Source: Thermoleophilia bacterium (lineage in GTDB: Bacteria; Actinomycetota; Thermoleophilia; Miltoncostaeales; Miltoncostaeaceae). Taken from it: a stretch of 64,000 nucleotides of DNA. How positions within the stretch are numbered: position 1 is the stretch's first letter; each line of letters starts with the position of its first letter. Location: positions 1-64,000 of the forward strand of contig JALOLS010000012.1 in assembly GCA_025455865.1 (NCBI GenBank). Direction: 5' to 3'. Below, piece by piece: positions 1 to 64,000 of this stretch. The notes below the pieces were generated by a model. The model saw only the letters and a list, made by a program, of their open reading frames with translations. It was not told the DNA's origin and made no database searches. Both the position numbers and the translations under genes were made by a program.

Positions 1-1
1 G

Positions 2-193
2 GAGATCGACGCGCGCACCTTCGCGGATCGGCCGGGACGGGTCACGGGTGCGCTGTGGCATGAGCCCCTGGCCCCGGAGGCCCTCTGGCTGGACCCGCTC
101 GATGAGCTCGGCGCCCAGGGCTGGGAGCTCACGGCGGCCGTGTCGTTCCACGATCAGGGCGTCCACCGGCTCTTCCTCAAGCGCCCGGCCTGA
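2..193 (+). CDS. DUF4177-like small protein, 3' end only
   Basis: The gene enters from the left edge of the window; only the last 63 codons are visible and the start is missing. The frame is open from base 2 to a TGA at 191-193. Near the C-terminus it carries the signature LDELGAQGWEL followed by a short beta-strand stretch and a basic end (LFLKRPA), the hallmark of the small DUF4177 family, whose members are usually 60-80 residues. Function of that family is unknown. It converges on the leftward OsmC gene with a 47-nt gap containing a strong hairpin. Assignment rests on one motif, so the family call is moderate. Confidence 0.6.
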   Translation, partial: EIDARTFADRPGRVTGALWHEPLAPEALWLDPLDELGAQGWELTAAVSFHDQGVHRLFLKRPA

Positions 194-204
194 GTCGACC
201 GGAT

Positions 205-224
205 CCGCGCCCCCCGGGGCGCGG
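205..224. terminator. hairpin between convergent genes
   Basis: CCGCGCCCC at 205-213 is perfectly complementary to GGGGCGCGG at 216-224, giving a 9-bp G+C stem between the ends of the DUF4177-like gene and the OsmC gene. There is no U-tract on either side, so this is a candidate bidirectional terminator typical of very high G+C genomes rather than a classical intrinsic terminator. Confidence 0.45.
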
Positions 225-240
225 CGCCACCCGGGGCGCC

Positions 241-678
241 TCACCCGGCCGGGGGCTCCGCGACCACCTCCCCCTCCACCACGCACGCCGCTGCGATGGT
301 GTTGTAGACGGTCCCGTGCCGGCGCAGGTTGCGCTCCAGGAGCGCGACGCGCTGCGGCGGCTCGTCGGTGCGCAGGTGCAGCCGGTACTCGACCCGCGAG
401 AACCGGGGCGGGCGCTCCTGGCGCTCGACCACGACGTGCACCCGGGCACCGTCCTGGTGGAAGCCGAGGATCTCGGAGAACCGCTCGACGTTCTTGAGCA
501 GGCAGGCCGCGAACGCAGCGGCCAGGAGCTCCGCCGGGCCGGGCAGGCCCTCAGGCGGACCTGGGGAGCTGTCGAAGGCGATCCGGCTCCCCCGCGCCGC
601 GATCTCGGCCCGGCCCGGCCGCACGATCCGGGCCTCGACCTCATACCGGGCCGGCGCGGACGGCGCCGGAGCGCTCAT
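241..678 (-). CDS. OsmC family peroxiredoxin-like protein
   Basis: A 145-residue OsmC/Ohr-fold protein. The central helix reads PAELLAAAFAACLLKNVERF, matching the OsmC helix that carries the first redox cysteine (C in FAACLLK). A second cysteine (AAACVVEGEV) lies near the C-terminus, where OsmC proteins have their partner cysteine. OsmC proteins reduce organic hydroperoxides with thiols. The ATG at 678 was chosen because it overlaps the stop of the upstream tandem-CxxC gene (ATGA) and removes a low-complexity Arg/Gly stretch. It is the last gene of the leftward arsenic operon, so a role in arsenic-linked thiol or peroxide stress is inferred from position only. Confidence 0.8.
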   Translation of the reverse strand: MSAPAPSAPARYEVEARIVRPGRAEIAARGSRIAFDSSPGPPEGLPGPAELLAAAFAACLLKNVERFSEILGFHQDGARVHVVVERQERPPRFSRVEYRLHLRTDEPPQRVALLERNLRRHGTVYNTIAAACVVEGEVVAEPPAG

Positions 679-866
679 CCCCCCGGGACCGGGTACTCCG
701 CCCCGCACCACTCGCAGTGGGTGGCAGGCTCGGCCGCCTCGGCCGGCGCCGGGGCCGGGCGCGGCGCGACCCGCGCCGGCGGCGCCGGCCCGTCGGCCTC
801 GTAGTCGGCGCCGCACCACTCGCAATGGGTGATCGCGCCGCCCTCGGGGCGCTCGGGACCGTTCAT
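675..866 (-). CDS. tandem CxxC mini-protein of the ars operon
   Basis: A 63-residue protein built from two copies of the segment THCEWCGAxY (around residues 14-22 and 49-58) separated by a Pro/Ala-rich linker. Each copy holds a CxxC pair, so the four cysteines could bind one zinc or arsenite, or form a minimal zinc ribbon. The ATG at 866 is preceded by a strong ribosome-binding site (GAGGAGG, about 868-877 on the minus strand). It sits 20 nt downstream of arsA and overlaps the OsmC gene start by 4 nt, so it is co-transcribed with both. I do not recognise a named family. Metal binding is inferred from the cysteine spacing. Confidence 0.75.
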   Translation of the reverse strand: MNGPERPEGGAITHCEWCGADYEADGPAPPARVAPRPAPAPAEAAEPATHCEWCGAEYPVPGG

Positions 867-886
867 GACAACCTCCTCAGGAAACG

Positions 887-2647
887 TCAGGACATGGATG
901 CGGCCTGGTGGACCAGTGCGGCGAGGCCGTCGGCGCCGACCGGCGGGGCCGGGGCCCAGGGCACGACGACCACCTCGGGCTCGCGTGCGGCGAGCCCGGC
1001 GATGCGGGGGACCTCGGCTCCGGCCCTCGCGGCGAGCACGGGATCGGTCGGGCCGGACGCGCACAGCGCCTGGTTGACGACCCAGGCGGCCGGAGCGATC
1101 CCGGCGCGCTCGAGGTCGCCGGCGAGCTGCGTCGCCTCCTGGATCGGGGTGGGCTCGGGGAGCGTCACGATGAGCACGCGGGTGAACGCGGGGTCGCGAA
1201 GCCGCGGGAGCAGCATGCGCACCGGCTCGGGCAGCTCACGGGTCGTGCGCTCCACGTCGCGGTGGTAGGCCTGGGTGGCGTCCAGCAGCAGCAGCGTGTG
1301 GCCGGTGGGCGCGGTGTCGAGCACCACGAACCCCTCGGCCCCGCCGGCGACCGTGCGCGCGAAGGCGCGGAAGACCGCGACCTCCTCGGTGCACGGCGAG
1401 CGGAGGTCCTCCTCGAGCAGGGCGCGTCCGGCCGGGTCGAGGCCCGCGCCCGCCTCGGCCAGGACCTCGGCGGTGTACGCCGCGGTCTCGGCCGCCGGGT
1501 CGATGCGGCCCAGGGTGAGCCCCTCGGGGACCTCGCCGCCGAGGGCGAGGGCCAGATGGGCGGCGGGATCGGTGGTCGACAGCGTGACCGGGTGGCCCCG
1601 GCGCGCGAGCTCCAGCGCGATGGCGGCCGCGAGCGTCGTCTTGCCCACCCCGCCCTTGCCCATCGTCATGATCACCCCGCGCCCGGCCGGCTCCAGGCGG
1701 TCCACCAGGTCGGCCAGACCGGGCAGGTCGGGGGCGCGGACCGCGGCGGGGGCCGTGTCGGCGACGGCGCCGCCCGAGAGCGCGCGCAGGCCGGCCAGGC
1801 CCACCGGCGCCTCGGCCACCAGCGGCACCGGGGCGACCGGCAGCGCGGCCAGGCCGGCCGGCATCCCGCGGAGCGCCTCCGCGCCCCGTGCGGCCATGGC
1901 CCGGGCGAGCGGGTCGTCGGGGTCCTCGGGCACGAACACGCCGTTGACCATCAGGCGCTGGTTCCCCAGGCCCGCCGCGGCGAGCTCCGCCCGGGCGCGC
2001 TCGGCCTCCGTGACACCCGCGGGATCGGGCCGGGTGACCAGCACCAGGAGCGTGCGCGCGGGGTCGCGCAGCGCGTCGAGCGCCGCCCGGTAGGTCGCCT
2101 GCTGGCGCTCCAGGCCCGCGAGCGGCCCAAGGCAGGACGCCCCGCCGGGGCTCGTCTCCAGGTAGCCGCTCCAGGCGGCCGGGAGGGCCAGCAGGCGGAG
2201 CGTGTGGCCCGTCGGGGCGGTGTCGAAGATGATGTGGTCGAGCCCCGCGGTCGCCCCGGGATCGCCGAGCAGGCGGGCGAACTCGTCGAACGCCGCGACC
2301 TCCAGGGTGCATGCCCCGGAGAGCTGCTCCTCGATGCTCCGCACCGCGGGCTCGGGGAGCACGCCCCGGTAGGGCCCGACCACCCGCTCGCGGTAGGCCC
2401 GCGCGGCCAGGTCCGGGTCGATGTCGCAGGCCTGGAGGCCCGGCGCGCCGGGGACCGGGGCGGGCTCGGGACCCACCTCGGTGCCGAGCACCTGCGAGAG
2501 GTTCGACGCCGGGTCGGTCGAGACCAGCAGCACCCGCCGGCCGCGGTCGGCCAGGGCGAGCGCCGTCGCGCATGCGAGGGTCGTCTTGCCCTGCCCGCCC
2601 TTGCCGGTGAAGAGCATCACCGGCGCCAGGTCGCCGGCTAGCAGCAT
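887..2647 (-). CDS. arsA: arsenite-stimulated ATPase ArsA, two-domain form
   Basis: A 586-residue ArsA with two homologous halves, close to the 583 residues of the classical plasmid protein. Walker A motifs GKGGQGKTT (residues 15-23) and GKGGVGKTT (330-338) are each followed later by the signal-transduction motif DTAPTGHT. Cysteines 113, 172 and 419 fall where the three arsenite-binding cysteines of ArsA are found (113, 172, 422). ArsA accepts As(III) from ArsD and normally energises an efflux permease. The ATG at 2647 lies inside the end of arsD (10-nt overlap), implying translational coupling. The transporter next door is of the Acr3 type rather than ArsB. Confidence 0.95.
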   Translation of the reverse strand: MLLAGDLAPVMLFTGKGGQGKTTLACATALALADRGRRVLLVSTDPASNLSQVLGTEVGPEPAPVPGAPGLQACDIDPDLAARAYRERVVGPYRGVLPEPAVRSIEEQLSGACTLEVAAFDEFARLLGDPGATAGLDHIIFDTAPTGHTLRLLALPAAWSGYLETSPGGASCLGPLAGLERQQATYRAALDALRDPARTLLVLVTRPDPAGVTEAERARAELAAAGLGNQRLMVNGVFVPEDPDDPLARAMAARGAEALRGMPAGLAALPVAPVPLVAEAPVGLAGLRALSGGAVADTAPAAVRAPDLPGLADLVDRLEPAGRGVIMTMGKGGVGKTTLAAAIALELARRGHPVTLSTTDPAAHLALALGGEVPEGLTLGRIDPAAETAAYTAEVLAEAGAGLDPAGRALLEEDLRSPCTEEVAVFRAFARTVAGGAEGFVVLDTAPTGHTLLLLDATQAYHRDVERTTRELPEPVRMLLPRLRDPAFTRVLIVTLPEPTPIQEATQLAGDLERAGIAPAAWVVNQALCASGPTDPVLAARAGAEVPRIAGLAAREPEVVVVPWAPAPPVGADGLAALVHQAASMS

Positions 2648-3270
2648 GAGGAGCCCTCGCCGGGCGCGCAGCAGGCGCCGTCGCCGGCCTCGCGCAGGAT
2701 GAGCAGCGGGTGGGAGGCGGCGGGCTCGGCCGGCGGCGGACCATCCAGGGTCTCGGTCACCGCCGCGTCCACCGCGTCGCGAAGCTCCCGGCCGACGCTC
2801 CTGGCCGCCCCGACCGCGACCCGGACCTGTTCGGCGCTGGCCCCGGACGAGCCCGCGGCGGCGAGGTGCAGCCGGAAGGCCGGCTCGGATCCGGCCGCCA
2901 CCGCGGCGGCGAGCGCGCAGAGCTCGGCCAGCAGCGCCCCGGGGAGCGCCTCCCCCGGCGCCGGCCCGGAGAGGCCGAGTCGACGCGCGAGCTCCTCGCG
3001 GACCGGGTAGGCACCCCGGGCGACCTCCTCGCCGTCGACCAGCACCATCGGCAGGCACCCGATCCCGTCCTTGAGCGCCGCGGCGACCGCCGGCCGCCCC
3101 GCGAACGCCGCCGGCTCGTGGGCCAGGTTGTGCCGGCGCACCTCGACCCCCTGGGCGGCGAGCCATTCGAGGTCCTGGGCGAACCGGACCAGGGCGGGGT
3201 CCACGTCGGGGCCGCAGACCCCGGTCGAGCAGCACATGGCCGGATCGAACACCTCGAGGACGGCACTCAT
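2638..3270 (-). CDS. arsD: ArsD metallochaperone with inserted AhpD/CMD-like domain
   Basis: A 210-residue protein, nearly twice the usual 110-120 of ArsD. Residues 1-100 are a clear ArsD core: FDPAMCCSTGVCG gives the metal-site cysteines 13, 14 and 19, followed by the thioredoxin-like segment ending YPVREELARRLGL. The family's vicinal cysteine pairs are kept at the very C-terminus (C200-C201 and C209-C210). Between them, at about 105-175, lies a helical segment (LCALAAAVAAGSEPAFRLHL, then AEQVRVAVGAARSVG) that resembles the carboxymuconolactone decarboxylase/AhpD helical unit, but SEPAF stands where the redox CxxC would be. ArsD delivers As(III) to ArsA, encoded immediately downstream. Start ATG has GAAGGGAG upstream. 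Confidence 0.9.
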   Translation of the reverse strand: MSAVLEVFDPAMCCSTGVCGPDVDPALVRFAQDLEWLAAQGVEVRRHNLAHEPAAFAGRPAVAAALKDGIGCLPMVLVDGEEVARGAYPVREELARRLGLSGPAPGEALPGALLAELCALAAAVAAGSEPAFRLHLAAAGSSGASAEQVRVAVGAARSVGRELRDAVDAAVTETLDGPPPAEPAASHPLLILREAGDGACCAPGEGSSCC

Positions 3271-3299
3271 GGGGCTCCCTTCGGACAGGAGGACGGGGA

Positions 3300-4433
3300 T
3301 CAGCGGGTGAGGGCGGGCGTGCCGGCAGGAGGCGGAGCGGCGGGGGCGCGAATGGCCGGGTCGTCGGCGAAGTAGCGTCGTCCGAGCCAGAGCGACACGT
3401 AGACGAGCCCGACCAGGACCGGCACCTCGATGAGCGGGCCGACGACGCCGGCCAGGGCCTGCCCGGACGCCGCCCCGAACACGCCCACCGACACCGCGAT
3501 GGCCAGCTCGAAGTCGTTGCTGGCGGCGGTGAACGCCATCGAGGTGGTGCGCGCGTACCCACTGCCGAGCGCCCGCCCGGCGGCGAAGCCGAGCGCGAAC
3601 ATGATGGCGAAGTAGGCGAGCAGCGGCAGCGCGATCCGGACCACGTCGAGGGGCGCCTCGGTGATGGCCTCGCCCTGGATGGCGAAGAGCATCACGATCG
3701 TGAAGAGCAGCCCGTAGAGGGTGATCGGCGCGATGCGCGGGATGAAGGTCTGCTCGTACCACCGCCGGCCGCGCCGGCGGATCCCGATGCGCCGGGTCAG
3801 GTAGCCGGCCACCAGCGGGATGCCCAGGAAGATGAGCACCGTGCGGGCGACCTCCCACACGCCGACCGTGACCCCCTCGGCGTCGAGCCCGAGCCAGCCG
3901 GGCAGGATCGAGAGGTAGAACCAGGCCAGGAGGGCGTAGGCCGCGACCTGGAAGAGCGCGTTGATCGCCACCAGCACGGCGGTGGCCTCGCGGTCGCCGC
4001 GGGCGAGGTCGCTCCAGACCAGCACCATCGCGATGCAGCGAGCCAGCCCGACGAGGATCAACCCGGTGCGGTACTCGGGCTGGTCGGCCAGGAACACCCA
4101 GGCGAGGACGAACATGACGGCGGGTCCCACGATCCAGTTGAGCGCGAGCGACACCGCGAACATGCCGCGCTCCCGGCGCAGCGTGCCGAGCTCCTCGTAC
4201 CGCACCCGTGCCAGAACCGGGTACATCATCAGCAGGAGCCCGAGGGCGATGGGCAGCGACACCGTCCCCACCCGCAGATCATCCAGGCCCTCGTCCAGTC
4301 CGGGCACCAGGGCGCCGAGCACCAGTCCGGCGACCATCGCCAGGCCGATCCACGCGGGAAGGAGCCGGTCCAGCACCGACAGCCGCCCGACCACGGAGGA
4401 CGGAGGGGATGGGGCCGTGCGGGTGACGCCCAT
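3300..4433 (-). CDS. acr3: Acr3-type arsenite efflux transporter
   Basis: A 377-residue membrane protein with about ten hydrophobic helices, the usual Acr3 size. Diagnostic segments include LSLNWIVGP-like TM4 (SLALNWIVGPAVMFVLAW) and the LARCIAMVLVW motif containing the conserved essential cysteine, followed later by TAASNDFELAIA, the conserved charged motif of the BASS/Acr3 fold. It extrudes arsenite across the cytoplasmic membrane. It lies 12 nt downstream of arsR and 29 nt upstream of arsD. Start ATG at 4433; an internal later start is possible because the first 18 residues are Pro/Ser-rich. Confidence 0.93.
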   Translation of the reverse strand: MGVTRTAPSPPSSVVGRLSVLDRLLPAWIGLAMVAGLVLGALVPGLDEGLDDLRVGTVSLPIALGLLLMMYPVLARVRYEELGTLRRERGMFAVSLALNWIVGPAVMFVLAWVFLADQPEYRTGLILVGLARCIAMVLVWSDLARGDREATAVLVAINALFQVAAYALLAWFYLSILPGWLGLDAEGVTVGVWEVARTVLIFLGIPLVAGYLTRRIGIRRRGRRWYEQTFIPRIAPITLYGLLFTIVMLFAIQGEAITEAPLDVVRIALPLLAYFAIMFALGFAAGRALGSGYARTTSMAFTAASNDFELAIAVSVGVFGAASGQALAGVVGPLIEVPVLVGLVYVSLWLGRRYFADDPAIRAPAAPPPAGTPALTR

Positions 4434-4445
4434 CAGGAGTTCCTC

Positions 4446-4757
4446 CTACTGGCCGAGCGCGCCGAGCAGCCCCTGCAGGCGCGCGATCGCGTCCCGGTCC
4501 GCGCAGTAGCGGGTCCGGGGGCCGTCCACCTCACCGCGGACCAGGCCGGCGGCCTTGAGCACCTTCAGATGCTGCGACACCGTGGCCTGCGCGAGGGGGA
4601 GCTCGTCGACCAGGCCGCCGCACACGCACTCGGTGCGGGCCAGCAGCAGCCTGAGGATGCGCACGCGCATGGGGTGGGCGAGCGCCTTGGCGCCCATGGC
4701 GAGCGCGAGGTCGAGCTGGTCGGGTCCGGCGGAGGTGGTGGTCATGACTTCGATCAT
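4446..4757 (-). CDS. arsR: ArsR family arsenic-responsive repressor
   Basis: A 99-103 residue winged-helix protein. The ECVCGGLVDEL segment carries the CVC pair that binds As(III) in classical ArsR, directly before the recognition helix LAQATVSQHLKVLKAAGLV. Two in-frame ATGs (4757 and 4745) are possible and neither has a good ribosome-binding site. The arsenic operon follows on the same strand (acr3 12 nt downstream). The perfect inverted repeat at 4762-4779 just upstream is the likely operator, which argues for autoregulation and release by arsenite. Confidence 0.92.
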   Translation of the reverse strand: MIEVMTTTSAGPDQLDLALAMGAKALAHPMRVRILRLLLARTECVCGGLVDELPLAQATVSQHLKVLKAAGLVRGEVDGPRTRYCADRDAIARLQGLLGALGQ

Positions 4758-4761
4758 CGTC

Positions 4762-4779
4762 CATCGTCAATCGACGATG
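4762..4779. promoter_or_regulatory. probable ArsR operator (inverted repeat)
   Basis: CATCGTC (4762-4768) and GACGATG (4773-4779) form a perfect 7-bp inverted repeat separated by AATC, immediately upstream of arsR. Symmetry, spacing and position match ArsR/SmtB-family operators. A matching -10/-35 pair could not be placed with confidence. Confidence 0.6.
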
Positions 4780-4838
4780 AAGTGTCGGGCGACGGCGCTC
4801 AGGGGGCCGACCGACCCGGGCCGTCCGGGCTCCGCTGG

Positions 4839-4844
4839 TACCCT
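4839..4844 (+). promoter_or_regulatory. candidate -10 element for the riboswitch-gcvP transcript
   Basis: TACCCT lies about 20 nt before the first aptamer strand of the glycine riboswitch, so transcription would begin near 4851. It fits the TANNNT pattern found before several other genes here. No -35 is evident. Confidence 0.35.
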
Positions 4845-4861
4845 CCCGGCACCGATCGCCC

Positions 4862-5040
4862 GCCGTGGGAGAGCCCGGCTTCGAGCCGGCGCCGAAGGAG
4901 CAACCGCCCCGGAACCTCTCAGGCACCAGGACCGTGGGGGGCGCGGTGACGCTGGAGAGCGGATGCCCAGACATCCCGCCGACGGGGAAAGCCCGGGCAG
5001 GCCCGGGTGCAGCTCTCAGGCACCAGGACAGCGGGGGCGC
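4862..5040 (+). ncRNA. tandem glycine riboswitch (gcvT motif)
   Basis: Two consecutive aptamers precede gcvP. Aptamer 1 (about 4862-4941) has GGGAGAG, then GCCGAAGGAGCAA, then CTCTCAGGCACCAGGACCG. Aptamer 2 (about 4952-5038) has TGGAGAG, CGCCGACGGGGAAA and CTCTCAGGCACCAGGACAGC. These are the conserved strands of the gcvT-type glycine riboswitch, including the short inter-aptamer linker of the tandem form. In known cases glycine binding turns on the glycine cleavage genes, which agrees with gcvP starting at 5073. The expression platform must lie within the last 30 nt, so translational control is more likely than a terminator. Confidence 0.92.
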
Positions 5041-5072
5041 AGACGTCCAACTGCCCGAGCCCTGGAGGCCGA

Positions 5073-7952
<2,880 letters not shown>

Positions 7953-7986
7953 GGGCACCCACGGGACCGCCCGCGCGGAGGGCGCC

Positions 7987-8862
7987 GTGACCCATCCCGG
8001 CCACCATGGCCACCGCCCGGCGGACGTGTTCCGCGACGAGCGGTTCGCCGCCATGATCGAGGTCGAGGGTGAGCTTGCGGCCGGCCTGACCGACCGGGCG
8101 GTGACGCGATGCATCGAGCTGCTGGGCGGGCGCCCGGGCGATGTCCGGCGGATCGCCGATCTGGGCTGCGGGCCGGGCGTGGCCACGTCGCGGCTCGCGC
8201 AGACGTTCGGGTCGGCCGTGGTGGTGGGCGTGGACGGCTCGCCGGTCATGCTCGCGCGGGCCGGCGAGCGCGCCGCGCGGTGCGGCGTGGCGGATCGTGT
8301 CGATCTGCGGCAGCTCGACCTGGACGGGGACCTCACGCCCCTGGGCGCGTTCGACCTGGTCTGGGCCGCCCTGGCGCTGCACCACACGGCCGACCAGCGC
8401 GCCGCGCTGGGACGTTTCGGCGCGCTCCTGCGATCGCGCGGGCTGCTCTGCCTGCTCGAACGCGCCGACCCGATGGCCCTGCGCCCGGCCAACGAGCTCG
8501 GCCGGCCCGGGATCTGGGACCGGGTCGAGTCGGCGCGGCCCCCGGAGCGCGCGACGGTCGTCGATCTGACCCCCGCGTCCGGCGACGCCGGCGCCTTCGC
8601 ACCGGCCGGCCTGGAGCTGCTCCATGCGGGCCGGATCACCGACGTGGTCACCGCACCGCCCGGCCCGGCCGTGCCGCGGCTGATCGGCGGATACGTGGGC
8701 GCCGTGCTGCACACCCTCGGCGACCACCTGGATCCGGCCGACCGGGAGGCGCTCGGCGGTGCCGCGGGGCATGCCCGCGACATCGAGTGGGGCGAGGTCC
8801 GGGTGACCTCCGGCCGCCTCCTGCTCGTGGCGCGGCCGAGGAGGTCCGGTCGGCGCCGCTGA
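7987..8862 (+). CDS. class I SAM-dependent methyltransferase
   Basis: A 291-residue protein with a Rossmann-fold methyltransferase core. Motif I is IADLGCGPGVATS (about residue 50-62), followed by VVGVDGSPVMLARA (acidic residue that binds the SAM ribose), LRQLDLDGDLTPLGAFDLVWAALALHH and a glycine-rich LLRSRGLLCLLE strand. The substrate cannot be deduced. GTG at 7987 follows a GGAGGG site and begins 34 nt after gcvP, so it may share the riboswitch transcript. It ends 6 nt from the convergent flavoprotein gene. Confidence 0.8.
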   Translation: MTHPGHHGHRPADVFRDERFAAMIEVEGELAAGLTDRAVTRCIELLGGRPGDVRRIADLGCGPGVATSRLAQTFGSAVVVGVDGSPVMLARAGERAARCGVADRVDLRQLDLDGDLTPLGAFDLVWAALALHHTADQRAALGRFGALLRSRGLLCLLERADPMALRPANELGRPGIWDRVESARPPERATVVDLTPASGDAGAFAPAGLELLHAGRITDVVTAPPGPAVPRLIGGYVGAVLHTLGDHLDPADREALGGAAGHARDIEWGEVRVTSGRLLLVARPRRSGRRR

Positions 8863-8868
8863 TCGGCG

Positions 8869-9894
8869 TCAGGCGGCGGGCGGCCACTCCTCCCCGGGGG
8901 CCGGGTGGATCTGGCCGGCCATCATGATGCGCTGGCGTCCGGGGTCGGTGGCCTCGTACGGACGCACGACCGGGGCGCGCCAGGTCTCGTAGCTCGCGCA
9001 GGCCGCGTCCGGGTCGTTGCGGTTCTGGACGATCGCCTCACACAGCGCGTGGGCGTCGCCCAGCCCGATGCCCGAGCTCACGCCGGTCTCCGGGCCGAAG
9101 AAGTGGGCGGCGTCGCCGATGATGACCACGCCCGGCACCCACCACCGCGGGCAGCGGAGCAGCGCGGGCTCTGAGTAGCGGACCTGGTCGATGGAGGTGA
9201 GCCCGGCCACCGCCGACTCCGAGGCGGGCAGGAGCCGCACCCACATCTCCTTGACCGCGTCCAGGCCGGGGGCGAGGGCGGCCTCGGCGCCGGACTTGGC
9301 GCAGGTGCGCCAGCCGGCCGAGCCCTCGTTCCAGGAGAGCATCCCGATGTGGCTTCCGTCGGACATGTAGGCCATCGCGAACGAGGAGTCGGCCCTGGCC
9401 GGGCTCATGAAGCTCAGCGCCGCCTCGGGCAGGGGGTCGATCTCGGCCTCCAGGCCGGCCATGGCCCGGGTGGGCGAGCCGACGCCGTCGCAGGCCACCA
9501 CCAGGTCCGCCTCGATGGTCTCGGCGCCCCCGGCGTGCTCGACCTCCACGCCGACCACGCGGCCGTCGGCGTCACGCGCGAGGCCGGTGACCGTGTGCTC
9601 GTTGCGCATCGGCAGGTCGCGCTGGAGCGCCTCGATGAGCGCGCCGAAGCGCACGGCCACCGCGACGGGGTCCGCGCCCGGGCGCGGGGCGATGGGCCGG
9701 CCGGCCGCGCGCACCTCGTCATAGACCCCGACCTCCTCCAGCGGCTCGTACCCCTGGAAGCCGAGCATGTAGCCGCGGGGGACGTAGTGGCCGGCGGGCA
9801 TGCGCTCGAGCACGACCGGCTCCAGGCCGCGCCGCCGAAGGAGATGGGCGAGGGTCATGCCGATCATCCCGCCGCCGACGATCACGACCCGCAT
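8869..9894 (-). CDS. FAD-dependent aromatic-type monooxygenase
   Basis: A 341-residue flavoprotein of the PheA/TfdB (p-hydroxybenzoate hydroxylase) fold. The N-terminal dinucleotide motif is VVIVGGGMIGMTLAHLL, the middle motif DLVVACDGVGSPTR matches the DG fingerprint, and VVIIGDAAHFFGPETGVSSG is the second FAD ribose motif (GD). These enzymes hydroxylate or oxidise aromatic or polyketide-like substrates with NAD(P)H and O2; the substrate here is unknown. The ATG at 9894 has GAGG 7 nt upstream. It is divergently arranged with the CDF exporter across 161 nt. Confidence 0.85.
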   Translation of the reverse strand: MRVVIVGGGMIGMTLAHLLRRRGLEPVVLERMPAGHYVPRGYMLGFQGYEPLEEVGVYDEVRAAGRPIAPRPGADPVAVAVRFGALIEALQRDLPMRNEHTVTGLARDADGRVVGVEVEHAGGAETIEADLVVACDGVGSPTRAMAGLEAEIDPLPEAALSFMSPARADSSFAMAYMSDGSHIGMLSWNEGSAGWRTCAKSGAEAALAPGLDAVKEMWVRLLPASESAVAGLTSIDQVRYSEPALLRCPRWWVPGVVIIGDAAHFFGPETGVSSGIGLGDAHALCEAIVQNRNDPDAACASYETWRAPVVRPYEATDPGRQRIMMAGQIHPAPGEEWPPAA

Positions 9895-9958
9895 GTCACA
9901 CCTCTTCGTCGTGGTTGGGGTGCTCCGGGCGCCCGCCGGGCGCGGGAGCCGGAGAGGG

Positions 9959-9964
9959 ACGTTA
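9959..9964 (-). promoter_or_regulatory. candidate -10 for the flavin monooxygenase gene
   Basis: On the minus strand TAACGT lies about 65 nt before the ATG at 9894 and fits the TANNNT pattern. No -35 was recognised; low confidence. Confidence 0.25.
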
Positions 9965-9999
9965 CCCCCGCCCGCGGGCCGCGCGTCCTCCCCCGGCGT

Positions 10000-10014
10000 T
10001 GACGGATGCCGTCA
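10000..10014. promoter_or_regulatory. inverted repeat upstream of CDF exporter
   Basis: TGACGG (10000-10005) and CCGTCA (10009-10014) form a perfect 6-bp inverted repeat around ATG. A TTGACG -35-like hexamer at 9999-10004 overlaps the left arm, so a protein bound here could block transcription of the exporter. The regulator is not encoded nearby. The rest of the 161-nt gap shows nothing else recognisable. Confidence 0.4.
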
Positions 10015-10055
10015 GGCGCTCGCCCCCGGAGCCGGCGGGATGGTTCCCTGGGGGC

Positions 10056-10973
10056 ATGGGCATGGGCCACGACCACCGGCACGACGCGGGCGGGGCGGGG
10101 TCCGGGGTACGCCGGCCGCTCGCCATCGCCCTCGCGCTCGTCAGCGGCTTCGCCGTGGTCGAGCTGGTCGGGGGGCTCGCGGGCGGAAGCCTGGCGCTGC
10201 TGGCCGACGCGGGCCACATGCTGGGCGACGCCCTCGCGCTCGCGCTGGCCCTCGGGGCGGTCACCATCGCGCGGCGGCCGTCCACCCCGCGCCACTCCTT
10301 CGGCCTGCGCCGGGCGGAGATCCTGGCCGCGCTGGTGAACGGGGTCACGCTCGTCGCCCTCGCGATCTGGATCCTGGTCGAGGCCGCCGGGCGGCTGGCG
10401 GATCCCCCGCCGGTCGCCGGGGCGACCACGCTGGTGATCGCGATCGCCGGGCTCGGGGTGAACCTGGCCGCGGGCCGGATCCTGATGCGGGGCGAGCGGA
10501 CCTCGCTCAACCTCCGCGCGGCCCTGCTGCACGTGGGCGCGGACGCGCTCGGCTCGGTCGGGGTCATCGTGGCCGCGGTGCTCATCATGACCACCGGGTG
10601 GCTGTACGCGGATCCGCTGGTGGGCATCCTGATCGGGGTCCTCATCCTGCTGAGCTCGTGGCGGGTCCTGAAGGAGTCGGTGGACGTGCTGCTGGAGGCC
10701 GCCCCGGAAGGGCTCGACGCCGACGCGGTCGGCCGCCGCATGGCCGCCCACCCCGGGGTGGTCGAGGTGCACGACCTGCACGTGTGGACGATCACCTCCG
10801 GGTTCCCGGCCCTCGCCGCCCACGTGACGGTGGCCCGCGACGCCGACTGCCACGCCGTGCGCCGCGGCCTCGGCGCGATGCTCGCGGGCGAGCTCGGGAT
10901 CGGCCACACCACGCTGCAGGTCGAGCACGTGGGCGGCGGGCGGAGGCCCATCGCCGTGCCCGGCCGCGGGTGA
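10056..10973 (+). CDS. cation diffusion facilitator (zinc/cobalt exporter)
   Basis: A 305-residue CDF transporter. It has a His-rich start (MGMGHDHRHD), six hydrophobic helices, and the two metal-site motifs LLADAGHMLGDALAL in TM2 and HVGADALGS in TM5, both of the HxxxD/DxxxD type that binds Zn(II) or Co(II). A cytoplasmic C-terminal ferredoxin-like domain follows (VVEVHDLHVWTITSG). It exports divalent metal in exchange for protons. The ATG at 10056 was preferred over an earlier in-frame ATG because it gives the canonical His-rich N-terminus and drops 47 low-complexity residues. It ends 1 nt from the convergent DUF305 gene. Confidence 0.9.
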   Translation: MGMGHDHRHDAGGAGSGVRRPLAIALALVSGFAVVELVGGLAGGSLALLADAGHMLGDALALALALGAVTIARRPSTPRHSFGLRRAEILAALVNGVTLVALAIWILVEAAGRLADPPPVAGATTLVIAIAGLGVNLAAGRILMRGERTSLNLRAALLHVGADALGSVGVIVAAVLIMTTGWLYADPLVGILIGVLILLSSWRVLKESVDVLLEAAPEGLDADAVGRRMAAHPGVVEVHDLHVWTITSGFPALAAHVTVARDADCHAVRRGLGAMLAGELGIGHTTLQVEHVGGGRRPIAVPGRG

Positions 10974-10974
10974 C

Positions 10975-11622
10975 TCAGGCGGGCTGAGGGAGGTGCTCCT
11001 GGCGGAGCGCCTCGAGCAGGCCGATCTCCTGGGCCTGGCTTCTGAGCATCCCGCGCGCGAGGCGCGCGAGGTCGGCGGGCGGGTCGCCCTCCAGCACCCG
11101 CTGGGCGAGCACCAGCGCGCCGGCGTGGTGGGGGATCATCATCTCGGCCCAGGCCACCTCGTACGGCGCCGAGCCGTCCATGGCGGCGTGGTCGTGGCCC
11201 ATCCCCATCGCGGCGAGGTCCTCGGCCGTCGGCGCGTACACCGGCTCACCGGCGGCGATGCGCTCGCGGATGCGGCGCATCTGGGCGATCTCGAAGCGCT
11301 GGGCGGTGATGACGTCGAGGGCGATGCCCTTGAGGTCGGGGTCGGTCCTTCGCGCCAGGGCGTCCTCGGCCATCCCGATGGCCGCCTCGTGGTGCGGGAT
11401 CATCAGGTCGATGAAGCGCACCGGGCTGATGGCCGCGGCCTCGCCGCCGTGGCCGCCGTGCCCCGCCGCCTGGTCGTCGTGACCCCCGCGCGTGGCGAGG
11501 AGCACCGCGACGACCGCCGCGACCACGAGCAGGCCGGCGCCGACGGCGATGAGAACCGGGCGGGAGCGGAGGGCGCCGGGCACGGCCGGGATGGTGTCAC
11601 CTCGCCGGGCGAGGCGCCGCAC
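10975..11622 (-). CDS. DUF305 family membrane-anchored protein
   Basis: A 215-residue protein with an N-terminal transmembrane segment (about residues 23-43) and a His-rich extracytoplasmic domain. The domain contains two DUF305 signatures, FIDLMIPHHEAAI and AEMMIPHHAGAL, each with the conserved HH pair, plus MGMGHDH in between. DUF305 proteins form ferritin-like helical bundles and are often near copper genes; function is not settled. It is the last gene of the cupredoxin-DUF1800-DUF1501 operon, 25 nt after DUF1501. The GTG start has GGTGG upstream. Confidence 0.85.
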   Translation of the reverse strand: MRRLARRGDTIPAVPGALRSRPVLIAVGAGLLVVAAVVAVLLATRGGHDDQAAGHGGHGGEAAAISPVRFIDLMIPHHEAAIGMAEDALARRTDPDLKGIALDVITAQRFEIAQMRRIRERIAAGEPVYAPTAEDLAAMGMGHDHAAMDGSAPYEVAWAEMMIPHHAGALVLAQRVLEGDPPADLARLARGMLRSQAQEIGLLEALRQEHLPQPA

Positions 11623-11647
11623 GAACGACCACCGGGAGCCGGCCGGG

Positions 11648-12904
11648 TCAGGCCGGGCGGACCAGGTCCAGGCGGCCGGGACCCGAACGCGGCAGCACCC
11701 GACCGGCCTCGACCCCGAGGAAGGACTCGAGCAGCGTGGCGTACACCGTGCGGAAGTCGGTCGAGACCAGCAGGTTGTCGTCGTCGTCCAGCCGGGCCAG
11801 GCCGGGGAACTCCGAGCGGATGCCGCCGTTGGCCCGCTCCCCCACCACGAGCGCGAGGCCGCCGGCGCCGTGGTCGGTGCCCTCCGACTCGTTGTCGGCC
11901 GGCCGGCGGCCGAACTCGCTCCACACCAGGGTCAGCACCCGGCGCGCCAGGCCGCGCGCGGCCAGGTCGGCCTGCCAGGCCAGCAGGCTGTCCCCCAGGT
12001 CCCGGAGCAGGCGGGCGTGCTCGGCGGGCTGCTCGTCGTGGGTGTCGAAGCCGCCGGTCTGCACCGCGGCGACGCGGGTGCCGAGGCCGGCGCCGATCAG
12101 GCGGGCGAGGCCGCGCAGGGACCGGCCGAGGTCGGTGTCCGGGTAGGGCACCGGCACCGGTGGGAGCGGGTGGTCGTCGTCGGTCCGCAGCGGCCGCAGG
12201 CGCTCGGAGGTGGTGATGGCGTTGCGGTAGGCGGCCCGCGCGGCGCCGAGCGCCTCGGATCCCGCGACCCCGCCCGACGCCTCGCGGAACGCGGGCAGGA
12301 ACGCCGACTCGCCCCACACCCCGGGGATCCAGAAGGCGAACGAGGCCGGGTCGGCCACGCTCGCGACCGGCAGGCGGCGGCTGCGGAGCACCGGGTCCAG
12401 GCCGTCGCTCACCGAGACCGCCTGCAGCGGGTTGTCGGGCGAGCCGACCAGGTCGACCAGTCGCCCGAGCCACCCGGTCCGGTCGCGCGAGGGCCCGACG
12501 ATGCCGGTGCGCCAATAGGCGGCGGAGGTGAAGTGGGACTGGTCCGGGTCGGTGAAGTCGACCGCCGGCAGCACCGCGACCTGGCCCCGGTCGTACAGGG
12601 TGCGCAGGCCCCCCAGGCTCGGGTGCCAGCCGAACTCGGCCACCCCGGCGAGCGGCAGCGTGGTCTCGGGGGCGATCGCGACCCGGCGCCGCAGCTCCCG
12701 GTAGCGGGGGTCGAGCAGCGGGACGAGGGTGTTCAGGCCGTCGTTGCCGCCGTCGAGGCACAGCGACACCAGGATCGGCGCGTCGGGCGACTCGGCGGCC
12801 TGCGCGGCGGCGGCCTCGAGCATCCGCGCCGGGGGGATCGAGGCCAGGGCCGCACCGGCCACGACCAGGCCCGCCCCGCGCAGGAGCGCGCCCCGGCGGG
12901 TCAT
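11648..12904 (-). CDS. DUF1501 family Tat-exported protein
   Basis: A 418-residue protein beginning MTRRGALLRGAGL, a twin-arginine signal with the hydrophobic stretch VVAGAALASI. The mature part carries the DUF1501 (sulfatase-like) hallmarks LVSLCLDGGNDGLNTLVP, SHFTSAAYW, VQTGGFDTHDEQ and SEFGRRPADNESEGTDHGAG. DUF1501 and DUF1800 proteins are almost always paired and are thought to act outside the membrane, but no activity is established. The ATG at 12904 was chosen for its GAGGAG site and signal peptide; an alternative ATG at 12934 overlaps the DUF1800 stop (TGATG). Confidence 0.9.
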   Translation of the reverse strand: MTRRGALLRGAGLVVAGAALASIPPARMLEAAAAQAAESPDAPILVSLCLDGGNDGLNTLVPLLDPRYRELRRRVAIAPETTLPLAGVAEFGWHPSLGGLRTLYDRGQVAVLPAVDFTDPDQSHFTSAAYWRTGIVGPSRDRTGWLGRLVDLVGSPDNPLQAVSVSDGLDPVLRSRRLPVASVADPASFAFWIPGVWGESAFLPAFREASGGVAGSEALGAARAAYRNAITTSERLRPLRTDDDHPLPPVPVPYPDTDLGRSLRGLARLIGAGLGTRVAAVQTGGFDTHDEQPAEHARLLRDLGDSLLAWQADLAARGLARRVLTLVWSEFGRRPADNESEGTDHGAGGLALVVGERANGGIRSEFPGLARLDDDDNLLVSTDFRTVYATLLESFLGVEAGRVLPRSGPGRLDLVRPA

Positions 12905-12933
12905 GCGCCACTCCTCGCAGCCCCGGGCGCCCA

Positions 12934-14250
12934 TCAGGAGACCTGCGCGTCCGGCCCGGCCAGGAGCAGGTGGCGCAGCACCCGCTGCCGCTCCGGGTAG
13001 TAGTGGCGGACCTCCCAGCGCTCGTCGCGCCCGGCCACCGACCGCCGCGCGTGGCGCTCGAGCGCCCGGCGCGTGCGCGGGCTCACCCAGGGCTCGCCGG
13101 TCGCCCGGAAGGCCTCGGCCAGGGCCCGGGCGGCCGACTGCCCGCCGGGCACCGAGCCCTCGGCCACGACGTCCTCGACCAGGGCGGCGGCGGCCTGGAA
13201 CCGGGCGCGGATCGTGTCGGTGGACAGCCACGCGGCGTCCTGGTCCCAACCGGCCACGCTGGGGGGGTAGAAGGGGCGCTGCCCCATCTGCCCCAGGATC
13301 CACGACCAGTGCAGGCCCCGCACCGGGGTCCCGGTGAGCCGGTGCATGCCGGCCAGGTAGACCAGCGGCGGCTTGACCTGGTCCGGCTCGTCGAGGTCGC
13401 CGGACACCGCATGGTGGCGCAGCGCGATCTCGAGCACCGGGCGCACCGCCGTGCCCGAGCCGCGGTACGCGCGCACCATCCTCCGCATCACCCCGGGCGG
13501 GCAGGGCCGGGGGGTGAGGTACGCCCAGATGCGCCCGCACAGGTAGGGCGCGTGCGCGGGGTGGTCGATCGCCAGGTCGACCACGTCGCGCGGGGCGAAG
13601 CGCCCGCGCCGGCCCAGGATCGTCTTGGTGCCGGCGTCGTGCTCCTCGGGGTCGAACCCGAACCGCTCGCGGTCCCAGTCGTAGGTGAAGCCGGTGAGCG
13701 CCCGCGCGGCCTCCCGCACGTCGCGCTCGGTGTAGCCGTTGCCCGCCCCGAGGGTGAACAGCTCGAACAGCTCCCGGGCGAAGTTCTCGTTCGGTGAGCG
13801 CCTGGTCGAGCCGGCCAGGTCCAGCCAGCGCTGCATGGCGTGGTCGGCCAGCATGGCGCGCGCCAGGTCGCGGAAGCGGCCCAGCGCGTGCCGGCGGATG
13901 GTGTGGTACTGGCGCATCATCAGCGCGACGTCGCCCACCTTCTCGTTGGAGGTGGCGAAGTGGTCGTGCCAGTTCAGCGTCATGCGCTCGACGAGCGGGT
14001 GGCGGGCCCGCACGGCGCGGTCGAGCCACCAGACCACGTCGTGGCCCCACTCGTTGACCGGGTCGAGCGGCCGGCCGTCGACCGTGGGCGCGGGTCCCCG
14101 CTCCAGCGGCGCCCCGCGCGCCGGGCCGAGCAGCTCGCCCACGGCGCCCTCCACCCCGCCGCGCTCCAGCCGGTCGAGGTCGCGCGGGCGGGCGCCGAAC
14201 CCGGCCCGCCACCACAGGCGCGCGATCCGCCGGCGGGCCGCCGCGCTCAC
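12934..14250 (-). CDS. DUF1800 family protein
   Basis: A 438-residue DUF1800 protein. Recognisable segments are RLWWRAGFG near the N-terminus, MTLNWHDHFATSNEKVGD, SPNENFARELFELFTLG, the VREAARALTGFTYDW region and YPPSVAGWDQDAAWLST near the end. The family is the standard partner of DUF1501; function unknown. The GTG at 14250 overlaps the cupredoxin stop (GTGA), and its own stop overlaps an alternative DUF1501 start, so the genes are translationally coupled. No signal peptide is seen, unlike its partner. Confidence 0.9.
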   Translation of the reverse strand: MSAAARRRIARLWWRAGFGARPRDLDRLERGGVEGAVGELLGPARGAPLERGPAPTVDGRPLDPVNEWGHDVVWWLDRAVRARHPLVERMTLNWHDHFATSNEKVGDVALMMRQYHTIRRHALGRFRDLARAMLADHAMQRWLDLAGSTRRSPNENFARELFELFTLGAGNGYTERDVREAARALTGFTYDWDRERFGFDPEEHDAGTKTILGRRGRFAPRDVVDLAIDHPAHAPYLCGRIWAYLTPRPCPPGVMRRMVRAYRGSGTAVRPVLEIALRHHAVSGDLDEPDQVKPPLVYLAGMHRLTGTPVRGLHWSWILGQMGQRPFYPPSVAGWDQDAAWLSTDTIRARFQAAAALVEDVVAEGSVPGGQSAARALAEAFRATGEPWVSPRTRRALERHARRSVAGRDERWEVRHYYPERQRVLRHLLLAGPDAQVS

Positions 14251-14564
14251 CGGCGCGTCACCCGGATGGCCACCCGCATCCCCAGCGCCTCGTGGCCGCC
14301 GACGGTGCACACCAGGTCGTAGCGGCCCGCGGCCAGGCGCACGGTGAGCCGGCCGAGGCCGCCCGGGCGCACGACGCCGGTGGTGGCCCGCACCCGCCCG
14401 GCCGCGTCGCGGACGACCAGGTCGTGGTCGTCCTCGCCGATGTTCCGCAGCTGCGCGATCAGCCGGCCGGCCGGGACGGTGCGGCGGCTGGGCGCGAGCC
14501 GGTGCTCGCGGGCGAACACGAGCATCCGCGCAGGGGGAGGCGGCGGGAGGGCGTGGGGCACCAT
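14247..14564 (-). CDS. cupredoxin-domain protein
   Basis: A small beta-rich protein (about 105 residues from the ATG at 14564; a GTG at 14612 would add 16). The C-terminal half matches a plastocyanin-like copper domain: histidine in GEDDHDLVV, then the loop CTVGGHEALGM, which supplies the remaining type-1 ligands Cys, His and Met in C-x4-H-x4-M spacing. No signal peptide is obvious, which is odd for a cupredoxin. It is the first gene of the operon leading to DUF1800, DUF1501 and DUF305. A likely -10 at 14600-14605 favours the shorter start. Confidence 0.75.
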   Translation of the reverse strand: MVPHALPPPPPARMLVFAREHRLAPSRRTVPAGRLIAQLRNIGEDDHDLVVRDAAGRVRATTGVVRPGGLGRLTVRLAAGRYDLVCTVGGHEALGMRVAIRVTRR

Positions 14565-14599
14565 CACGTGAGGACCGGTATCGGCACCGGACGGGCGCC

Positions 14600-14605
14600 A
14601 CCCTA
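14600..14605 (-). promoter_or_regulatory. candidate -10 of the cupredoxin-DUF1800 operon
   Basis: Minus-strand TAGGGT would place the transcript start near 14592, about 28 nt before the ATG at 14564. The remaining 135 nt to the divergent ARPP-1 gene show no other clear signal. Confidence 0.35.
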
Positions 14606-14740
14606 GCGGCACCCGGCGCCCGGGCCGGACGGGCCGGGAGCTATTGGCGGATGGACCGCGCCGAGGGTTCCGGGGCGACCGTAAGGGGCCGCCCCCCGCG
14701 GGGTGATGACCGGGGCGAGCCCATCCCCCAGGAGGACCCC

Positions 14741-15688
14741 GTGCCCGACGCCCCCATCGCGCTCCACGCCCAGCCCGGCGACGCCCTGAGCCACCTGGGC
14801 GTCACCGTGCTGCCGCTGTTCCCCCGGCGCGCCCCGCGCGCCGGCTACCTGGCCCTCGAGCACGCCCTGGCCCTCGGCCTGGTGGTGCGCGAGGTCAGCG
14901 ATGCCGGATCGGTGGCGGACCTCGTCGTCGAGAACCCCCTCGACCAGCCGGTGCTGCTCTACGAGGGCGAGGAGCTCACGGGGGCGAAGCAGGACCGCAT
15001 CCTCGACGTCGCCGTGCTGGTCCCGGCCCGGGCGGCGGTCGCGGTCAGCGTGAGCTGCGTCGAGCGCGGGCGGTGGTCGGCGCGCACCGAGGCGTTCTGG
15101 GCGGCCGATCACATGCCCGGTCCCTCGATGCGGCGGGGGAAGGCCGAGGCGCTCTCGGGCGCCGGATGGGCACGGGGGTCGGCCCAGGGCGCGGTGTGGG
15201 CCGAGGTCGACGACCGCCACCGCCTGCTCGGGGTGCGCTCCCCCACCGCGGCCCACGCCGACGCCTTCCGCTCCCGCCACGAGGAGCTCGCCCGCATGGC
15301 CGCGGCCTTCCCGATCCAGCCGGGGCAGTGCGGGACGGTCCTCGGGCTGGGCGGCCGGGCGGTGTGCATGGACCTGGTCTCCCGGCCCGACGCGTTCGCC
15401 CGGCTGTGGCCGCGGCTGCTGCGCGGCTACCTGCTCGACGCCCTCGAGCACCTGGGGGGGCCGGCCACGCCCCAGGCCGCGCTGGAGGCGCTCCCGGCCC
15501 GGGTCGCCGCCGCGCACCGCACCCGCGCCCCGGCGCGCGCGGGCCTCGGCCAGACGGTGATGATCGGCTCCCCCGGCCCGGTCGGGAGCGCGCTCGAGCT
15601 GGACGGCGAGCTCATCCAGGTCTCGGCGTTCGCCGGTCGCGAGCCCCGCGGCGGCGGCATCGCGCGGCCCTCCCGGCGGCGGGGGTAG
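14741..15688 (+). CDS. ARPP-1 domain protein
   Basis: A 315-residue cytosolic protein. The N-terminal half (about residues 15-130) matches the ARPP-1 (DUF6569) family, with YLALEHALALGLVVREV, then VENPLDQPVLLYEGEELTGAKQDRI and the following hydrophobic VLVPA strand. ARPP-1 was named from its association with ADP-ribosylglycohydrolases and rhodanese/phosphatase-like genes; its biochemical role is unknown. The GTG at 14741 has AGGAGG at 14730-14735. Downstream, 45 nt away, lies the FHA-HTH gene on the same strand with its own promoter. Confidence 0.75.
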   Translation: MPDAPIALHAQPGDALSHLGVTVLPLFPRRAPRAGYLALEHALALGLVVREVSDAGSVADLVVENPLDQPVLLYEGEELTGAKQDRILDVAVLVPARAAVAVSVSCVERGRWSARTEAFWAADHMPGPSMRRGKAEALSGAGWARGSAQGAVWAEVDDRHRLLGVRSPTAAHADAFRSRHEELARMAAAFPIQPGQCGTVLGLGGRAVCMDLVSRPDAFARLWPRLLRGYLLDALEHLGGPATPQAALEALPARVAAAHRTRAPARAGLGQTVMIGSPGPVGSALELDGELIQVSAFAGREPRGGGIARPSRRRG

Positions 15689-15721
15689 GCGGCGCGCCGC
15701 GCCGGTGTCCGGCCGCAGCGG

Positions 15722-15727
15722 TAGCCT
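15722..15727 (+). promoter_or_regulatory. -10 element for a leaderless FHA-HTH transcript
   Basis: TAGCCT ends 6 nt before the GTG at 15734, so transcription would start at or next to the start codon. There is no ribosome-binding site, consistent with a leaderless mRNA. Confidence 0.5.
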
Positions 15728-15733
15728 GGGCGC

Positions 15734-16414
15734 GTGGGGACCAACCGCACGATCGGCGAGCGGCGGCCGGGCGACCTGGTGCGCATCGGCGAGGCCGAGG
15801 AGGCCGGCGCCCCGTTCGTGGTGCTCCGCGACCGCGACGGCGGGCAGGTGATCCGGCCGCTCCCGGGCGAGGGGCTGCTGATCGGCCGGGGCGAGGCGGC
15901 CGACCTGGTCATCGGCTGGGACACGCGGGTCTCGCGCGCCCACGCGCGGGTGGAGCCCGTGGGCGGCGAGTGGAGCGTGGTGGACGACGGGCTGTCGCGG
16001 AACGGCACGTTCGTGAACGGCGCCCGGGTCGAGGGCCGGCGGCGCCTGAACGACGGCGACGTGGTGCTGGTGGGCGACACGCCGGTGCTCTTCCGCGACC
16101 CGGCCCGCGCCCGTGGCCAGGACGCCGCCACCGAGGTCGGCCGGGCGCCCGCGCTCGCCGCGGACGTCACCCCGGCCCAGCGCCGGGTGCTGGTGGCGCT
16201 CTGCCGGCCGCTCAAGGCGGGCAACCAGTTCAACCGGCCCGCCACCAACCCCGAGATCGCCGCCGACCTGCACCTGTCCATCGAGGCGGTCAAGACCCAC
16301 ATGCGGACCCTGTTCAACGCCTTCGGGCTGGCCGACGCCCCCCAGGCCGAGAAGCGCCTGCGCCTGGCCGAGGCCGCGCTCGCCCTGGGGCTGGTGTCCG
16401 AGCGCGAGCTGTGA
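15734..16414 (+). CDS. FHA domain protein with C-terminal helix-turn-helix
   Basis: A 226-residue two-domain protein. Residues about 45-125 form an FHA phosphothreonine-binding domain, with LLIGRGEAADLVI, the RVSRAHARVE core and SRNGTFVNGARV. Residues about 145-226 form a helical domain beginning TPAQRRVLVALCRPL and containing NPEIAADLHLSIEAVKTHM, a LuxR-like helix-turn-helix (EIA-x-L-x-x-S-x-x-x-VK-x-H), followed by RTLFNAFGLAD. It could bind DNA in response to Ser/Thr phosphorylation of a partner. The target is unknown; the ARPP-1 gene just upstream is a candidate functional neighbour. GTG start, apparently leaderless. Confidence 0.82.
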   Translation: MGTNRTIGERRPGDLVRIGEAEEAGAPFVVLRDRDGGQVIRPLPGEGLLIGRGEAADLVIGWDTRVSRAHARVEPVGGEWSVVDDGLSRNGTFVNGARVEGRRRLNDGDVVLVGDTPVLFRDPARARGQDAATEVGRAPALAADVTPAQRRVLVALCRPLKAGNQFNRPATNPEIAADLHLSIEAVKTHMRTLFNAFGLADAPQAEKRLRLAEAALALGLVSEREL

Positions 16415-16515
16415 CCCCGCCTCTGGCGGATGGAGAGCGCGCCAACGCGCGTGATATGACGCCGTAAGTGCAGATTCCGGGTTTTGTGCGTCTGATGTGA
16501 CGCGTTGTGCGTTGC

Positions 16516-16521
16516 TATATT
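16516..16521 (+). promoter_or_regulatory. -10 element for a leaderless hipBA transcript
   Basis: TATATT sits 6 nt before the ATG at 16528 in a locally AT-richer patch (about 16450-16525). No ribosome-binding site precedes the ATG, so the transcript probably begins at the start codon. Confidence 0.55.
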
Positions 16522-16527
16522 CCGGCC

Positions 16528-16917
16528 ATGCGACTCGACGGGCTGCTGAGCGACGAGACGGTGCTGGGCGAGGTGGGGGCACGCCTCGAGCGGATTCGCC
16601 TGCAGCGCAACACGAGCCAGGCGGATCTGGCGCGGAGCGCCGGCATCAGCCGCCGGAGCCTGCAGCGCCTCGAGGCCGGCGAGGACGTGCAGCTCACCAC
16701 CCTGCTGCGCACCCTGCGCGCCCTGGAGCTCCTGCAGGGCCTGGACGCCGCGGTCCCCGAGCCCCTCCCGAGCCCGCTCGAGGAGGTCGCCCGGGCCGGC
16801 CGGCCGCGCCGCCGGGCACGGCACCGGGCGGGACCGCCGCCTGCGCCGCCCTCCGGCGGGTGGCGATGGGGCGATGAGCCGGGCGATGCGGCGGGCGAGG
16901 GCCCGGGCGGGCGGTGA
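16528..16917 (+). CDS. hipB: HipB-like antitoxin, XRE family
   Basis: A 129-residue protein with a Cro/CI helix-turn-helix at about residues 20-60: RLQRNTSQADLARSAGISRR, then SLQRLEAGEDVQLTTLLR, the pattern of HipB partners of HipA kinases. After residue 80 the protein becomes a Pro/Arg/Gly-rich, probably disordered tail of about 50 residues. HipB proteins neutralise HipA and repress their own promoter. Its TGA overlaps the hipA GTG (GTGA), the usual coupling of such pairs. Confidence 0.85.
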   Translation: MRLDGLLSDETVLGEVGARLERIRLQRNTSQADLARSAGISRRSLQRLEAGEDVQLTTLLRTLRALELLQGLDAAVPEPLPSPLEEVARAGRPRRRARHRAGPPPAPPSGGWRWGDEPGDAAGEGPGGR

Positions 16918-18221
16918 GCGCGGCGGAGGTCGTCCTGTGGGGCACCCGGGTCGGGGCGGTCGCGATGCGGCCGGGCGAGCGCGCGGCGGTGTTCGAGTAC
17001 GCCCCGGAGTTCCTGCGCTCGGGCATCGAGCTCGCCCCGCTCAAGATGCCGCTCCGCGCCGGGCCCCACCGGTTCCCCGGCCTGGCCGCGGAGACCTTCC
17101 ACGGCCTGCCCGGCCTGCTCGCCGACTCGCTGCCGGACCGGTTCGGGCAGGCGCTCATCGACGCGTGGCTGGCCGAGCAGGGGCGCGCGCCGGACAGCTT
17201 CGACGCGGTCGAGCGGCTCAGCTACGTCGGCCGCCGGGGGATGGGCGCGCTTGAGTACCGGCCGGCCCTGGGCCCCCGCACCCGCCGGGCCAAGGCCATC
17301 GACGTGGCCGCCCTGGTCGACCTGGCCTCACGGGTGCTGGGGGAGCGGGGCGCCCTGCGGGGGAGCCTCGCCGGCGAGGGCCGTGAGGCGGCCGTGCGGG
17401 ACATCCTGCTGGTCGGGACCTCGGCCGGCGGCGCCCGCGCGAAGGCGCTGATCGCCTGGAACCCCGTCACCGGGGAGGTGCGCTCGGGGCAGCTCGACAC
17501 CCCGCCGGGGTTCGAGCACTGGCTGCTCAAGTTCGACGGCGTGAGCGGGAACGCCGACCGGGAGCTCGCCGACCCCCAGGGCTACGGGCTGATCGAGCTC
17601 GCCTACGCCCGGATGGCCGTGGCCGCCGGCATCGAGATGGGCGAGTGCCGGCTCTTGGAGGAGGGGGGGCGGCACCACTTCATGACCCGCCGCTTCGACC
17701 GGCCCGGCGGCCCGGCCAAGCTGCACATGCAGTCGCTCGGCGCCCTCGCCCACCTCGACTACAACCAGGCCGGCGCGGCCGGATACGAGCAGGCCCTCAT
17801 GGTCGTCCGGCGCCTCGGGCTGGGCATGGACGCCCTGGAGGAGCAGTTCCGGCGCATGGTCTTCAACATCGTCGCCCGCAACCAGGACGACCACGTGAAG
17901 AACATCGCCTTCCTGATGGACCGCGACGGGCGGTGGTCGCTCTCACCCGCCTTCGACCTCACCTACGCGTACCGGCCCGGAGCGCCGTGGACCGGGCAGC
18001 ACCAGATGTCGGTCAACGGCCGGCGCGATGGCTTCACGCGCGAGGACCTGGACGCCGCCGGCCGCACCGCCGGCCTGGGCGCGTCGCGGCCCGGGCAGAT
18101 CCTGGATCAGGTGACGGCCGCCGTCCGCCGCTGGCCCGACCTGGCTTCCGAGGCCGGGGTGCCGCCGGAGCGGGCCGGGCAGATCGCGCGGACGCACCGC
18201 ACCGCCCTCGCCCGCCGGTAG
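16914..18221 (+). CDS. hipA: HipA-like Ser/Thr kinase toxin
   Basis: A 435-residue HipA kinase, typical length. The N-terminal subdomain includes LPGLLADSLPDRFGQ. VGTSAGGARAKALIAW is the glycine-rich nucleotide loop, FEHWLLKFDGV follows, and the catalytic region reads NIVARNQDDHVKNIAFLMD (catalytic Asp in the N-x-DDH-x-KN motif) with LSPAFDLTY as the metal-binding DFG equivalent. All key residues are present, so the kinase should be active; known HipA proteins phosphorylate aminoacyl-tRNA synthetases. GTG start overlaps hipB. A strong hairpin at 18223-18255 follows. Confidence 0.9.
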   Translation: MSAAEVVLWGTRVGAVAMRPGERAAVFEYAPEFLRSGIELAPLKMPLRAGPHRFPGLAAETFHGLPGLLADSLPDRFGQALIDAWLAEQGRAPDSFDAVERLSYVGRRGMGALEYRPALGPRTRRAKAIDVAALVDLASRVLGERGALRGSLAGEGREAAVRDILLVGTSAGGARAKALIAWNPVTGEVRSGQLDTPPGFEHWLLKFDGVSGNADRELADPQGYGLIELAYARMAVAAGIEMGECRLLEEGGRHHFMTRRFDRPGGPAKLHMQSLGALAHLDYNQAGAAGYEQALMVVRRLGLGMDALEEQFRRMVFNIVARNQDDHVKNIAFLMDRDGRWSLSPAFDLTYAYRPGAPWTGQHQMSVNGRRDGFTREDLDAAGRTAGLGASRPGQILDQVTAAVRRWPDLASEAGVPPERAGQIARTHRTALARR

Positions 18222-18222
18222 A

Positions 18223-18255
18223 CCGCGCGCGGGGGCGGTGGCGCCCCGCGCGCGG
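18223..18255. terminator. strong hairpin after hipA
   Basis: A 14-bp stem formed by the arm at 18223-18237 (CCGCGCGCGGGGGCG) and the arm at 18242-18255 (CGCCCCGCGCGCGG), with one bulge, begins 2 nt after the hipA stop and lies before the stop of the convergent small gene. No U-tract. Probable bidirectional terminator. Confidence 0.5.
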
Positions 18256-18260
18256 GCGGG

Positions 18261-18452
18261 TCAGGCGGCCTCGGGCAGGCGCCGCACGGTCGGGATCATC
18301 CGGGCCAGCGCACGCTCGGGGGTCTCGCCCTGGGGCTCGGCCGTCATGATGGCGACGTCGGCCACGAGCTCGGCCGGGGCCGCGCCCTGCGCGGTGACCA
18401 GGCGGAGCAGGCGGCCGGCGGAGCGCTCGGCGCGGGGGGTGCTCGGGGTCAT
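18261..18452 (-). CDS. small hypothetical protein
   Basis: A 63-residue open frame whose ATG at 18452 follows a good ribosome-binding site (GAGAGGAG, 6-7 nt upstream). The product is mostly helical, with no cysteines and no membrane segment, ending ERALARMIPTVRRLPEAA. I do not recognise it. It lies 88 nt downstream of the Fn3-repeat gene on the same strand and converges on hipA. The gap before it holds no obvious terminator. Confidence 0.5.
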   Translation of the reverse strand: MTPSTPRAERSAGRLLRLVTAQGAAPAELVADVAIMTAEPQGETPERALARMIPTVRRLPEAA

Positions 18453-18540
18453 CGGGTCTCCTCTCGGCCAGCGGGAACGAGGGCAGCATCGCGGCCGCCC
18501 ATGAGGAGACCCTGAAGGCCGGGTTACGTGACGGGAAAGT

Positions 18541-21500
18541 TCAGCGCGGCGTGAGGGTCTGGCGCATGCCGTAGGTGGTCCCCGCGCGGTTCTGGGCCAC
18601 CACGCGGTAGTGGTAGGTGCGACCGGGGGCCAGTCCCGAGAGCAGCGCCCGCACGTCGATGCTCCGGGCGCGGGGGGAGACGGTGACCGGGCGGGTGTGG
18701 CGGCCGAACGTGCGGCTGGTGCCGTACTGGAACCACCAGGTCGTCCGCTGCCGGCGCGCGTAGAGCCGCGCCCCCACCGCTGCGCTGCCCCGGCCGACGG
18801 CGACCGGGGGCGACGTGATGGCGGTCGGCGGGGCCAGGGTCGCCTCGGTGCGGGTCGCGCTCGCGGTGGTCCCCTGCGGCGTCCGGGCCACGAGGCGGTA
18901 GTAGAAGGTCCGGCCCGCGGGCACCCCGGTGACCGCGAACTCGACCCAGCGATGCTTGGGCGAGGGCGGGAAGGCCCCCTCGGGGGTGCGCCGGTCGAGC
19001 CGCGACGGGAAGAGCCCCCACTCGAACCACCAGGCGACGGCCTCGCGGGAGTTCAGCCGCCCGCGGATCGTGGCCCCGGTACGGGTCTGGCGCACGGCCG
19101 GGAGCGCCGTGACCTCGGGGAGCTCCTGCGTGGTCACGTCGGCCACCGGGCTCGCCGAGGCGCCCTCGTCGCTCTCGGCGACCAGGCGGTAGTAGTAGGT
19201 GGTTCCGGGCCTGAGGCCCTCCAGGCGACGGCTGACCGCGACCGTGGGCGCGCTGCCGGCGGCGGTCATCGGGGTCTGCACGGCCCGCTCGAGCCCGGGG
19301 GTGGTGCCCCACTCGAAGCGGTAGCGCGTCGCCCGCGACCGGGTGTGCACCAGGCCGCGCAGGGTGAGCCGGTCGACGGTGACGTCGGTCGCGTCCTGGG
19401 CGTGGGCCTCCGGCGGGGACCGGGTCGTGAAGCTCTTGACCTCACCCTGCGTCCACCCGGAGGCGTTCTGCACCCACACGCGGTAGTAGTAGACGGTTCC
19501 CGGACGCAGGCCCCCGAGGCCCGCCGCGACACCCCGGCCCTCCATGCCCGGGCCCACGGCGACGTGGTCGGTCTCGGCCGCCCGCAGCATCGAGGGGTTC
19601 TCGGCCCAGAAGAAGCACCAGACCGCGCCGGGACCGCGCCCGGCGACCTCGGCCCGCAGCGACGCCGAGCGGTCGGTCACCTCGACCGCGTCGAGGGTGG
19701 TGCCGCGCGGCGTCGAGGCCGTGGTGAAGGTCCGGATGTCGCCGTGGGCCACGCCGTCGGCGTTCTCGGCGCGTAGGCGGAAGTAGTAGACGGTTCCCGG
19801 GAGCAGCCCGCCCGCGGTCTCGCGCACCGCCTGGCCGGGCGCCGTCCCCGAGCTGCCGCCGGCGGTCACCGCGGCCCCGGCGAGGCCCGGGTCGGTCCCG
19901 ACCTCGAACGCCCAGCGGGTGGTGAGGCCGCGCGGGGTGACCTCCCCGGCCAGGGTGGCCGCCGCCTCGCCCACCCCGCTCACCTCCCCGGTGGCGGCCA
20001 CCGGCGGCGCGCGGGTGGTGACGCTGAGGGTCGCCCCGTACACCGTGCCCTGGTCGTTGTGGGCCACCGCGCGGAACCAGTACGTGGTCGCCGGGGCCAG
20101 CCCGGTGATCTGGGCGGTGACCGGGACGGCCACCACGCCGCTGCCGGCGGCCACCGGGGCGGTGGCCTGGCTGGCGATCATGCGCTGATCCAGGGAGTAC
20201 TCGAACCACCAGGTGGTCGCCCGCCCGCGGGGGGTGACCGATCCGCCCAGGCTCGCCGCGGTGGGCCCGACCGGCGCCCCCGCGAGCGAGAGGACGACCG
20301 GGGGGGCGCCGGTGGTGAAGTTGGAGGTGGCGCTGCGGGTGGTGCCGTCTGCGTTGGCCGCCTCGATCACGAAGAAGTAGGTGGTCGCGCTCTGGAGCGG
20401 CGGGGTGGTCACCGGCGGGCAGCCGACGAACGCGGCCCCGCTCCCCACCGAGGCCGGCGCGCTCTGGTCGGCCGGATCCCAGCCGGCCGGGTCGGCCGTC
20501 GTCCCCCACCGGTACCAGCAGGTGGTGGCCGTGCCGTGCGGGTTGACGCTCCCGTTCAGCGTCGCCCGGGTCGCCTGCACGTCGCCGGCCGAGCCCACCT
20601 GGACGGAGGGAGGCCCGAGGGTGGTGAACGCCCGCACGGCCGACTGCGCGCTCCGCGAGGCGGTGTTGGTGGCCTCGATGCGCGCGTAGTAGGTGGTCGC
20701 CGGCGCGAGGCCGGTCAGCGTGCGGCTGACCACCTGCGGCGTGCTCCCGGCCCCGGCGCCCTGCGGGGTGAGGGGGACGCGGGCGACCCCGCTTCCGAGC
20801 CCCGGATCGGTCGAGTAGGCGACCTGCCAGCTCGTCTGGACCCCGTTCGGGTTCACGGTGCCGGCGATGGTCGCGACGGTCGTCCCCACCGCGCTCGGGG
20901 GGTCGACGGTCACGGTCGGCGCGCTGTCGGTCGAGAAGAGCGCGGCCGGGAGCGCGGTGACCGGGCTCCCGGACGCGCGGCCGACCACCAGCCGCACCCA
21001 GTAGGCGGTGTTCGGCGTGAGGCCGCCCATGACGGCGCTCACGTCCACGCTCCCGGTCCCGGTCCCGATGGCCTGCGGCGTCTGGTCGCACGGCGCGGTG
21101 CCCGCGGGGGTCGCGGCCGCCGGCGGGTCCGGCGGGGCGGCGGTGAACCAGTCGAACCGGCAGGTGGCGACCGCCGCCCCGTTGGGGTTCACCCGCCCGC
21201 GCGCGGTGGCGGTGGACCCGCCGACCGGCCCGGGAGGGTCGTTCTGGGCCGAGGGCAGGCTCGCCGGGGTGTTGAACGTGGCGATCTGGCCACGGCTGGT
21301 GCCGGCGCCGTTCTGGACGACGAGCCGGAACCAGTACTGGGTCTCCGGGCTGAGGCCCGCGAGGTCCGCCGTCACCGGGTGCTGGCCGGCGGTGAACGGC
21401 GCGGCCGTGTGGGGGGTGTCGGCGGCGCCGGCGAGGTCCGCCGCGTCGTCCCACTCGAACCAGTAGCTCGTGCCGCCGGCGCCCTGGGTGTCCAGCGTGC

Positions 21501-23301
21501 CGCCGAGGCGGGCGCCGGCCGGGGTGATGAGCGACGCGCTCCCGGTCTGCGCGAACGCCGACGGGCCGGTGACCTGCACGGCGTGCACCGTGGCCTCGGT
21601 GCTCGTGCCGTGGGCGTTCTGGGCCGTGGCGCGGAAGCAGAGCCACTGCCCCAGGGTGTACGGGCCCACGGTCTGGCGCACCGCCTGGGGCTGGGTGCCG
21701 TTGCCGATGGACTGCGGGGCGGTCGGGGTGAGCGTGGCGGTGGCGCAGGCGCCGGCGCCCGCGGCCGTGGCGGTCTCGAACCGGGCGGTCGTGGCGAGCC
21801 CCCGGGGGGTGACGTCGACCGCGAGCTCGAGCCGGGACGGGTCGCCGGCGAGGGGCGTCGCCGTGGCCGCGCCCAGCCCCGGCGGGGCCAGCGTGGTGAC
21901 CTGGGCCGTCGCCCCCGGGGCGCCCTCGGCCGGCGTGTCGGCGTTCACCACGACCACGCGGACGTCGTAGGTCGTCGCCGCGCCCAGGACGAGGGTGTCG
22001 GTGGCCGCGCGGTCGGTGCCGGGGGGGCCGGCGACGAGCGCCTGCAGCGGGCCCTGGGTCCAGGCCGGGGCGCCGGTCGCGCGCCACTCATACCGGTAGG
22101 AGCTCGGAAGGCCCTGGAGCTCGGCGAGATCGGCGGGCGGCGTCCGGACCGCCGCCGTGAGCGCGACGCCGACCTGGTCGCCGCTCCCGGTCTGGGCGGT
22201 GACGGACGGTGCGCCCGCGCCGCTCCGGGTCCAGAGGCTCCCGGTCGGGCTCTGGGCCGGGCCCTCGGCGCTGGTCACGTCCAGACGCAGGACGTACTTG
22301 CTGCCCGGGGTGAGCGCCGGGTCGCCGCCGGCCGGCGCCGTGCCGGAGACCCCGCGCAGGTCATCCACGTGCGCGGTGCCGCCGGTGAGCGTCCCGGCGT
22401 CGGCCTCCCGCGATGCCCCCGGCTGCCCGAGCGGCCAGTAGGTGAACCGGGCGCTCGGGACCGCGAAGCCGCGGGTGTTGACCTGGCCGGAGAGGCTCGC
22501 GGTGGTGGCCGTGGTCGCGGTCGCGCGGGGCGGCTCGGGGAAGCGCGGCACGTCGGCGGTCGTGAACTGGACCTCCGCGCCCGCGGTGAGCTCCGGGGCG
22601 AGCAGGCCGGTGCGGGCCTGGACGCGGCAGCGGTAGCCGGTGTACGGCGTGAGCACGTCGCCGGTCGCCGCGCCCGGGGTGAAGCCGTCGCCGCTCGCCC
22701 CGGTCCAGGGCTGGGCGAGGAACGGGGTCGCGAAGGCCGGGTCGCCGGCCGTGGTGCACTGCAGGCGGTGCTCGTACGCGAGCCCCTGCGGGGCGACGTT
22801 GGCCCGCACGGTCACCGCGGTCCCGCTGAGCGCCGTGGTCTCGGCCGCGCCGACCACCGGCGCGGCGGGGTTGGGCAGCGTCAGCGTGGCGCCGTAGGCG
22901 CGCGCCGGGTCGTCGGCGTCGCGCGCGTACGCGCGGAGCTCATACGTCGTGCCGGTGGCGAGCCCGAGGGACTGCGCGCTCAGGACCGTCGCCAGGTCGG
23001 CGGTGGGCGACGGCGCGCCCGGCGTGCGGTCGAGGTCGCTCCAGCCGCCCACGCCCTGCTCGCGCCACTCCCAGCCCGCCTCGACCAGGTCCAGGTCGCC
23101 CGCCGCCGCGCCGGCCAGGGTCACCTGGCGGGCGCCGGCGACCACGGCGAGGTCGGCCGAGGCGCTGGTCGCCGTGGTGGCGGCGACCGCCGGCGCGGCG
23201 CCGGCGAGCAGCGCCGCGAGGGCCGGGAGGATGCGCAGGATGCGCCGGGGGGACCACGAGCGCGGGGTCACGTCCTCGGGATCGGCGGCCCGATGCGTCA
23301 T
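18541..23301 (-). CDS. giant secreted fibronectin type III-like repeat protein
   Basis: A 1586-residue protein: an N-terminal signal (RILRILPALAALLAGAAPAVAA), then about fifteen degenerate repeats of roughly 95-100 residues. Each repeat has a G-x-V-x-P-x-G-x-x-T-x-x-x-FE(Y/W)G-like strand (for example TPRGRATTWWFEYSLD, NPHGTATTCWYRWGTT) and closes with GLxPxTxYxxRxVAxNxxG and an FTT edge strand, the signature of Fn3-like modules. There is no enzymatic domain, sortase signal or C-terminal membrane anchor, so it is probably released or wall-associated. The C-terminal repeats are more alike than the N-terminal ones. ATG at 23301 has a weak ribosome site; a GTG at 23271 is an alternative. Confidence 0.85.
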   Translation of the reverse strand: MTHRAADPEDVTPRSWSPRRILRILPALAALLAGAAPAVAATTATSASADLAVVAGARQVTLAGAAAGDLDLVEAGWEWREQGVGGWSDLDRTPGAPSPTADLATVLSAQSLGLATGTTYELRAYARDADDPARAYGATLTLPNPAAPVVGAAETTALSGTAVTVRANVAPQGLAYEHRLQCTTAGDPAFATPFLAQPWTGASGDGFTPGAATGDVLTPYTGYRCRVQARTGLLAPELTAGAEVQFTTADVPRFPEPPRATATTATTASLSGQVNTRGFAVPSARFTYWPLGQPGASREADAGTLTGGTAHVDDLRGVSGTAPAGGDPALTPGSKYVLRLDVTSAEGPAQSPTGSLWTRSGAGAPSVTAQTGSGDQVGVALTAAVRTPPADLAELQGLPSSYRYEWRATGAPAWTQGPLQALVAGPPGTDRAATDTLVLGAATTYDVRVVVVNADTPAEGAPGATAQVTTLAPPGLGAATATPLAGDPSRLELAVDVTPRGLATTARFETATAAGAGACATATLTPTAPQSIGNGTQPQAVRQTVGPYTLGQWLCFRATAQNAHGTSTEATVHAVQVTGPSAFAQTGSASLITPAGARLGGTLDTQGAGGTSYWFEWDDAADLAGAADTPHTAAPFTAGQHPVTADLAGLSPETQYWFRLVVQNGAGTSRGQIATFNTPASLPSAQNDPPGPVGGSTATARGRVNPNGAAVATCRFDWFTAAPPDPPAAATPAGTAPCDQTPQAIGTGTGSVDVSAVMGGLTPNTAYWVRLVVGRASGSPVTALPAALFSTDSAPTVTVDPPSAVGTTVATIAGTVNPNGVQTSWQVAYSTDPGLGSGVARVPLTPQGAGAGSTPQVVSRTLTGLAPATTYYARIEATNTASRSAQSAVRAFTTLGPPSVQVGSAGDVQATRATLNGSVNPHGTATTCWYRWGTTADPAGWDPADQSAPASVGSGAAFVGCPPVTTPPLQSATTYFFVIEAANADGTTRSATSNFTTGAPPVVLSLAGAPVGPTAASLGGSVTPRGRATTWWFEYSLDQRMIASQATAPVAAGSGVVAVPVTAQITGLAPATTYWFRAVAHNDQGTVYGATLSVTTRAPPVAATGEVSGVGEAAATLAGEVTPRGLTTRWAFEVGTDPGLAGAAVTAGGSSGTAPGQAVRETAGGLLPGTVYYFRLRAENADGVAHGDIRTFTTASTPRGTTLDAVEVTDRSASLRAEVAGRGPGAVWCFFWAENPSMLRAAETDHVAVGPGMEGRGVAAGLGGLRPGTVYYYRVWVQNASGWTQGEVKSFTTRSPPEAHAQDATDVTVDRLTLRGLVHTRSRATRYRFEWGTTPGLERAVQTPMTAAGSAPTVAVSRRLEGLRPGTTYYYRLVAESDEGASASPVADVTTQELPEVTALPAVRQTRTGATIRGRLNSREAVAWWFEWGLFPSRLDRRTPEGAFPPSPKHRWVEFAVTGVPAGRTFYYRLVARTPQGTTASATRTEATLAPPTAITSPPVAVGRGSAAVGARLYARRQRTTWWFQYGTSRTFGRHTRPVTVSPRARSIDVRALLSGLAPGRTYHYRVVAQNRAGTTYGMRQTLTPR

Positions 23302-23328
23302 CTTGACGAGACCCGCGCGCGGGACCCC

Positions 23329-24126
23329 TCACGGGCCGGCCATGGCCTCCAGGGCGACGACCTCGCCCGGCGCGGCGCGGACCCGCTCCAGCGCGCTCCC
23401 GCCGTTCACCGCCAGCGCGACCAGGCCGTGCGAGTCGACGTGGACCAGCAGCCCGCCCCGGGGGACGTCGGCGAACGTCACCCCCACCGCGGCGCGCTGA
23501 CGGCCCGCGCCGGCGAGGACCCAGACCCGGTCCCCGGGCCGCATCCCGGCGGCCTCGAGCACCTCGGGGCCGGCCCAGAGGCTCAGGTTGCCGAAGCGGT
23601 CGCGGCCCACGGTCATCGCCTCCACCCGGCCCGCGGCCCCGTAGGGCGCCGGGAGGCGCGGCCGCACCACCGAGGCGGGGTCCACCCCGGGCCCGAGGTC
23701 CGCCACCTCGCCCCCGGCGGCCAGGTGGGCGCCGGCCGGGGCGAAGACGTCACGTCCGTGGAAGGTCGCCGACACCGGGTGCCGGCGGTGGGCCTCGGCG
23801 GTGAGCTCATGGGCGGCTCCGGCCCCGAGCAGCCCCAGGAGCCCGTTGTCCGGGCCGACCACCCGCACCCCGCCCGGCGTCGTGACGACCAGGCCCCGCC
23901 GGCCGGTGCCCACCCCGGGGTCGACCACCGCGACCACCACCGCGCCGGCCGGGAGCAGCCCGCTCAGGCGGGCGAGGAGGATGGCCCCCCAGCGCACGTC
24001 GCCGGGCTCGACGTCGTGGGCGAGGTCCAGCCGCTCGGCCCCCGGCGCCGCCGCGGCGGCCACCGCATGGAGGGCCCCGACGTGCTCGGTGCCCGGCCCG
24101 TAGTCGGTCAGGAAGGCGAGGATCAC
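23329..24126 (-). CDS. SAM hydroxide adenosyltransferase (DUF62 / chlorinase-fluorinase superfamily)
   Basis: A 265-residue protein with the complete DUF62 signature: LTDYG near the start, VVAVVDPGVGTGRRG, VVGPDNGLLGLL and SATFHGRDVFAPAGAHLA, whose Asp, Arg and His are the residues used by the hydrolytic members. The family splits S-adenosylmethionine into adenosine and methionine using hydroxide; the halogenases have a different loop. The GTG at 24126 overlaps the cobA/hemD stop, so it is translated with the tetrapyrrole genes, whose CobA enzyme also consumes SAM. Its place at the end of that operon is unexplained. Confidence 0.88.
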   Translation of the reverse strand: MILAFLTDYGPGTEHVGALHAVAAAAAPGAERLDLAHDVEPGDVRWGAILLARLSGLLPAGAVVVAVVDPGVGTGRRGLVVTTPGGVRVVGPDNGLLGLLGAGAAHELTAEAHRRHPVSATFHGRDVFAPAGAHLAAGGEVADLGPGVDPASVVRPRLPAPYGAAGRVEAMTVGRDRFGNLSLWAGPEVLEAAGMRPGDRVWVLAGAGRQRAAVGVTFADVPRGGLLVHVDSHGLVALAVNGGSALERVRAAPGEVVALEAMAGP

Positions 24127-25637
24127 CCGGCCGCATCGGCGACGAGCGCCGCGATGAGGCCCGGCACGGTGTGCTCGGCGGCCTCGGCGTGCACCGTCAG
24201 CCCGGCCTCCCGTGCGGTGGCGCTGGTGATCGGCCCGATGGAGACGATGCGGGGGCCGGCGGCCAGGCGGGCGCGCCCGTCGTGGTCCAGGAGCGCCAGC
24301 AGGTTCCGGACCGTGGAGGACGAGGTGAAGGTGACGGCGTCGGCCCCGAGGGCGTCCTCGACCAGGCCCGGGTCGGCGTCCTCGGTGAGCGTCTCGTACA
24401 GCGCCACCTCCGCCACCTCCGCGCCCCGGCCGCGCAGGCCGTCGACCAGGTCGGGGCGGGCCTCCCGGGCCCGGGCCACCAGCACCCGGGCGCCGGCGAG
24501 CTCCCGGCCGGTCAGCGCGTCGAGGATGCCCTCGGCGACGAACCGCTCGGGCACGAGGTCGGCGCGCACGCCGTGGGCGGCCAGCCGCTCGGCCGTGGCC
24601 GGCCCGATGGCCACCACGACCTGCTCCGGGCGCAGGGCGCGGGCGTCCCTGCCGCGCTCGGCCAGGCGGGCGAAGAGCTGGTCGGCGCCGTTCGCGCTGG
24701 TGAGCACCACCAGGTCGAAGTCACCGATGGCGGCGCACATCCGCTCGATCTCCGGCCCGGCCGGGATGGGCCGGATGCGGATGACCGGAAGCTCGACCAC
24801 CCGGGCGCCGAGGGCCTCGAGGTCGGCGCGCAGGCCGCTGGCCTGGGCGCGGGCCCGGGTCACCACGACGGTCCGGCCGGCGAGCGGGCGCGCGGCGTCG
24901 CGCCAGGCGATGCGCGCGGCGAGGGCGGCGACCTCGCCGATGACCACCACCGCCGGCGACCCGAGCCCCACCGCGTCGCACTCCCCCTTGAGCGTGGCCA
25001 GCGTGGCGACCACGCTCCGCTGGCGGGGGGTGGTGCCCCACTGGACCGCGGCGGCGGGCTGCCCCGGCGGGCGGCCGGCCGCGATGAGGGCCCGGGCGAT
25101 GCCGTCCAGGCGGCCCATCCCCATGAGCACCACGAGCGTCCCGGGGACGCGGGCCAGCGCGGCCCAGTCGGTCTGCTCCGAGCCCTTGGCCGGGTCCTCG
25201 TGCCCGGTGACCACGGTGAACGAGGTGGCGACGGCCCGGTGGGTGACCGGGATGCCGGCGTAGGCCGGCGCGGAGATGGCGCTGGTGACCCCGGGGACGA
25301 CCTCATACCGCACCCCGGCCGCCGCGAGCGCCTCGGCCTCCTCGCTGCCGCGGCCGAACACGAACGGGTCGCCGCCCTTCAGGCGCACCACCCGCCGGCC
25401 GGCGAGGCCGCGCTCGACGAGCGCGGCGTTGATCTGGTCCTGGGTCATCTTGGCCCGGCCCGGCTGCTTGCCCACGTCCACCCGCTCGGCGTCGGGGCGG
25501 CACAGCCCCATGAGCGCCTCGGTGCCGAGGCGGTCATACAGCACCGCGTCGGCGCGGGTGAGCACCTCGCGGCCCTTGACCGTGAGCAGGCCGGGATCGC
25601 CGGGGCCGGCCCCGACCAGGTGCACGATGCCGCTCAC
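24123..25637 (-). CDS. cobA-hemD: uroporphyrinogen-III C-methyltransferase / uroporphyrinogen-III synthase fusion
   Basis: A 504-residue bifunctional enzyme. Residues 1-245 are CobA/SUMT: VHLVGAGPGDPGLLTVKG, DAVLYDRLG, VVRLKGGDPFVFGRG and the PGVTSAISAPAYAGIPVTHR loop, all conserved. Residues about 255-500 are HemD: a weakly conserved bilobed domain with VVVTRARAQA at the start, then DLVVLTSANGADQLF and VTFTSSSTVRNLL. The fusion makes uroporphyrinogen III and can methylate it to precorrin-2 for siroheme or cobalamin. GTG at 25637 overlaps the hemC stop (GTGA). Confidence 0.94.
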   Translation of the reverse strand: MSGIVHLVGAGPGDPGLLTVKGREVLTRADAVLYDRLGTEALMGLCRPDAERVDVGKQPGRAKMTQDQINAALVERGLAGRRVVRLKGGDPFVFGRGSEEAEALAAAGVRYEVVPGVTSAISAPAYAGIPVTHRAVATSFTVVTGHEDPAKGSEQTDWAALARVPGTLVVLMGMGRLDGIARALIAAGRPPGQPAAAVQWGTTPRQRSVVATLATLKGECDAVGLGSPAVVVIGEVAALAARIAWRDAARPLAGRTVVVTRARAQASGLRADLEALGARVVELPVIRIRPIPAGPEIERMCAAIGDFDLVVLTSANGADQLFARLAERGRDARALRPEQVVVAIGPATAERLAAHGVRADLVPERFVAEGILDALTGRELAGARVLVARAREARPDLVDGLRGRGAEVAEVALYETLTEDADPGLVEDALGADAVTFTSSSTVRNLLALLDHDGRARLAAGPRIVSIGPITSATAREAGLTVHAEAAEHTVPGLIAALVADAAG

Positions 25638-26503
25638 CCGTGCGCCTCGGCGGCCGCCGCGCGGCCGATCGCCTCGGGGTCCTGGCCGGCCACCACGCCG
25701 GTCAGGGGCGCCGGGTCGGCGACCCAGAACCGGAGCGACAGGCCCCCGGGCTCCGGCCGGCAGAGCGCCCCCACCGGCGTGCTGCACCCCCCGCCCATGC
25801 CGGCCAGGAAGGCCCGCTCGGCCCGCAGGCAGGCGTGGGCCACCGGGTCGTCGAGACCGGCGACGACCGCGCGCAGGTCCTCGCGGTCACCGCGGCCCTC
25901 GATCCCGAGGAGCCCCTGTCCCGGCGCGGGCACGTGGGCGTCGGCCGGAAGCGGGGTGGCGCCCGCGGGCGCCAGGCCCAGGCGCGCGAGGCCGGCGGCC
26001 GCGAGCACGAGCGCGTCGACCGCGCCCTCGGTCAGCCGGCGCAGGCGCGTGTCGACGTTCCCCCGGATCTCGACCACATCCAGGTCCGGGCGCACGGCGG
26101 CGATCTGGGCCCGGCGGCGGGGGCTGGAGGTGCCCACCCGCGCCCCCGGCGGCAGCGCCGCGACGCCCCCGGGGGGGCCGACCAGCACGTCGTGCGGGTC
26201 CTCCCGTGGCGGCACGGCGAGGACCGCGAGCGGCGCCGGGAGCTCGGTGGGCAGGTCCTTGGCCGAGTGGACCGCCAGATCGGCCCGCCCGTCCAGGAGC
26301 GCCTCCTCGAGCTCCTTCACGAACATCCCCTTGGCCCCGTCCCCGGCCACCGGGAGCGGCGCGCCCGAGGCGCTCCAGCGGTCGCCGCCGGTGGTGAGCT
26401 CGAGCAGCGTCACCCGGTGCCCGAGGCCGTCCAGGGCGCGGGCCACGGCGCGGGACTGGGCCAGCGCGAGCGCCGACCGCCGGGTCGCGATGACCAGGCG
26501 CAC
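25634..26503 (-). CDS. hemC: hydroxymethylbilane synthase (porphobilinogen deaminase)
   Basis: A 289-residue HemC. Landmarks are the N-terminal IATRRSALALAQ, KGMFVKELEEALL, VHSAKDLPTELP, VGTSSPRRRAQ and the dipyrromethane attachment site GGGCSTPVGA with Cys240. The enzyme polymerises four porphobilinogens into hydroxymethylbilane, which HemD (encoded next) closes to uroporphyrinogen III. GTG start at 26503 lies 7 nt after the hemA stop. Confidence 0.95.
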   Translation of the reverse strand: MRLVIATRRSALALAQSRAVARALDGLGHRVTLLELTTGGDRWSASGAPLPVAGDGAKGMFVKELEEALLDGRADLAVHSAKDLPTELPAPLAVLAVPPREDPHDVLVGPPGGVAALPPGARVGTSSPRRRAQIAAVRPDLDVVEIRGNVDTRLRRLTEGAVDALVLAAAGLARLGLAPAGATPLPADAHVPAPGQGLLGIEGRGDREDLRAVVAGLDDPVAHACLRAERAFLAGMGGGCSTPVGALCRPEPGGLSLRFWVADPAPLTGVVAGQDPEAIGRAAAAEAHG

Positions 26504-26510
26504 CGGTGGC

Positions 26511-27875
26511 TCAGGAGGCGCGCGGCAGCGGGTTCGGCGGCACGGCCCCGGCCGGCGGCGCCGGCGAGGGCGCGCCCGCCTCGCGGGCCGCGTCGGCCAG
26601 GCGGTCGGGCACCTCGAGGCCGAACAGGTGCTGCAGGCTCTCCATGTGCCGCAGCCCGTCCCCGCTCTCGGCGGCCTGCCGCACCCGGACGGTCGGCTCG
26701 TGCAGCAGCTTGTTGACGATGGCGCGGGTGAGCGCCTCGACCCGCTCCCGCTCCTCGGGGGCGAGGTTGTCGAGCTGGGCGCCGTGGCGGGTGAGCTCGC
26801 CCTGGCGGATGGCCTCGGCCATCGAGCGCAGCGACGCGATGATGGGCGCCGCGGCCAGGCCGTGGCGCCATTCCACGAACCGGCGCACCTCCTCGGCGAC
26901 CAGGGCCTCGGCCCGGCGGGCCTCCATGCGGCGGCCGTCGCGGTTGGCCTCGACCACCGCCTCGAGGTCGTCGATGTCGTAGAGCACCGCGCCGTCGAGT
27001 CCGGCGATGCCCGGGTCGAGGTCGCGCGGCACGGCGATGTCGACGAGCACCATGGGACGGTCGCGCCGCTCGGCGAGCGCCCACTCGATGTGGGCGCGGG
27101 TGAGGATGGGGTGCGGGGCGTCGGTCGAGGAGACCACGATGTCGGCCTGCACGAGCTCGCCGGCGAGCCGGTCGAAGCCGGCCCCCCGGGCGTTCAGGCG
27201 CACCGCGAGGTCCCGCGCGGTCCCCACCGTGCGGTTGACCACCATCAGCTCGCCCACCCCGTGCTCGACCAGCGCCCGCCCGGTGGACTCGGCCATGCGC
27301 CCCGCGCCCACCAGCAGCGCCCGCCGCCCGCCCAGGTCGCCGAGCACATCCGAGACCAGGTCGACGGCGACGGTGGACACCGACACCGGGCCGGTGGACA
27401 CCCGCGTCTCCCGGCGCACGCGCTTGCCCGTCTCGAGCGCCTGGCGGAAGAGGCGGTCGAGCAGCGGGCCGGCGGTGCCCTCCTCCATCGCCAGGTCCCA
27501 GGTCGCGCGCACCTGGCTCTGGATCTCGCTCTCGCCGACGACCATCGAGTCCAGGCTGGAGGCCACGCGGAACAGATGCGCCGCGGCCCGCTCGTCGCCG
27601 TGCACGTAGCGCACGCAGTCGAGCTCGTCCCGCGCGATCTTCGTGTGCTCGACCAGCCCGCGGCAGGCCTCCTCCTCGGCCACCGCGCGGTCCTGCGCGC
27701 GGATGTAGACCTCGGTGCGGTTGCAGGTGGACAGGGCCGCGACCTCGGTGATGAGCGGGTGGCGCACCAGCTCGCGCAGCAGGGAGCGGGTCTTGGCCGG
27801 GGTGAGGGCGGCCTTCTCGCGCTGCTCGACCGGCGCGGTCTTGTGGGAGAGCCCGACGACCTGCAGGTGGGGCAT
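26511..27875 (-). CDS. hemA: glutamyl-tRNA reductase
   Basis: A 454-residue HemA. GLSHKTAPVEQRE is at the N-terminus, the nucleophilic cysteine is C51 in ALSTCNRTEVY, GESEIQSQVR marks the substrate site, and LLVGAGRMAESTGRALVEHG is the NADPH-binding motif. It catalyses the first step of C5 tetrapyrrole synthesis. HemL (GSA aminomutase) and HemB are not in the window. ATG at 27875 overlaps the stop of the upstream gene (TGATG). Confidence 0.95.
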   Translation of the reverse strand: MPHLQVVGLSHKTAPVEQREKAALTPAKTRSLLRELVRHPLITEVAALSTCNRTEVYIRAQDRAVAEEEACRGLVEHTKIARDELDCVRYVHGDERAAAHLFRVASSLDSMVVGESEIQSQVRATWDLAMEEGTAGPLLDRLFRQALETGKRVRRETRVSTGPVSVSTVAVDLVSDVLGDLGGRRALLVGAGRMAESTGRALVEHGVGELMVVNRTVGTARDLAVRLNARGAGFDRLAGELVQADIVVSSTDAPHPILTRAHIEWALAERRDRPMVLVDIAVPRDLDPGIAGLDGAVLYDIDDLEAVVEANRDGRRMEARRAEALVAEEVRRFVEWRHGLAAAPIIASLRSMAEAIRQGELTRHGAQLDNLAPEERERVEALTRAIVNKLLHEPTVRVRQAAESGDGLRHMESLQHLFGLEVPDRLADAAREAGAPSPAPPAGAVPPNPLPRAS

Positions 27876-28561
27876 CAGGCCTCCACCATCGGCGCGGGGG
27901 CCGGCGCGACCGGGCCGGGGTCCTCGTCGAGCAGGATGCGGCGGGCGAGCCGCTCCGCGGCCGCGCGGTCCCCGGCGGCCAGCAGGTCGCTCACGGCCGA
28001 GGCGAGCAGGCGGTCGACCGCCGCCCGGCGCTCGCCGGCGGCGGGCCGGTGGGCGACCAGGCGCGGGCGGAGCTCGCCGAGCAGGGCGGTGAGCGGGCCC
28101 CACTCCGGGCCGTAGGACCGCTCGAGGTCCTGACGGACGCGGCGGGCGAGGGTGGGGCTCGCGCCGCCGGTGGTGACCGCGATGGCGAGCTCGCCGCGGC
28201 GGACCACGGAGGGGACCACCACGTCGCCCTCCTCCGGGGCGTCGGCGACGTTCACGAGGGCGCCGGCCCGGGCGGCGTCCGCCGCCACCACGCGGTTGAC
28301 CTCGCGCCGGTCGGTCGCCGCGACGACCAGCGCGCACCCCTCGGCGTCGCCGGTGCGGTAGGCGCGCTGCCGCCACTCCCCGACCACGCCGGCGGCGACC
28401 AGCTCCCGCAGGCGCGAGGTGGCGTCGGGGCCGACCACGCACACCCGGGCCCCGTGGGCGGCCAGGAGCTCGGCGCGGCGGGTCCCCACCTCCCCGGCGC
28501 CGACCACCAGGCAGCGACGGCCGGACAGGTCGACGAACAGCGGCATGAGCTCGCGGCTCAC
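27875..28561 (-). CDS. precorrin-2 dehydrogenase / sirohydrochlorin ferrochelatase-like (Met8/CysG N-terminal)
   Basis: A 228-residue protein with the CysG-N/Met8 fold. MPLFVDLSGRRCLVVGAGEV is the standard N-terminus and NAD motif, CALVVAATDRREVNR follows, and LVNVADAPEEGDVVVPSVV plus AVTTGGASPTLARRVRQDLE are family signatures. It oxidises precorrin-2 to sirohydrochlorin and may insert iron, so with the CobA half of the fusion gene the operon can make siroheme. GTG at 28561 overlaps ccmD; an ATG 15 nt later is the alternative start. Confidence 0.9.
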   Translation of the reverse strand: MSRELMPLFVDLSGRRCLVVGAGEVGTRRAELLAAHGARVCVVGPDATSRLRELVAAGVVGEWRQRAYRTGDAEGCALVVAATDRREVNRVVAADAARAGALVNVADAPEEGDVVVPSVVRRGELAIAVTTGGASPTLARRVRQDLERSYGPEWGPLTALLGELRPRLVAHRPAAGERRAAVDRLLASAVSDLLAAGDRAAAERLARRILLDEDPGPVAPAPAPMVEA

Positions 28562-28749
28562 TCGCCGGCCCCCTCGCGTCCCGGGGCGGCGACCGGGTCG
28601 GCCTCGGCCGGCACCCGGTCCTCGGGCGACTCGCGCTCGGCCACGCGGGCGAGCAGCTCCACCTCGCGGGTGATCCGCGCCGTGCGGCTGGCCAGCACCA
28701 CCACGTAGACGAGGAGGATGAACCAGATCACGGCGTAGGCCGCGACCAC
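28558..28749 (-). CDS. ccmD: CcmD-like small membrane protein
   Basis: A 63-residue protein with one N-terminal membrane helix (AAYAVIWFILLVYVVVLA) followed by a charged helix (SRTARITREVELLARVAERE), the layout of CcmD, which helps release holo-CcmE from CcmC. The only conventional start is GTG at 28749. In-frame CTG at 28770 would add LSTGAQY, which reads like the usual CcmD N-terminus, so initiation at CTG is possible. It lies between ccmC and the met8-like gene in a fully overlapping operon. Confidence 0.72.
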   Translation of the reverse strand: MVAAYAVIWFILLVYVVVLASRTARITREVELLARVAERESPEDRVPAEADPVAAPGREGAGE

Positions 28750-28774
28750 GTACTGGGCGCCGGTGGACAGCGCG

Positions 28775-29494
28775 CTACCCGGCGTCCAGGCGGAGCTTCA
28801 GGGTCTGCAGGGCACGGTCGGCGCGCCGCTGCAGCAGCTCCAGCTTCAGCAGGGTGACGAACACCGCCAGCATGGCGGCCAGGCTCACGACGAACCAGAT
28901 CAGCATCGAGCCCGGCATGTTCGCACCGCTCTGGGTGAACACCACCGGGTGGACGAACGACTCGGCCACCCGAACCGAGTAGAAGCTCAAGGGGACCGAG
29001 GCGAACGCGGCGACCGCGTAGATGGCCGAGAAGCGCATGCGCCGGTCGGCCTCGGCCGAGGAGCGGAGCACGAAGTAGGCCAGGTAGATCAGCATCACGA
29101 TGAGGAACGTGACCAGCCGGGGGTCGTTCCAGACCCACCAGGTCCCCCAGGACGCCTTGGCCCAGATGGACCCGGTGATGATGACCAGCACCGAGAAGAC
29201 CACCCCGATGCCGATGGCCGCCGCGGAGACCTCGTCCTGGCGGGGGTCGCGCCGCCACAGGTAGCGCAGCCCGGCCACGCACCCCACCGCGAAGGCGACC
29301 ATGGCGGTGATGGCGATGGCCACGTGGAAGTAGAAGATGCGCTGGATGACGCCCTGGTCGGCGTCCTCGGGCGCCACCAGGAAGACGCCGAGCGCGGCGA
29401 CGGTGGTGAGGACGGCCGCGGCCACCCCCCACAGGACCACGCCGCGACCGGGGCCGGCACCCCCGCGGGAGGCCTCAGTCGTCGAAGACGGCAT
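28775..29494 (-). CDS. ccmC: heme exporter/handling protein CcmC
   Basis: A 239-residue protein with six membrane helices and the tryptophan-rich heme-handling motif WGTWWVWNDPRLVT, flanked by conserved histidines (RIFYFHVAIA and ESFVHPVVF). CcmC loads heme onto CcmE during system I cytochrome c maturation. The ATG at 29494 lies inside the end of ccmB (20-nt overlap). CcmE, CcmF and CcmG are not in the window. Confidence 0.93.
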   Translation of the reverse strand: MPSSTTEASRGGAGPGRGVVLWGVAAAVLTTVAALGVFLVAPEDADQGVIQRIFYFHVAIAITAMVAFAVGCVAGLRYLWRRDPRQDEVSAAAIGIGVVFSVLVIITGSIWAKASWGTWWVWNDPRLVTFLIVMLIYLAYFVLRSSAEADRRMRFSAIYAVAAFASVPLSFYSVRVAESFVHPVVFTQSGANMPGSMLIWFVVSLAAMLAVFVTLLKLELLQRRADRALQTLKLRLDAG

Positions 29495-30167
29495 CGTAGG
29501 TCGCGTAGGCCACCAGCGCGAAAACTAGCGCATAGGCAGCCAGGAACAGGACGTAGCCCCGGTACTCCGGCAGGTCGTTCGGCCCCCCTGTGACGGCATG
29601 AGTGGCCCCCGCGGCGGCGATCACCACCGGCACGAGGGAGGGCAGGAAGAGGACCGGCAGGAGGAGCTCGCGCGCGCGGGTGAAGAGCGCGAGGGAGGCG
29701 AACAGGGTGCCGACGATCGCGATGCAGACGTTCGCCACCAGGCAGACCAGCGCGATGAGGGGGATGTCGGCGATGAACGGGCCGTCGACGAAGAACAGGC
29801 CGAGCAGGGGCACCGCGACGATCTCGACCGCGCTCATGTAGCCGACGATCGCCAGGGCCTTGGCCACCATGAGCACCAGCCGCGACACCGGCGCGATCAG
29901 CAGCCCGTCGAGCACCCGCTGCTCGCGCTCGGCCACGTAGGAGCGCCCCACGCCGAGCACCGCGGTGAACGCGAGCGTCACCCAGAGCAGCCCGCCGGCG
30001 AAGCGGGTGAGGTCCTCCTCGCGCGTCCCGAAGCCGAACTGGAAGATGATCATCGCGAGCACCGCGAACAGCAGCATCGCGACGACGGTCTCCTTGGTGC
30101 GCAGCTCCAGGCGGAGGTCCTTGAGGAGCAGCGCCCGCATCTGCCGCGGCCACGCCGGCCCCCTCAT
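29475..30167 (-). CDS. ccmB: heme ABC exporter membrane subunit CcmB
   Basis: A 230-residue protein with six membrane helices. The N-terminal LLLKDLRLELRTKE and the region EREQRVLDGLLIAPVSR are characteristic of CcmB. It is the permease partner of CcmA in system I cytochrome c biogenesis. The ATG at 30167 overlaps the ccmA stop (ATGA). Confidence 0.93.
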   Translation of the reverse strand: MRGPAWPRQMRALLLKDLRLELRTKETVVAMLLFAVLAMIIFQFGFGTREEDLTRFAGGLLWVTLAFTAVLGVGRSYVAEREQRVLDGLLIAPVSRLVLMVAKALAIVGYMSAVEIVAVPLLGLFFVDGPFIADIPLIALVCLVANVCIAIVGTLFASLALFTRARELLLPVLFLPSLVPVVIAAAGATHAVTGGPNDLPEYRGYVLFLAAYALVFALVAYATYDAVFDD

Positions 30168-30859
30168 CGCGACACCAGGGCCTCGTAGCGGGCCCGGAAG
30201 GCGTCGGGGTCGGCGCCCGCGGTCGGCTCGGCCAGCACCGCCCGCCCGGCCCGGAGCACCAGCACCCGGTCGGTCACCCGCACGCCGTGGGCGACGTCGT
30301 GGGTCACCAGCACCGCCGCCCGGCCGGCCGCGGTGTCGGCCAGCACCGCGTCCAGCAGCCCGCTCCCGGCCGCGTCGAGGCTCGCGTAGGGCTCGTCGAG
30401 CAGCAGGAGCGGCGGGTCGTGCACCAGCATCCGCGCGATGGCCAGGCGCTGGGCCATGCCGCGGCTGAAGGTGCGCACCGGCTCGTTCAGGCGCGGGAGC
30501 AGGCCCACCCGGTCGACCCCGTCCAGGATGCGCCGGCGGGCGTCGGGGACGCCGTAGAGGCGCGCGAACAGGTCGAGGTTCTGCCACGCGGTCAGGTCCA
30601 GGTACAGCAGCGGGTCGTGGCCGAGGTAGCCGATGGAGCCGCGGGCGCGGGCGGCACGGTCCGGCAGGCGGTGACCGGCCACCTCGAGGGTGCCCGCGTC
30701 CGGCCGGAGCAGCGTGGCGAGCATCCGGAGCAGGGTGCTCTTGCCGGCGCCGTTCGGTCCCACGACCGCCAGGCGCTCGCCGGCCGCCAGGTCGAGGTCG
30801 ACCCGGTCCACCGCCCGCCGCCCGCCGTAGGCGCGGACGAGCCCGCGCGCGGTGATCAG
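30164..30859 (-). CDS. ccmA: heme ABC exporter ATPase CcmA
   Basis: A 231-residue ABC ATPase with Walker A VGPNGAGKST, signature FSRGMAQRL, Walker B LLLLDEPYASLD and the switch histidine in VTHDVAH. It powers release of holo-CcmE together with CcmB. No ATG, GTG or TTG precedes the conserved [13 protein letters not shown]; the best start is CTG at 30859, whose bases overlap the ubiA stop as CTGA, exactly parallel to the ATGA/GTGA junctions of the rest of this operon, with GGTGG a few nt upstream. Confidence 0.88.
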   Translation of the reverse strand: MITARGLVRAYGGRRAVDRVDLDLAAGERLAVVGPNGAGKSTLLRMLATLLRPDAGTLEVAGHRLPDRAARARGSIGYLGHDPLLYLDLTAWQNLDLFARLYGVPDARRRILDGVDRVGLLPRLNEPVRTFSRGMAQRLAIARMLVHDPPLLLLDEPYASLDAAGSGLLDAVLADTAAGRAAVLVTHDVAHGVRVTDRVLVLRAGRAVLAEPTAGADPDAFRARYEALVSR

Positions 30860-31746
30860 GACGCGGCCACCGCGAGGATCACGAACGTGATGTACGTGAG
30901 CGAGATGACCATGTTCGCGGTCCCGAACGCGGCCTGGATGCGCCGCTGGTCGGCCGGGTCGACGTGGAGGTTCTCGTACACCAGCACCGCCGCGCAGAGC
31001 GCCACGCCGAGCTGGTAGACCCAGCCCGCCCCGGCGGCGGCGCCCCCGGCGGCCAGGAGCGCGACCGCGGCCAGGTGCAGGGCGCGGGTGATCCACAGGG
31101 CGCGGGCGGGCCCGAAGCGCGCCGGGATCGAGCGGATGCCGTTGGCGCGGTCGAAGTCCAGGTCGAGCAGGGCGTAGATGACGTCGAAGCCGGCGATCCA
31201 GCAGGCGACCCCGAGGCCGAGCAGCAGCGGGGCCGCCGCGAGCTCGCCGGTGACGGCGATCCAGCCCCCGACCGGGGCGATCCCGATGGTCACCCCGAGG
31301 ACCAGGTGGCACGCCCAGGTGAACCGCTTGGCGTAGGGGTAGAGCACGAACAGGGCGACCGGGATCGGCCACAGGTACCAGGTGAGCTCCGGCAGGCGGC
31401 TGACCGCGAGGAGCAGCACGGCGAGGCTCGCCGCCGAGAACGCCCAGACCTGCCCCCGGGTGAGCCGGCCGGCCGGGATCTCCCGCCCCGCGGTGCGGGG
31501 GTTCATGGCGTCGATGCGCGCGTCGACGAGGCGGTTGAGCGCCATCGCGAGCGACCGGGCGCCGACCATCGCGAGCACGATCCAGCCCAGCGTCGCCGCG
31601 GGCGGCCAGGCCATGCCCGCGAGCAGGGCGCCCGCCAGCGCGAAGGGCAGCGCGAAGACCGTGTGTGCGAAGCGCACCAGCCCGAGCAGGGCCGGCACCA
31701 GCGCGAGCCCCGCGGCCGGGCTCGCGGCGCGCGATGACGTGGCCAC
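30856..31746 (-). CDS. UbiA family prenyltransferase
   Basis: A 296-residue integral membrane prenyltransferase with the two aspartate-rich motifs [15 protein letters not shown] and [14 protein letters not shown] that bind Mg-prenyl diphosphate. It is closest in pattern to UbiA/MqnP enzymes, which attach a polyprenyl chain to an aromatic acid in quinone biosynthesis; the MqnP (futalosine menaquinone) assignment is inference. GTG at 31746 appears leaderless, with a -10 at 31754-31759. It heads the ubiA-ccmABCD-met8-hemA-hemC-cobA/hemD operon, tying quinone, heme and cytochrome c supply together. Confidence 0.88.
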
Positions 31747-31753
31747 GAGGCGG

Positions 31754-31759
31754 ATGCTA
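31754..31759 (-). promoter_or_regulatory. -10 element for the ubiA-ccm-hem operon
   Basis: Minus-strand TAGCAT ends 7 nt before the GTG at 31746, implying a leaderless transcript. It is arranged back-to-back with the GDPD promoter within a 79-nt gap. Confidence 0.5.
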
Positions 31760-31812
31760 GACGCGGCCGGGGCGCCCGGCCGGGTGGTCGTGGTGCGCCG
31801 CCGGGTGCGGGG

Positions 31813-31818
31813 TACACT
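31813..31818 (+). promoter_or_regulatory. -10 element for the GDPD gene
   Basis: TACACT ends 7 nt before the ATG at 31826; there is no ribosome-binding site, so the mRNA is probably leaderless. Confidence 0.5.
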
Positions 31819-31825
31819 CGGCCGG

Positions 31826-32545
31826 ATGGCCCGTATCTGGAACGTCGCCCACCGGGGCGCGTCGGCCGACGCGCCGGAGAACACCGTGGCCGCCGCGCGC
31901 CTGGCGATCGAGCAGGGCGCCGACGTGGTCGAGGCCGACGTGCGCCTGACCGCCGACGGGGTCGCCGTGCTCATGCACGACGCCGACGTCGACCGCACCA
32001 CCGACGGGACCGGCCCCCTGCGGGCGCTCAGCCTGGAGCAGGTCAAGGCCCTCGACGCCGGGCGCGGCGAGCGGGTGCCGACCGTCGACGAGCTGCTGGC
32101 GGCCACCGGGGGGGCGGTGCGCGTGAACCTCGACATCAAGGAGGCCGGCGCCGCCGAGGCCGCCCTCGCCGCGGTGCGCCAGGCCGGGCAGCTCGGCTGC
32201 GTCACGTTCATCTCGTTCCTGCCCGAGGTCTGGGACTGGGTGGCCGAGCACTCGCCCGAGAGCCCGGTGGTCCACCTGGTCGACTCGGCCAAGGCGCTCG
32301 CCGGCCTCGCCATGGTCGACGGCGGGAGCCGCGCGGTCGCCGCGGGCGTCGGCGTGCCCTCCGACCTGGTCACCGCCGGGGTCGTCGAGCGGATGCACCG
32401 CCTCGGGGCGGGGGTGTTCGCCTGGACCGTGGACGACCAGTCCGAGATGCGCCGCCTCATCGAGCTCGGGGTGAACGGGGTGGTCACCAACCGTCCCGCC
32501 GCGCTCAGCGAGGTGCTGCACCAGCTGCACCTCACCAACCGGTAG
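31826..32545 (+). CDS. glycerophosphodiester phosphodiesterase
   Basis: A 239-residue GDPD-family TIM barrel. [15 protein letters not shown] gives the catalytic HRG...E-N-T motif, [19 protein letters not shown] supplies the metal-binding Glu/Asp and the second catalytic His, and VNLDIKE is the third metal site. It hydrolyses glycerophosphodiesters to glycerol-3-phosphate and an alcohol. No signal peptide, so probably cytosolic. Monocistronic: the next gene converges with zero spacing. Confidence 0.92.
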
Positions 32546-33244
32546 TCAGGCGGGCCCGCCGGGCCGGCCGTCGGGCGGCGCCACGCCGGCGTAGACCGCC
32601 GGCCGGCCGGTGACCCGTCCCCAGAACTGGTTGCCGAAGTCGAAGTGCCACCACTCCTCGGCGTACTGGGTGAAGCCCTCCCCGGCGAGGGCCCAGAAGA
32701 GCACCCGGCGCAGGTCGCGCGCGGGCATGTCGATGTCCTCCAGCGCCCGCGCCCCGGCCTCGGGCACGAAGGCGTCGTGGTCGGTGCCCAGGTCGAGCGG
32801 CCGGCCGTCGGCGTCGGCCAGGGTCAGGTCGACCGCGCCGCCGGTCAGGTGCGGCGGCGGCGCCGAGTCGTCCGCGCGCGGCGGGGTCACATAGGGCCGG
32901 GCCACATGCTCGAGGTCGTGCCGGGAGAGGTCGGGGTACTCGAGGGCCAGCTCGTCCAGGAAGCCCTCATAGAGGGCCTCCTGGGTCTCGAGGGCGCGCC
33001 AGCCGTCCCACACCACGAGCGTCATGCCGTCCGGCAGGCCGGCCGCCGCCCGCGCCAGGCGCTCGGCCACCCCCTGGCGCACCCAGTTGCCGGGCAGGGC
33101 GCCCGGGAGCCCGAGCTGGTGGTAGCGGGGGTCGTCGAGCACCCGACCGCCGATCGCGGCCACGGCGACCAGCGGCTCGTCGACCGGCTCGATCGCCACC
33201 TCCCACCAGCCGAGCGACGGCACGAGCGGCGGGATCGGCCTCAC
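32546..33244 (-). CDS. D-alanyl-D-alanine dipeptidase (VanX/DdpX-like)
   Basis: A 232-residue M15D-family zinc peptidase. WDGWRALETQEAL contains the conserved DGWR arginine, HLTGGAVDLTL gives the zinc-binding His and Asp (S/H-x-x-G-x-A-x-D), and EEWWHFDFG gives the catalytic Glu and third zinc ligand His. VanX-type enzymes cleave D-Ala-D-Ala dipeptide; outside vancomycin clusters they serve D-Ala recycling. The GTG at 33244 overlaps the SDR stop (GTGA); a GTG 12 nt earlier is possible. No vanH/vanA/vanS/vanR genes nearby. Confidence 0.88.
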   Translation of the reverse strand: MRPIPPLVPSLGWWEVAIEPVDEPLVAVAAIGGRVLDDPRYHQLGLPGALPGNWVRQGVAERLARAAAGLPDGMTLVVWDGWRALETQEALYEGFLDELALEYPDLSRHDLEHVARPYVTPPRADDSAPPPHLTGGAVDLTLADADGRPLDLGTDHDAFVPEAGARALEDIDMPARDLRRVLFWALAGEGFTQYAEEWWHFDFGNQFWGRVTGRPAVYAGVAPPDGRPGGPA

Positions 33245-33942
33245 CCGCGCCCCCACTCCGCCGCCTCCACGCGCGGCCCCGGATCGGCCCCCTCGGCGAT
33301 CGCGAGGAAGGGCTCGACGAGCGCGGAGGGATGGGGCACGGTGGCCGGGTCCTCGCCCGGGTGGGCCGCGGCGCGCATGTCGGTGCGCGCCGGCCCCGGG
33401 TTGACCGCGACCGCCCGGATGCCCCGGTCGGCGAGCTCCTCGCGGAGCATCGCGGTCATGCCCTCCAGGCCGAGCTTGCTCACCGCATAGCCCGCCCAGC
33501 GGGCCCGCCCGGCGGCGCCCGAGGTGACCGAGATGACCGCACCGCCGTCGGCCAGATGCGGCAGCAGCCGCTGCGTGAGGCGGAGCGTCCCGGCCAGGTT
33601 CACCGCGACCACGTGGCCGACCTCGTCGGGGTCCGCCTCGGCCAGCGGGCGCCGGGAGCCGAGCACCCCGGCGTTGTTGACCACCACGTCCACCCGCCCG
33701 AGCGCGGCCACGGCCGCGTCCGCCGCGTGGTCGACCGACGCCGGATCGGCCAGATCGAGCACCACCGGGGCGCAGGAGGCCCCGGCCTCACGGCAGGCCC
33801 GAATGACCCCCTCGAGCCCACGGGCGCTGCGCCCGGTGACCACCAGGGCCGCCCCCTCACGGGCGTAGGCCAGGGCGATGGCCCGGCCCACGCCACGGGA
33901 GGCGCCCGTCACGACGGCCCGCATGCCGTCGAGCCGGGGCAC
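33241..33942 (-). CDS. short-chain dehydrogenase/reductase
   Basis: A 233-residue classical SDR: cofactor motif VVTGASRGVGRAIAL, structural NNAG in VVVNNAGVLG, and the catalytic Ser/Tyr/Lys in SVTSGAAGRARWAGYAVSK. VVTGRSARG after beta-2 suggests NADP(H) preference. Substrate unknown. It begins 3 nt after the cytochrome c lipoprotein gene of the oxidase operon and overlaps the dipeptidase gene. Confidence 0.88.
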   Translation of the reverse strand: MPRLDGMRAVVTGASRGVGRAIALAYAREGAALVVTGRSARGLEGVIRACREAGASCAPVVLDLADPASVDHAADAAVAALGRVDVVVNNAGVLGSRRPLAEADPDEVGHVVAVNLAGTLRLTQRLLPHLADGGAVISVTSGAAGRARWAGYAVSKLGLEGMTAMLREELADRGIRAVAVNPGPARTDMRAAAHPGEDPATVPHPSALVEPFLAIAEGADPGPRVEAAEWGRG

Positions 33943-33945
33943 GCC

Positions 33946-34428
33946 TCAGTTGCCCTCTTGCTGCTGGGCCTCCTGCTCCCACACCAGCGGGCCGGGCGCC
34001 TCGCCGGCGACCTCGGGCTGCAGCTTGCGCACGGCGCTGTCCTCCGAGGTCCCGGCGAACCGGGCGACGTAGGCCGCGACGTCGCGGGCGTCGTCGCCGG
34101 TGACCAGGTCACGCGGCATCACCACCGGGGCGCCCCCGGGCTGGGGGTCCTGCGGGGCGATGCGGATCCACTCGTGGACGACGCCGTAGAACGAGCTCTC
34201 CTTGAAGCCCTGCTGGCGCGACCCGCGGAACGCGTCGTCCATGTTGGGGCCCGAGATGCCGTTGCTGCCCGCGTCCTCCATCGTGTGGCAGCCGCCGCAC
34301 TTCTGGGAGAACTGCGTCTTCCCGTTGGCCAGGTCGGCCTGTTCGATCTCGGTCCCCGCGCCGCAGCCGGCGAGGAGGGCCGCGGCGGCCGCGACGGCGA
34401 CGACGCCCGGGATGAGGCTCTTTCGCAT
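33946..34428 (-). CDS. membrane-anchored cytochrome c (lipoprotein)
   Basis: A 160-residue class I c-type cytochrome. It has a lipoprotein signal ending LLAGCGAG (lipobox cysteine about residue 22), the heme site KCGGCHTMED, and a later VVMPRDL methionine ligand candidate, followed by ARDVAAYVARFAG. It would shuttle electrons at the outer face of the membrane, and is encoded 8 nt after coxC, so it probably feeds the caa3-type oxidase alongside the cytochrome domain of subunit II. Confidence 0.88.
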   Translation of the reverse strand: MRKSLIPGVVAVAAAAALLAGCGAGTEIEQADLANGKTQFSQKCGGCHTMEDAGSNGISGPNMDDAFRGSRQQGFKESSFYGVVHEWIRIAPQDPQPGGAPVVMPRDLVTGDDARDVAAYVARFAGTSEDSAVRKLQPEVAGEAPGPLVWEQEAQQQEGN

Positions 34429-34436
34429 GCGCACCG

Positions 34437-35048
34437 TCAGATGAGGTAGACGAGGATGAACAGGAGGACCCACACCACGTCGACGAAGTGCCAGTACACC
34501 GACCCGGCGGCCAGCGGGGTGTGGTTCGTGGGGGTGAAGTCCGCGGCGTAGACGCGGCGCAGGCACAGCGACAGCACGATGAGGCCGACGAGCACGTGCA
34601 GCCCGTGGAGGCCGGTGAGGCTGTAGAAGGCCCCGCTGAACGCGGTGTCCTGCGGGGTGAACCCGAGGTGGGCGTACTCGTTGAGCTGGATGATCAGGAA
34701 CGTGCCGCCCATCAGGATCGTGAGCCAGAGCCCGCGGATGAGCCCCTGCCGGTCACCCTCGGCGAAGCGCTTCTCGCCCCACCACAGCACGAAGGACGAG
34801 GCCACCAGGATCGCGGTGTTCACCGCGGTGATGGCCACCGGCAGCTCGAACGGCTCGCCGTTCTGGTTGAGCGGCGGCCACACCGGGTGGTCGACCGCGT
34901 AGCGGATGAAGAAGTACGCGGTGAAGAAGGAGGCGAAGAGCATCACCTCCGAGCCGACGAAGAACAGCATCGCCATGAGGCCCTGGGTGATGCCGTGCTT
35001 CTTCTCGGGGGCCCCGGTGTACGGGGGGCTGACGCTGGTCGTGGCCAT
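34437..35048 (-). CDS. ctaE: cytochrome c oxidase subunit III
   Basis: A 203-residue subunit III with five predicted membrane helices: the short form of actinobacteria and A2-type oxidases. Typical segments are FFVGSEVMLFASFFTAYFF, NTAILVASSFVLWWGE, GAFYSLTGLHGLHVLVGL and the C-terminal YWHFVDVVWVLLFILVYLI. It stabilises the oxidase and supports proton uptake. ATG at 35048 begins 3 nt after coxA. Confidence 0.94.
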   Translation of the reverse strand: MATTSVSPPYTGAPEKKHGITQGLMAMLFFVGSEVMLFASFFTAYFFIRYAVDHPVWPPLNQNGEPFELPVAITAVNTAILVASSFVLWWGEKRFAEGDRQGLIRGLWLTILMGGTFLIIQLNEYAHLGFTPQDTAFSGAFYSLTGLHGLHVLVGLIVLSLCLRRVYAADFTPTNHTPLAAGSVYWHFVDVVWVLLFILVYLI

Positions 35049-35051
35049 CGG

Positions 35052-37814
35052 CTAGCTCCCGGCGGGGGCCGTGGGGGCCTCCGCGTCGAGGACGACGTGG
35101 TCGACGGCGACGCCGCCCGCCGCGCCGCGCACGGCGCCGGGGAGGTCGCCGGGCTCGGTGCCGGTGGACAGCACCAGGATCTGGTCGGGCCGCTCGGCGG
35201 CGATCACCGCCGGCAGGCCGGTGGCCGCGTCGTCGTCGATCGCCTGGCCGACCGCGGCGACGCCGGCCGACTGGAGCCGGCCGACCGCGCCGGACAGGCG
35301 CTCGATGCCGGCGCGCCGAAGCTCGCCGGCCTCCTCGCTCCACCGCGGCTGCGGCAGGTCGAGCGGCATGACCAGGGTGAACCGGGCCGGCGCCTCGTCG
35401 GCCCGGGCGCGGACCGCCGCCTGCAGGCCGTCGGCGCCGATCGCGTCGGCGGCCACCACCATGAGGTGCGGCAGCGCGGAGCCGGCGATGGCCTCGCGGA
35501 CGTCGGCCGGCCGCGCCAGCAGGTGGGTCACGGCGACGCCGGTGCGCTTGCGGACCCGGTCGACCACGTCCCGGCGCAGCCAGCGCGACTCGGCGAGCGG
35601 GTAGGTGGTGAGGATGATCTCGTGCGGGTGCACGGCGGTCGCCGCCTCGGCGGCCGCGTCGACCGCGTCGGCCTCGACCACCCGGCCGTTCACCTCGGCG
35701 CCGGCCTCCTGGTAGAGGGCCAGGGCCGTCGCCAGCCGGCGCTGGGCCGCGTGCGCGTCGCCGCCGTCGGTCGGGACGACGACCTCGAACCGCCACATGC
35801 CCTCCGCGGCCCGGGCGCGGACCTCCTCGACCAGGCCGGGCGCGGCGAGGGTCTCGTTGGCGACCACCATGACCGGGAAGCGCGTGTCCTCCCGCAGCTC
35901 GCCGCCGAGCTCCTCGGGGGCGAAGACCACGGCGTGCCGCGCCTCGGGGACGCCGTACTGGTACGGGCCGCCGACCACCTGCGGGGTCGCGTCGAAGTTG
36001 AACAGCGGGGGCGGCGAGGAGACCTGCCACTCCAGCGTGCGGCCCCGCCAGGGGTTCCACGGCGCCTTGGGCCCGTGCCGCCAGGACGTCCACACGTTGT
36101 AGATGAAGATCAGCGTGGCGAAGCCGACCAGGTAGGACCCGATGCTCGCCACCAGGTTGGTGTCGGCGAAGCGCGGGTCGTAGTCGGCCACCCGGCGGGG
36201 CATGCCCTGCAGGCCCTGCCAGTGCATGGGGAAGAACGTGAGCTGGGTCGCGACGAACGTGATCCAGAAGTGGACCTGGCCCAGTCGCTCGTTGTACATC
36301 CGGCCGGTGATCTTCGGGAACCAGTAGTAGAGGCCGGCGAAGACCGTGAACACGGTGCCGCCGAAGAGCACGTAGTGGATGTGGGCGACGATGAAGTAGG
36401 TGTCGGAGGTCTGGATGTCGGTCGGCACGACGCCCAGGAACACGCCCGACAGGCCACCGAGCAGGAACGTGAACAGGAACCCGAGGGCCCAGAGCATCGG
36501 CGTCTTCAGGTGGATCTTCCCCTGCCACAGGGTGGCCAGCCACGACCAGATCTTCACTCCGGTGGGCACCGCGATGATGATCGTGGTGATCATCATGGGC
36601 ACCCGCAGCCAGGACGCCATGCCGCTCACGAACATGTGGTGGGCCCACACGCCGAAGCCGAGGACCGCGATGGCGACGGTCGAGAACGCGATGGCCCGGT
36701 AGCCGAAGATCGGCTTGCGGGAGAAGGTCGCGATGACCTCGCTGATGATCCCGAAGCCGGGGAGCAGCATGATGTAGACGGCGGGGTGTGAGTAGAACCA
36801 GAAGATGTGCTGGTACATGATCACGTCGCCGCCCTGCTCGGGCACGAAGAAGTTGGTGCCCATGACCCGGTCGAACTGGGTCAGGAACTGCGAGCCGGCC
36901 ACGAACGGGGTGGCGAAGACCACCAGCACCGAGGTGACCGCGTTGGCCCACACCAGCAGCGGCATGCGCCAGGGGGTCATGCCCGGGGCGCGCATGGTGA
37001 TGATGGTGACCAGGAAGTTGATCGCGGTGGCGATCGACGAGGCGCCGGCGAACTGCACGCCGAGCTCGAAGAGGGTCTGGCCGGTGCCGCCCTGGCTGGC
37101 CAGCGGCGGGTAGGCGGTCCAGCCGGAGCTGAACAGGCCGAAGAAGATGCTGGCCAGGAACAGGCCGCCGGCCGCCGGGAGGAACCAGAACGACAGCGCG
37201 TTCAGGCGCGGGAAGGCCATGTCCTTGGCCCCGATCATCAGCGGCAGCACGTAGTTGGCGATGCCGCCGAACACCGGGACGGCGAAGACGAAGATCATCA
37301 GGGTGGCGTGCAGGCTGAACAGCCCGTTGTAGGTCTCGCCGTTGACGATCTGCTGGCCGGGCTGGGCGAGCTCGGTGCGGACCAGCATGGCCGCGACGCC
37401 GCCCAGGATGAACATGAAGAAGGTGAAGACCAGGTACTGGATGCCGATCACCTTGTGATCGGTGTTCACCTTGAAGTAGTCCCGCCAGCTCGTGGCGCCG
37501 TGCTGGGAGTGGTCCTCCTCCATGCGCCGGCCGCGCGACCACCTCACCCAGTAGTCGAAGCAGCCGATGCCGGCGAGGAACCCGACGCCGCCGAAGATGC
37601 CGGCCATCGAGACGTAGACCTCGGGCTGCCAGAGCGGGTCCAGGCCGAAGATCGCCCGGATGACCAGGACCAGGGCGAAGGCCAGGCCGACCCCGGTGAG
37701 GGTCCCGAAGAACACCCGGGTCCACCAGTAGGAGAGCGGGCGGTCGTCGTGCTCGTGGTGGTGACCGGAGCCGTGGCCGCCGGCGTGGGCAGGTGCGGGA
37801 GCGTGGGTGGCCAT
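35052..37814 (-). CDS. ctaD: cytochrome c oxidase subunit I with C-terminal tandem UspA-like domains
   Basis: A 920-residue protein; ordinary subunit I is 530-620. Residues 112-620 are a complete heme-copper oxidase core: low-spin heme ligand H169 in SLHATLM, CuB ligands H343, H392 and H393, cross-linked Tyr347, and heme ligands H478/H480 in AHIHYVLFGG. The helix VI motif is YSHPAVY, so the Glu of A1 oxidases is replaced by Tyr-Ser, marking the A2 subfamily. Residues 1-111 add a His-rich start and two extra membrane helices. Residues 625-910 form two similar alpha/beta units (each ending in an EIIL-T or DQIL-ST strand), resembling tandem UspA domains. AAGGA precedes the ATG. It lies between subunits II and III. 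Confidence 0.93.
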   Translation of the reverse strand: MATHAPAPAHAGGHGSGHHHEHDDRPLSYWWTRVFFGTLTGVGLAFALVLVIRAIFGLDPLWQPEVYVSMAGIFGGVGFLAGIGCFDYWVRWSRGRRMEEDHSQHGATSWRDYFKVNTDHKVIGIQYLVFTFFMFILGGVAAMLVRTELAQPGQQIVNGETYNGLFSLHATLMIFVFAVPVFGGIANYVLPLMIGAKDMAFPRLNALSFWFLPAAGGLFLASIFFGLFSSGWTAYPPLASQGGTGQTLFELGVQFAGASSIATAINFLVTIITMRAPGMTPWRMPLLVWANAVTSVLVVFATPFVAGSQFLTQFDRVMGTNFFVPEQGGDVIMYQHIFWFYSHPAVYIMLLPGFGIISEVIATFSRKPIFGYRAIAFSTVAIAVLGFGVWAHHMFVSGMASWLRVPMMITTIIIAVPTGVKIWSWLATLWQGKIHLKTPMLWALGFLFTFLLGGLSGVFLGVVPTDIQTSDTYFIVAHIHYVLFGGTVFTVFAGLYYWFPKITGRMYNERLGQVHFWITFVATQLTFFPMHWQGLQGMPRRVADYDPRFADTNLVASIGSYLVGFATLIFIYNVWTSWRHGPKAPWNPWRGRTLEWQVSSPPPLFNFDATPQVVGGPYQYGVPEARHAVVFAPEELGGELREDTRFPVMVVANETLAAPGLVEEVRARAAEGMWRFEVVVPTDGGDAHAAQRRLATALALYQEAGAEVNGRVVEADAVDAAAEAATAVHPHEIILTTYPLAESRWLRRDVVDRVRKRTGVAVTHLLARPADVREAIAGSALPHLMVVAADAIGADGLQAAVRARADEAPARFTLVMPLDLPQPRWSEEAGELRRAGIERLSGAVGRLQSAGVAAVGQAIDDDAATGLPAVIAAERPDQILVLSTGTEPGDLPGAVRGAAGGVAVDHVVLDAEAPTAPAGS

Positions 37815-37861
37815 CGTGTCCTTGGTGCTCGGTGTGAGGTCTCGGGAGGGCTTCGGACGGG

Positions 37862-38982
37862 CTACTGGATGGAGGTCACGTACGCGACGACGTCGGTGAG
37901 CTGCTCGCCGCTGACCAGGCCGCCGGGCATCGCGCCGCGGCCGTTGGTGACCGTGGTCTGAATGACCTCGGGCGTGAGCCCGGCGCCCGCGAGCTGCGGG
38001 CCGACACCGGCCTGCTGGCCGTTGTTCGGGTGGCAGCCGGCGCAGACCTGGGCGAACACCTGCTCGCCCGCCGCGGCGTCACCGGTCGGTGCGGGCGCGG
38101 GCGGCGGGGGGGCCGGCGCGGGCGGCGGGGGGGCCGGCGCGGGAGTGGGCGCCGGAGCGGGGGTGGGCGCCGGAGCGGGGGTGGGCGCCGGAGCGGGGGT
38201 GGGCGCCGGAGCGGGGGCGCCGGAGCGGGGGTGGGCGCCGGGGCGGGGGCCGGGGCGGCGCCGGTGCGCCGGACCTGCCGCCGGGCCTGGCGGAGCCATG
38301 CGTCGTAGCCGGCCTGGGTCTTCACCAGCACGCGGCTGCGCATCACGGCGTGGCCCGCGCCGCACAGCTCGGCGCAGATGACCTGGTAGGTCCCGACCTT
38401 GGTCGGGTTGATGTAGATGCGGTTCACGATGCCCGGGACCGCGTCGCCCTTGATGCCGAACTCGGGCACCCAGAAGTCGTGGATGACGTCCCGGGCCCGC
38501 AGGTTGAGCTGGATCTGCCGGTTGACCGGGACGACCAGGTCGCCGGTCTCGACCCCGTCGTCCGGGTAGCCGTAGGCCCAGGCGAACTGCTGGGCGTAGA
38601 CGTCGACCTCGATGCGGTCGCTCGCGAGCGCCTCGTTGCGCTCCAGCACGATGTAGGCGTAGATCGCCACGAACACCAGGAGCAGGGACGGGATGGCCGT
38701 CCACACGATCTCCAGCATGGTGTTGCCGTGGATGGGCGGCCCGTCGGACTCGTCGTCCTCCTTCGCCCGGAAGCGCCAGATCGAGTACACCAGCACCGTG
38801 GTGACGATCACGAAGAAGACGGCGCTCGCCCAGAACAGGAACCACAGGAGGTCGAACGTTCGACCGGCCTGGGTCGAATCGGCCGGCGGGAGCCAGTCGA
38901 TGATGAACGCCTGGGCCACGGTGATGGCCGCGACGATGACGCCGATGATGGCGAGCGGGACGATGTGACGATTCCTGGGCAT
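37862..38982 (-). CDS. ctaC: cytochrome c oxidase subunit II with cytochrome c tail, frameshifted in the linker
   Basis: Subunit II of a caa3-type oxidase, split over two frames. The frame starting at ATG 38982 encodes two membrane helices, the QQFAWAYGYPDDG region and the CuA site CAELCGAGHAVM. The cytochrome c domain (CAGCHPNN heme site, PGGLVSGEQL, ending TDVVAYVTSIQ at a TAG at 37862) is in another frame. They are joined by a (PAPAPT)n linker coded by 18-bp repeats; one repeat lacks 4 nt at about 38211-38223. Restoring those 4 nt gives one open frame of 374 residues. So this is either a real disruption or a sequence error in the repeat. It heads the coxB-coxA-coxC operon. Confidence 0.9.
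38088..38264. repeat. GC-rich tandem repeat in coxB linker
   Basis: About five copies of an 18-bp unit (GTGGGCGCCGGAGCGGGG on the plus strand) occupy roughly 38145-38240, next to two copies of a related 21-bp GGCGGCGGGGGGGCCGGCGCG-like unit near 38100-38142. On the minus strand they encode the PAPAPT and PPPAPA linker of subunit II. One unit is 4 nt short (TGGG absent between 38217 and 38218), which shifts the frame. Confidence 0.85.
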
Positions 38983-38989
38983 GGCGGGC

Positions 38990-38995
38990 ACACTA
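38990..38995 (-). promoter_or_regulatory. -10 element for the coxB-coxA-coxC operon
   Basis: Minus-strand TAGTGT ends 7 nt before the coxB ATG at 38982, again predicting a leaderless transcript. It separates the oxidase operon from the upstream ctaB-MFS genes. Confidence 0.5.
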
Positions 38996-39046
38996 GTCGC
39001 ACCCTGCGAGCCCACGGAAGGGCGGACGCCCGAATCCGCCCCGTGT

Positions 39047-40306
39047 CTATCGGGCCGCTTGTCCCTCCCGTGCGGGCGTTTCCCCGACCACTTGCGGCTT
39101 TCCCGTTTCCAGCCGGGCGGTGCGCGTGGCCGCCAGGCCGGCGCAGGCGAGGAACAGCACGCCGCCGACCACCAGCGGAGCCCCGACGCCGACCTCCTGG
39201 AACAGCGCGGTCGCCGCGACCGGCGCGAGCAGCCGGGCCAGCCCCCCGGTCGAGGCGAGCACCCCGAGGGTCCCGCCCTGGTGGTGCTCGTCGGTGCGCC
39301 GGGACACGATCGTGGTGACCGTGGGGAACACCAGGCCCGACGCGCCGGCCAGGAGCAGGAGCACCGGGAAGAGCGCCCACACCTGCTCGGTCGCCGCGAG
39401 CAGCAGGAAGGACACCGCGGTGCCGAGCAGCCCCCACTGCAGCACCCGCCACTGCCCGTGGCGCCCGACGAGGCGGTGGACCAGGAACCCCTGCGAGAGC
39501 GCCGCGACCACCCCGATGAACGTGAACACCAGCCCGGTCTCGGCCAGGCCGAAGTCGAAGCGCCGGGCGCCGAAGAGCGCGAACGTCGCCTCCATCGCGA
39601 CGAAGGCGAACGTGGCCACGAACGAGAGCCAGATCATGGGGGCGAGCTCGCGCGAGCCGAGGGCGCCGCGCACCTGCTGCCACTGGCCGGGCTGCGGCGC
39701 CCGGGGCCCGGGCTTGCGGGACTCCGGCAGCCGGCGCCAGGCGACCGCCAGGTTCAGGAGGGCGAGCCCCGACGCGACCAGGAACGGGAGCCGGTGGTCG
39801 ATCGCCGCGAACCCCGCGCCCATCGCCGGCCCGATGATGAACCCCAGGCCGAAGGCGGCTCCGATGAGGCCCATGCCGCGGACCCGCTCCTCGTCGGAGG
39901 TGATGTCGGCCACGTACGCCTGGGCCGCGGCGTACGAGGCGCCCGAGATCCCGTCGAGGATGCGGGCGAGGAACAGCACCCACAGCGCTCCGGCCAGGCC
40001 GAAGATGAGCCAGGCGATCGCGCTCCCGAGCAGCGTGACCAGGATGACCGGCCGCCGGCCCACCCGGTCGGAGACCCGCCCCCAGATCGGGGCGAAGATG
40101 AGCTGCATGAGGGCGTAGGAGCCGGTGAGCAGCCCGATGACGATGGGCGAGGCACCGAACTCCTCGGCGTAGAGCGGCACCAGCGGCAGCACGATGCCGA
40201 AGCCGATGAGGTCGATCAGCACCGTCGTGAAGACGATGCCGAGCGGGGTCAGGAAGAAGGCGCCGGGGCGGCCACGCCCCCCCGCGCCGGGCTCGCGGCG
40301 TCGCAT
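39047..40306 (-). CDS. major facilitator superfamily transporter (TetA-like DHA1)
   Basis: A 419-residue MFS protein with twelve predicted membrane helices. The loop 2-3 motif is GRVSDRVGRRP and TM1 is typical of the DHA1 group (LIDLIGFGIVLPLVPLY), the family of TetA-type proton antiporters; SYAAAQAYVADIT is the TM5 region antiporter motif area. The substrate cannot be told from sequence. The ATG at 40306 lies 5 nt after ctaB, so it is co-transcribed with heme o synthase, ahead of the oxidase genes. Confidence 0.88.
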   Translation of the reverse strand: MRRREPGAGGRGRPGAFFLTPLGIVFTTVLIDLIGFGIVLPLVPLYAEEFGASPIVIGLLTGSYALMQLIFAPIWGRVSDRVGRRPVILVTLLGSAIAWLIFGLAGALWVLFLARILDGISGASYAAAQAYVADITSDEERVRGMGLIGAAFGLGFIIGPAMGAGFAAIDHRLPFLVASGLALLNLAVAWRRLPESRKPGPRAPQPGQWQQVRGALGSRELAPMIWLSFVATFAFVAMEATFALFGARRFDFGLAETGLVFTFIGVVAALSQGFLVHRLVGRHGQWRVLQWGLLGTAVSFLLLAATEQVWALFPVLLLLAGASGLVFPTVTTIVSRRTDEHHQGGTLGVLASTGGLARLLAPVAATALFQEVGVGAPLVVGGVLFLACAGLAATRTARLETGKPQVVGETPAREGQAAR

Positions 40307-40311
40307 CCGGT

Positions 40312-41244
40312 TCAGGAGACCCGGTCGACCACCATCGCGACGAACAGCAGCGCCAGGTACAGCAGCGACCAGCTGAAGGTGCGGCGGGCCCAGGGGCCCC
40401 CCTCCTCCCGCTGGCGCACCAGGGCGACGCCGTGCGCGATGAAGACGGCCCCGAGCACGAGCGCCGACCAGGTGTAGATGGCCCCGAAGTCCCCCGAGGC
40501 CGAGGGCAGGAGCGTCACCCCGACCAGCACCAGGCTCCAGGTGAGCACCTGCCGGCGGGTCGCCGCCTCGCCGTAGACGACCGGCAGCATCGGCACGCCG
40601 GCCTCGGAGTAGTCGCGGCGCAGGATGAGCGCGAGCGCCCAGAAGTGGGGCGGGGTCCAGTAGAAGACGATGGCGAACAGGAGCCAGGCGGCGAGCGGCA
40701 GGTCGTTGGCGACGGCCGCCCACCCCACCAGCGGCGGGATCGCCCCCGAGGCGCCGCCGATCACGATGTTGTGGATCGTGGTCCGCTTGAGCCAGAGCGT
40801 GTAGAGGAAGACGTAGAGCAACAGGCCGGCCAGGGCCAGCGCGGCGGCCAGCCAGTTGATCAGGAGGCCCATGCCGACGAACGAGGTCACGCCGCAGGCG
40901 ATCCCGAAGCCGAGCGCGTGCCGCGGGGTCATGCGCCCGGCCACGATCGGCCGGCCGGTGGTCCGGCGCATGAGCGCGTCGATGTCCCGGTCGACGTACT
41001 GGTTGATGGCGTTCGCGCCGCCGGCCGACAGGTACCCGCCGGCCATCGTCCAGAGGATCAGCCAGCCGCCGGGCATCCCCTGCTCGGCCACGAACATCGC
41101 ACAGAGGGTCGTGACCAGGAGCAGCGAGATGACGCGGGGCTTGGTGAGCGCCACGTAGTCGAGCAGCAGGCTCCGCGCGGCCGCGCCGCGGCCCGCGGCG
41201 GCCATGGCCCCGGCCGGGGCCTCGGCGACGGCCTCAGGCGGCAC
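40312..41244 (-). CDS. ctaB: protoheme IX farnesyltransferase (heme o synthase)
   Basis: A 310-residue UbiA-superfamily membrane enzyme. The heme-o-synthase motifs are YVALTKPRVISLLLVTT, NAINQYVDRDIDALMRRT (first Asp-rich motif), LKRTTIHNIVIGGASGAIPP and FYWTPPHFWALAL. It farnesylates heme b to heme o, the precursor of heme a for the oxidase encoded downstream. GTG at 41244 overlaps the end of the small membrane protein gene by 11 nt. The ctaA gene (heme a synthase) is not in the window. Confidence 0.94.
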   Translation of the reverse strand: MPPEAVAEAPAGAMAAAGRGAAARSLLLDYVALTKPRVISLLLVTTLCAMFVAEQGMPGGWLILWTMAGGYLSAGGANAINQYVDRDIDALMRRTTGRPIVAGRMTPRHALGFGIACGVTSFVGMGLLINWLAAALALAGLLLYVFLYTLWLKRTTIHNIVIGGASGAIPPLVGWAAVANDLPLAAWLLFAIVFYWTPPHFWALALILRRDYSEAGVPMLPVVYGEAATRRQVLTWSLVLVGVTLLPSASGDFGAIYTWSALVLGAVFIAHGVALVRQREEGGPWARRTFSWSLLYLALLFVAMVVDRVS

Positions 41245-41428
41245 GGGCGGCCAGCACGATCAGCACGACGGCGAAGACCAGCGGGATCGCCGCCCAGATC
41301 ATCTCGGTCGCGTGGGTCGCCCCCTTCGCGACGGGGGCGCGCATGCCCCGCAGGTCGAGCACGATCGGGACCGCGCCGGCGACGATCAGCACGGTGGCGA
41401 GCGCGAGCAGCAGCACACCGGCGAGCAT
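41234..41428 (-). CDS. small two-helix membrane protein upstream of ctaB
   Basis: A 64-residue protein of two hydrophobic helices (LAGVLLLALATVLIVAGAV and AAIPLVFAVVLIVLAARAA) joined by a short polar loop. The segment THATEMIWAAIPLVFAVVLI resembles the second membrane helix of oxidase subunit II (NTMLEIVWTAIPSLLLVFV in the coxB of this window). It overlaps ctaB by 11 nt, so it is co-translated with it. It may be an accessory subunit or assembly factor; that is inference. ATG at 41428 lacks a clear ribosome site. Confidence 0.65.
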   Translation of the reverse strand: MLAGVLLLALATVLIVAGAVPIVLDLRGMRAPVAKGATHATEMIWAAIPLVFAVVLIVLAARAA

Positions 41429-41527
41429 ATCCGCAAGGAGCGGCCCGATCCCGGACCGGCCGCGTCCGCGGACGAACGTCACGGGGCGCCGGGCCGCACC
41501 CGCCCCGCGCGGGAGGGCCGGGCCGCG

Positions 41528-41533
41528 TAGGGT
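41528..41533 (+). promoter_or_regulatory. candidate -10 for the GGDEF-EAL / glycolate oxidase operon
   Basis: TAGGGT predicts a start near 41540. The first ATG after it (41547) opens a six-codon frame, MPTALS, whose TGA overlaps the GTG of the GGDEF-EAL gene at 41564, so a leader peptide may couple translation. Confidence 0.35.
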
Positions 41534-41563
41534 GCTGGACTGCCGTATGCCGACCGCGCTCTC

Positions 41564-44083
41564 GTGACCGCCGGCACGTCCGGCGACTGGGCCTGGGCCA
41601 CGCGGGCCCGCTCCCTCGCGGACGTCGCGCCGCTCCGCGCGGACCTCACGGCCCCGCCGCCGGACGGCGAGGCGGCCGTGCGGCTGGCCGGCGCGCTGGT
41701 CGAGCGCGACCCCGTGCGCGCACGGGAGCTCGCCGCGGCGTCGGGCGGACCGGGCGACGTGCCCCGCCGCGCGCGGCTGGTCGAGGCGCGCGCGCTGGCC
41801 GCCCTGGGCCGGGCCGCCGACGCGCTCGCGGCGGTCCGGGACCTGCAGGCGGCCCAGGCCGCGGACGGCGGCGGTCCCGCGCCGCTGCTCGACTGGGCCG
41901 CCGGCGAGGCGCTCGCCTACCTGGGCGCCCTCGACGAGGCGGCCGCGCGGTTCACCGAGGCGCTCGGCCGCTTCGGCGAGGCCGGCGATGCGGTGGGGAC
42001 GGCCCGGGCCCGGCTCGGGCTGGCCAAGGTGCACTGGGCCCGCGAGGATCACGTGGGCGCGCTCGCCGAGGCGCGCCTGGCCCTCGACACGCTGGAGGCG
42101 GCGGGGGACCCCGACGCGCCCGGGCGCGCCCACGCCCTGAACCTGCAGGGGCTCGCCCTCTGGCAGCACGGCCGGCCCGACGAGGCCCTCGAGGTCCTGA
42201 TGACCGCCGAGCGCCTCGCCCGGGAGCACGGGTGCCTGGTCCCGGCCGGCCTCGCCGTGGTCAACCGGGCGCTGCTCCTGATCGACCTCGGGCGCGACGA
42301 GGACGCCGGGCGCCTGCTCGCGGCGAGCCTCGACGGGCCCCTGGCGGCGAACCCCCGGGCGCTCAGCGGGATCGAGCACGCCCAGGGCCGCCTCTGCCTG
42401 CGGCGGGAGGACCTGCCGGCGGCCGAGCGCCACCTGCGCGCCGCCATCGCCACCGCCGACGACGCCGACCTGCCGGCCTTCGCGCTCACCGCCCGCCAGG
42501 ACCTCGCCGCCTGCGTCGAGGCCCAGGGCCGGCTCGGGGAGGCCCTGGGCCTGCTCCGTGAGGCCCATGCCGCCGAGCGGGCGATCATGGGCGAGCACGG
42601 CGAGCAGCGTCTCTGGGCCATCCGGATGCAGCGTGACCTGCTGGCCGCCCGCGCGGCCGAGGAGCGCCTGGCCCGGGAGCGCGAGGCGCTGGAGGCCCGC
42701 GTGGCCGAGCGGACCCGGGAGCTCTCGGGTGCGCTGGAGGCCCTGCGCGACGAGATGGCCATCCGCGAGACCGTCCAGGAGCGTCTCCGCCACCTCGCCC
42801 GCCACGACGGCCTGACCGGCCTGCCGAACCGCGACGCCATGCGCCGCGAGGTCGCGCTCGCGCTCGCGCGGGCCGGCCCCGCGGGCGGGCGGGTGGCGGC
42901 GCTCCTGGTCGACCTCGACGGCTTCAAGCACGTGAACGACACCATGGGCCACGGCGTCGGCGACCGGGTCCTGCGGGCCGCGGCCGGGCGGCTGGACGAG
43001 GCGGTGCCCGACGGGGCGGTGGTGGGGCGCGTGGGCGGGGACGAGTTCCTCGTGGTGGTGCCCGCGTGTCCGGGACGCGCGGCGGCGGCGGAGCTCGCCG
43101 GGCGCCTGCGCGCCGCGCTCGACCCGCCGCTCGAGGCCGGCGACCTGCGCTTCCACATCCGGGCGACCGTCGGCGTGGCGATCAGCCCCGAGGACGGCGG
43201 CGACGAGGAGGCGCTGCTGCGGGCCGCCGACCTCGCCATGTACGCCGGCAAGGCCGGCGGGCGGGGCCGGTGGGCCTTCCACGCCGCCGGGATGGGCGAC
43301 GCCTCGCGCCGGCGCATGGCCCTGCAGGGGGCCCTGCCCGGGGCGGCCGGCCGGGATGAGCTCGAGGCGGTGTTCCAGCCGCGGGTGCGCCTCGCCGACG
43401 GGCGGGTGGCGGCGGTCGAGGCCCTGGCCCGGTGGCACCACCCCGCGCTCGGGGCGGTCGCGCCGGGTGAGTTCATCGCGGTGTGCGAGGACACCGGGGA
43501 GATCCGCGAGGTCGGCGCCTGGATGCTCGGGCGCGCGCTCGAGACCGCCGCCGCCCTGGCCGCGGCCGGCCACGACGACGTCGGGGTGTCGGTGAACGTG
43601 TCGCCCCTGCAGCTGGCGACCGCCGACTTCCCCGCCGCCGTGCGTGACGCCCTCGCGCGCGCCGGCGTCGCCCCCCGGCGGCTGGAGCTCGAGGTCACCG
43701 AGAGCGCGGCCCTGGACCCGGGCGGGCTCGCGGCGGCGACCCTGACCGAGACCCGGGCGACCGGGGTGCGGGTGGCCCTGGACGACTTCGGCTCGGGCTA
43801 CTCCAACCTCGCCCACCTCGCGCGGCTGCCGGTGGACCGGGTCAAGCTCGACGCCGGCCTGGTCCGGGACCTGGAGCGGCGTCGCGACGCCCGTGCCATC
43901 GCCGCGGCGGTCGTGGCGCTGGCCGGCGAGATCGGCCTCGGGGTGACCGCCGAGGGGGTCGAGCGATCCGGGCAGCTCGACCTGCTGCGGGCGATGGGCT
44001 GCGACGAGGGGCAGGGGTTCCTGTTCTCGGCGGCGGTGCCGGCCGGCGCGGTGCTCGCCGCCGTCGCCCACGGAGCCGCTTGA
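41564..44083 (+). CDS. TPR-GGDEF-EAL cyclic-di-GMP signalling protein
   Basis: An 839-residue cytosolic protein. Residues about 40-350 are alpha-helical TPR-like repeats, 355-405 a charged coiled coil, 410-570 a GGDEF domain with intact GGDEF at 491-495 (the RxxD inhibitory site is absent), and 585-830 an EAL domain. The EAL catalytic set is present: VEALARW, NVSPLQL, EVTES, DDFGSGYSN, VKLD, TAEGVE and QGFLF. It could make and break c-di-GMP, with the TPR part sensing a partner protein. It has no membrane segment or PAS domain. GTG at 41564 overlaps a short leader frame; its stop overlaps the next gene (TTGA). Confidence 0.92.
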   Translation: MTAGTSGDWAWATRARSLADVAPLRADLTAPPPDGEAAVRLAGALVERDPVRARELAAASGGPGDVPRRARLVEARALAALGRAADALAAVRDLQAAQAADGGGPAPLLDWAAGEALAYLGALDEAAARFTEALGRFGEAGDAVGTARARLGLAKVHWAREDHVGALAEARLALDTLEAAGDPDAPGRAHALNLQGLALWQHGRPDEALEVLMTAERLAREHGCLVPAGLAVVNRALLLIDLGRDEDAGRLLAASLDGPLAANPRALSGIEHAQGRLCLRREDLPAAERHLRAAIATADDADLPAFALTARQDLAACVEAQGRLGEALGLLREAHAAERAIMGEHGEQRLWAIRMQRDLLAARAAEERLAREREALEARVAERTRELSGALEALRDEMAIRETVQERLRHLARHDGLTGLPNRDAMRREVALALARAGPAGGRVAALLVDLDGFKHVNDTMGHGVGDRVLRAAAGRLDEAVPDGAVVGRVGGDEFLVVVPACPGRAAAAELAGRLRAALDPPLEAGDLRFHIRATVGVAISPEDGGDEEALLRAADLAMYAGKAGGRGRWAFHAAGMGDASRRRMALQGALPGAAGRDELEAVFQPRVRLADGRVAAVEALARWHHPALGAVAPGEFIAVCEDTGEIREVGAWMLGRALETAAALAAAGHDDVGVSVNVSPLQLATADFPAAVRDALARAGVAPRRLELEVTESAALDPGGLAAATLTETRATGVRVALDDFGSGYSNLAHLARLPVDRVKLDAGLVRDLERRRDARAIAAAVVALAGEIGLGVTAEGVERSGQLDLLRAMGCDEGQGFLFSAAVPAGAVLAAVAHGAA

Positions 44084-45351
44084 CCTCGGGGCGCCGCCGC
44101 GCCACCGTGCCGGGGGTGCGCGAGCGGGGCGGACGGGTGGTGGTGCTGGGCGGCGGGCCGGCGGGGCTCGGCGCGGCGCTGGCGCTGGCCCGGGCCGGTG
44201 AGCCGGTCACCCTGCTGGACGGCGCGGACGGGGTGGGCGGGCTCTGCCGCACCCGGCGCCGGGAGGGCTTCGCCTACGACCTCGGCGGGCACATCCCGTT
44301 CGTGCGCGGCGAGGACCGCCGGGCGTGGATGGCCGAGCTGCTGGACGGCGCCGTGCGGTGGGTGGGCCGGCCGGTCGCCTCGGTGGCCGACGGGCGCCTG
44401 CGCCGTGGGCGCTACATCGACCAGCGCCCGGACGCCCCGTTCACCCCGGTCCCCGAGGACGGCACCGCGGCCGGCTACCTGGGCGGCCTGTGCGGCGCCG
44501 GGTTCCGGGACCGGGTCATGCGCCGGTACCTGGAGAAGGTGGACGGGGTGCCCCTGGAGCGGATCACCGCATCCCGTGCCCACAAGCTCGACGTGGAGCA
44601 GCGCGCGCCCGACGGCTTCTGGTACCCCGAGGACGGGATCGGCGCGCTCATGGACGCCATGGCCGCGGCGGCGGTGGCGGCGGGGGCCGAGGTTCGGCTG
44701 GGGGCCCGGGTCGAGCGGATCGACTGCGCGGGGGGGCGGGTGCGCGCGGTGGAGGCCGGCGGCGAGCGCATCGGCGCGCACGCGGTGGTCCTCGGGATCC
44801 CGCCGGCCGTCGCCCTGCGCCTGGCCGACCCGGCCCCGCCCGCGGCGGTCGTGCCGCGCCTGGGCATCCGCTCGGTCGCGCTGGTGTTCCTGGCCGTGGA
44901 TCGCGAGCGGCTCTCCGAGGAGGCCTGGATCCAGAGCGACGACCCCGCCGTGCCGTTCGCCCGCGTGGCGGAGTTCCCCAACTGGAGCCCCCGGATGGCC
45001 CCGCCCGGGCGCACCGTGCTCGGGCTCGAGTGCTACGGCAGTGCCGACCCGCCGGACGCCGTCTGGTCGCTCACCGACCGCGACCTCGGCGCGGCCTGCG
45101 CGCGGGCCCTGGTGGACCCGCTCGGGCTGCTCGACGACCCCGGCGCGGCGCGGCTGCTGGAGGTCGTGCGCCTGCCCCGGGCCTACCCGCTGGTCGACGC
45201 CCGCCGCCAGGAGGAGGCCGCGCGGCCCGCGCGGTGGCTCGCCGGCGTCGAGGGGCTCCACGGCGCCCAGGGCGGGACGATCATGACCGCGGTGGAGGCC
45301 GGCGAGCGGGCCGCGGCCGCGGCCCTGGAGCGGGCGCCGGTGGCCGGGTGA
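44080..45351 (+). CDS. FAD-dependent amine-oxidase-like / protoporphyrinogen-oxidase-like protein
   Basis: A 423-residue flavoprotein with an N-terminal Rossmann motif VVVLGGGPAGLGAALALARAG, VGGLCRTRRREGFAYDLGGH (the GG doublet typical of flavin amine oxidases and UDP-galactopyranose mutases), and a C-terminal GLHGAQGGTIMTAVEAGERA FAD segment. The substrate is unknown; the family includes protoporphyrinogen oxidase and squalene-associated desaturases. The TTG start overlaps the GGDEF-EAL stop and its stop overlaps glcD, so it sits inside one translationally coupled operon. A GTG at 44107 is another start. Confidence 0.78.
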   Translation: MTSGRRRATVPGVRERGGRVVVLGGGPAGLGAALALARAGEPVTLLDGADGVGGLCRTRRREGFAYDLGGHIPFVRGEDRRAWMAELLDGAVRWVGRPVASVADGRLRRGRYIDQRPDAPFTPVPEDGTAAGYLGGLCGAGFRDRVMRRYLEKVDGVPLERITASRAHKLDVEQRAPDGFWYPEDGIGALMDAMAAAAVAAGAEVRLGARVERIDCAGGRVRAVEAGGERIGAHAVVLGIPPAVALRLADPAPPAAVVPRLGIRSVALVFLAVDRERLSEEAWIQSDDPAVPFARVAEFPNWSPRMAPPGRTVLGLECYGSADPPDAVWSLTDRDLGAACARALVDPLGLLDDPGAARLLEVVRLPRAYPLVDARRQEEAARPARWLAGVEGLHGAQGGTIMTAVEAGERAAAAALERAPVAG

Positions 45352-46805
45352 GCACCACCCTGCCCGCTCCGGCCGCGCTCGCGGCGGGCTTCCGCGCCAT
45401 CCTCGGCCCCGACCGCGTGCTGGACGGCGCCGTGGAGCGCGACCTGTACTCGCGCGACGGCCTGGTGACCGACGGCGACTGCGCCCTGGTGCTGCTGCCC
45501 GAGACCGCCGCCGAGGTGTCGGGGTGCCTGCGCGAGGCCGCCCGGCTCGGCCTGGCCGTGGTCCCGCGCGGGTCGGGCACCGGGCTCACCGGGGCCGCGG
45601 TGCCCCTGGAGGGGGGCGTGGTGGTCTCGCTCGCGCGGATGCGGCGGATCGGCGAGGTCGACGTGGCCAACGGCTGCGTGTGGGTGGAGCCGGGGGTCCT
45701 GAACCTGGACGTGAGCGCCGCCGTGGCGCACCTGGGCCTGCACTACGCGCCCGACCCCTCCAGCCAGGCCGCGTGCTCGATCGGCGGCAACGTCGGCACC
45801 AACGCCGGCGGCCCCCACTGCCTGGCCGCCGGGGTCACCGTGCAGCACGTGCTCGGGATGGAGATCGTGCTCCCCGACGGCGAGGTGCTGGTGCTCGGCG
45901 GCCCGGCCCCCGACCCGCCCGGGTACGACCTGCGCGGCGTGGTGGTGGGCGCCGAGGGCACGGTGGGCGTGGTGACCCGCGTGTGCCTGCGCCTGTCCCC
46001 GCTCCCGCCCGCCGTCCGCACCGTGCTCCTGGACTTCGCGACCACCGCGGAGGCCGGCTCCACCGTGGGCGGCATCATCGCCGCCGGGGTCGTGCCTGCG
46101 GCCATCGAGATGATGGACACCGGGATGATCGTCGCGGTCGAGGCCTTCACCCACGCGGGCCTGCCGACCGACGCCGCCGCGGTCGTGCTGGTGGAGGTCG
46201 ACGGGTCGCCGGCCCAGGTCGAGGCCCAGATGGCGGTGGTGGAGCGCGTGGCCCGTGAGCAGGGCGTGCGCCAGGTGCGCGTGGCCCGCGACGAGGCCGA
46301 GCGGGCGCTGCTGTGGAAGGCGCGCAAGAGCGCGTTCGGCGCGGTCGCCCGCATCCGGCCGAACTCCTACCTGCACGACTGCGTGGTCCCGCGCACCCGG
46401 CTCGTCGAGGTCCTCCACGAGATCCAGCGCATCGGGCGCGAGCACGATCTGCTGATCGTGAACGTCTTCCACGCCGGCGACGGCAACCTGCATCCGCTCA
46501 TCGCCTACGACCGCCGTGATCCCGAGGAGGTGGCCCGCGTCCTGGCCGCCGGCGACGCCATCGTGGAGCTCTGTCTCTCGGTGGGCGGGGTGCTCTCGGG
46601 CGAGCACGGCATCGGGATCGAGAAGCGCGACGCGATGGCCCTGGCGTTCTCCCCCACCGACCTCGCGGCCCAGGCGTGCGTGCGCGCGGCCTTCGACCCG
46701 GCGGGCCGCATGAACCCGGGCAAGGTCCTCCCGGCCGGGAGCCGCTGCGGCGAGGCCGCCCTCGCCGGCCGCGAGGTCCACGTGCCGGACGGCGCGTGGA
46801 TCTGA
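45348..46805 (+). CDS. glcD: glycolate/D-lactate oxidase FAD subunit
   Basis: A 485-residue FAD-linked oxidase of the vanillyl-alcohol-oxidase fold. VVPRGSGTGLTGAAVPL and SSQAACSIGGNVGTNAGGPH are the pyrophosphate-binding segments, GAEGTVGVVT follows, and the substrate region has NVFHAGDGNLHP and SGEHGIGIEK. With GlcE and GlcF it oxidises glycolate to glyoxylate (or a related 2-hydroxyacid) and passes electrons to the quinone pool. GTG at 45348 overlaps the preceding stop (GTGA). Confidence 0.92.
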   Translation: MSTTLPAPAALAAGFRAILGPDRVLDGAVERDLYSRDGLVTDGDCALVLLPETAAEVSGCLREAARLGLAVVPRGSGTGLTGAAVPLEGGVVVSLARMRRIGEVDVANGCVWVEPGVLNLDVSAAVAHLGLHYAPDPSSQAACSIGGNVGTNAGGPHCLAAGVTVQHVLGMEIVLPDGEVLVLGGPAPDPPGYDLRGVVVGAEGTVGVVTRVCLRLSPLPPAVRTVLLDFATTAEAGSTVGGIIAAGVVPAAIEMMDTGMIVAVEAFTHAGLPTDAAAVVLVEVDGSPAQVEAQMAVVERVAREQGVRQVRVARDEAERALLWKARKSAFGAVARIRPNSYLHDCVVPRTRLVEVLHEIQRIGREHDLLIVNVFHAGDGNLHPLIAYDRRDPEEVARVLAAGDAIVELCLSVGGVLSGEHGIGIEKRDAMALAFSPTDLAAQACVRAAFDPAGRMNPGKVLPAGSRCGEAALAGREVHVPDGAWI

Positions 46806-47851
46806 CCCCCCGGAGCCCCGACGCGGTCGCCGCCGCGCTCGCCCGCGCGAGCCGCGACGGGCTCACCGTGGACCCGCGCGGCGGGGGCACCAAGTCGCGG
46901 CGCGGCCTTCCCGGGTCCGCCGGCACGGTGCTCTCCACCGCCGGCCTCACGCGGGTGGTGGACCACGCCCCCGGGGACATGACCCTCACCGTCGAGGCGG
47001 GCCTCCCGGTCGCCGAGGTCGCCGCGCTCACCGCGCGCGACGGCCAGTGGTGGCCGCAGGCGGAGGAGCGCCCGGGCGCGACGGTGGGCGGGGTGCTCGC
47101 GGCGGCGGCGAGCGCCCGCGGGCGCCTGCGGCACGGGCCGGTGCGCGACAGCCTGCTCGAGGTGGTCCTCGCCACCGGCGACGGCCGCCTGGTGAAGGGG
47201 GGCGGGCGCACGGTCAAGGGGGTCGCGGGGTATGACCTGCCACGGCTGGTGTGCGGGTCGCTGGGCACCCTGGGGGTCATCGTGCAGGTGACCCTGAAGC
47301 TCTGGCCGCGGCCGGCCGAGAGCGGGTGGTACTGCGCGGAGGCGACCGCCGCCGAGGCCGCCGCCCTGGCCGCGCGGGTCATGGCCGAGACCTACCGGCC
47401 GGCCTCGGTGGTGCTGACCCCGCAGGCGCTGTGGGTGGCCCTCGAGGGGGCCGCCGCCGACGTGGCGCCGCCCGCCGGGATGGCCGCATCGGAGGCGCCG
47501 CCCGGCCTCGCGGGGGCCGGCATCGTCGAGTGCGGGGTGCCGCCCGCGCGCCTGGCCGACCTGGTCGCCGGCCTGGCGGCGGACGGCCGGGACTACGAGG
47601 CCTGGGCCGGCGTCGGGACGTGCCTGGTGGCGGTGGCCACGGCCGGGGACGTGGCCGCGGTGCGCGAGCGGGCCCTCGCCCTGGACGGGCACGCCCAGGT
47701 GGTGGACGGCCCCCCCGGCCTGCGCGCCGACCCGTTCGGCCCGCCCCCGCCGGGCCTCGCCATCATGCGCCGGCTGAAACGCGCGTTCGACCCGGCCGGG
47801 GTGATGAGCCCGGGACGCTTCGTCGGCGACGTCCAGGAGGTGGCCGCGTGA
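46796..47851 (+). CDS. glcE: glycolate oxidase subunit, FAD-binding
   Basis: A 351-residue FAD-binding subunit, shorter than GlcD as usual for GlcE. VDPRGGGTKSRRG is the nucleotide loop, ATVGGVLAAAASARGRLRHG and VKGVAGYDLPRLVCGSLG the conserved FAD contacts. It ends with FDPAGVMSPGRF, parallel to the C-terminus of GlcD (FDPAGRMNPGK). The GTG at 46796 overlaps the glcD stop by 10 nt. Confidence 0.9.
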   Translation: MDLTPRSPDAVAAALARASRDGLTVDPRGGGTKSRRGLPGSAGTVLSTAGLTRVVDHAPGDMTLTVEAGLPVAEVAALTARDGQWWPQAEERPGATVGGVLAAAASARGRLRHGPVRDSLLEVVLATGDGRLVKGGGRTVKGVAGYDLPRLVCGSLGTLGVIVQVTLKLWPRPAESGWYCAEATAAEAAALAARVMAETYRPASVVLTPQALWVALEGAAADVAPPAGMAASEAPPGLAGAGIVECGVPPARLADLVAGLAADGRDYEAWAGVGTCLVAVATAGDVAAVRERALALDGHAQVVDGPPGLRADPFGPPPPGLAIMRRLKRAFDPAGVMSPGRFVGDVQEVAA

Positions 47852-49113
47852 CCCTCACCCCGTCCCCGCCCATGGGCGACCGCGCGCGCTGGTTCGCCGG
47901 GGTCACCGCGCCGGCCGACGACGACCTGGCCACCTGCGTGGCCTGCGGGCTGTGCCTGCCCCACTGCCCGACCTTCCGGGTGATGGGCCGCGAGGACCAC
48001 TCGCCCCGCGGGCGCATCGCCGCCATGCGCACCATCGCCGAGGGCCGCGCCGAGGTCGATGAGACCTTCGGGCGGATGATGGACGAGTGCCTGGCCTGCC
48101 GCGCCTGCGAGGCCGCCTGCCCGAGCGGCGTCCCCTACGGACGCATGATCGAGGCCGCCCGCGCCCAGGTGGAGGTCATCCGCCCCGCGCCCGCAAAGGG
48201 CGTCAGGCGGGCCGGGCTCGCCTGGGCGCTGCCGCGCCGGCGGGTGACGCGCGCGATGGCCTTCGGCCTCGGGGTGGCCCAGGCGCTGCGGCTGGACCGG
48301 CTGGCCCCCGAGCGCATGCGCGCGAGCACCCCCCGGGTGTCGCTGCGCGAGCTGGTGACCCCGCTCGGCGCCGACCGCGGGAGCGGCCCGGTCGCCGCGC
48401 TCCTGGTGGGATGCGTGATGGAGGGCGCGTTCCGCCCGGTGCACCGGGCGACGCTGGAGGCCGTGGCCGGGGCCGGGTACCGCGCGGTGGTGCCGCGCGA
48501 CAACGGCTGCTGCGGGGCGCTCGCCGCCCACTACGGCCAGCCCGACGCCGCGAGGAGCATGGCGCGGGCGCGCATCCGCGACCTGGAGCGGGCCGACCTG
48601 GTGGTGGTGAACTCGGCCGGCTGCAGCGCCCACATGAAGGCCTACGGGGAGCTGCTGCACGACGACCCGGCCTGGGCGGCCCGGGCCGAGGCGTTCTCGG
48701 CGAAGGTGCGCGACGTGGTCGAGATGGACCTGCGGCCCGCCCCACCCCCCTCCGGCCCGCTCGGCCCGGTGGCCGTGCACGACGCCTGCCACCACCTGCA
48801 CGCCCAGGGCATCGGGCCGGAGCTGCGGCGGATGCTCACCGCCGCGGGGGGTGAGTGCCGCGAGTTGCGCGACGCCGGGCGCTGCTGCGGCGCCGCCGGC
48901 CTCTACGCGATGCTGGAGCCCGAGATGGGGTCGGAGCTCCGCCTGCAGAAGGCCCGGGCCATCGCCGAGACCGGCGCCCCGGTGGTCGCGGTGGCGAACC
49001 CGGGCTGCGCCATGCAGATCCGCACCGGCCTGCATGAGATCGGCGCCGACGTGCGGGTGGCCCATCCCGTGGAGTTGCTGCACCCCTCAGGTGGTGCTAC
49101 AGGTAGCACATGA
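47848..49113 (+). CDS. glcF: glycolate oxidase iron-sulfur subunit
   Basis: A 421-residue protein with two N-terminal [4Fe-4S] motifs, CVACGLCLPHCP and CLACRACEAACP, then two CCG domains marked by DNGCCGALAAHYG and GRCCGAAGLYAM, as in GlcF and heterodisulfide-reductase-like subunits. It relays electrons from GlcD/GlcE to the membrane quinone pool. GTG at 47848 overlaps glcE (GTGA); its TGA overlaps the vapB start (ATGA) and its last codons overlap the vapBC operator. Confidence 0.92.
   Translation: MTLTPSPPMGDRARWFAGVTAPADDDLATCVACGLCLPHCPTFRVMGREDHSPRGRIAAMRTIAEGRAEVDETFGRMMDECLACRACEAACPSGVPYGRMIEAARAQVEVIRPAPAKGVRRAGLAWALPRRRVTRAMAFGLGVAQALRLDRLAPERMRASTPRVSLRELVTPLGADRGSGPVAALLVGCVMEGAFRPVHRATLEAVAGAGYRAVVPRDNGCCGALAAHYGQPDAARSMARARIRDLERADLVVVNSAGCSAHMKAYGELLHDDPAWAARAEAFSAKVRDVVEMDLRPAPPPSGPLGPVAVHDACHHLHAQGIGPELRRMLTAAGGECRELRDAGRCCGAAGLYAMLEPEMGSELRLQKARAIAETGAPVVAVANPGCAMQIRTGLHEIGADVRVAHPVELLHPSGGATGST
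49094..49109. promoter_or_regulatory. palindromic operator abutting vapB start
   Basis: GTGCTAC (49094-49100) and GTAGCAC (49103-49109) form a perfect 7-bp inverted repeat separated by AG. The right arm ends exactly before the vapB ATG at 49110. Antitoxins of this type bind such palindromes, so it is the likely autoregulatory operator, although it lies within the end of glcF. Confidence 0.6.
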
Positions 49114-49391
49114 TCTCGATCGGGGTTCGTGAGCTCCGCCAGAACGCCTCCCGCTACCTGCGGCTGGTGGAGGGCGGCGAGACGGTGCGGGTGACCGACC
49201 GCGGCCGTCCCGTCGCCCTGATGGTGCCCGTCCCCGAGGAGACCGGGGATCGTCTGGAGCGCCTCTACCGCGAGGGGAAGGCAAAGCGGCCCACGGTGGA
49301 CTGGAAGACCCTCCCGCCGCCGATGCCGCTTCCTCCCGGGGCGACTCCACCCAGCGTCATCCTCGCCCGCATGCGCGAACATGAGCGCTGA
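49110..49391 (+). CDS. vapB: Phd/YefM-family antitoxin (VapB)
   Basis: A 93-residue antitoxin. The N-terminal half MISIGVRELRQNASRYLRLV, then GGETVRVTDRGRPVALMVP, is the Phd/YefM DNA-binding fold, and the C-terminal half is a Pro-rich, probably disordered tail that would wrap the toxin. The ATG at 49110 directly follows the palindrome and overlaps the glcF stop. It overlaps vapC by 11 nt. Confidence 0.9.
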   Translation: MISIGVRELRQNASRYLRLVEGGETVRVTDRGRPVALMVPVPEETGDRLERLYREGKAKRPTVDWKTLPPPMPLPPGATPPSVILARMREHER

Positions 49392-49788
49392 GGAGATCGC
49401 CTACCTCGACTCCTCGGCGCTGGTGAAGCTCGTGTTGAGGGAGGATGAGAGCGGCGCCCTCCGGGCCCACCTCGACGGGTCGCGGGTCGCGGCCTCGTCG
49501 GAGCTCGCCCGCACTGAGGTGGTACGAGCCGTACGCGGGACGGTGGCTCCGTCCGTGCCGGCGGCACGCGCCCTCGTGGAGGGTCTCGTGCTGGTCGAGC
49601 TCGGAGCGGCACTGCTCACCCGGGCCGCCGACCTCGACCCCATCACCCTGAGAAGCCTCGACGCGATCCATCTGGCCAGCGCCGAGCAGATCGGCGCGGC
49701 GGAGGTCATCACCTACGACCGCCGGATGGCGGACGCCGCCCGGGCGCTCGGACTGACCGTCCGCGCGCCCGGGGCCGTCCTGGGGTGA
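49381..49788 (+). CDS. vapC: PIN-domain ribonuclease toxin (VapC)
   Basis: A 135-residue PIN domain with the four acidic metal ligands: D10 in AYLDSSALVKL, E46 in LARTEVVRAV, D94 in LRSLDAIHLA and D113 in ITYDRRM. VapC toxins cleave tRNA or rRNA and are held inactive by VapB. All catalytic positions are intact. It ends 3 nt from the convergent terC stop. Confidence 0.92.
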   Translation: MSAEEIAYLDSSALVKLVLREDESGALRAHLDGSRVAASSELARTEVVRAVRGTVAPSVPAARALVEGLVLVELGAALLTRAADLDPITLRSLDAIHLASAEQIGAAEVITYDRRMADAARALGLTVRAPGAVLG

Positions 49789-49791
49789 GCG

Positions 49792-50763
49792 TCAGCCCGC
49801 CGGGGCGGGCTGGACCGGCGGGTCGTCCCGGTCCTGGTCCTTCGTCGCCCGCAGCGAGGCGATGATCGAGACGGCCAGCGTGAGGACGATGATCGAGAGT
49901 GTGAGCCAGACCGGCAGCTTGCCGACCGGGGTCTCGGAGAGGATCAGCTTGGCGCCGGCCACGGCCAGGAGGAACGCCAGGCCGTAGTGCAGGTGCACGA
50001 AGCGCTTGAGCAGCCCGGCCAGGCAGAAGTACAGGGCGCGCAGGCCGAGCACCGCAAGCGCGATGGACGCCCAGACGATGAAGGTGTTGGTGGTGATGGC
50101 GAGCACCGCGGCCACCGAGTCGACGGCGAAGATCAGGTCGCTCGCCTCGATCGCCACCAGGGCGACCAGGAGCAGCGTGCCGGCGCGCCTGCCGTTCTCC
50201 TGCGTGAAGAAGCGCTTGCCCTCATACCGGGGCACGATGGGCCAGATCCTCCGCACCAGCCGCACGAACGGGTTCTTGTCGGGCGGCGGCATCTCGTCGT
50301 GCCGGAAGGCCATCTTGTAGCCGGTGTAGATCAGGAACGCGCCGAAGATGTAGGCGGTCCAGAAGAACGTCTCGAGCAGGCTCGCGCCGACGAAGATGAA
50401 CGCCAGGCGCAGGACCAGGGCGCCGATGACGCCCCAGAAGAGCACCCGGTGCTGGAAGCGGGCGGGGACCGCGAAGTAGGTGAAGATCAGCGCGAAGACG
50501 AAGACGTTGTCCACCGACAGCGCCTTCTCGATGAGGTAGGCGCTGTAGTAGGTGGCGGCCACCTCGCCGCCCTGCCACCACCACATGACCAGGCCGAAGC
50601 CCAGGCCGCAGGCGACCCAGATGAGGCTCCAGATCGAGGCCTCGCGGAACGAGATCTCGTGGTTGTCGCGGTGCAGGAACAGGTCCAGCGCGAGCATCGC
50701 GACGATCGCCCCACCCAGGGCGAACCAGGCCCAGAGGGGGACGGCGAAGTCGAGGGGATCCAA
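49792..50763 (-). CDS. TerC/Alx family manganese-linked membrane protein
   Basis: A 323-residue protein with about eight membrane helices. The TerC signatures are YLIEKALSVDNVFVFALIF and ALVAIEASDLIFAVDSVAAVLAIT, each with the acidic residues that form the presumed metal path. TerC/Alx proteins export Mn(II) or support metal loading of secreted enzymes. The start appears to be TTG at 50763, 11 nt after a GGAGG site. Expression is probably controlled by the manganese riboswitch upstream, with its own promoter at 50899-50904. Confidence 0.9.
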   Translation of the reverse strand: MDPLDFAVPLWAWFALGGAIVAMLALDLFLHRDNHEISFREASIWSLIWVACGLGFGLVMWWWQGGEVAATYYSAYLIEKALSVDNVFVFALIFTYFAVPARFQHRVLFWGVIGALVLRLAFIFVGASLLETFFWTAYIFGAFLIYTGYKMAFRHDEMPPPDKNPFVRLVRRIWPIVPRYEGKRFFTQENGRRAGTLLLVALVAIEASDLIFAVDSVAAVLAITTNTFIVWASIALAVLGLRALYFCLAGLLKRFVHLHYGLAFLLAVAGAKLILSETPVGKLPVWLTLSIIVLTLAVSIIASLRATKDQDRDDPPVQPAPAG

Positions 50764-50771
50764 CGGGGGAC

Positions 50772-50779
50772 AGACCTCC
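50772..50779 (-). promoter_or_regulatory. terC ribosome-binding site, complementary to riboswitch 3' strand
   Basis: On the mRNA GGAGGUCU (50779 to 50772) contains the Shine-Dalgarno sequence. It is complementary over 8 bp, with one G-U pair, to AGACCUUC (50807 to 50800), which is also the 3' strand of the riboswitch P1 helix. The two pairings exclude each other, a layout expected for ligand-released translation. Confidence 0.6.
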
Positions 50780-50798
50780 GGAGCGGGGGATGTGCGTC

Positions 50799-50889
50799 CG
50801 AAGGTCTCTCCCGCCCCGGGTGGGGGCAGCGCCGCCGGGCCATGGGCCGGAATGACGACGGCGCTCTCAGGCGGGGATACTCCCCCTCG
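50799..50889 (-). ncRNA. yybP-ykoY (manganese) riboswitch upstream of terC
   Basis: The minus-strand leader contains the conserved elements of this class in order. P1 5' strand CGAGGG (50889-50884) runs into GGGGAGTA (50885-50878); GTCGTCATTCC and CCGGCGGCG form the second leg (about 50860-50832); and GAGAGACCTTCGG (about 50810-50798) supplies the P1 3' strand CCTTCG, which pairs perfectly with CGAGGG. The known consensus has GGGGAGUAGC and AGACCUU in the same places; here AGTAT replaces AGTAGC. Position before a terC gene supports the call. Confidence 0.75.
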
Positions 50890-50898
50890 TCCGGCGGG

Positions 50899-50904
50899 AG
50901 TATA
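50899..50904 (-). promoter_or_regulatory. -10 element for the terC leader
   Basis: Minus-strand TATACT places the start of transcription near 50892, directly at the 5' edge of the riboswitch. No convincing -35 is seen. Confidence 0.5.
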
Positions 50905-50933
50905 CCGAGCGGTCTACCTGCGCAGGGCGAACC

Positions 50934-51755
50934 TCAGGCGGTCACGTCCACCGGCGATCCCGGGGGCACCAGGCGCCCGATGGTGCGGGCGGCGGCGTTC
51001 GGCAGGCGCACGCAGCCGTGGCTCACCGCCTGGCCGAGCAGGTCGGGCCGCGAGGTGCCGTGCAGGGCCACCCGTCCCCCGCCGCCGTCGAAGTCCGAGA
51101 GGGTGGTCGAGTGGGCGGTGAGGGTGAGGATGAACGGCCCGTAGAAGCCGCGGGGGTCCGGCTGGGGGATGACCTCCGAGAGCGCGAAGCGCCCCTTGGG
51201 GGTCGGGTTGGCCGCCGTGCCCACGGCGACCGTCCAGGTGCGGACCACGCGGCCGGCCCGCCGCAGCGTGGCCTGGCGCCGGGCGATCGACACCGTGACC
51301 CGCCAGGGCGTCGGGGTGACCTTCACCGCGCTCGCCGGGACCCAGGCGCTCGCCCCGTTCGGCCGGGAGGGAAGCAGCAGGCGGTACCACACCCCGTCAC
51401 GGCGGGTGGCCCGCGCGCCGACCACGAGCAGGTGCTGGGGACCGGCGTCGTGGGGGGCGTAGGGCGAGAGCACGCCACGGCGCGCGGCGCCGCGCAGGGG
51501 CGCCCGGCGCATGGGGACCTGCATGAGCACGCGGGCGGTCCAGGCCAGCGTCGGCGTCGGCGCGGCGGCGATCGCCCGCGGCGCCACCGCGGGGGCGGGC
51601 TTCGGCTTCGGCTTGGGCTTCGGCTTGGGCGTCACCGCGGGCCGGGGCGCGACCGGCGCCGCGCCGTACTGCGGGTCGGCCACGGCGGCCCCGGCCGCCC
51701 CCGGGGCGAGGGCGGCCGCCAGGGCCGCCCCCGCGATGATGGTCGCGGCGCGCAC
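50934..51755 (-). CDS. L,D-transpeptidase (YkuD domain)
   Basis: A 273-residue secreted cell-wall enzyme. A signal peptide (ATIIAGAALAAALAPGAAGA) is followed by a Pro/Lys-repeat linker (KPKPKPKPKPAP), a possible SH3-like segment (VWYRLLLPSRPNGASAWVP), and a YkuD domain ending in HGTSRPDLLGQAVSHGCVRL, with the catalytic Cys and both His residues. It forms 3-3 crosslinks in peptidoglycan or links proteins to it. GTG at 51755 begins 2 nt after the SdrD-B/DUF11 gene stop, so they are co-transcribed. Confidence 0.92.
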   Translation of the reverse strand: MRAATIIAGAALAAALAPGAAGAAVADPQYGAAPVAPRPAVTPKPKPKPKPKPAPAVAPRAIAAAPTPTLAWTARVLMQVPMRRAPLRGAARRGVLSPYAPHDAGPQHLLVVGARATRRDGVWYRLLLPSRPNGASAWVPASAVKVTPTPWRVTVSIARRQATLRRAGRVVRTWTVAVGTAANPTPKGRFALSEVIPQPDPRGFYGPFILTLTAHSTTLSDFDGGGGRVALHGTSRPDLLGQAVSHGCVRLPNAAARTIGRLVPPGSPVDVTA

Positions 51756-51757
51756 GC

Positions 51758-53239
51758 CTACCCGGTCACGCCGCCCACGCGACCCGGGCGCTGCGGGGCG
51801 CGCACGCGCAGGGTGGTGTCGTCGCGCTTCGGGCGCACGCCGGTCGCGGTGACGGTCGCCTCGTTGGTGTAGCGCCCGGCCGGCGCGGTGGGGTCCAGGC
51901 GCAGGCGGAGGGTCAGCACCCGCCGGGCCCCGGGTGCCATCGTCCCCAGCCGCCAGCGCACCACGCCGTTCACGAGCGTCGCCCCCTGGGGCAGCGCGAC
52001 CAGGGTCATGCGCCGCGGGATGGGGTCGGTGACCACCACGTTGCGGGCCGGGCCACGGCCCGTGGAGCGCACGGTGATGCGGTAGGTGATGAGGTCGCCG
52101 CCGCGCGCGGTGGCCGGGCCCCGCTTGTCGATCGCGGTGTCCGGCGGCCCGGTCGCCGCCGGGGTCCGCGGGGTCGCGGTCGGGGTCGACGGCGCCCCCT
52201 GGGGGGTCACCGGCGCCGGCGGGACCAGGCCGAAGTCGTTGTCGGGGTTGGGCGTGTTGGAGACGATCACCCGGCCGCTGATGATCGTGGGGGTGGTCGG
52301 CTCGAGGCCGCCCGGCACGGTCTCGGTGACCGTGTAGGTGCCCGGCATGAGCCCCGGGAAGATGTAGGTGCCGTCGGCGGCGGTGACGGTGGAGCCGCCC
52401 ACCGCCTGGCCCCGCCCGTCGACGCCCGAGAGGGTGACCGTGACCCCCGAGCGGCCGCTCTCGCCGGCGTCGATGCGCCCGTTGCGGTTCGTGTCGATCC
52501 AGACCGTCCCCGAGAGGGGCGCGGGCCTGACGTTGCCGGCCGCGAACTCGGCGGTCGCGCCGTCGGTGACCGTGACCTGCCCGCCGGTCGGCGTGGTGGG
52601 CACCCAGCCGGCCTGGGTCTCCTCGACGACGCCCCAGTTCCCGACCGGGATGCCGGGCACGGTGACGCTGCCGTCCGGGCCGGTGATGTGCTGCGTGACG
52701 CCGCCGCCGAACTCGGCCGGCGCGGTGAGGCTGAAGCGCCAGTTCGCGACGCCGGGCTCACCCTGGTCGCGACGGCCGTTCCCGTTCAGGTCCTCGAACT
52801 TGACCATGCGGGCGTTGCCGAGCAGCGCGGCCACGTTGAAGCCGCGGATGGCGGTCGCCTCGGGATCGACGTCACCGAAGGCCTGGGTGTAGAGGTCCAC
52901 CCTCACCCGGTACCGGCCGGGCACCGCGCCCTGCTGCGGCACGTACTGGCCGCTGTGGAACTGCGCCTCCTGCAACGGGTTGCTGAGGTTCTGGCTGACC
53001 ACCGGGGCGACGTCGGTGCCATCGGGCCCGAGGACGCGAACGGTGTAGCGGATGCCCGGTCCCGTCCAGGTCATGTTGGAGCTGAACTGCATCGCCGCCC
53101 CCGGCTTGACCGCCTGTGGCGGGCTCGGGGTGTTGCTGAGCGAGATGCTCGCCCCGAGGGCTCCGCCGGGCAGCGCGAGGACCAGCCCGACCACACACGC
53201 CATCAGCGCCCTTCGCATCCCGCGACGGGCTGCATCCAT
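51758..53239 (-). CDS. secreted protein with SdrD-B-like and DUF11 domains
   Basis: A 493-residue exported protein. A signal peptide (ALMACVVGLVLALPGGALGA) precedes a beta-rich region; then two SdrD B-like/prealbumin-like repeats each start with a calcium-type motif (FEDLNGNGRRDQGEPGVANW and VWIDTNRNGRIDAGESG). A Thr/Pro linker leads to a C-terminal DUF11 domain (DKRGPATARGGDLITYRITV, then NVVVTDPIP). No sortase motif or C-terminal anchor is seen. Probably a cell-surface or matrix protein. ATG at 53239 has AGGAGG 7 nt upstream. Confidence 0.85.
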   Translation of the reverse strand: MDAARRGMRRALMACVVGLVLALPGGALGASISLSNTPSPPQAVKPGAAMQFSSNMTWTGPGIRYTVRVLGPDGTDVAPVVSQNLSNPLQEAQFHSGQYVPQQGAVPGRYRVRVDLYTQAFGDVDPEATAIRGFNVAALLGNARMVKFEDLNGNGRRDQGEPGVANWRFSLTAPAEFGGGVTQHITGPDGSVTVPGIPVGNWGVVEETQAGWVPTTPTGGQVTVTDGATAEFAAGNVRPAPLSGTVWIDTNRNGRIDAGESGRSGVTVTLSGVDGRGQAVGGSTVTAADGTYIFPGLMPGTYTVTETVPGGLEPTTPTIISGRVIVSNTPNPDNDFGLVPPAPVTPQGAPSTPTATPRTPAATGPPDTAIDKRGPATARGGDLITYRITVRSTGRGPARNVVVTDPIPRRMTLVALPQGATLVNGVVRWRLGTMAPGARRVLTLRLRLDPTAPAGRYTNEATVTATGVRPKRDDTTLRVRAPQRPGRVGGVTG

Positions 53240-53306
53240 CCCGCGACCTCCTGGCTCCATCAGTCCGGGGACGGGTTCGTCGTCCGGTGCCGCCGATCCT
53301 GCCCGA

Positions 53307-53330
53307 GCGGCCGCCGCGCGCGGCGGCCGC
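53307..53330. terminator. 24-bp perfect palindrome between VWA and surface-protein genes
   Basis: GCGGCCGCCGCG (53307-53318) is followed directly by its exact reverse complement (53319-53330). As RNA it can fold into a very stable hairpin in the 115-nt gap after the second VWA gene. No U-tract. Likely a terminator or attenuating hairpin before the SdrD-B gene. Confidence 0.4.
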
Positions 53331-53354
53331 ATGGCAGGTACCGGTGGTTTCTGA

Positions 53355-54332
53355 TCAGCGGGAGCCGAATGCCGCGCGGGCCGCGGGGGACCGCGAGTCG
53401 CGGGCGACGCCCACCAGGACGCCGGCGGCCGCGAGCAGGACCAGGGCGAGCAGCGCGACCCAGGCCGTGAGCTCGGTCAGCTCCCGCACCGGGACGATCG
53501 CCCCGCCGAGGTCCTCGAAGACCCTCACGAGGTCCTCGGTCGAGGTGCTCTGGGTGAACACCCCGCCGGTCTGGGTGGCGAGCGACGCGAGCGTCTCGCG
53601 CGGGCTCGCCTGGTCCGCGCGGCCCGGGTCGTCGCCGAGCAGCACGGTGTAGACCGGCACCTTGACCGCCTTCGCCCGCTCCGCGGCGATGGCGGGATCG
53701 AGCCCGACCGAGTTGGCGCCGTCGGTGAGCAGCAGGATGCGGCCGCGCGCGTCGCGGGCGTCGGCCGGCAGGGGCGGCTCGAGGGCGCCGGCGGCGCGCA
53801 GCCCGCCGATGCCCGCCACCACCGCGTCGCCGATCGCCGTGCCCTCGCGGATCGTGAGGGTGTCGAGCGCGCGCCGGACCTGGTCCCGGTCGGTCACCGC
53901 CGGGACCACCACCCGGGCCCCGTCGGAGAAGTCGATCAGGCCGATGGCCGTCTCGCGCGGCGCCTCGTCCAGGAAGCGGTTGGCCGCCTCCTTGGCCGCC
54001 TCGAGCCGGCTCGGCTGGAGGTCGGTCTTGAGCATCGACTTCGAGGAGTCGATGGCCAGCATCACCGAGCCGCGCTGCTTCTCGGTCGTGTGGTCGAGCG
54101 CCGGACGCGCCATCGCCACGGGCCCGCAGGCGACCGCCACGAGCGCGAGCACCGCGGCGGTGGCCCGGAGCGCCCGGGCCCGGCGGCCCGCGCCCACCGG
54201 CATGACGGCCGGGTCGGCGAAGGCGCTCGCCGCGCGGCGCCGGTCGCGGCCCCAGCGCCAGAGCGCCACGGCCACCACGGGCACCACGAGCAGGGCCCAC
54301 AGCCAGTTGGGGTCGAGGAAGGTCAGGCTCAT
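53355..54332 (-). CDS. VWA-domain membrane protein (BatA/BatB-like), second copy
   Basis: A 325-residue protein with membrane segments near both ends (LWALLVVPVVAVALWRW, and LTAWVALLALVLLAAAGVLV) and a von Willebrand A domain between. The MIDAS motif is MLAIDSSKSMLKTD (DxSxS), with TDRDQ and LLLTDGANSVG as the other metal loops. Such proteins work with MoxR and DUF58 proteins in Bat-type clusters linked to envelope complex assembly. It overlaps the preceding VWA gene by 4 nt. Confidence 0.88.
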   Translation of the reverse strand: MSLTFLDPNWLWALLVVPVVAVALWRWGRDRRRAASAFADPAVMPVGAGRRARALRATAAVLALVAVACGPVAMARPALDHTTEKQRGSVMLAIDSSKSMLKTDLQPSRLEAAKEAANRFLDEAPRETAIGLIDFSDGARVVVPAVTDRDQVRRALDTLTIREGTAIGDAVVAGIGGLRAAGALEPPLPADARDARGRILLLTDGANSVGLDPAIAAERAKAVKVPVYTVLLGDDPGRADQASPRETLASLATQTGGVFTQSTSTEDLVRVFEDLGGAIVPVRELTELTAWVALLALVLLAAAGVLVGVARDSRSPAARAAFGSR

Positions 54333-55261
54333 GGCAGCCTCGGTCCGACGCGCCAGGCGGCGAGGCCGGCGAAGGCGAGCAGGAGGGCGGCGATCCCGGC
54401 CGGCCAGGCGGTCACCTCGTCCTGGATCTCCCGGGTCCCGATGAACGTGCCGAGGTCCTCATAGACCTGCTTGACCGAGCCGGCGTCCTGGCTCTCGAAG
54501 GTGCGCCCGCCCGTGGTCTCGGCCAGGGCGGCCAGGGCCTCGGGGTCGGGCGGCACGCGCCGTCCGTCGGCCAGCACGCCGTCCTGGGTGCCGAGCGCCA
54601 CGGTGAACACCGGCACGCCGAGCTCCTTGGCCCGGCGGGCGGCGTCCTCGGGCAGGGTGCCGACGGTGTTGGCGCCGTCCGACAGCAGCAGGATGCGGGC
54701 GCTGCGGAGCGTCTCGGCGCCGGGCTGGGTGCGCTGGATGGCGTCCAGGGAGGCCATCACGGCGTCGCCGAACGCGGTGGCGCCGTCGGCCACGAGCCCC
54801 TGGAGGGCGCGGTTGAACGCCAGCCGGTCGGTCGTGGGCGGCACCAGCACCGCCGCCTCGCCGCTGAAGGCGACCAGGCCGACCTGGAACTGGCGCGGCA
54901 CGGTGTCGGCGAAGATGCGGGCGGCCTCCTGGGCCGCGGCCAGCCGGTAGGGCTCGACGTCCGACGCGGCCATGGAGCCGGACACGTCGATCGCGAGCAT
55001 GACCGTGGCCTCCTCGCGCGGCACCTGCCGGGTGACCTCCGGACGGGCCAGCGCGAAGGCGAAGCCGACCAGGGCCAGCGCGGCGAGCACGAGGGGGATG
55101 AAGCGCCGCTTGCGCGGTGGCGGGGCGGCCATCGCCACCAGGTCCACGTCGGGGAACGGGACGGCGGCCGCGGGGCGCCGGCGGCGCCACCAGACGTAGG
55201 CCGCGAGCAGGATGAGCACCGCGGGGATCGCGAGCAGGGCGAGGGGGGTGGCGAAGGTCAC
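54329..55261 (-). CDS. VWA-domain membrane protein (BatA-like), first copy
   Basis: A 310-residue protein with the same plan as its neighbour: N-terminal hydrophobic segments (LALLAIPAVLILLAAYVWW and LVLAALALVGFAFALA), a VWA domain with intact MIDAS MLAIDVSGSMAASD and ILLLSDGANTVG, and a C-terminal membrane helix (AGIAALLLAFAGLAAW). The two VWA proteins are probably an ancient duplication. ATG at 55261 overlaps the DUF58 stop by 4 nt. Confidence 0.88.
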   Translation of the reverse strand: MTFATPLALLAIPAVLILLAAYVWWRRRRPAAAVPFPDVDLVAMAAPPPRKRRFIPLVLAALALVGFAFALARPEVTRQVPREEATVMLAIDVSGSMAASDVEPYRLAAAQEAARIFADTVPRQFQVGLVAFSGEAAVLVPPTTDRLAFNRALQGLVADGATAFGDAVMASLDAIQRTQPGAETLRSARILLLSDGANTVGTLPEDAARRAKELGVPVFTVALGTQDGVLADGRRVPPDPEALAALAETTGGRTFESQDAGSVKQVYEDLGTFIGTREIQDEVTAWPAGIAALLLAFAGLAAWRVGPRLP

Positions 55262-56214
55262 CGGCCCACCCCCGCGGCCACGCGCACCCGCCGCACGCCG
55301 CCGAGGGCGTGCGCGAGCGGCAGCAGCCAGTCCTGGTCGGGGCGCACCGTGACCAGCCGGGCCCCGGTGCGGGCCATCATCCCGGCGCGGGCCTCGTCGG
55401 CCGCGCCGACCGCGGAGCGGAAGCGCTCCTGGAAGCGCGGGTCGGAGGTGTCGACCACGACGGTCCGGCCGGTCTCGACGTCGCGCAGGGGCACCGGCCC
55501 GAGGCGCGGGATCTCGCTCTCGCGGCGATCGCGCACCTCCACCGCCACCACCTCGTGGCGACGGCCGAGGCCGCCCAGCGCCCGCTCGAGCCCGGCGCTC
55601 GGGGGGAAGTCGGAGATGACCACGACCATGCCGCGGTGGCGGGCGACGCGGCCGAGCGTCCCGATGGCCTTGGCCAGGTCGGTGCGGCCCGGGGTCTCGG
55701 GGACCTGCACGGCGTCCAGGGCGGCGATCGCGGCGACCAGGCCGCGCCGGTCGCCCCGCGGGGACCGCACCAGGTCGAGGGCGCCGGTGGTCGTCGCGGC
55801 CACGCCCAGCCGGTCGCCGCGGCGCCGGAGCACCAGCCCGAGCGCGGCGACCACCTCGCGGGCGAGGTCGAGCTTGGTCCGCACCGCGGTCCCGTAGGCC
55901 ATCGAGGGCGACATGTCGACCAGGACCCAGGCGGTCAGCACCGGCTCGAGCTCGGGCACGCGGACCATGGGCTCGCCGGTGCGGGCCGACAGCGGCCAGT
56001 CGATCCAGCGCACGTCGTCGCCGGGCTCATACGCCCGGGTGAGCGACTGCTCGCCGCCCGGGCCCGGGCGCCGGCCCCGCCGCTCGCCCTGGAGCAGGCC
56101 GTCGAGCCGCCGCCCGATCCTGAGGTCGACCCGGCGCAGCAGCGCCTCGGCCCGGCGGCCGGTCTCCCGGCCCGGGACGGTGGTGGCGGGGCTAGGCGAC
56201 AGCGCGACCGCCAC
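55258..56214 (-). CDS. DUF58 domain protein
   Basis: A 318-residue DUF58 protein. The family signature is RAYEPGDDVRWIDWPLSARTGEPMVR, followed by a degenerate VWA-like fold (VLVDMSPSMAYGT). DUF58 proteins accompany MoxR ATPases and are thought to be scaffold or substrate proteins. It overlaps the end of the moxR gene by 23 nt. A later start is possible because the first 20 residues are low complexity. Confidence 0.88.
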   Translation of the reverse strand: MAVALSPSPATTVPGRETGRRAEALLRRVDLRIGRRLDGLLQGERRGRRPGPGGEQSLTRAYEPGDDVRWIDWPLSARTGEPMVRVPELEPVLTAWVLVDMSPSMAYGTAVRTKLDLAREVVAALGLVLRRRGDRLGVAATTTGALDLVRSPRGDRRGLVAAIAALDAVQVPETPGRTDLAKAIGTLGRVARHRGMVVVISDFPPSAGLERALGGLGRRHEVVAVEVRDRRESEIPRLGPVPLRDVETGRTVVVDTSDPRFQERFRSAVGAADEARAGMMARTGARLVTVRPDQDWLLPLAHALGGVRRVRVAAGVGR

Positions 56215-57253
56215 CGAGCTCCACCTGGGGCTGGGGGATGGCGTCCAGGATCGCGTCGAGGACCTGGTCGGGGCGCACCTCGGCGGCGAGCGCCTCGTAG
56301 CTCAGCACGATCCGGTGGCGGAGCGCGTCGTGGAAGAGCGAGTGGACGTCCTCGGGCAGCACGTAGGAGCGGCCGCGCAGCACCGCGAGCGCCCGCGAGC
56401 CGCGGATCAGGGTCAGCGACGCGCGCGGCGAGCCGCCGAGCTCCAGGTACGGGGCCAGGTGGCCCAGGTTCTCGCTCCCCGGCTCGCGGGTCGCCGTGAC
56501 CAGGCGGACCGCGTAGGAGCGCACCCGGTGGTCGACGAACACCTGGTCGGCCGCGTCCTGCAGCTCCATGATCTGCTGCGGGTCGAGCAGCTGCCGGGGC
56601 TGGGGCGGGTCGGACGCCATGCGGCGCACGATCTCCTCCTCGTCCTGCTTGGTGGGGTAGCCCACCACCAGCTTGAACGCGAAGCGGTCGAGCTGGGCCT
56701 CGGGCAGGGCGTAGACGCCCTCGCTCTCGATCGGGTTCTGGGTGGCCAGGACGAAGAACGGCCGGGGCACCGGGTGGCTCTCGCCGGCGATGGACGCGTG
56801 GCCCTCGGCCATCACCTCCAGCAGCGCCGACTGCACCTTGGCCGGCGCGCGGTTGATCTCGTCGGCGAGGACGAAGTTGGCGAACACCGGCCCGAGCCGG
56901 GTGGCGAAGCCGCCCTGGCGGTCGAGCACCTGGCCGCCGACCACGTCGCTCGGCACGAGGTCCGGGGTGAACTGCACCCGGCTGAACCTCCCGCCGGCCA
57001 CCCGGGCCACGGTCTCCAGGGTCAGGGTCTTCGCCAGGCCCGGCACGCCCTCGAGCAGCACGTGCCCGCGGGCGAGCAGCGCCACCAGGACGCGGTCGAG
57101 CAGGCGGTCCTGCCCCACGATGACGCGCCGGAGCTCATAGAGCACCGCCTCCAGGCGGTCGCGCGGCGTCGCGCTCGGAGAGGGGACTGGGGTGGGTGTC
57201 TCGTCGGCCATGCGCGCTCCGGGGGTCTCGGGGGTCGTCGCGGCGTCGGCCAT
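56192..57253 (-). CDS. MoxR-family AAA+ ATPase
   Basis: A 353-residue MoxR ATPase. Walker A is GVPGLAKT (residues 69-76), with QFTPDLVPSDVVGG, Walker B FVLADEINRAPAKVQSALLEVM, sensor-1 FFVLATQNPIE and a C-terminal lid with sensor-2 arginine region SPRASLTLIRGSRAL. MoxR proteins act as chaperones that assemble or activate metal- or VWA-containing complexes, matching the DUF58 and VWA genes that follow. ATG at 57253 or, with a better GGAG site, ATG at 57211. Confidence 0.93.
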   Translation of the reverse strand: MADAATTPETPGARMADETPTPVPSPSATPRDRLEAVLYELRRVIVGQDRLLDRVLVALLARGHVLLEGVPGLAKTLTLETVARVAGGRFSRVQFTPDLVPSDVVGGQVLDRQGGFATRLGPVFANFVLADEINRAPAKVQSALLEVMAEGHASIAGESHPVPRPFFVLATQNPIESEGVYALPEAQLDRFAFKLVVGYPTKQDEEEIVRRMASDPPQPRQLLDPQQIMELQDAADQVFVDHRVRSYAVRLVTATREPGSENLGHLAPYLELGGSPRASLTLIRGSRALAVLRGRSYVLPEDVHSLFHDALRHRIVLSYEALAAEVRPDQVLDAILDAIPQPQVELGGGRAVA

Positions 57254-57317
57254 GGAACCGCGGCCACATTGGGGTCAGATGAAGGTCGGGCCAACGGACC
57301 CGATCCTCACAGATCGC

Positions 57318-58268
57318 TTACGGGACGGCGTCGAGCATCGTCCGCACCCGCTCCACCGGGACCGCGAAGCCGATGCCCACGTTCCCCCGGATGGGGCTGT
57401 CGATGGAGGTCGGCACACCCACCAGCCGCCCCCGGAGATCGAACAGTCCGCCGCCGGAGTTGCCCGGGTTGATCGGCGCGTCGGTCTGGATGACCGGCTG
57501 GCCCCGGGACCCCCGGCGGTTGACCGAGCTGACCACGCCCACCGTGACCGTGTTCAGCAGCCCGAACGGGCTCCCGATCGCGAACACCGTGTCGCCGGAG
57601 CGCAGGTTCGCGTCGGGCTCGGGGGCGAGCACGGCCCCCGGGCCGGCGGCGGCGTCGGGCCGCAGGATGGCGAGGTCGCTGCGCGCATCGGCACGGACCA
57701 CCTCCGCGCCGATGCGCCGGCGGTCGGCGGTCACCACCACCACCCGGCGCTCGCCGCTGACCACGTGCTCGTTGGTCACGATGAGCCCGCGCGGCGCGGT
57801 GACCACGCCGCTCCCCTGCCCGCCCGCCACCCGGACCTGCACCACCGAGGGCTCGACGCTCGAGATGGCGTCCTGCAGCGGGAGGCCGGGCTGCGCGGGG
57901 CGGTCCGGGGTGGCCGGCACCCGGGGGGCCGTGGGGTCGTCGTCGAGCACCGTGGCGACCACCGCGCCCGCGGCCCCGCCGGCCACCAGGGCCATGGCCA
58001 CCAGGCCGGCCACCGCGCCCCCGCCGATGCCCCGCCGCCGCCCGCGGCGCGGGATCGCGGGGGCCGGGGGGCCGGCGGCGGGCCGGGGCGGCAGTCCGCG
58101 CGGACCGGGCGGCCGGGGGTCGAGCGGCGGGAGCGCGCCGCCCTCGGTGCGGGGGCGCTCACCCAGGGGCGGAAGGCCTTCCGGGCGCGGGGGGCGCGGC
58201 GAGAGCGGCGGGAGCGTGGGCGCCACGTGCCCTTTGTAGCGCGGCGTGGGTCCGGCTTCCAGCGACAT
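57318..58268 (-). CDS. HtrA-like membrane-anchored serine protease without PDZ domain
   Basis: A 316-residue protein: a Pro-rich cytoplasmic N-terminus (1-75), one membrane helix (about 82-106) and a trypsin-like domain with the triad H168 (VTNEHVV), D198 (RSDLAIL) and S271 (NPGNSGGG). The chain ends directly after the protease domain, so the PDZ domain of typical HtrA/DegP is missing. It probably degrades or senses misfolded envelope proteins. ATG at 58268 has no ribosome site; a GTG at 58226 with AAGGG upstream would shorten the protein by 14 residues. Confidence 0.9.
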   Translation of the reverse strand: MSLEAGPTPRYKGHVAPTLPPLSPRPPRPEGLPPLGERPRTEGGALPPLDPRPPGPRGLPPRPAAGPPAPAIPRRGRRRGIGGGAVAGLVAMALVAGGAAGAVVATVLDDDPTAPRVPATPDRPAQPGLPLQDAISSVEPSVVQVRVAGGQGSGVVTAPRGLIVTNEHVVSGERRVVVVTADRRRIGAEVVRADARSDLAILRPDAAAGPGAVLAPEPDANLRSGDTVFAIGSPFGLLNTVTVGVVSSVNRRGSRGQPVIQTDAPINPGNSGGGLFDLRGRLVGVPTSIDSPIRGNVGIGFAVPVERVRTMLDAVP

Positions 58269-58291
58269 GGAGCGGTGTGCCGGTCAGCCGG

Positions 58292-61200
58292 TCAGGAGCG
58301 ACACCCCTGCCACTCGGCCCGCACCGGCGGCGGCGTCCCCCACGGCCAGCTCTCCATCATGAAGCCGTACTGATCAAGGCCGAGACCGCCCCTGGTGGGG
58401 TCGCCGCCCGCGTCGAGCGGGGCGAACGGCGGCTGGCCCTGCGCGCCGGGGGACGCCTGGCCGTTGGTCAGCAGCGAGCTCGGGGGGAACGCGTCGAAGG
58501 GCGCCCCGCCACCGCCGCCGGGGAAGTTCGACTGCGCGAACACCAGGAAGCTGGTGTTGGCCGGCTGCACGAGCCCGAACTGCAGGTCCACCGGCGGCGC
58601 CAGCGGGAACTGCTGGGTGAAGCCGCACCCCACGCCCCCGATGTCGGTCTGCGGACCCTCGAACGTGCCGTTGTACGAGCCGGGGTTGGAGTTCACGTAG
58701 AGCACGTAGGGATAGGCGGCGGGCATCAGGCCGGCCCAGGCCTTGCGCTTGATGCTGATGTTCAGGAGGTCCTGGGTGGCCTGCTGCTGGGGCTGGGTGT
58801 ACTGCCAGGCCGGGGCGCAGCCGGGGGTGCCGGGCGCGCACCCACCCAGGGTCCCGACGGTCTTCAGCTTCTGGTAGTCGGCGACGACGATGTCGGCCAC
58901 CCGGCGGTTGCCCGCGGCGATCTGCTGAAGCTGCAGGGCGGTCGCGGTGGCGATCTGGGCGCCGGTCGCCTGGACCTTCTGCCGCCAGACGAACGGGGCG
59001 CCGTCCTGGGTCGAGGTGCTCAAGGATCCCGCGACGTTGAACAGCGCCGAGAACAGGGCCGCGCCGGGGATCTCCACCTCGCCCCCGAAGAAGTCGATGG
59101 CGTCGAAGATGTCCGCGGCGATGCCCCAGCCGCTGATCCCCGCGTTCGCCGCCGGCGGCACCGCGATGGCCTGGGTCACGTCGGTGACGATCTGCTGCAC
59201 GTCGGTGAGGCCGACCTGGGAGCCCTGGGCGAACGGCTCGGTGAGCGAGGCGAAGTAGCTGCGGGTGTTGATGAGCCAGCCGATCTCCTGGGCGAGCGCC
59301 GCCTGCACCGCGGCGAAGTCCCTGGCCGAGACGCCGGGGCACTGCATGGGCACCATGGCGCGGATCTGCTGCTGGATCTGTCCCCACCGGCCCTGGCTGT
59401 AGGGCTCCAGCCAGTAGCTGATCCGCGGGTCGGGGCCCAGGGACTGCGCGTCGCCGATGCACACCAGGGCCTGCTGCTGCCCGGGGGTGCTCGGCACCGG
59501 CCACTGGCTCGGGGCAGCGAACAGCACCTGCGAGAGCGGATCGCTGAGCGCGGCCCCCGGGCCCGCGGCGCGCACCTCGTAGTTCGAGCCGCGGTCGCGC
59601 AGGAGGGTGCCCGAGAAGCGGGTCGAGGGCGGCGGCGGCTGCATGGCCGACCCCAGGTCCCGCGCCGGCGCCTGGCCCTCGTTCAGCCCGTTGCGGCCGA
59701 CGAGGGAGTAGGACGCGACGGGACCCGGCGCGGTGGCCATGCGCCAGATCCAGTTCGACTTGCCGCCCGCCTGCCCGATGTTGAAGGCCAGCGAGTCGAG
59801 GGCCTGCGGCTGGCCGGCCGCCTGGGCCAGCGGCGAGCCGATCGAGCGGATGACGATCGTGACCGGCGCGGCGATGTTGCGCACCGCCGCGAGCTGGTTC
59901 GCCATCGCGGTCATCCCGCCGGCGTTCGGGCTGCCGTCGGCGTTGCTGGTCACGTACACGAACGGCTGGGCGCCGCCGCCCGGGACGGGGTAGGGCTGCA
60001 GCGTCGCGGCCGCCAGGTACAGGACCGCGAAGCCACCCTGGCCGGCCGGGAGCGACGCGGTCCAGGTCGACCCGCCCACGCTCATCGTCACGCTCTGCCC
60101 GTCGGGTCCGAGGTCGAACGTCTGCGGCGAGGCGTCCAGGTAGGCGTAGTTGTCGTTCACGTCGGGTGAGAGCACGCCGTCGAGCCCGGCCGGCTCGCCG
60201 CCGTCGATGGACGGGCTGGTCACGCGCTGCCAGCCCTGGCCGGGCGCGAAGCCGGGCACGCCGATCCACGAGGTGGTCCCGGTGAGCACGGGCGCATCGG
60301 CGAGCTGGGCCAGGCCCCCGATCTGCTGGGCGCCGATCCCGGTGAGGACATCGGAGAGCTGGGTCCCCGGGAGGGGCCCGAACTGGGACCAGTCGGGGTC
60401 GGCGTAGGTGCCGACCAGGATCAGCGCGTTCGAGGCGAACTGCCCGATGAACGAGGTGAGGGCGACGCCCACGCCCGGGCCCGGGGCGGCGGTGAGGAGG
60501 CCGCCGGGAAGCGGGGCGAGCGTCTGGCGGTCGAGCGCCACGGCGATGAGCGACTGGCCCGCCGGCAGGGGGAAGAACTGCTCGCCCTGGAGCGGGTTCG
60601 GCGCGCGGTAGCCCACCTCGCTCGGCCGGTAGCCGACGGCGATGCCGCGCACGGTCTGGCCCGCGGAGTTGGTGCCCGACACGGCCGTCTCGATCGGCAC
60701 CTGGGGGGTCGGGGCCACGGCCTGCACCTGCACGCTGGCGGGCAGGGAGGCCGCGGCGGCGTCACGCACCTGCAGGCGCAGCAGATAGCGGCCCACCCGG
60801 TCCGGGCGAAGGAGCGGCCGCAGGCTGCGGGCCGCCGCGGGACTCAGCACGGTCCGGCTGCCCCGCGGGCGGCTCACGAGGCGCCACCGCGCGGTGAGCG
60901 CCCGGGTGCCGGTGCGTGCGGCGGCCGGCGTCGGACGGGATGCGCTCGCGTCGAGGCGGATCGCCAGCCCGACCGCGGTCCGGCGGTCCAGGCCCGCGCC
61001 GACCAGGGGACGGACGCCGGCGACGCGGAAGACCACCGTCTGCCGGCGCACCGACCCGATGCCCGGTCGCAGGACGACCCGCAGCACGTTGCGCCCGTAC
61101 CGCAGCCCGTGGCCCGCGTCGAGGGCCGCGCTGCGCCGCCCGGCCGACACCGTGCGGAAGGCGGGGGTGACCGGCCGGCCGTTCAGGGTCACCGAGATCC

Positions 61201-61405
61201 GCGCGAGCGTGTAGCGGCCCCCGACGTTCAGGATCACCTGCACCGGCGCGCTGCGCACGGCGCCGGTGGCGGGCGCGACGACCAGCCCCGCCGGCCGCGC
61301 CGCGGCGGCCGCGGGGGTGGACGCGGCCGCGACGCCGATCCCGAGGGCGGCCAGGGCCACGACCGCGACGACGAGGCCGCGGATGGTGCGGGTGGGGTGG
61401 ATCAC
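58292..61405 (-). CDS. large secreted protein of unknown function
   Basis: A 1037-residue exported protein. A signal peptide (TIRGLVVAVVALAALGIGVAAA) is followed by about 210 residues of beta-rich, Ig/bacterial-like sequence (PVQVILNVGGRYTLARISV, VVFRVAGVRPLVG). The remaining 800 residues match nothing I recognise. This part has few charges, many Gln/Ala/Gly/Pro residues, stretches such as ATQDLLNISIKRKAWAGLMP, and several cysteines near the end (GGCAPGTPGCAP, GGVGCGF, EWQGCRS) that could form disulfides. No membrane anchor or enzyme motif was seen. GTG start with GAGG upstream; it ends 23 nt before the HtrA-like gene. Confidence 0.75.
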   Translation of the reverse strand: MIHPTRTIRGLVVAVVALAALGIGVAAASTPAAAAARPAGLVVAPATGAVRSAPVQVILNVGGRYTLARISVTLNGRPVTPAFRTVSAGRRSAALDAGHGLRYGRNVLRVVLRPGIGSVRRQTVVFRVAGVRPLVGAGLDRRTAVGLAIRLDASASRPTPAAARTGTRALTARWRLVSRPRGSRTVLSPAAARSLRPLLRPDRVGRYLLRLQVRDAAAASLPASVQVQAVAPTPQVPIETAVSGTNSAGQTVRGIAVGYRPSEVGYRAPNPLQGEQFFPLPAGQSLIAVALDRQTLAPLPGGLLTAAPGPGVGVALTSFIGQFASNALILVGTYADPDWSQFGPLPGTQLSDVLTGIGAQQIGGLAQLADAPVLTGTTSWIGVPGFAPGQGWQRVTSPSIDGGEPAGLDGVLSPDVNDNYAYLDASPQTFDLGPDGQSVTMSVGGSTWTASLPAGQGGFAVLYLAAATLQPYPVPGGGAQPFVYVTSNADGSPNAGGMTAMANQLAAVRNIAAPVTIVIRSIGSPLAQAAGQPQALDSLAFNIGQAGGKSNWIWRMATAPGPVASYSLVGRNGLNEGQAPARDLGSAMQPPPPSTRFSGTLLRDRGSNYEVRAAGPGAALSDPLSQVLFAAPSQWPVPSTPGQQQALVCIGDAQSLGPDPRISYWLEPYSQGRWGQIQQQIRAMVPMQCPGVSARDFAAVQAALAQEIGWLINTRSYFASLTEPFAQGSQVGLTDVQQIVTDVTQAIAVPPAANAGISGWGIAADIFDAIDFFGGEVEIPGAALFSALFNVAGSLSTSTQDGAPFVWRQKVQATGAQIATATALQLQQIAAGNRRVADIVVADYQKLKTVGTLGGCAPGTPGCAPAWQYTQPQQQATQDLLNISIKRKAWAGLMPAAYPYVLYVNSNPGSYNGTFEGPQTDIGGVGCGFTQQFPLAPPVDLQFGLVQPANTSFLVFAQSNFPGGGGGAPFDAFPPSSLLTNGQASPGAQGQPPFAPLDAGGDPTRGGLGLDQYGFMMESWPWGTPPPVRAEWQGCRS

Positions 61406-61497
61406 GGGGCGGCCTCGACTCGGGGGGCGGGTCGGGGCGATCGTAGATCCCGGCGGATCGGATCACCATGACCACCGTTCCTCCGCCTCCGCGGGGA

Positions 61498-61686
61498 TCA
61501 GCCGCCGTCCCGCCGCCTCCGGATGTCCTCGATCCGGTCGGCCAGCTCGTCGGCCAGCCGCGCCCGCTCGGCCGCACGCCCGGCGCGCAGGCGAAGGCGC
61601 GCGAGCTCCATCTGGCGGGCCTCGTCCAGGTCGCCCATCGCGTCGGCCGCCTCCAGGGCGGCGATGCGCTCACCCAGCCGCCGCAC
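61498..61686 (-). CDS. small coiled-coil protein after the helicase gene
   Basis: A 62-residue, strongly charged helical frame (VRRLGERIAALEAADAMGDL through RIEDIRRRRDGG) with heptad-like Leu/Ala spacing. It starts at a GTG (61686) 41 nt after the helicase stop; the reading frame is open further upstream, but without a start codon. No strong ribosome site. Codon composition and the amphipathic pattern look genuine. Function unknown; possibly an accessory protein of the helicase. Confidence 0.5.
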   Translation of the reverse strand: MRRLGERIAALEAADAMGDLDEARQMELARLRLRAGRAAERARLADELADRIEDIRRRRDGG

Positions 61687-61726
61687 CCGGTCCCAGCGGG
61701 CGTCGGCGACGCCCTCGGGGCCGCCC

Positions 61727-64000
61727 TCAGTCGCCGTCGTGGTCCGGCCCCGGCTCGGGGCCGGCCGCGGGCGGGGCGGGGTCGGCGCCTCCCGCGATGG
61801 CGGCGGCCGGCTCGGGCGCGGCGTCGGCGTCCTCGGCCGGCGCGGCGGCCGGCGGGGCGCCCTGGGCCTGGACGTCACCCACGTGCAGCCGGCGGCGCCG
61901 GCGCCGGCGCCGGCGGGTCCCGGCGGCCGTGTCCCCGGCCTCCGCCGGCGCCTGGGCGGCCGGGCGGGCCGGCTCGCCGACGCCGGCGGCCTGCGCGCTC
62001 GGCAGGCGGGGGGACCGCGCCCGGAGCGCGTTCCAGGCGCGGCGGCTCCCGAGCGCCTTGGGGTACATGGCGCCGACGGCGGCCCGCAGGGACCGGCGGC
62101 CCTCGGGGGTCGTGAGGTCGGTGGCGTCGAGGAAGCCCCGCAGGCGGGCCCAGCCGCCGCAGGCCCCGGCCGCGCGGCTGGCCAGGCGCAGGTGCTCGCT
62201 GCGCAGCGGCACGTCGCCGGGCCCGAGCACCAGCGCCAGGCGAGCGGCCTGGCCGAGCCGCAGCGGCGGTGGGTCGTCCGGCGCCACCGGGTCGGGGGCG
62301 GGGGCGCCGGTGGCCCGCAGCCAGAGCCCGATGAGCGTCGGCTCGCCGCCGTTGGTGATGAGGTGGCGCGCCTCCCAGGCCGCGATGCGGTGGAGCTCCT
62401 GGTTGCGGCCCGGCCGGCTCGCGTCCGCGAGGCCGCGGGAGACATCCCAGGACCAGGCCGCGGCCCAGGACGACGCCTCGTCCAGCGCCGCCCACCGCCG
62501 GCGGCGGTCGGTGGAGCGCCCGAGCTGGTCCAGCGAGGCGACCTTCTCCCAGTGACCGGACTGGTCGGCGTGCCACCAGAGCGCCCGCAGGCGCTCGCGC
62601 CCGGTCATCCGCAGCCGGTCGAGCACCGCGCGGGGGGCGTCCACCGGCATGTCGGCCCGCAGGTCGGGCTGGACCAGGAGCGCCATGGCCCAGGAGCGCC
62701 AGAGCGGCTGGTCGCCGCCGTCGCGCGCCCGGCGGGAGACGACGCCGGTGAGCGCCCACCAGGCCATGGCCCCCGCGGGGTTGATGCCGGCCGAGACGAT
62801 CTCGGCGACCTCGGCGGCGTCGGTGTCGGCCGCCGCCGCCTCGACCCACTCCTCCATGAGCATCCGCGGGATGAGGCCCGGGTCGGCCTCGCGCCAGCCG
62901 CCGTCCTTCAGGCCCTCGACCAGGCGGTCGGCGGGCGCCTTGGGGTTGACCAGCTGGGCGACGCCGTCCTCGCGCTCGGCCAGCACCCGCGCCGCCTCGG
63001 CGAGCTTGCCGCGCTCCCCGCCCTCGGGCGGCCCGGCCACCCGGGCGAGCGGCTTGTACCAGCCCAGGCCGAAGACCTGGTGGCTGGTCTGCACGCCCAT
63101 CGGGTCGCCGGCCGGCAGGAACTCGACCGAGACGGCCTCCTTGCCCTCCGCCGGGCGCATGACCCGGCCGAGGCGCTGCACGAAGACGCGCTCCGAGGTG
63201 GTGGGGGCCAGGTGCATGACCACCGCGGCCCGGGTCTCGTCCCAGCCCTCGGTGAGCAGGTCCGCGTTGCAGAGCACGTCGATCTCGGACCGCCCGAAGG
63301 CGTCGAGGATGGACCTGAGCTCGCGCGCCGGGGTCTGGCCGCTCACCGCCGCCGCCCGCACCCCGCGGGTGGACATCTCCTCGGCCAGGGAGTGCGCCTG
63401 GGCGACGGTGGCCGTGTAGGCCACGCCGGCCAGGCCGAGCGGCTGGAAGTGCTCGTCCCAGACCTCGGCGCAGGCCCGGTGCCAGAGCGCCCGGTCCAGG
63501 GCGCGGCCCAGGCTGGCCTGGTCGAAGTCGCCGCGGACCTTGGCGACGTCGGACAGGTCGACGGCCCGCTCGACCCGCAGCGAGCGCAACGGGCACAGGA
63601 TGCCCCGCTCGATGGCCGACTGGCGGTCGAGGGTCGCGGCCACCGGGCCGAAGATCTGCTCGACGTGGCCGGTGGTGGTGGCCGGCGTGGCGGTGAACCC
63701 GACCACGATCGCGTTCTTGGCCCGGTCGAGCAGCCGGCGGGTCTGCGCCCCGAGCGTCGTGTGGGCCTCGTCGCAGATCAGCAGGGTGAGCGACTCCCAG
63801 TCCACGTCGTCCGCGTGGCGCAGCGCCGCCTGGTAGGTGCAGATGGCGACGCCCGGGCGGCCCACCGCCCTGATGTCGTCGAGCGTGTGGGGCACCGAGG
63901 TGAAGAACCGGCTGAGCGCGCCGGCGGTCTGCTCGGCCAGGTTGCGCCGGGGGACCAGGATGGCCGCCGAGCCGTCGAGGGCCGCGGCCAGCGCGCAGAA
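61727..64000 (-). CDS. SF2 DEAD/DEAH-type helicase, N-terminus outside the window
   Basis: At least 757 residues; the gene enters from the right edge, so Walker A is not visible. Seen motifs are VPRRNLAEQT (Ia), LLICDEAHTTLG (II, DEAH), VGFTATPATT (III), ALCNADLLTEGWDETRAAVV-like (V: VLCNADLLTEGWDE) and VQRLGRVMRPAEG (VI). This is a UvrB/type III restriction-like SF2 helicase core. A long C-terminal region of about 430 residues follows, ending in a run of nine arginines (about 61888-61914) and an acidic Pro/Ala tail (GPEPGPDHDGD). No nuclease motif was recognised in the visible part. Nucleic-acid substrate unknown. Confidence 0.85.
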   Translation of the reverse strand, partial: FCALAAALDGSAAILVPRRNLAEQTAGALSRFFTSVPHTLDDIRAVGRPGVAICTYQAALRHADDVDWESLTLLICDEAHTTLGAQTRRLLDRAKNAIVVGFTATPATTTGHVEQIFGPVAATLDRQSAIERGILCPLRSLRVERAVDLSDVAKVRGDFDQASLGRALDRALWHRACAEVWDEHFQPLGLAGVAYTATVAQAHSLAEEMSTRGVRAAAVSGQTPARELRSILDAFGRSEIDVLCNADLLTEGWDETRAAVVMHLAPTTSERVFVQRLGRVMRPAEGKEAVSVEFLPAGDPMGVQTSHQVFGLGWYKPLARVAGPPEGGERGKLAEAARVLAEREDGVAQLVNPKAPADRLVEGLKDGGWREADPGLIPRMLMEEWVEAAAADTDAAEVAEIVSAGINPAGAMAWWALTGVVSRRARDGGDQPLWRSWAMALLVQPDLRADMPVDAPRAVLDRLRMTGRERLRALWWHADQSGHWEKVASLDQLGRSTDRRRRWAALDEASSWAAAWSWDVSRGLADASRPGRNQELHRIAAWEARHLITNGGEPTLIGLWLRATGAPAPDPVAPDDPPPLRLGQAARLALVLGPGDVPLRSEHLRLASRAAGACGGWARLRGFLDATDLTTPEGRRSLRAAVGAMYPKALGSRRAWNALRARSPRLPSAQAAGVGEPARPAAQAPAEAGDTAAGTRRRRRRRRRLHVGDVQAQGAPPAAAPAEDADAAPEPAAAIAGGADPAPPAAGPEPGPDHDGD

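Follow-up and report, generated by a model that had tools for sequence, protein, structure and literature searches.

The minus-strand leader of terC (50892-50764) in the window, the whole 64 kb stretch of DNA analysed, contains a full yybP-ykoY (manganese) aptamer and very probably acts as a translational ON riboswitch of that class, with manganese as the putative ligand and both the ON direction and the translational readout assigned by analogy with characterised members. The leader is a divergent member of an established riboswitch class, and the most fitting name for it is an alx-type yybP-ykoY riboswitch with a compact expression platform. The name is used because a covariance model built from relatives of the leader (R1) finds E. 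coli alx, in which L1, L3 and P1.2 are arranged alike and no P2 is seen. Of more interest than this one leader is the group to which it belongs, described below, which extends across the phylum and is invisible in the database.

The aptamer constitutes the 5' leader of a manganese-homeostasis gene, with terC directly 3' of it and an L,D-transpeptidase-like gene (YkuD) as the upstream neighbour on the same strand (Table 1). Read on the minus strand from 50904, the DNA gives TATACT (50904-50899), then GGACGAGGGGGAGUAUCCCC and the remainder of the leader, and finally the TTG start of terC at 50763. The assignment of TATACT as a probable -10 element is consistent with its position in relatives: in 74 of 95 leaders of the bacterial class a TANNNT hexamer has its first base 17-23 nt upstream of GGGGAGTA, and in 12 more at 16 nt, compared with 1-3 of 95 in other windows of equal width. 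An inverted repeat, ATACTCCC (50903-50896)/GGGAGTAT (50884-50877), overlaps L1 and was considered as an aptamer block or an operator; it is taken as chance because it shares bases with the conserved -10 element, is situated 5' of the expected transcription start and is not evident in the leaders of relatives. The TTG start and the longish Shine-Dalgarno spacing of 11 nt count against the preferred explanation; the spacing to a GTG or TTG start is 10 nt in the close orthologues L004 and L006. Elsewhere in the window, a glycine riboswitch aptamer (RF00504) at 4856-4944 on the plus strand scores 60.4 bits, the sole Rfam match in the window above its cut-off.

Table 1. Features of the terC leader and its expression platform (window coordinates; MFE, minimum free energy; SD, Shine-Dalgarno).
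Feature	Position	Strand	Basis or remark
Probable -10 element TATACT	50899..50904	(-)	transcription start expected near 50892, foot of P1.1
P1.1 switch helix, 5' strand CGAGGG	50884..50889	(-)	MFE fold; own vs swapped partners, 0/20000 permutations
L1 5' strand GGAGUA	50878..50883	(-)	direct reading
P1.2 5' strand UCCC	50874..50877	(-)	pair changes in relatives
Junction, 8 nt, at P2 position (P2 absent)	50866..50873	(-)	MFE fold
P3 hairpin with L3 bulge	50828..50865	(-)	MFE fold
P4 hairpin	50813..50827	(-)	MFE fold, pair counts
P1.2 3' strand GGGA	50809..50812	(-)	also pairs with UCCC 50770-50767 in OFF hairpin
L1 3' strand GAGA	50805..50808	(-)	opposite L1 GGAGUA 50883-50878
P1.1 switch helix, 3' strand CCUUCG	50799..50804	(-)	also core of anti-SD strand
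OFF hairpin 5' strand GGGAGAGACCUUCGGA	50797..50812	(-)	11-bp core 50807-50797
OFF hairpin 3' strand UCCGGAGGUCUGUCCC	50767..50782	(-)	covers ribosome binding site
SD GGAGG of terC	50775..50779	(-)	11 nt before TTG
terC	49792..50763	(-)	TTG start, 323 aa, TerC family membrane protein; Pfam PF03741, E 7.6e-50

Folded without constraints, the aptamer segment has a minimum-energy structure made up of P1.1, L1, P1.2, an 8-nt junction, P3 with L3, and P4 (names of helices and loops, and of the Mn-contacting adenosine, follow PMC6754395). The sequence-only reading had recognised yybP-ykoY landmarks in the leader, and these are borne out on the minus strand: GGAGUA at 50883-50878, GAGACC at 50808-50803, and the CGAGGG/CCUUCG pairing, which forms a P1.1 of 6 bp. 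GGAGUA lies opposite the [A/G]AGA element in an internal loop that separates P1.1 from P1.2. The suggestion in the same reading that AGTAT replaces the usual AGTAGC loop does not survive comparison with relatives, as AGUA is intact and the last U is the covarying first base of P1.2 (UCCC/GGGA). That first pair is U-A, C-G or G-C among relatives; in 47 leaders from the phylum, both sides have changed at the first pair in 20 and at the second, which is C-G or U-A, in 15. The L1 sequence of model matches in the bacterial class is GGAGUA, GCAGUA or GAAGUA in nearly all cases. In families f5, f7, f8 and f9 (e.g. L129, L136, L147), L1 itself covaries, GAAGUA occurring with AAACC and GGAGUA with GAGACC, an exchange that might reflect either changed ion selectivity or a neutral swap.

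The P2 helix and four-way junction of crystallised members are absent from the window fold, in which the junction is three-way, and the distance from P1.2 to L3 is 11-16 nt in nearly all leaders of the bacterial class. P2 is not treated as defining, since alx shows no P2 and a passage in PMC9495176 reports a three-way junction for Streptococcus mgtA. The strands of P3 (50865-50856/50837-50828) continue into an upper stem, and the 7-nt L3 bulge holds CGUCA at 50857-50853, a motif present as CG[U/A]CA in every leader of the order. U39-C40-A41 presumably fall on 50855-50853, placed there by the conserved CGUCA. By this analogy, the A at 50853 is the counterpart of the Mn-contacting adenosine (A41 of L. 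lactis). The role of A41/A48 in contacting Mn is described in PMC11087558 and PMC6754395.

A covariance-model match had been proposed as a check on the class assignment, and its outcome depends on the model. Rfam RF00080 (Manganese) aligns over its full length (model positions 1-177) to 50897-50747 with 19.2 bits (E 0.017 in 3 kb), below its curated cut-off of 45 bits, and no other Rfam family matches at the leader. The cut-off is regarded as an annotation threshold, not as a defining feature, because the verified E. coli mntP riboswitch also scores below it (41.6 bits) and the verified alx riboswitch (L207, 4372-4504) goes unlisted by RF00080 of Rfam release 15 at E 0.1 in 26 kb. Among the relatives of the window leader, 2 of 20 are listed by Rfam at E<=1. 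R1 gives a different result. TerC relatives were taken from 42 genomes of the order and their leaders read; the 21 other leaders of the order were picked by the GGGGAGTA motif, so that the L1 motif is present in them by construction, and after it they show, in order, [U/C/G]CC, CG[U/A]CA and either GAGACCU or AAGACCU. R1 was built without protein information from 19 of these relatives' leaders, leaving out the window and L018, which keeps a P2 hairpin and is without an SD-sequestering helix of the window kind. Trained on P2-less leaders and favouring P2-less members, R1 has a single match in the 64 kb of the window, which lies at 50893-50795 and scores 78.1 bits (E 7.9e-18).

The covariation anticipated among terC leaders of relatives is likewise present. 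In the leaders of the order, 20 of 28 pairs across five helices have changed on both sides, 84% of alignment cells are paired compared with 70% after shuffling, and the covariation score is 0.391, against 0.172 for shuffled and at most 0.117 for slid alignments; in the 47 phylum leaders the score is 0.619 against 0.198 shuffled, numbers to be read with the provisos that the alignments (A2 and A4) are fitted to the structure of the model and that relatedness inflates shuffle tests. P1.1, P1.2, P3 and P4 are all present with covariation support.

The strand that closes P1.1 has a second partner over the ribosome site of terC. AGACCUUCGGA (50807-50797) pairs with UCCGGAGGUCU (50782-50772) in 11 contiguous pairs that include the GGAGG at 50779-50775, and beyond one G.G mismatch four further pairs, between GGGA (50812-50809) and UCCC (50770-50767), bring the total to 15. 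The proposal that the P1 strand doubles as an anti-Shine-Dalgarno strand was therefore sound in that both pairings are real, and too modest in its length of 8 bp. The OFF hairpin uses the 3' strands of both P1.1 and P1.2 and leaves 3 nt between its end and the start codon, and the P1.1 strand is thus shared between aptamer and expression platform. None of 5000 dinucleotide shuffles matches the duplex energy of this hairpin (-29.0 kcal/mol), and 3 of 9139 33-mers of the window do.

Both pairings are specific to their own sequences in relatives, as the sequence-only reading had required of them. In the 21 leaders of the order, P1.1 has a mean energy of -9.7 kcal/mol with its own partner and -8.1 kcal/mol with swapped partners, and the anti-SD pairing has -21.0 compared with -15.9 kcal/mol, with 0 of 20000 permutations as good in either case. 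In 94 distinct leaders from nine families of the bacterial class, the corresponding values are -8.9 and -7.5 for P1.1, and -17.0 and, with partners from other families, -12.75 for the anti-SD pairing (0 of 20000 permutations each), the cross-family comparison for the latter holding in each of the nine families. The anti-SD pairing is likewise specific in the 47 phylum leaders (-19.5 own, -14.7 swapped; 0/20000). These permutation counts are optimistic, the leaders being related. In 81 of the 94 class leaders, the P1.1 strand forms a helix of 6 bp or more whose partner strand includes an SD-like tract.

In the proposed mechanism, transcription would begin at the 5' edge of P1.1, and the nascent RNA would fold P1.1, L1, P1.2, P3 with L3, and P4 into a three-way junction lacking P2. 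In the riboswitch class, P1.1 is the switch helix and is stabilised by Mn (PMC6754395, PMC11087558); by analogy with the structures in those reports, Mn(II) would do this here by bridging L1 and L3. With Mn present, CCUUCG would be kept in the aptamer, leaving GGAGG free and allowing TerC to be made; with Mn absent, AGACCUUCGGA, together with GGGA, would pair with the ribosome site and turn translation off. Computed folds that omit tertiary contacts and Mn give -61.4 kcal/mol for the OFF and -50.5 kcal/mol for the ON state, with a minimum free energy of -76.1 kcal/mol. Because the OFF fold is computed to be 11 kcal/mol more stable than the ON fold, the choice between them is probably made during transcription, and an equilibrium switch thrown by one ion was dropped as an explanation for the same reason.

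The same aptamer could act on transcription, through Rho-dependent or intrinsic termination, instead of or besides translation initiation. Three related leaders lend this some weight: in family f2 (L154, L155 and L157), the P1.1 strand is built into an intrinsic terminator, GACCUUCGGCAC...GUGCCGG.GGUC with U tracts behind it, and a P2-like hairpin is present as well in L154 and L155. High GC content thus does not preclude terminators, and the earlier statement that the genome is too GC-rich for them fails on these leaders of the same class. E. coli mntP, moreover, joins its riboswitch with Rho (PMC11647493), and the window leader is C-rich. Against these points, the window hairpin lacks a U tract behind it, a search of 46-56 kb of the window gave no terminator-like site, the 3' strand of the hairpin holds the Shine-Dalgarno sequence and stops just short of the start codon, and sequestration of that sequence is the arrangement in most leaders of the class. 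Action on transcription in the window is for these reasons unlikely. Since the partner is a terminator in f2 and the ribosome site elsewhere, the 3' strand of P1.1 is better viewed as a general switching strand whose partner varies.

The cue might also differ from the one assigned. In E. coli, alx is reported to respond to alkaline pH as well. The abstract of PMC9603457 points to this response, and the altered L1 sequences in parts of the bacterial class (GAAGUA with AAACC, GCAGUA) could shift selectivity, so that an alx-like structure might answer physiologically to pH or to another divalent metal. The window nevertheless retains GGAGUA in L1 and CGUCA in L3, the parts that hold Mn in known structures, and the genes under R1 matches encode TerC, GDT1 and P-type cation ATPases, which makes a cue other than manganese quite improbable. 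A coincidental likeness to the aptamer, with the SD hairpin serving as a constitutive attenuator or thermosensor, is scarcely credible: the OFF hairpin is indeed very stable, but such a hairpin alone leaves unexplained the aptamer-only model match (E 7.9e-18), the covariation of P1.1, P1.2, P3 and P4, and the specific pairing of P1.1 with its own partner. A Mn-responsive translational switch is accordingly retained as the preferred reading of the window leader.

Comparison with known systems places this leader closest to E. coli alx. In E. coli K-12, R1 finds alx at 41.5 bits (E 5.7e-9, 17 kb) and mntP weakly, at 23.8 bits. The alx leader resembles that of the window in L1 (GGGGAGUA), L3 (CGUCAUUACG), GAGACCUU and the plan of P1.2, controls a TerC-family gene, and apparently lacks P2; the 3' strand of its P1.1, GACCUUGCC, can instead pair in an alternative hairpin (GACCUUGCC/GGCGAGGUC), in competition with P1.1. 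In alx, however, the alternative hairpin excludes the Shine-Dalgarno sequence, which lies ~60 nt further on, whereas the window hairpin covers it directly, and the P4 region of alx is long. E. coli mntP shares the L1 and GAGACC landmarks and is a translational ON switch whose ribosome site is inaccessible without Mn (PMC11647493), but differs in its P2 stem and 229-nt leader. The L. lactis yybP and Xanthomonas oryzae riboswitches have the P1.1 switch helix, L1, P1.2 and the L3 adenosine in common with the window (PMC11087558, PMC6754395), and depart from it in a four-way junction with P2 and in regulation by transcriptional antitermination. Streptococcus mgtA, as quoted from Martin 2019 in a passage of PMC9495176, is a yybP-ykoY member with a three-way junction, associated there with another gene and another expression platform. 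A terC leader of this type is also present in an actinomycete, Corynebacterium glutamicum, where the transcript has been observed (PMC3890552); unlike the window leader, it is found by Rfam (49 bits) and is thus closer to the canonical form.

Similar leaders are widespread among relatives. R1 matches 93 of 399 genomes of the bacterial class, and RF00080 scores above its cut-off in none of 119; across the phylum, 112 of 397 genomes, from 69 of 245 genera, have an R1 match, compared with 7 of 397 for RF00080, one of them above the cut-off. The phylum search places model matches before other TerC-like genes in other large actinomycete genomes; near the Streptomyces TerC orthologues L037-L046, none of the leader landmarks was found. 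A literature search of open-access papers found none naming both Thermoleophilia and riboswitch.

Among 82 scanned proteins encoded 3' of R1 matches, 58 are TerC, 11 match Peptidase_M48, and the others include three universal stress proteins, three VTT-domain proteins, one GDT1 and one P-type ATPase. In the phylum set, several downstream proteins read by eye are GDT1-like or P-type ATPase-like. Passages in PMC13274385 and PMC10550928 link GDT1/UPF0016, TerC and P-type ATPases to Mn export or handling. The peptidases encoded 3' of the aptamer are HtpX-like M48 enzymes (L087, L089, L092, L098, L101-L103, L107, L115, L116, L137, L144 and L150). Riboswitch copies also precede Asp/Arg-rich ORFs of 58-67 aa in three genomes of the same family (L069 655-749, in the window's own genome at G000:C97, L122 and L139). 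At L011, a protein encoded immediately 5' of the riboswitch carries a related tail, and the protein that follows the riboswitch at L195 is Zn-ribbon-like, with a pair of CxxC motifs and a tail rich in Asp (MNCPHCNTNLLMTERQGVEIDYCPTCRGVWLDRGELDKL...DDDDDD).

Taken together, the matches probably represent an alx-type, P2-less Mn riboswitch lineage spread through Actinomycetota, in which the 3' strand of P1.1 is by rule the anti-Shine-Dalgarno strand (a terminator strand in one family), of which Rfam misses nearly all, and whose regulon would extend beyond TerC to GDT1, P-type ATPases, M48 peptidases and small Asp/Arg-rich proteins. Members that lack P2, E. coli alx among them, are under-detected with the Rfam model. 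If the lineage is as proposed, its targets would be predictable from sequence by the rule that the P1.1 strand is the anti-SD strand, and the M48 peptidases and small Asp/Arg-rich proteins, which have no known Mn link, would become testable candidates for manganese handling. RNA-based control of manganese would then be widespread, and largely unannotated, in Actinomycetota.
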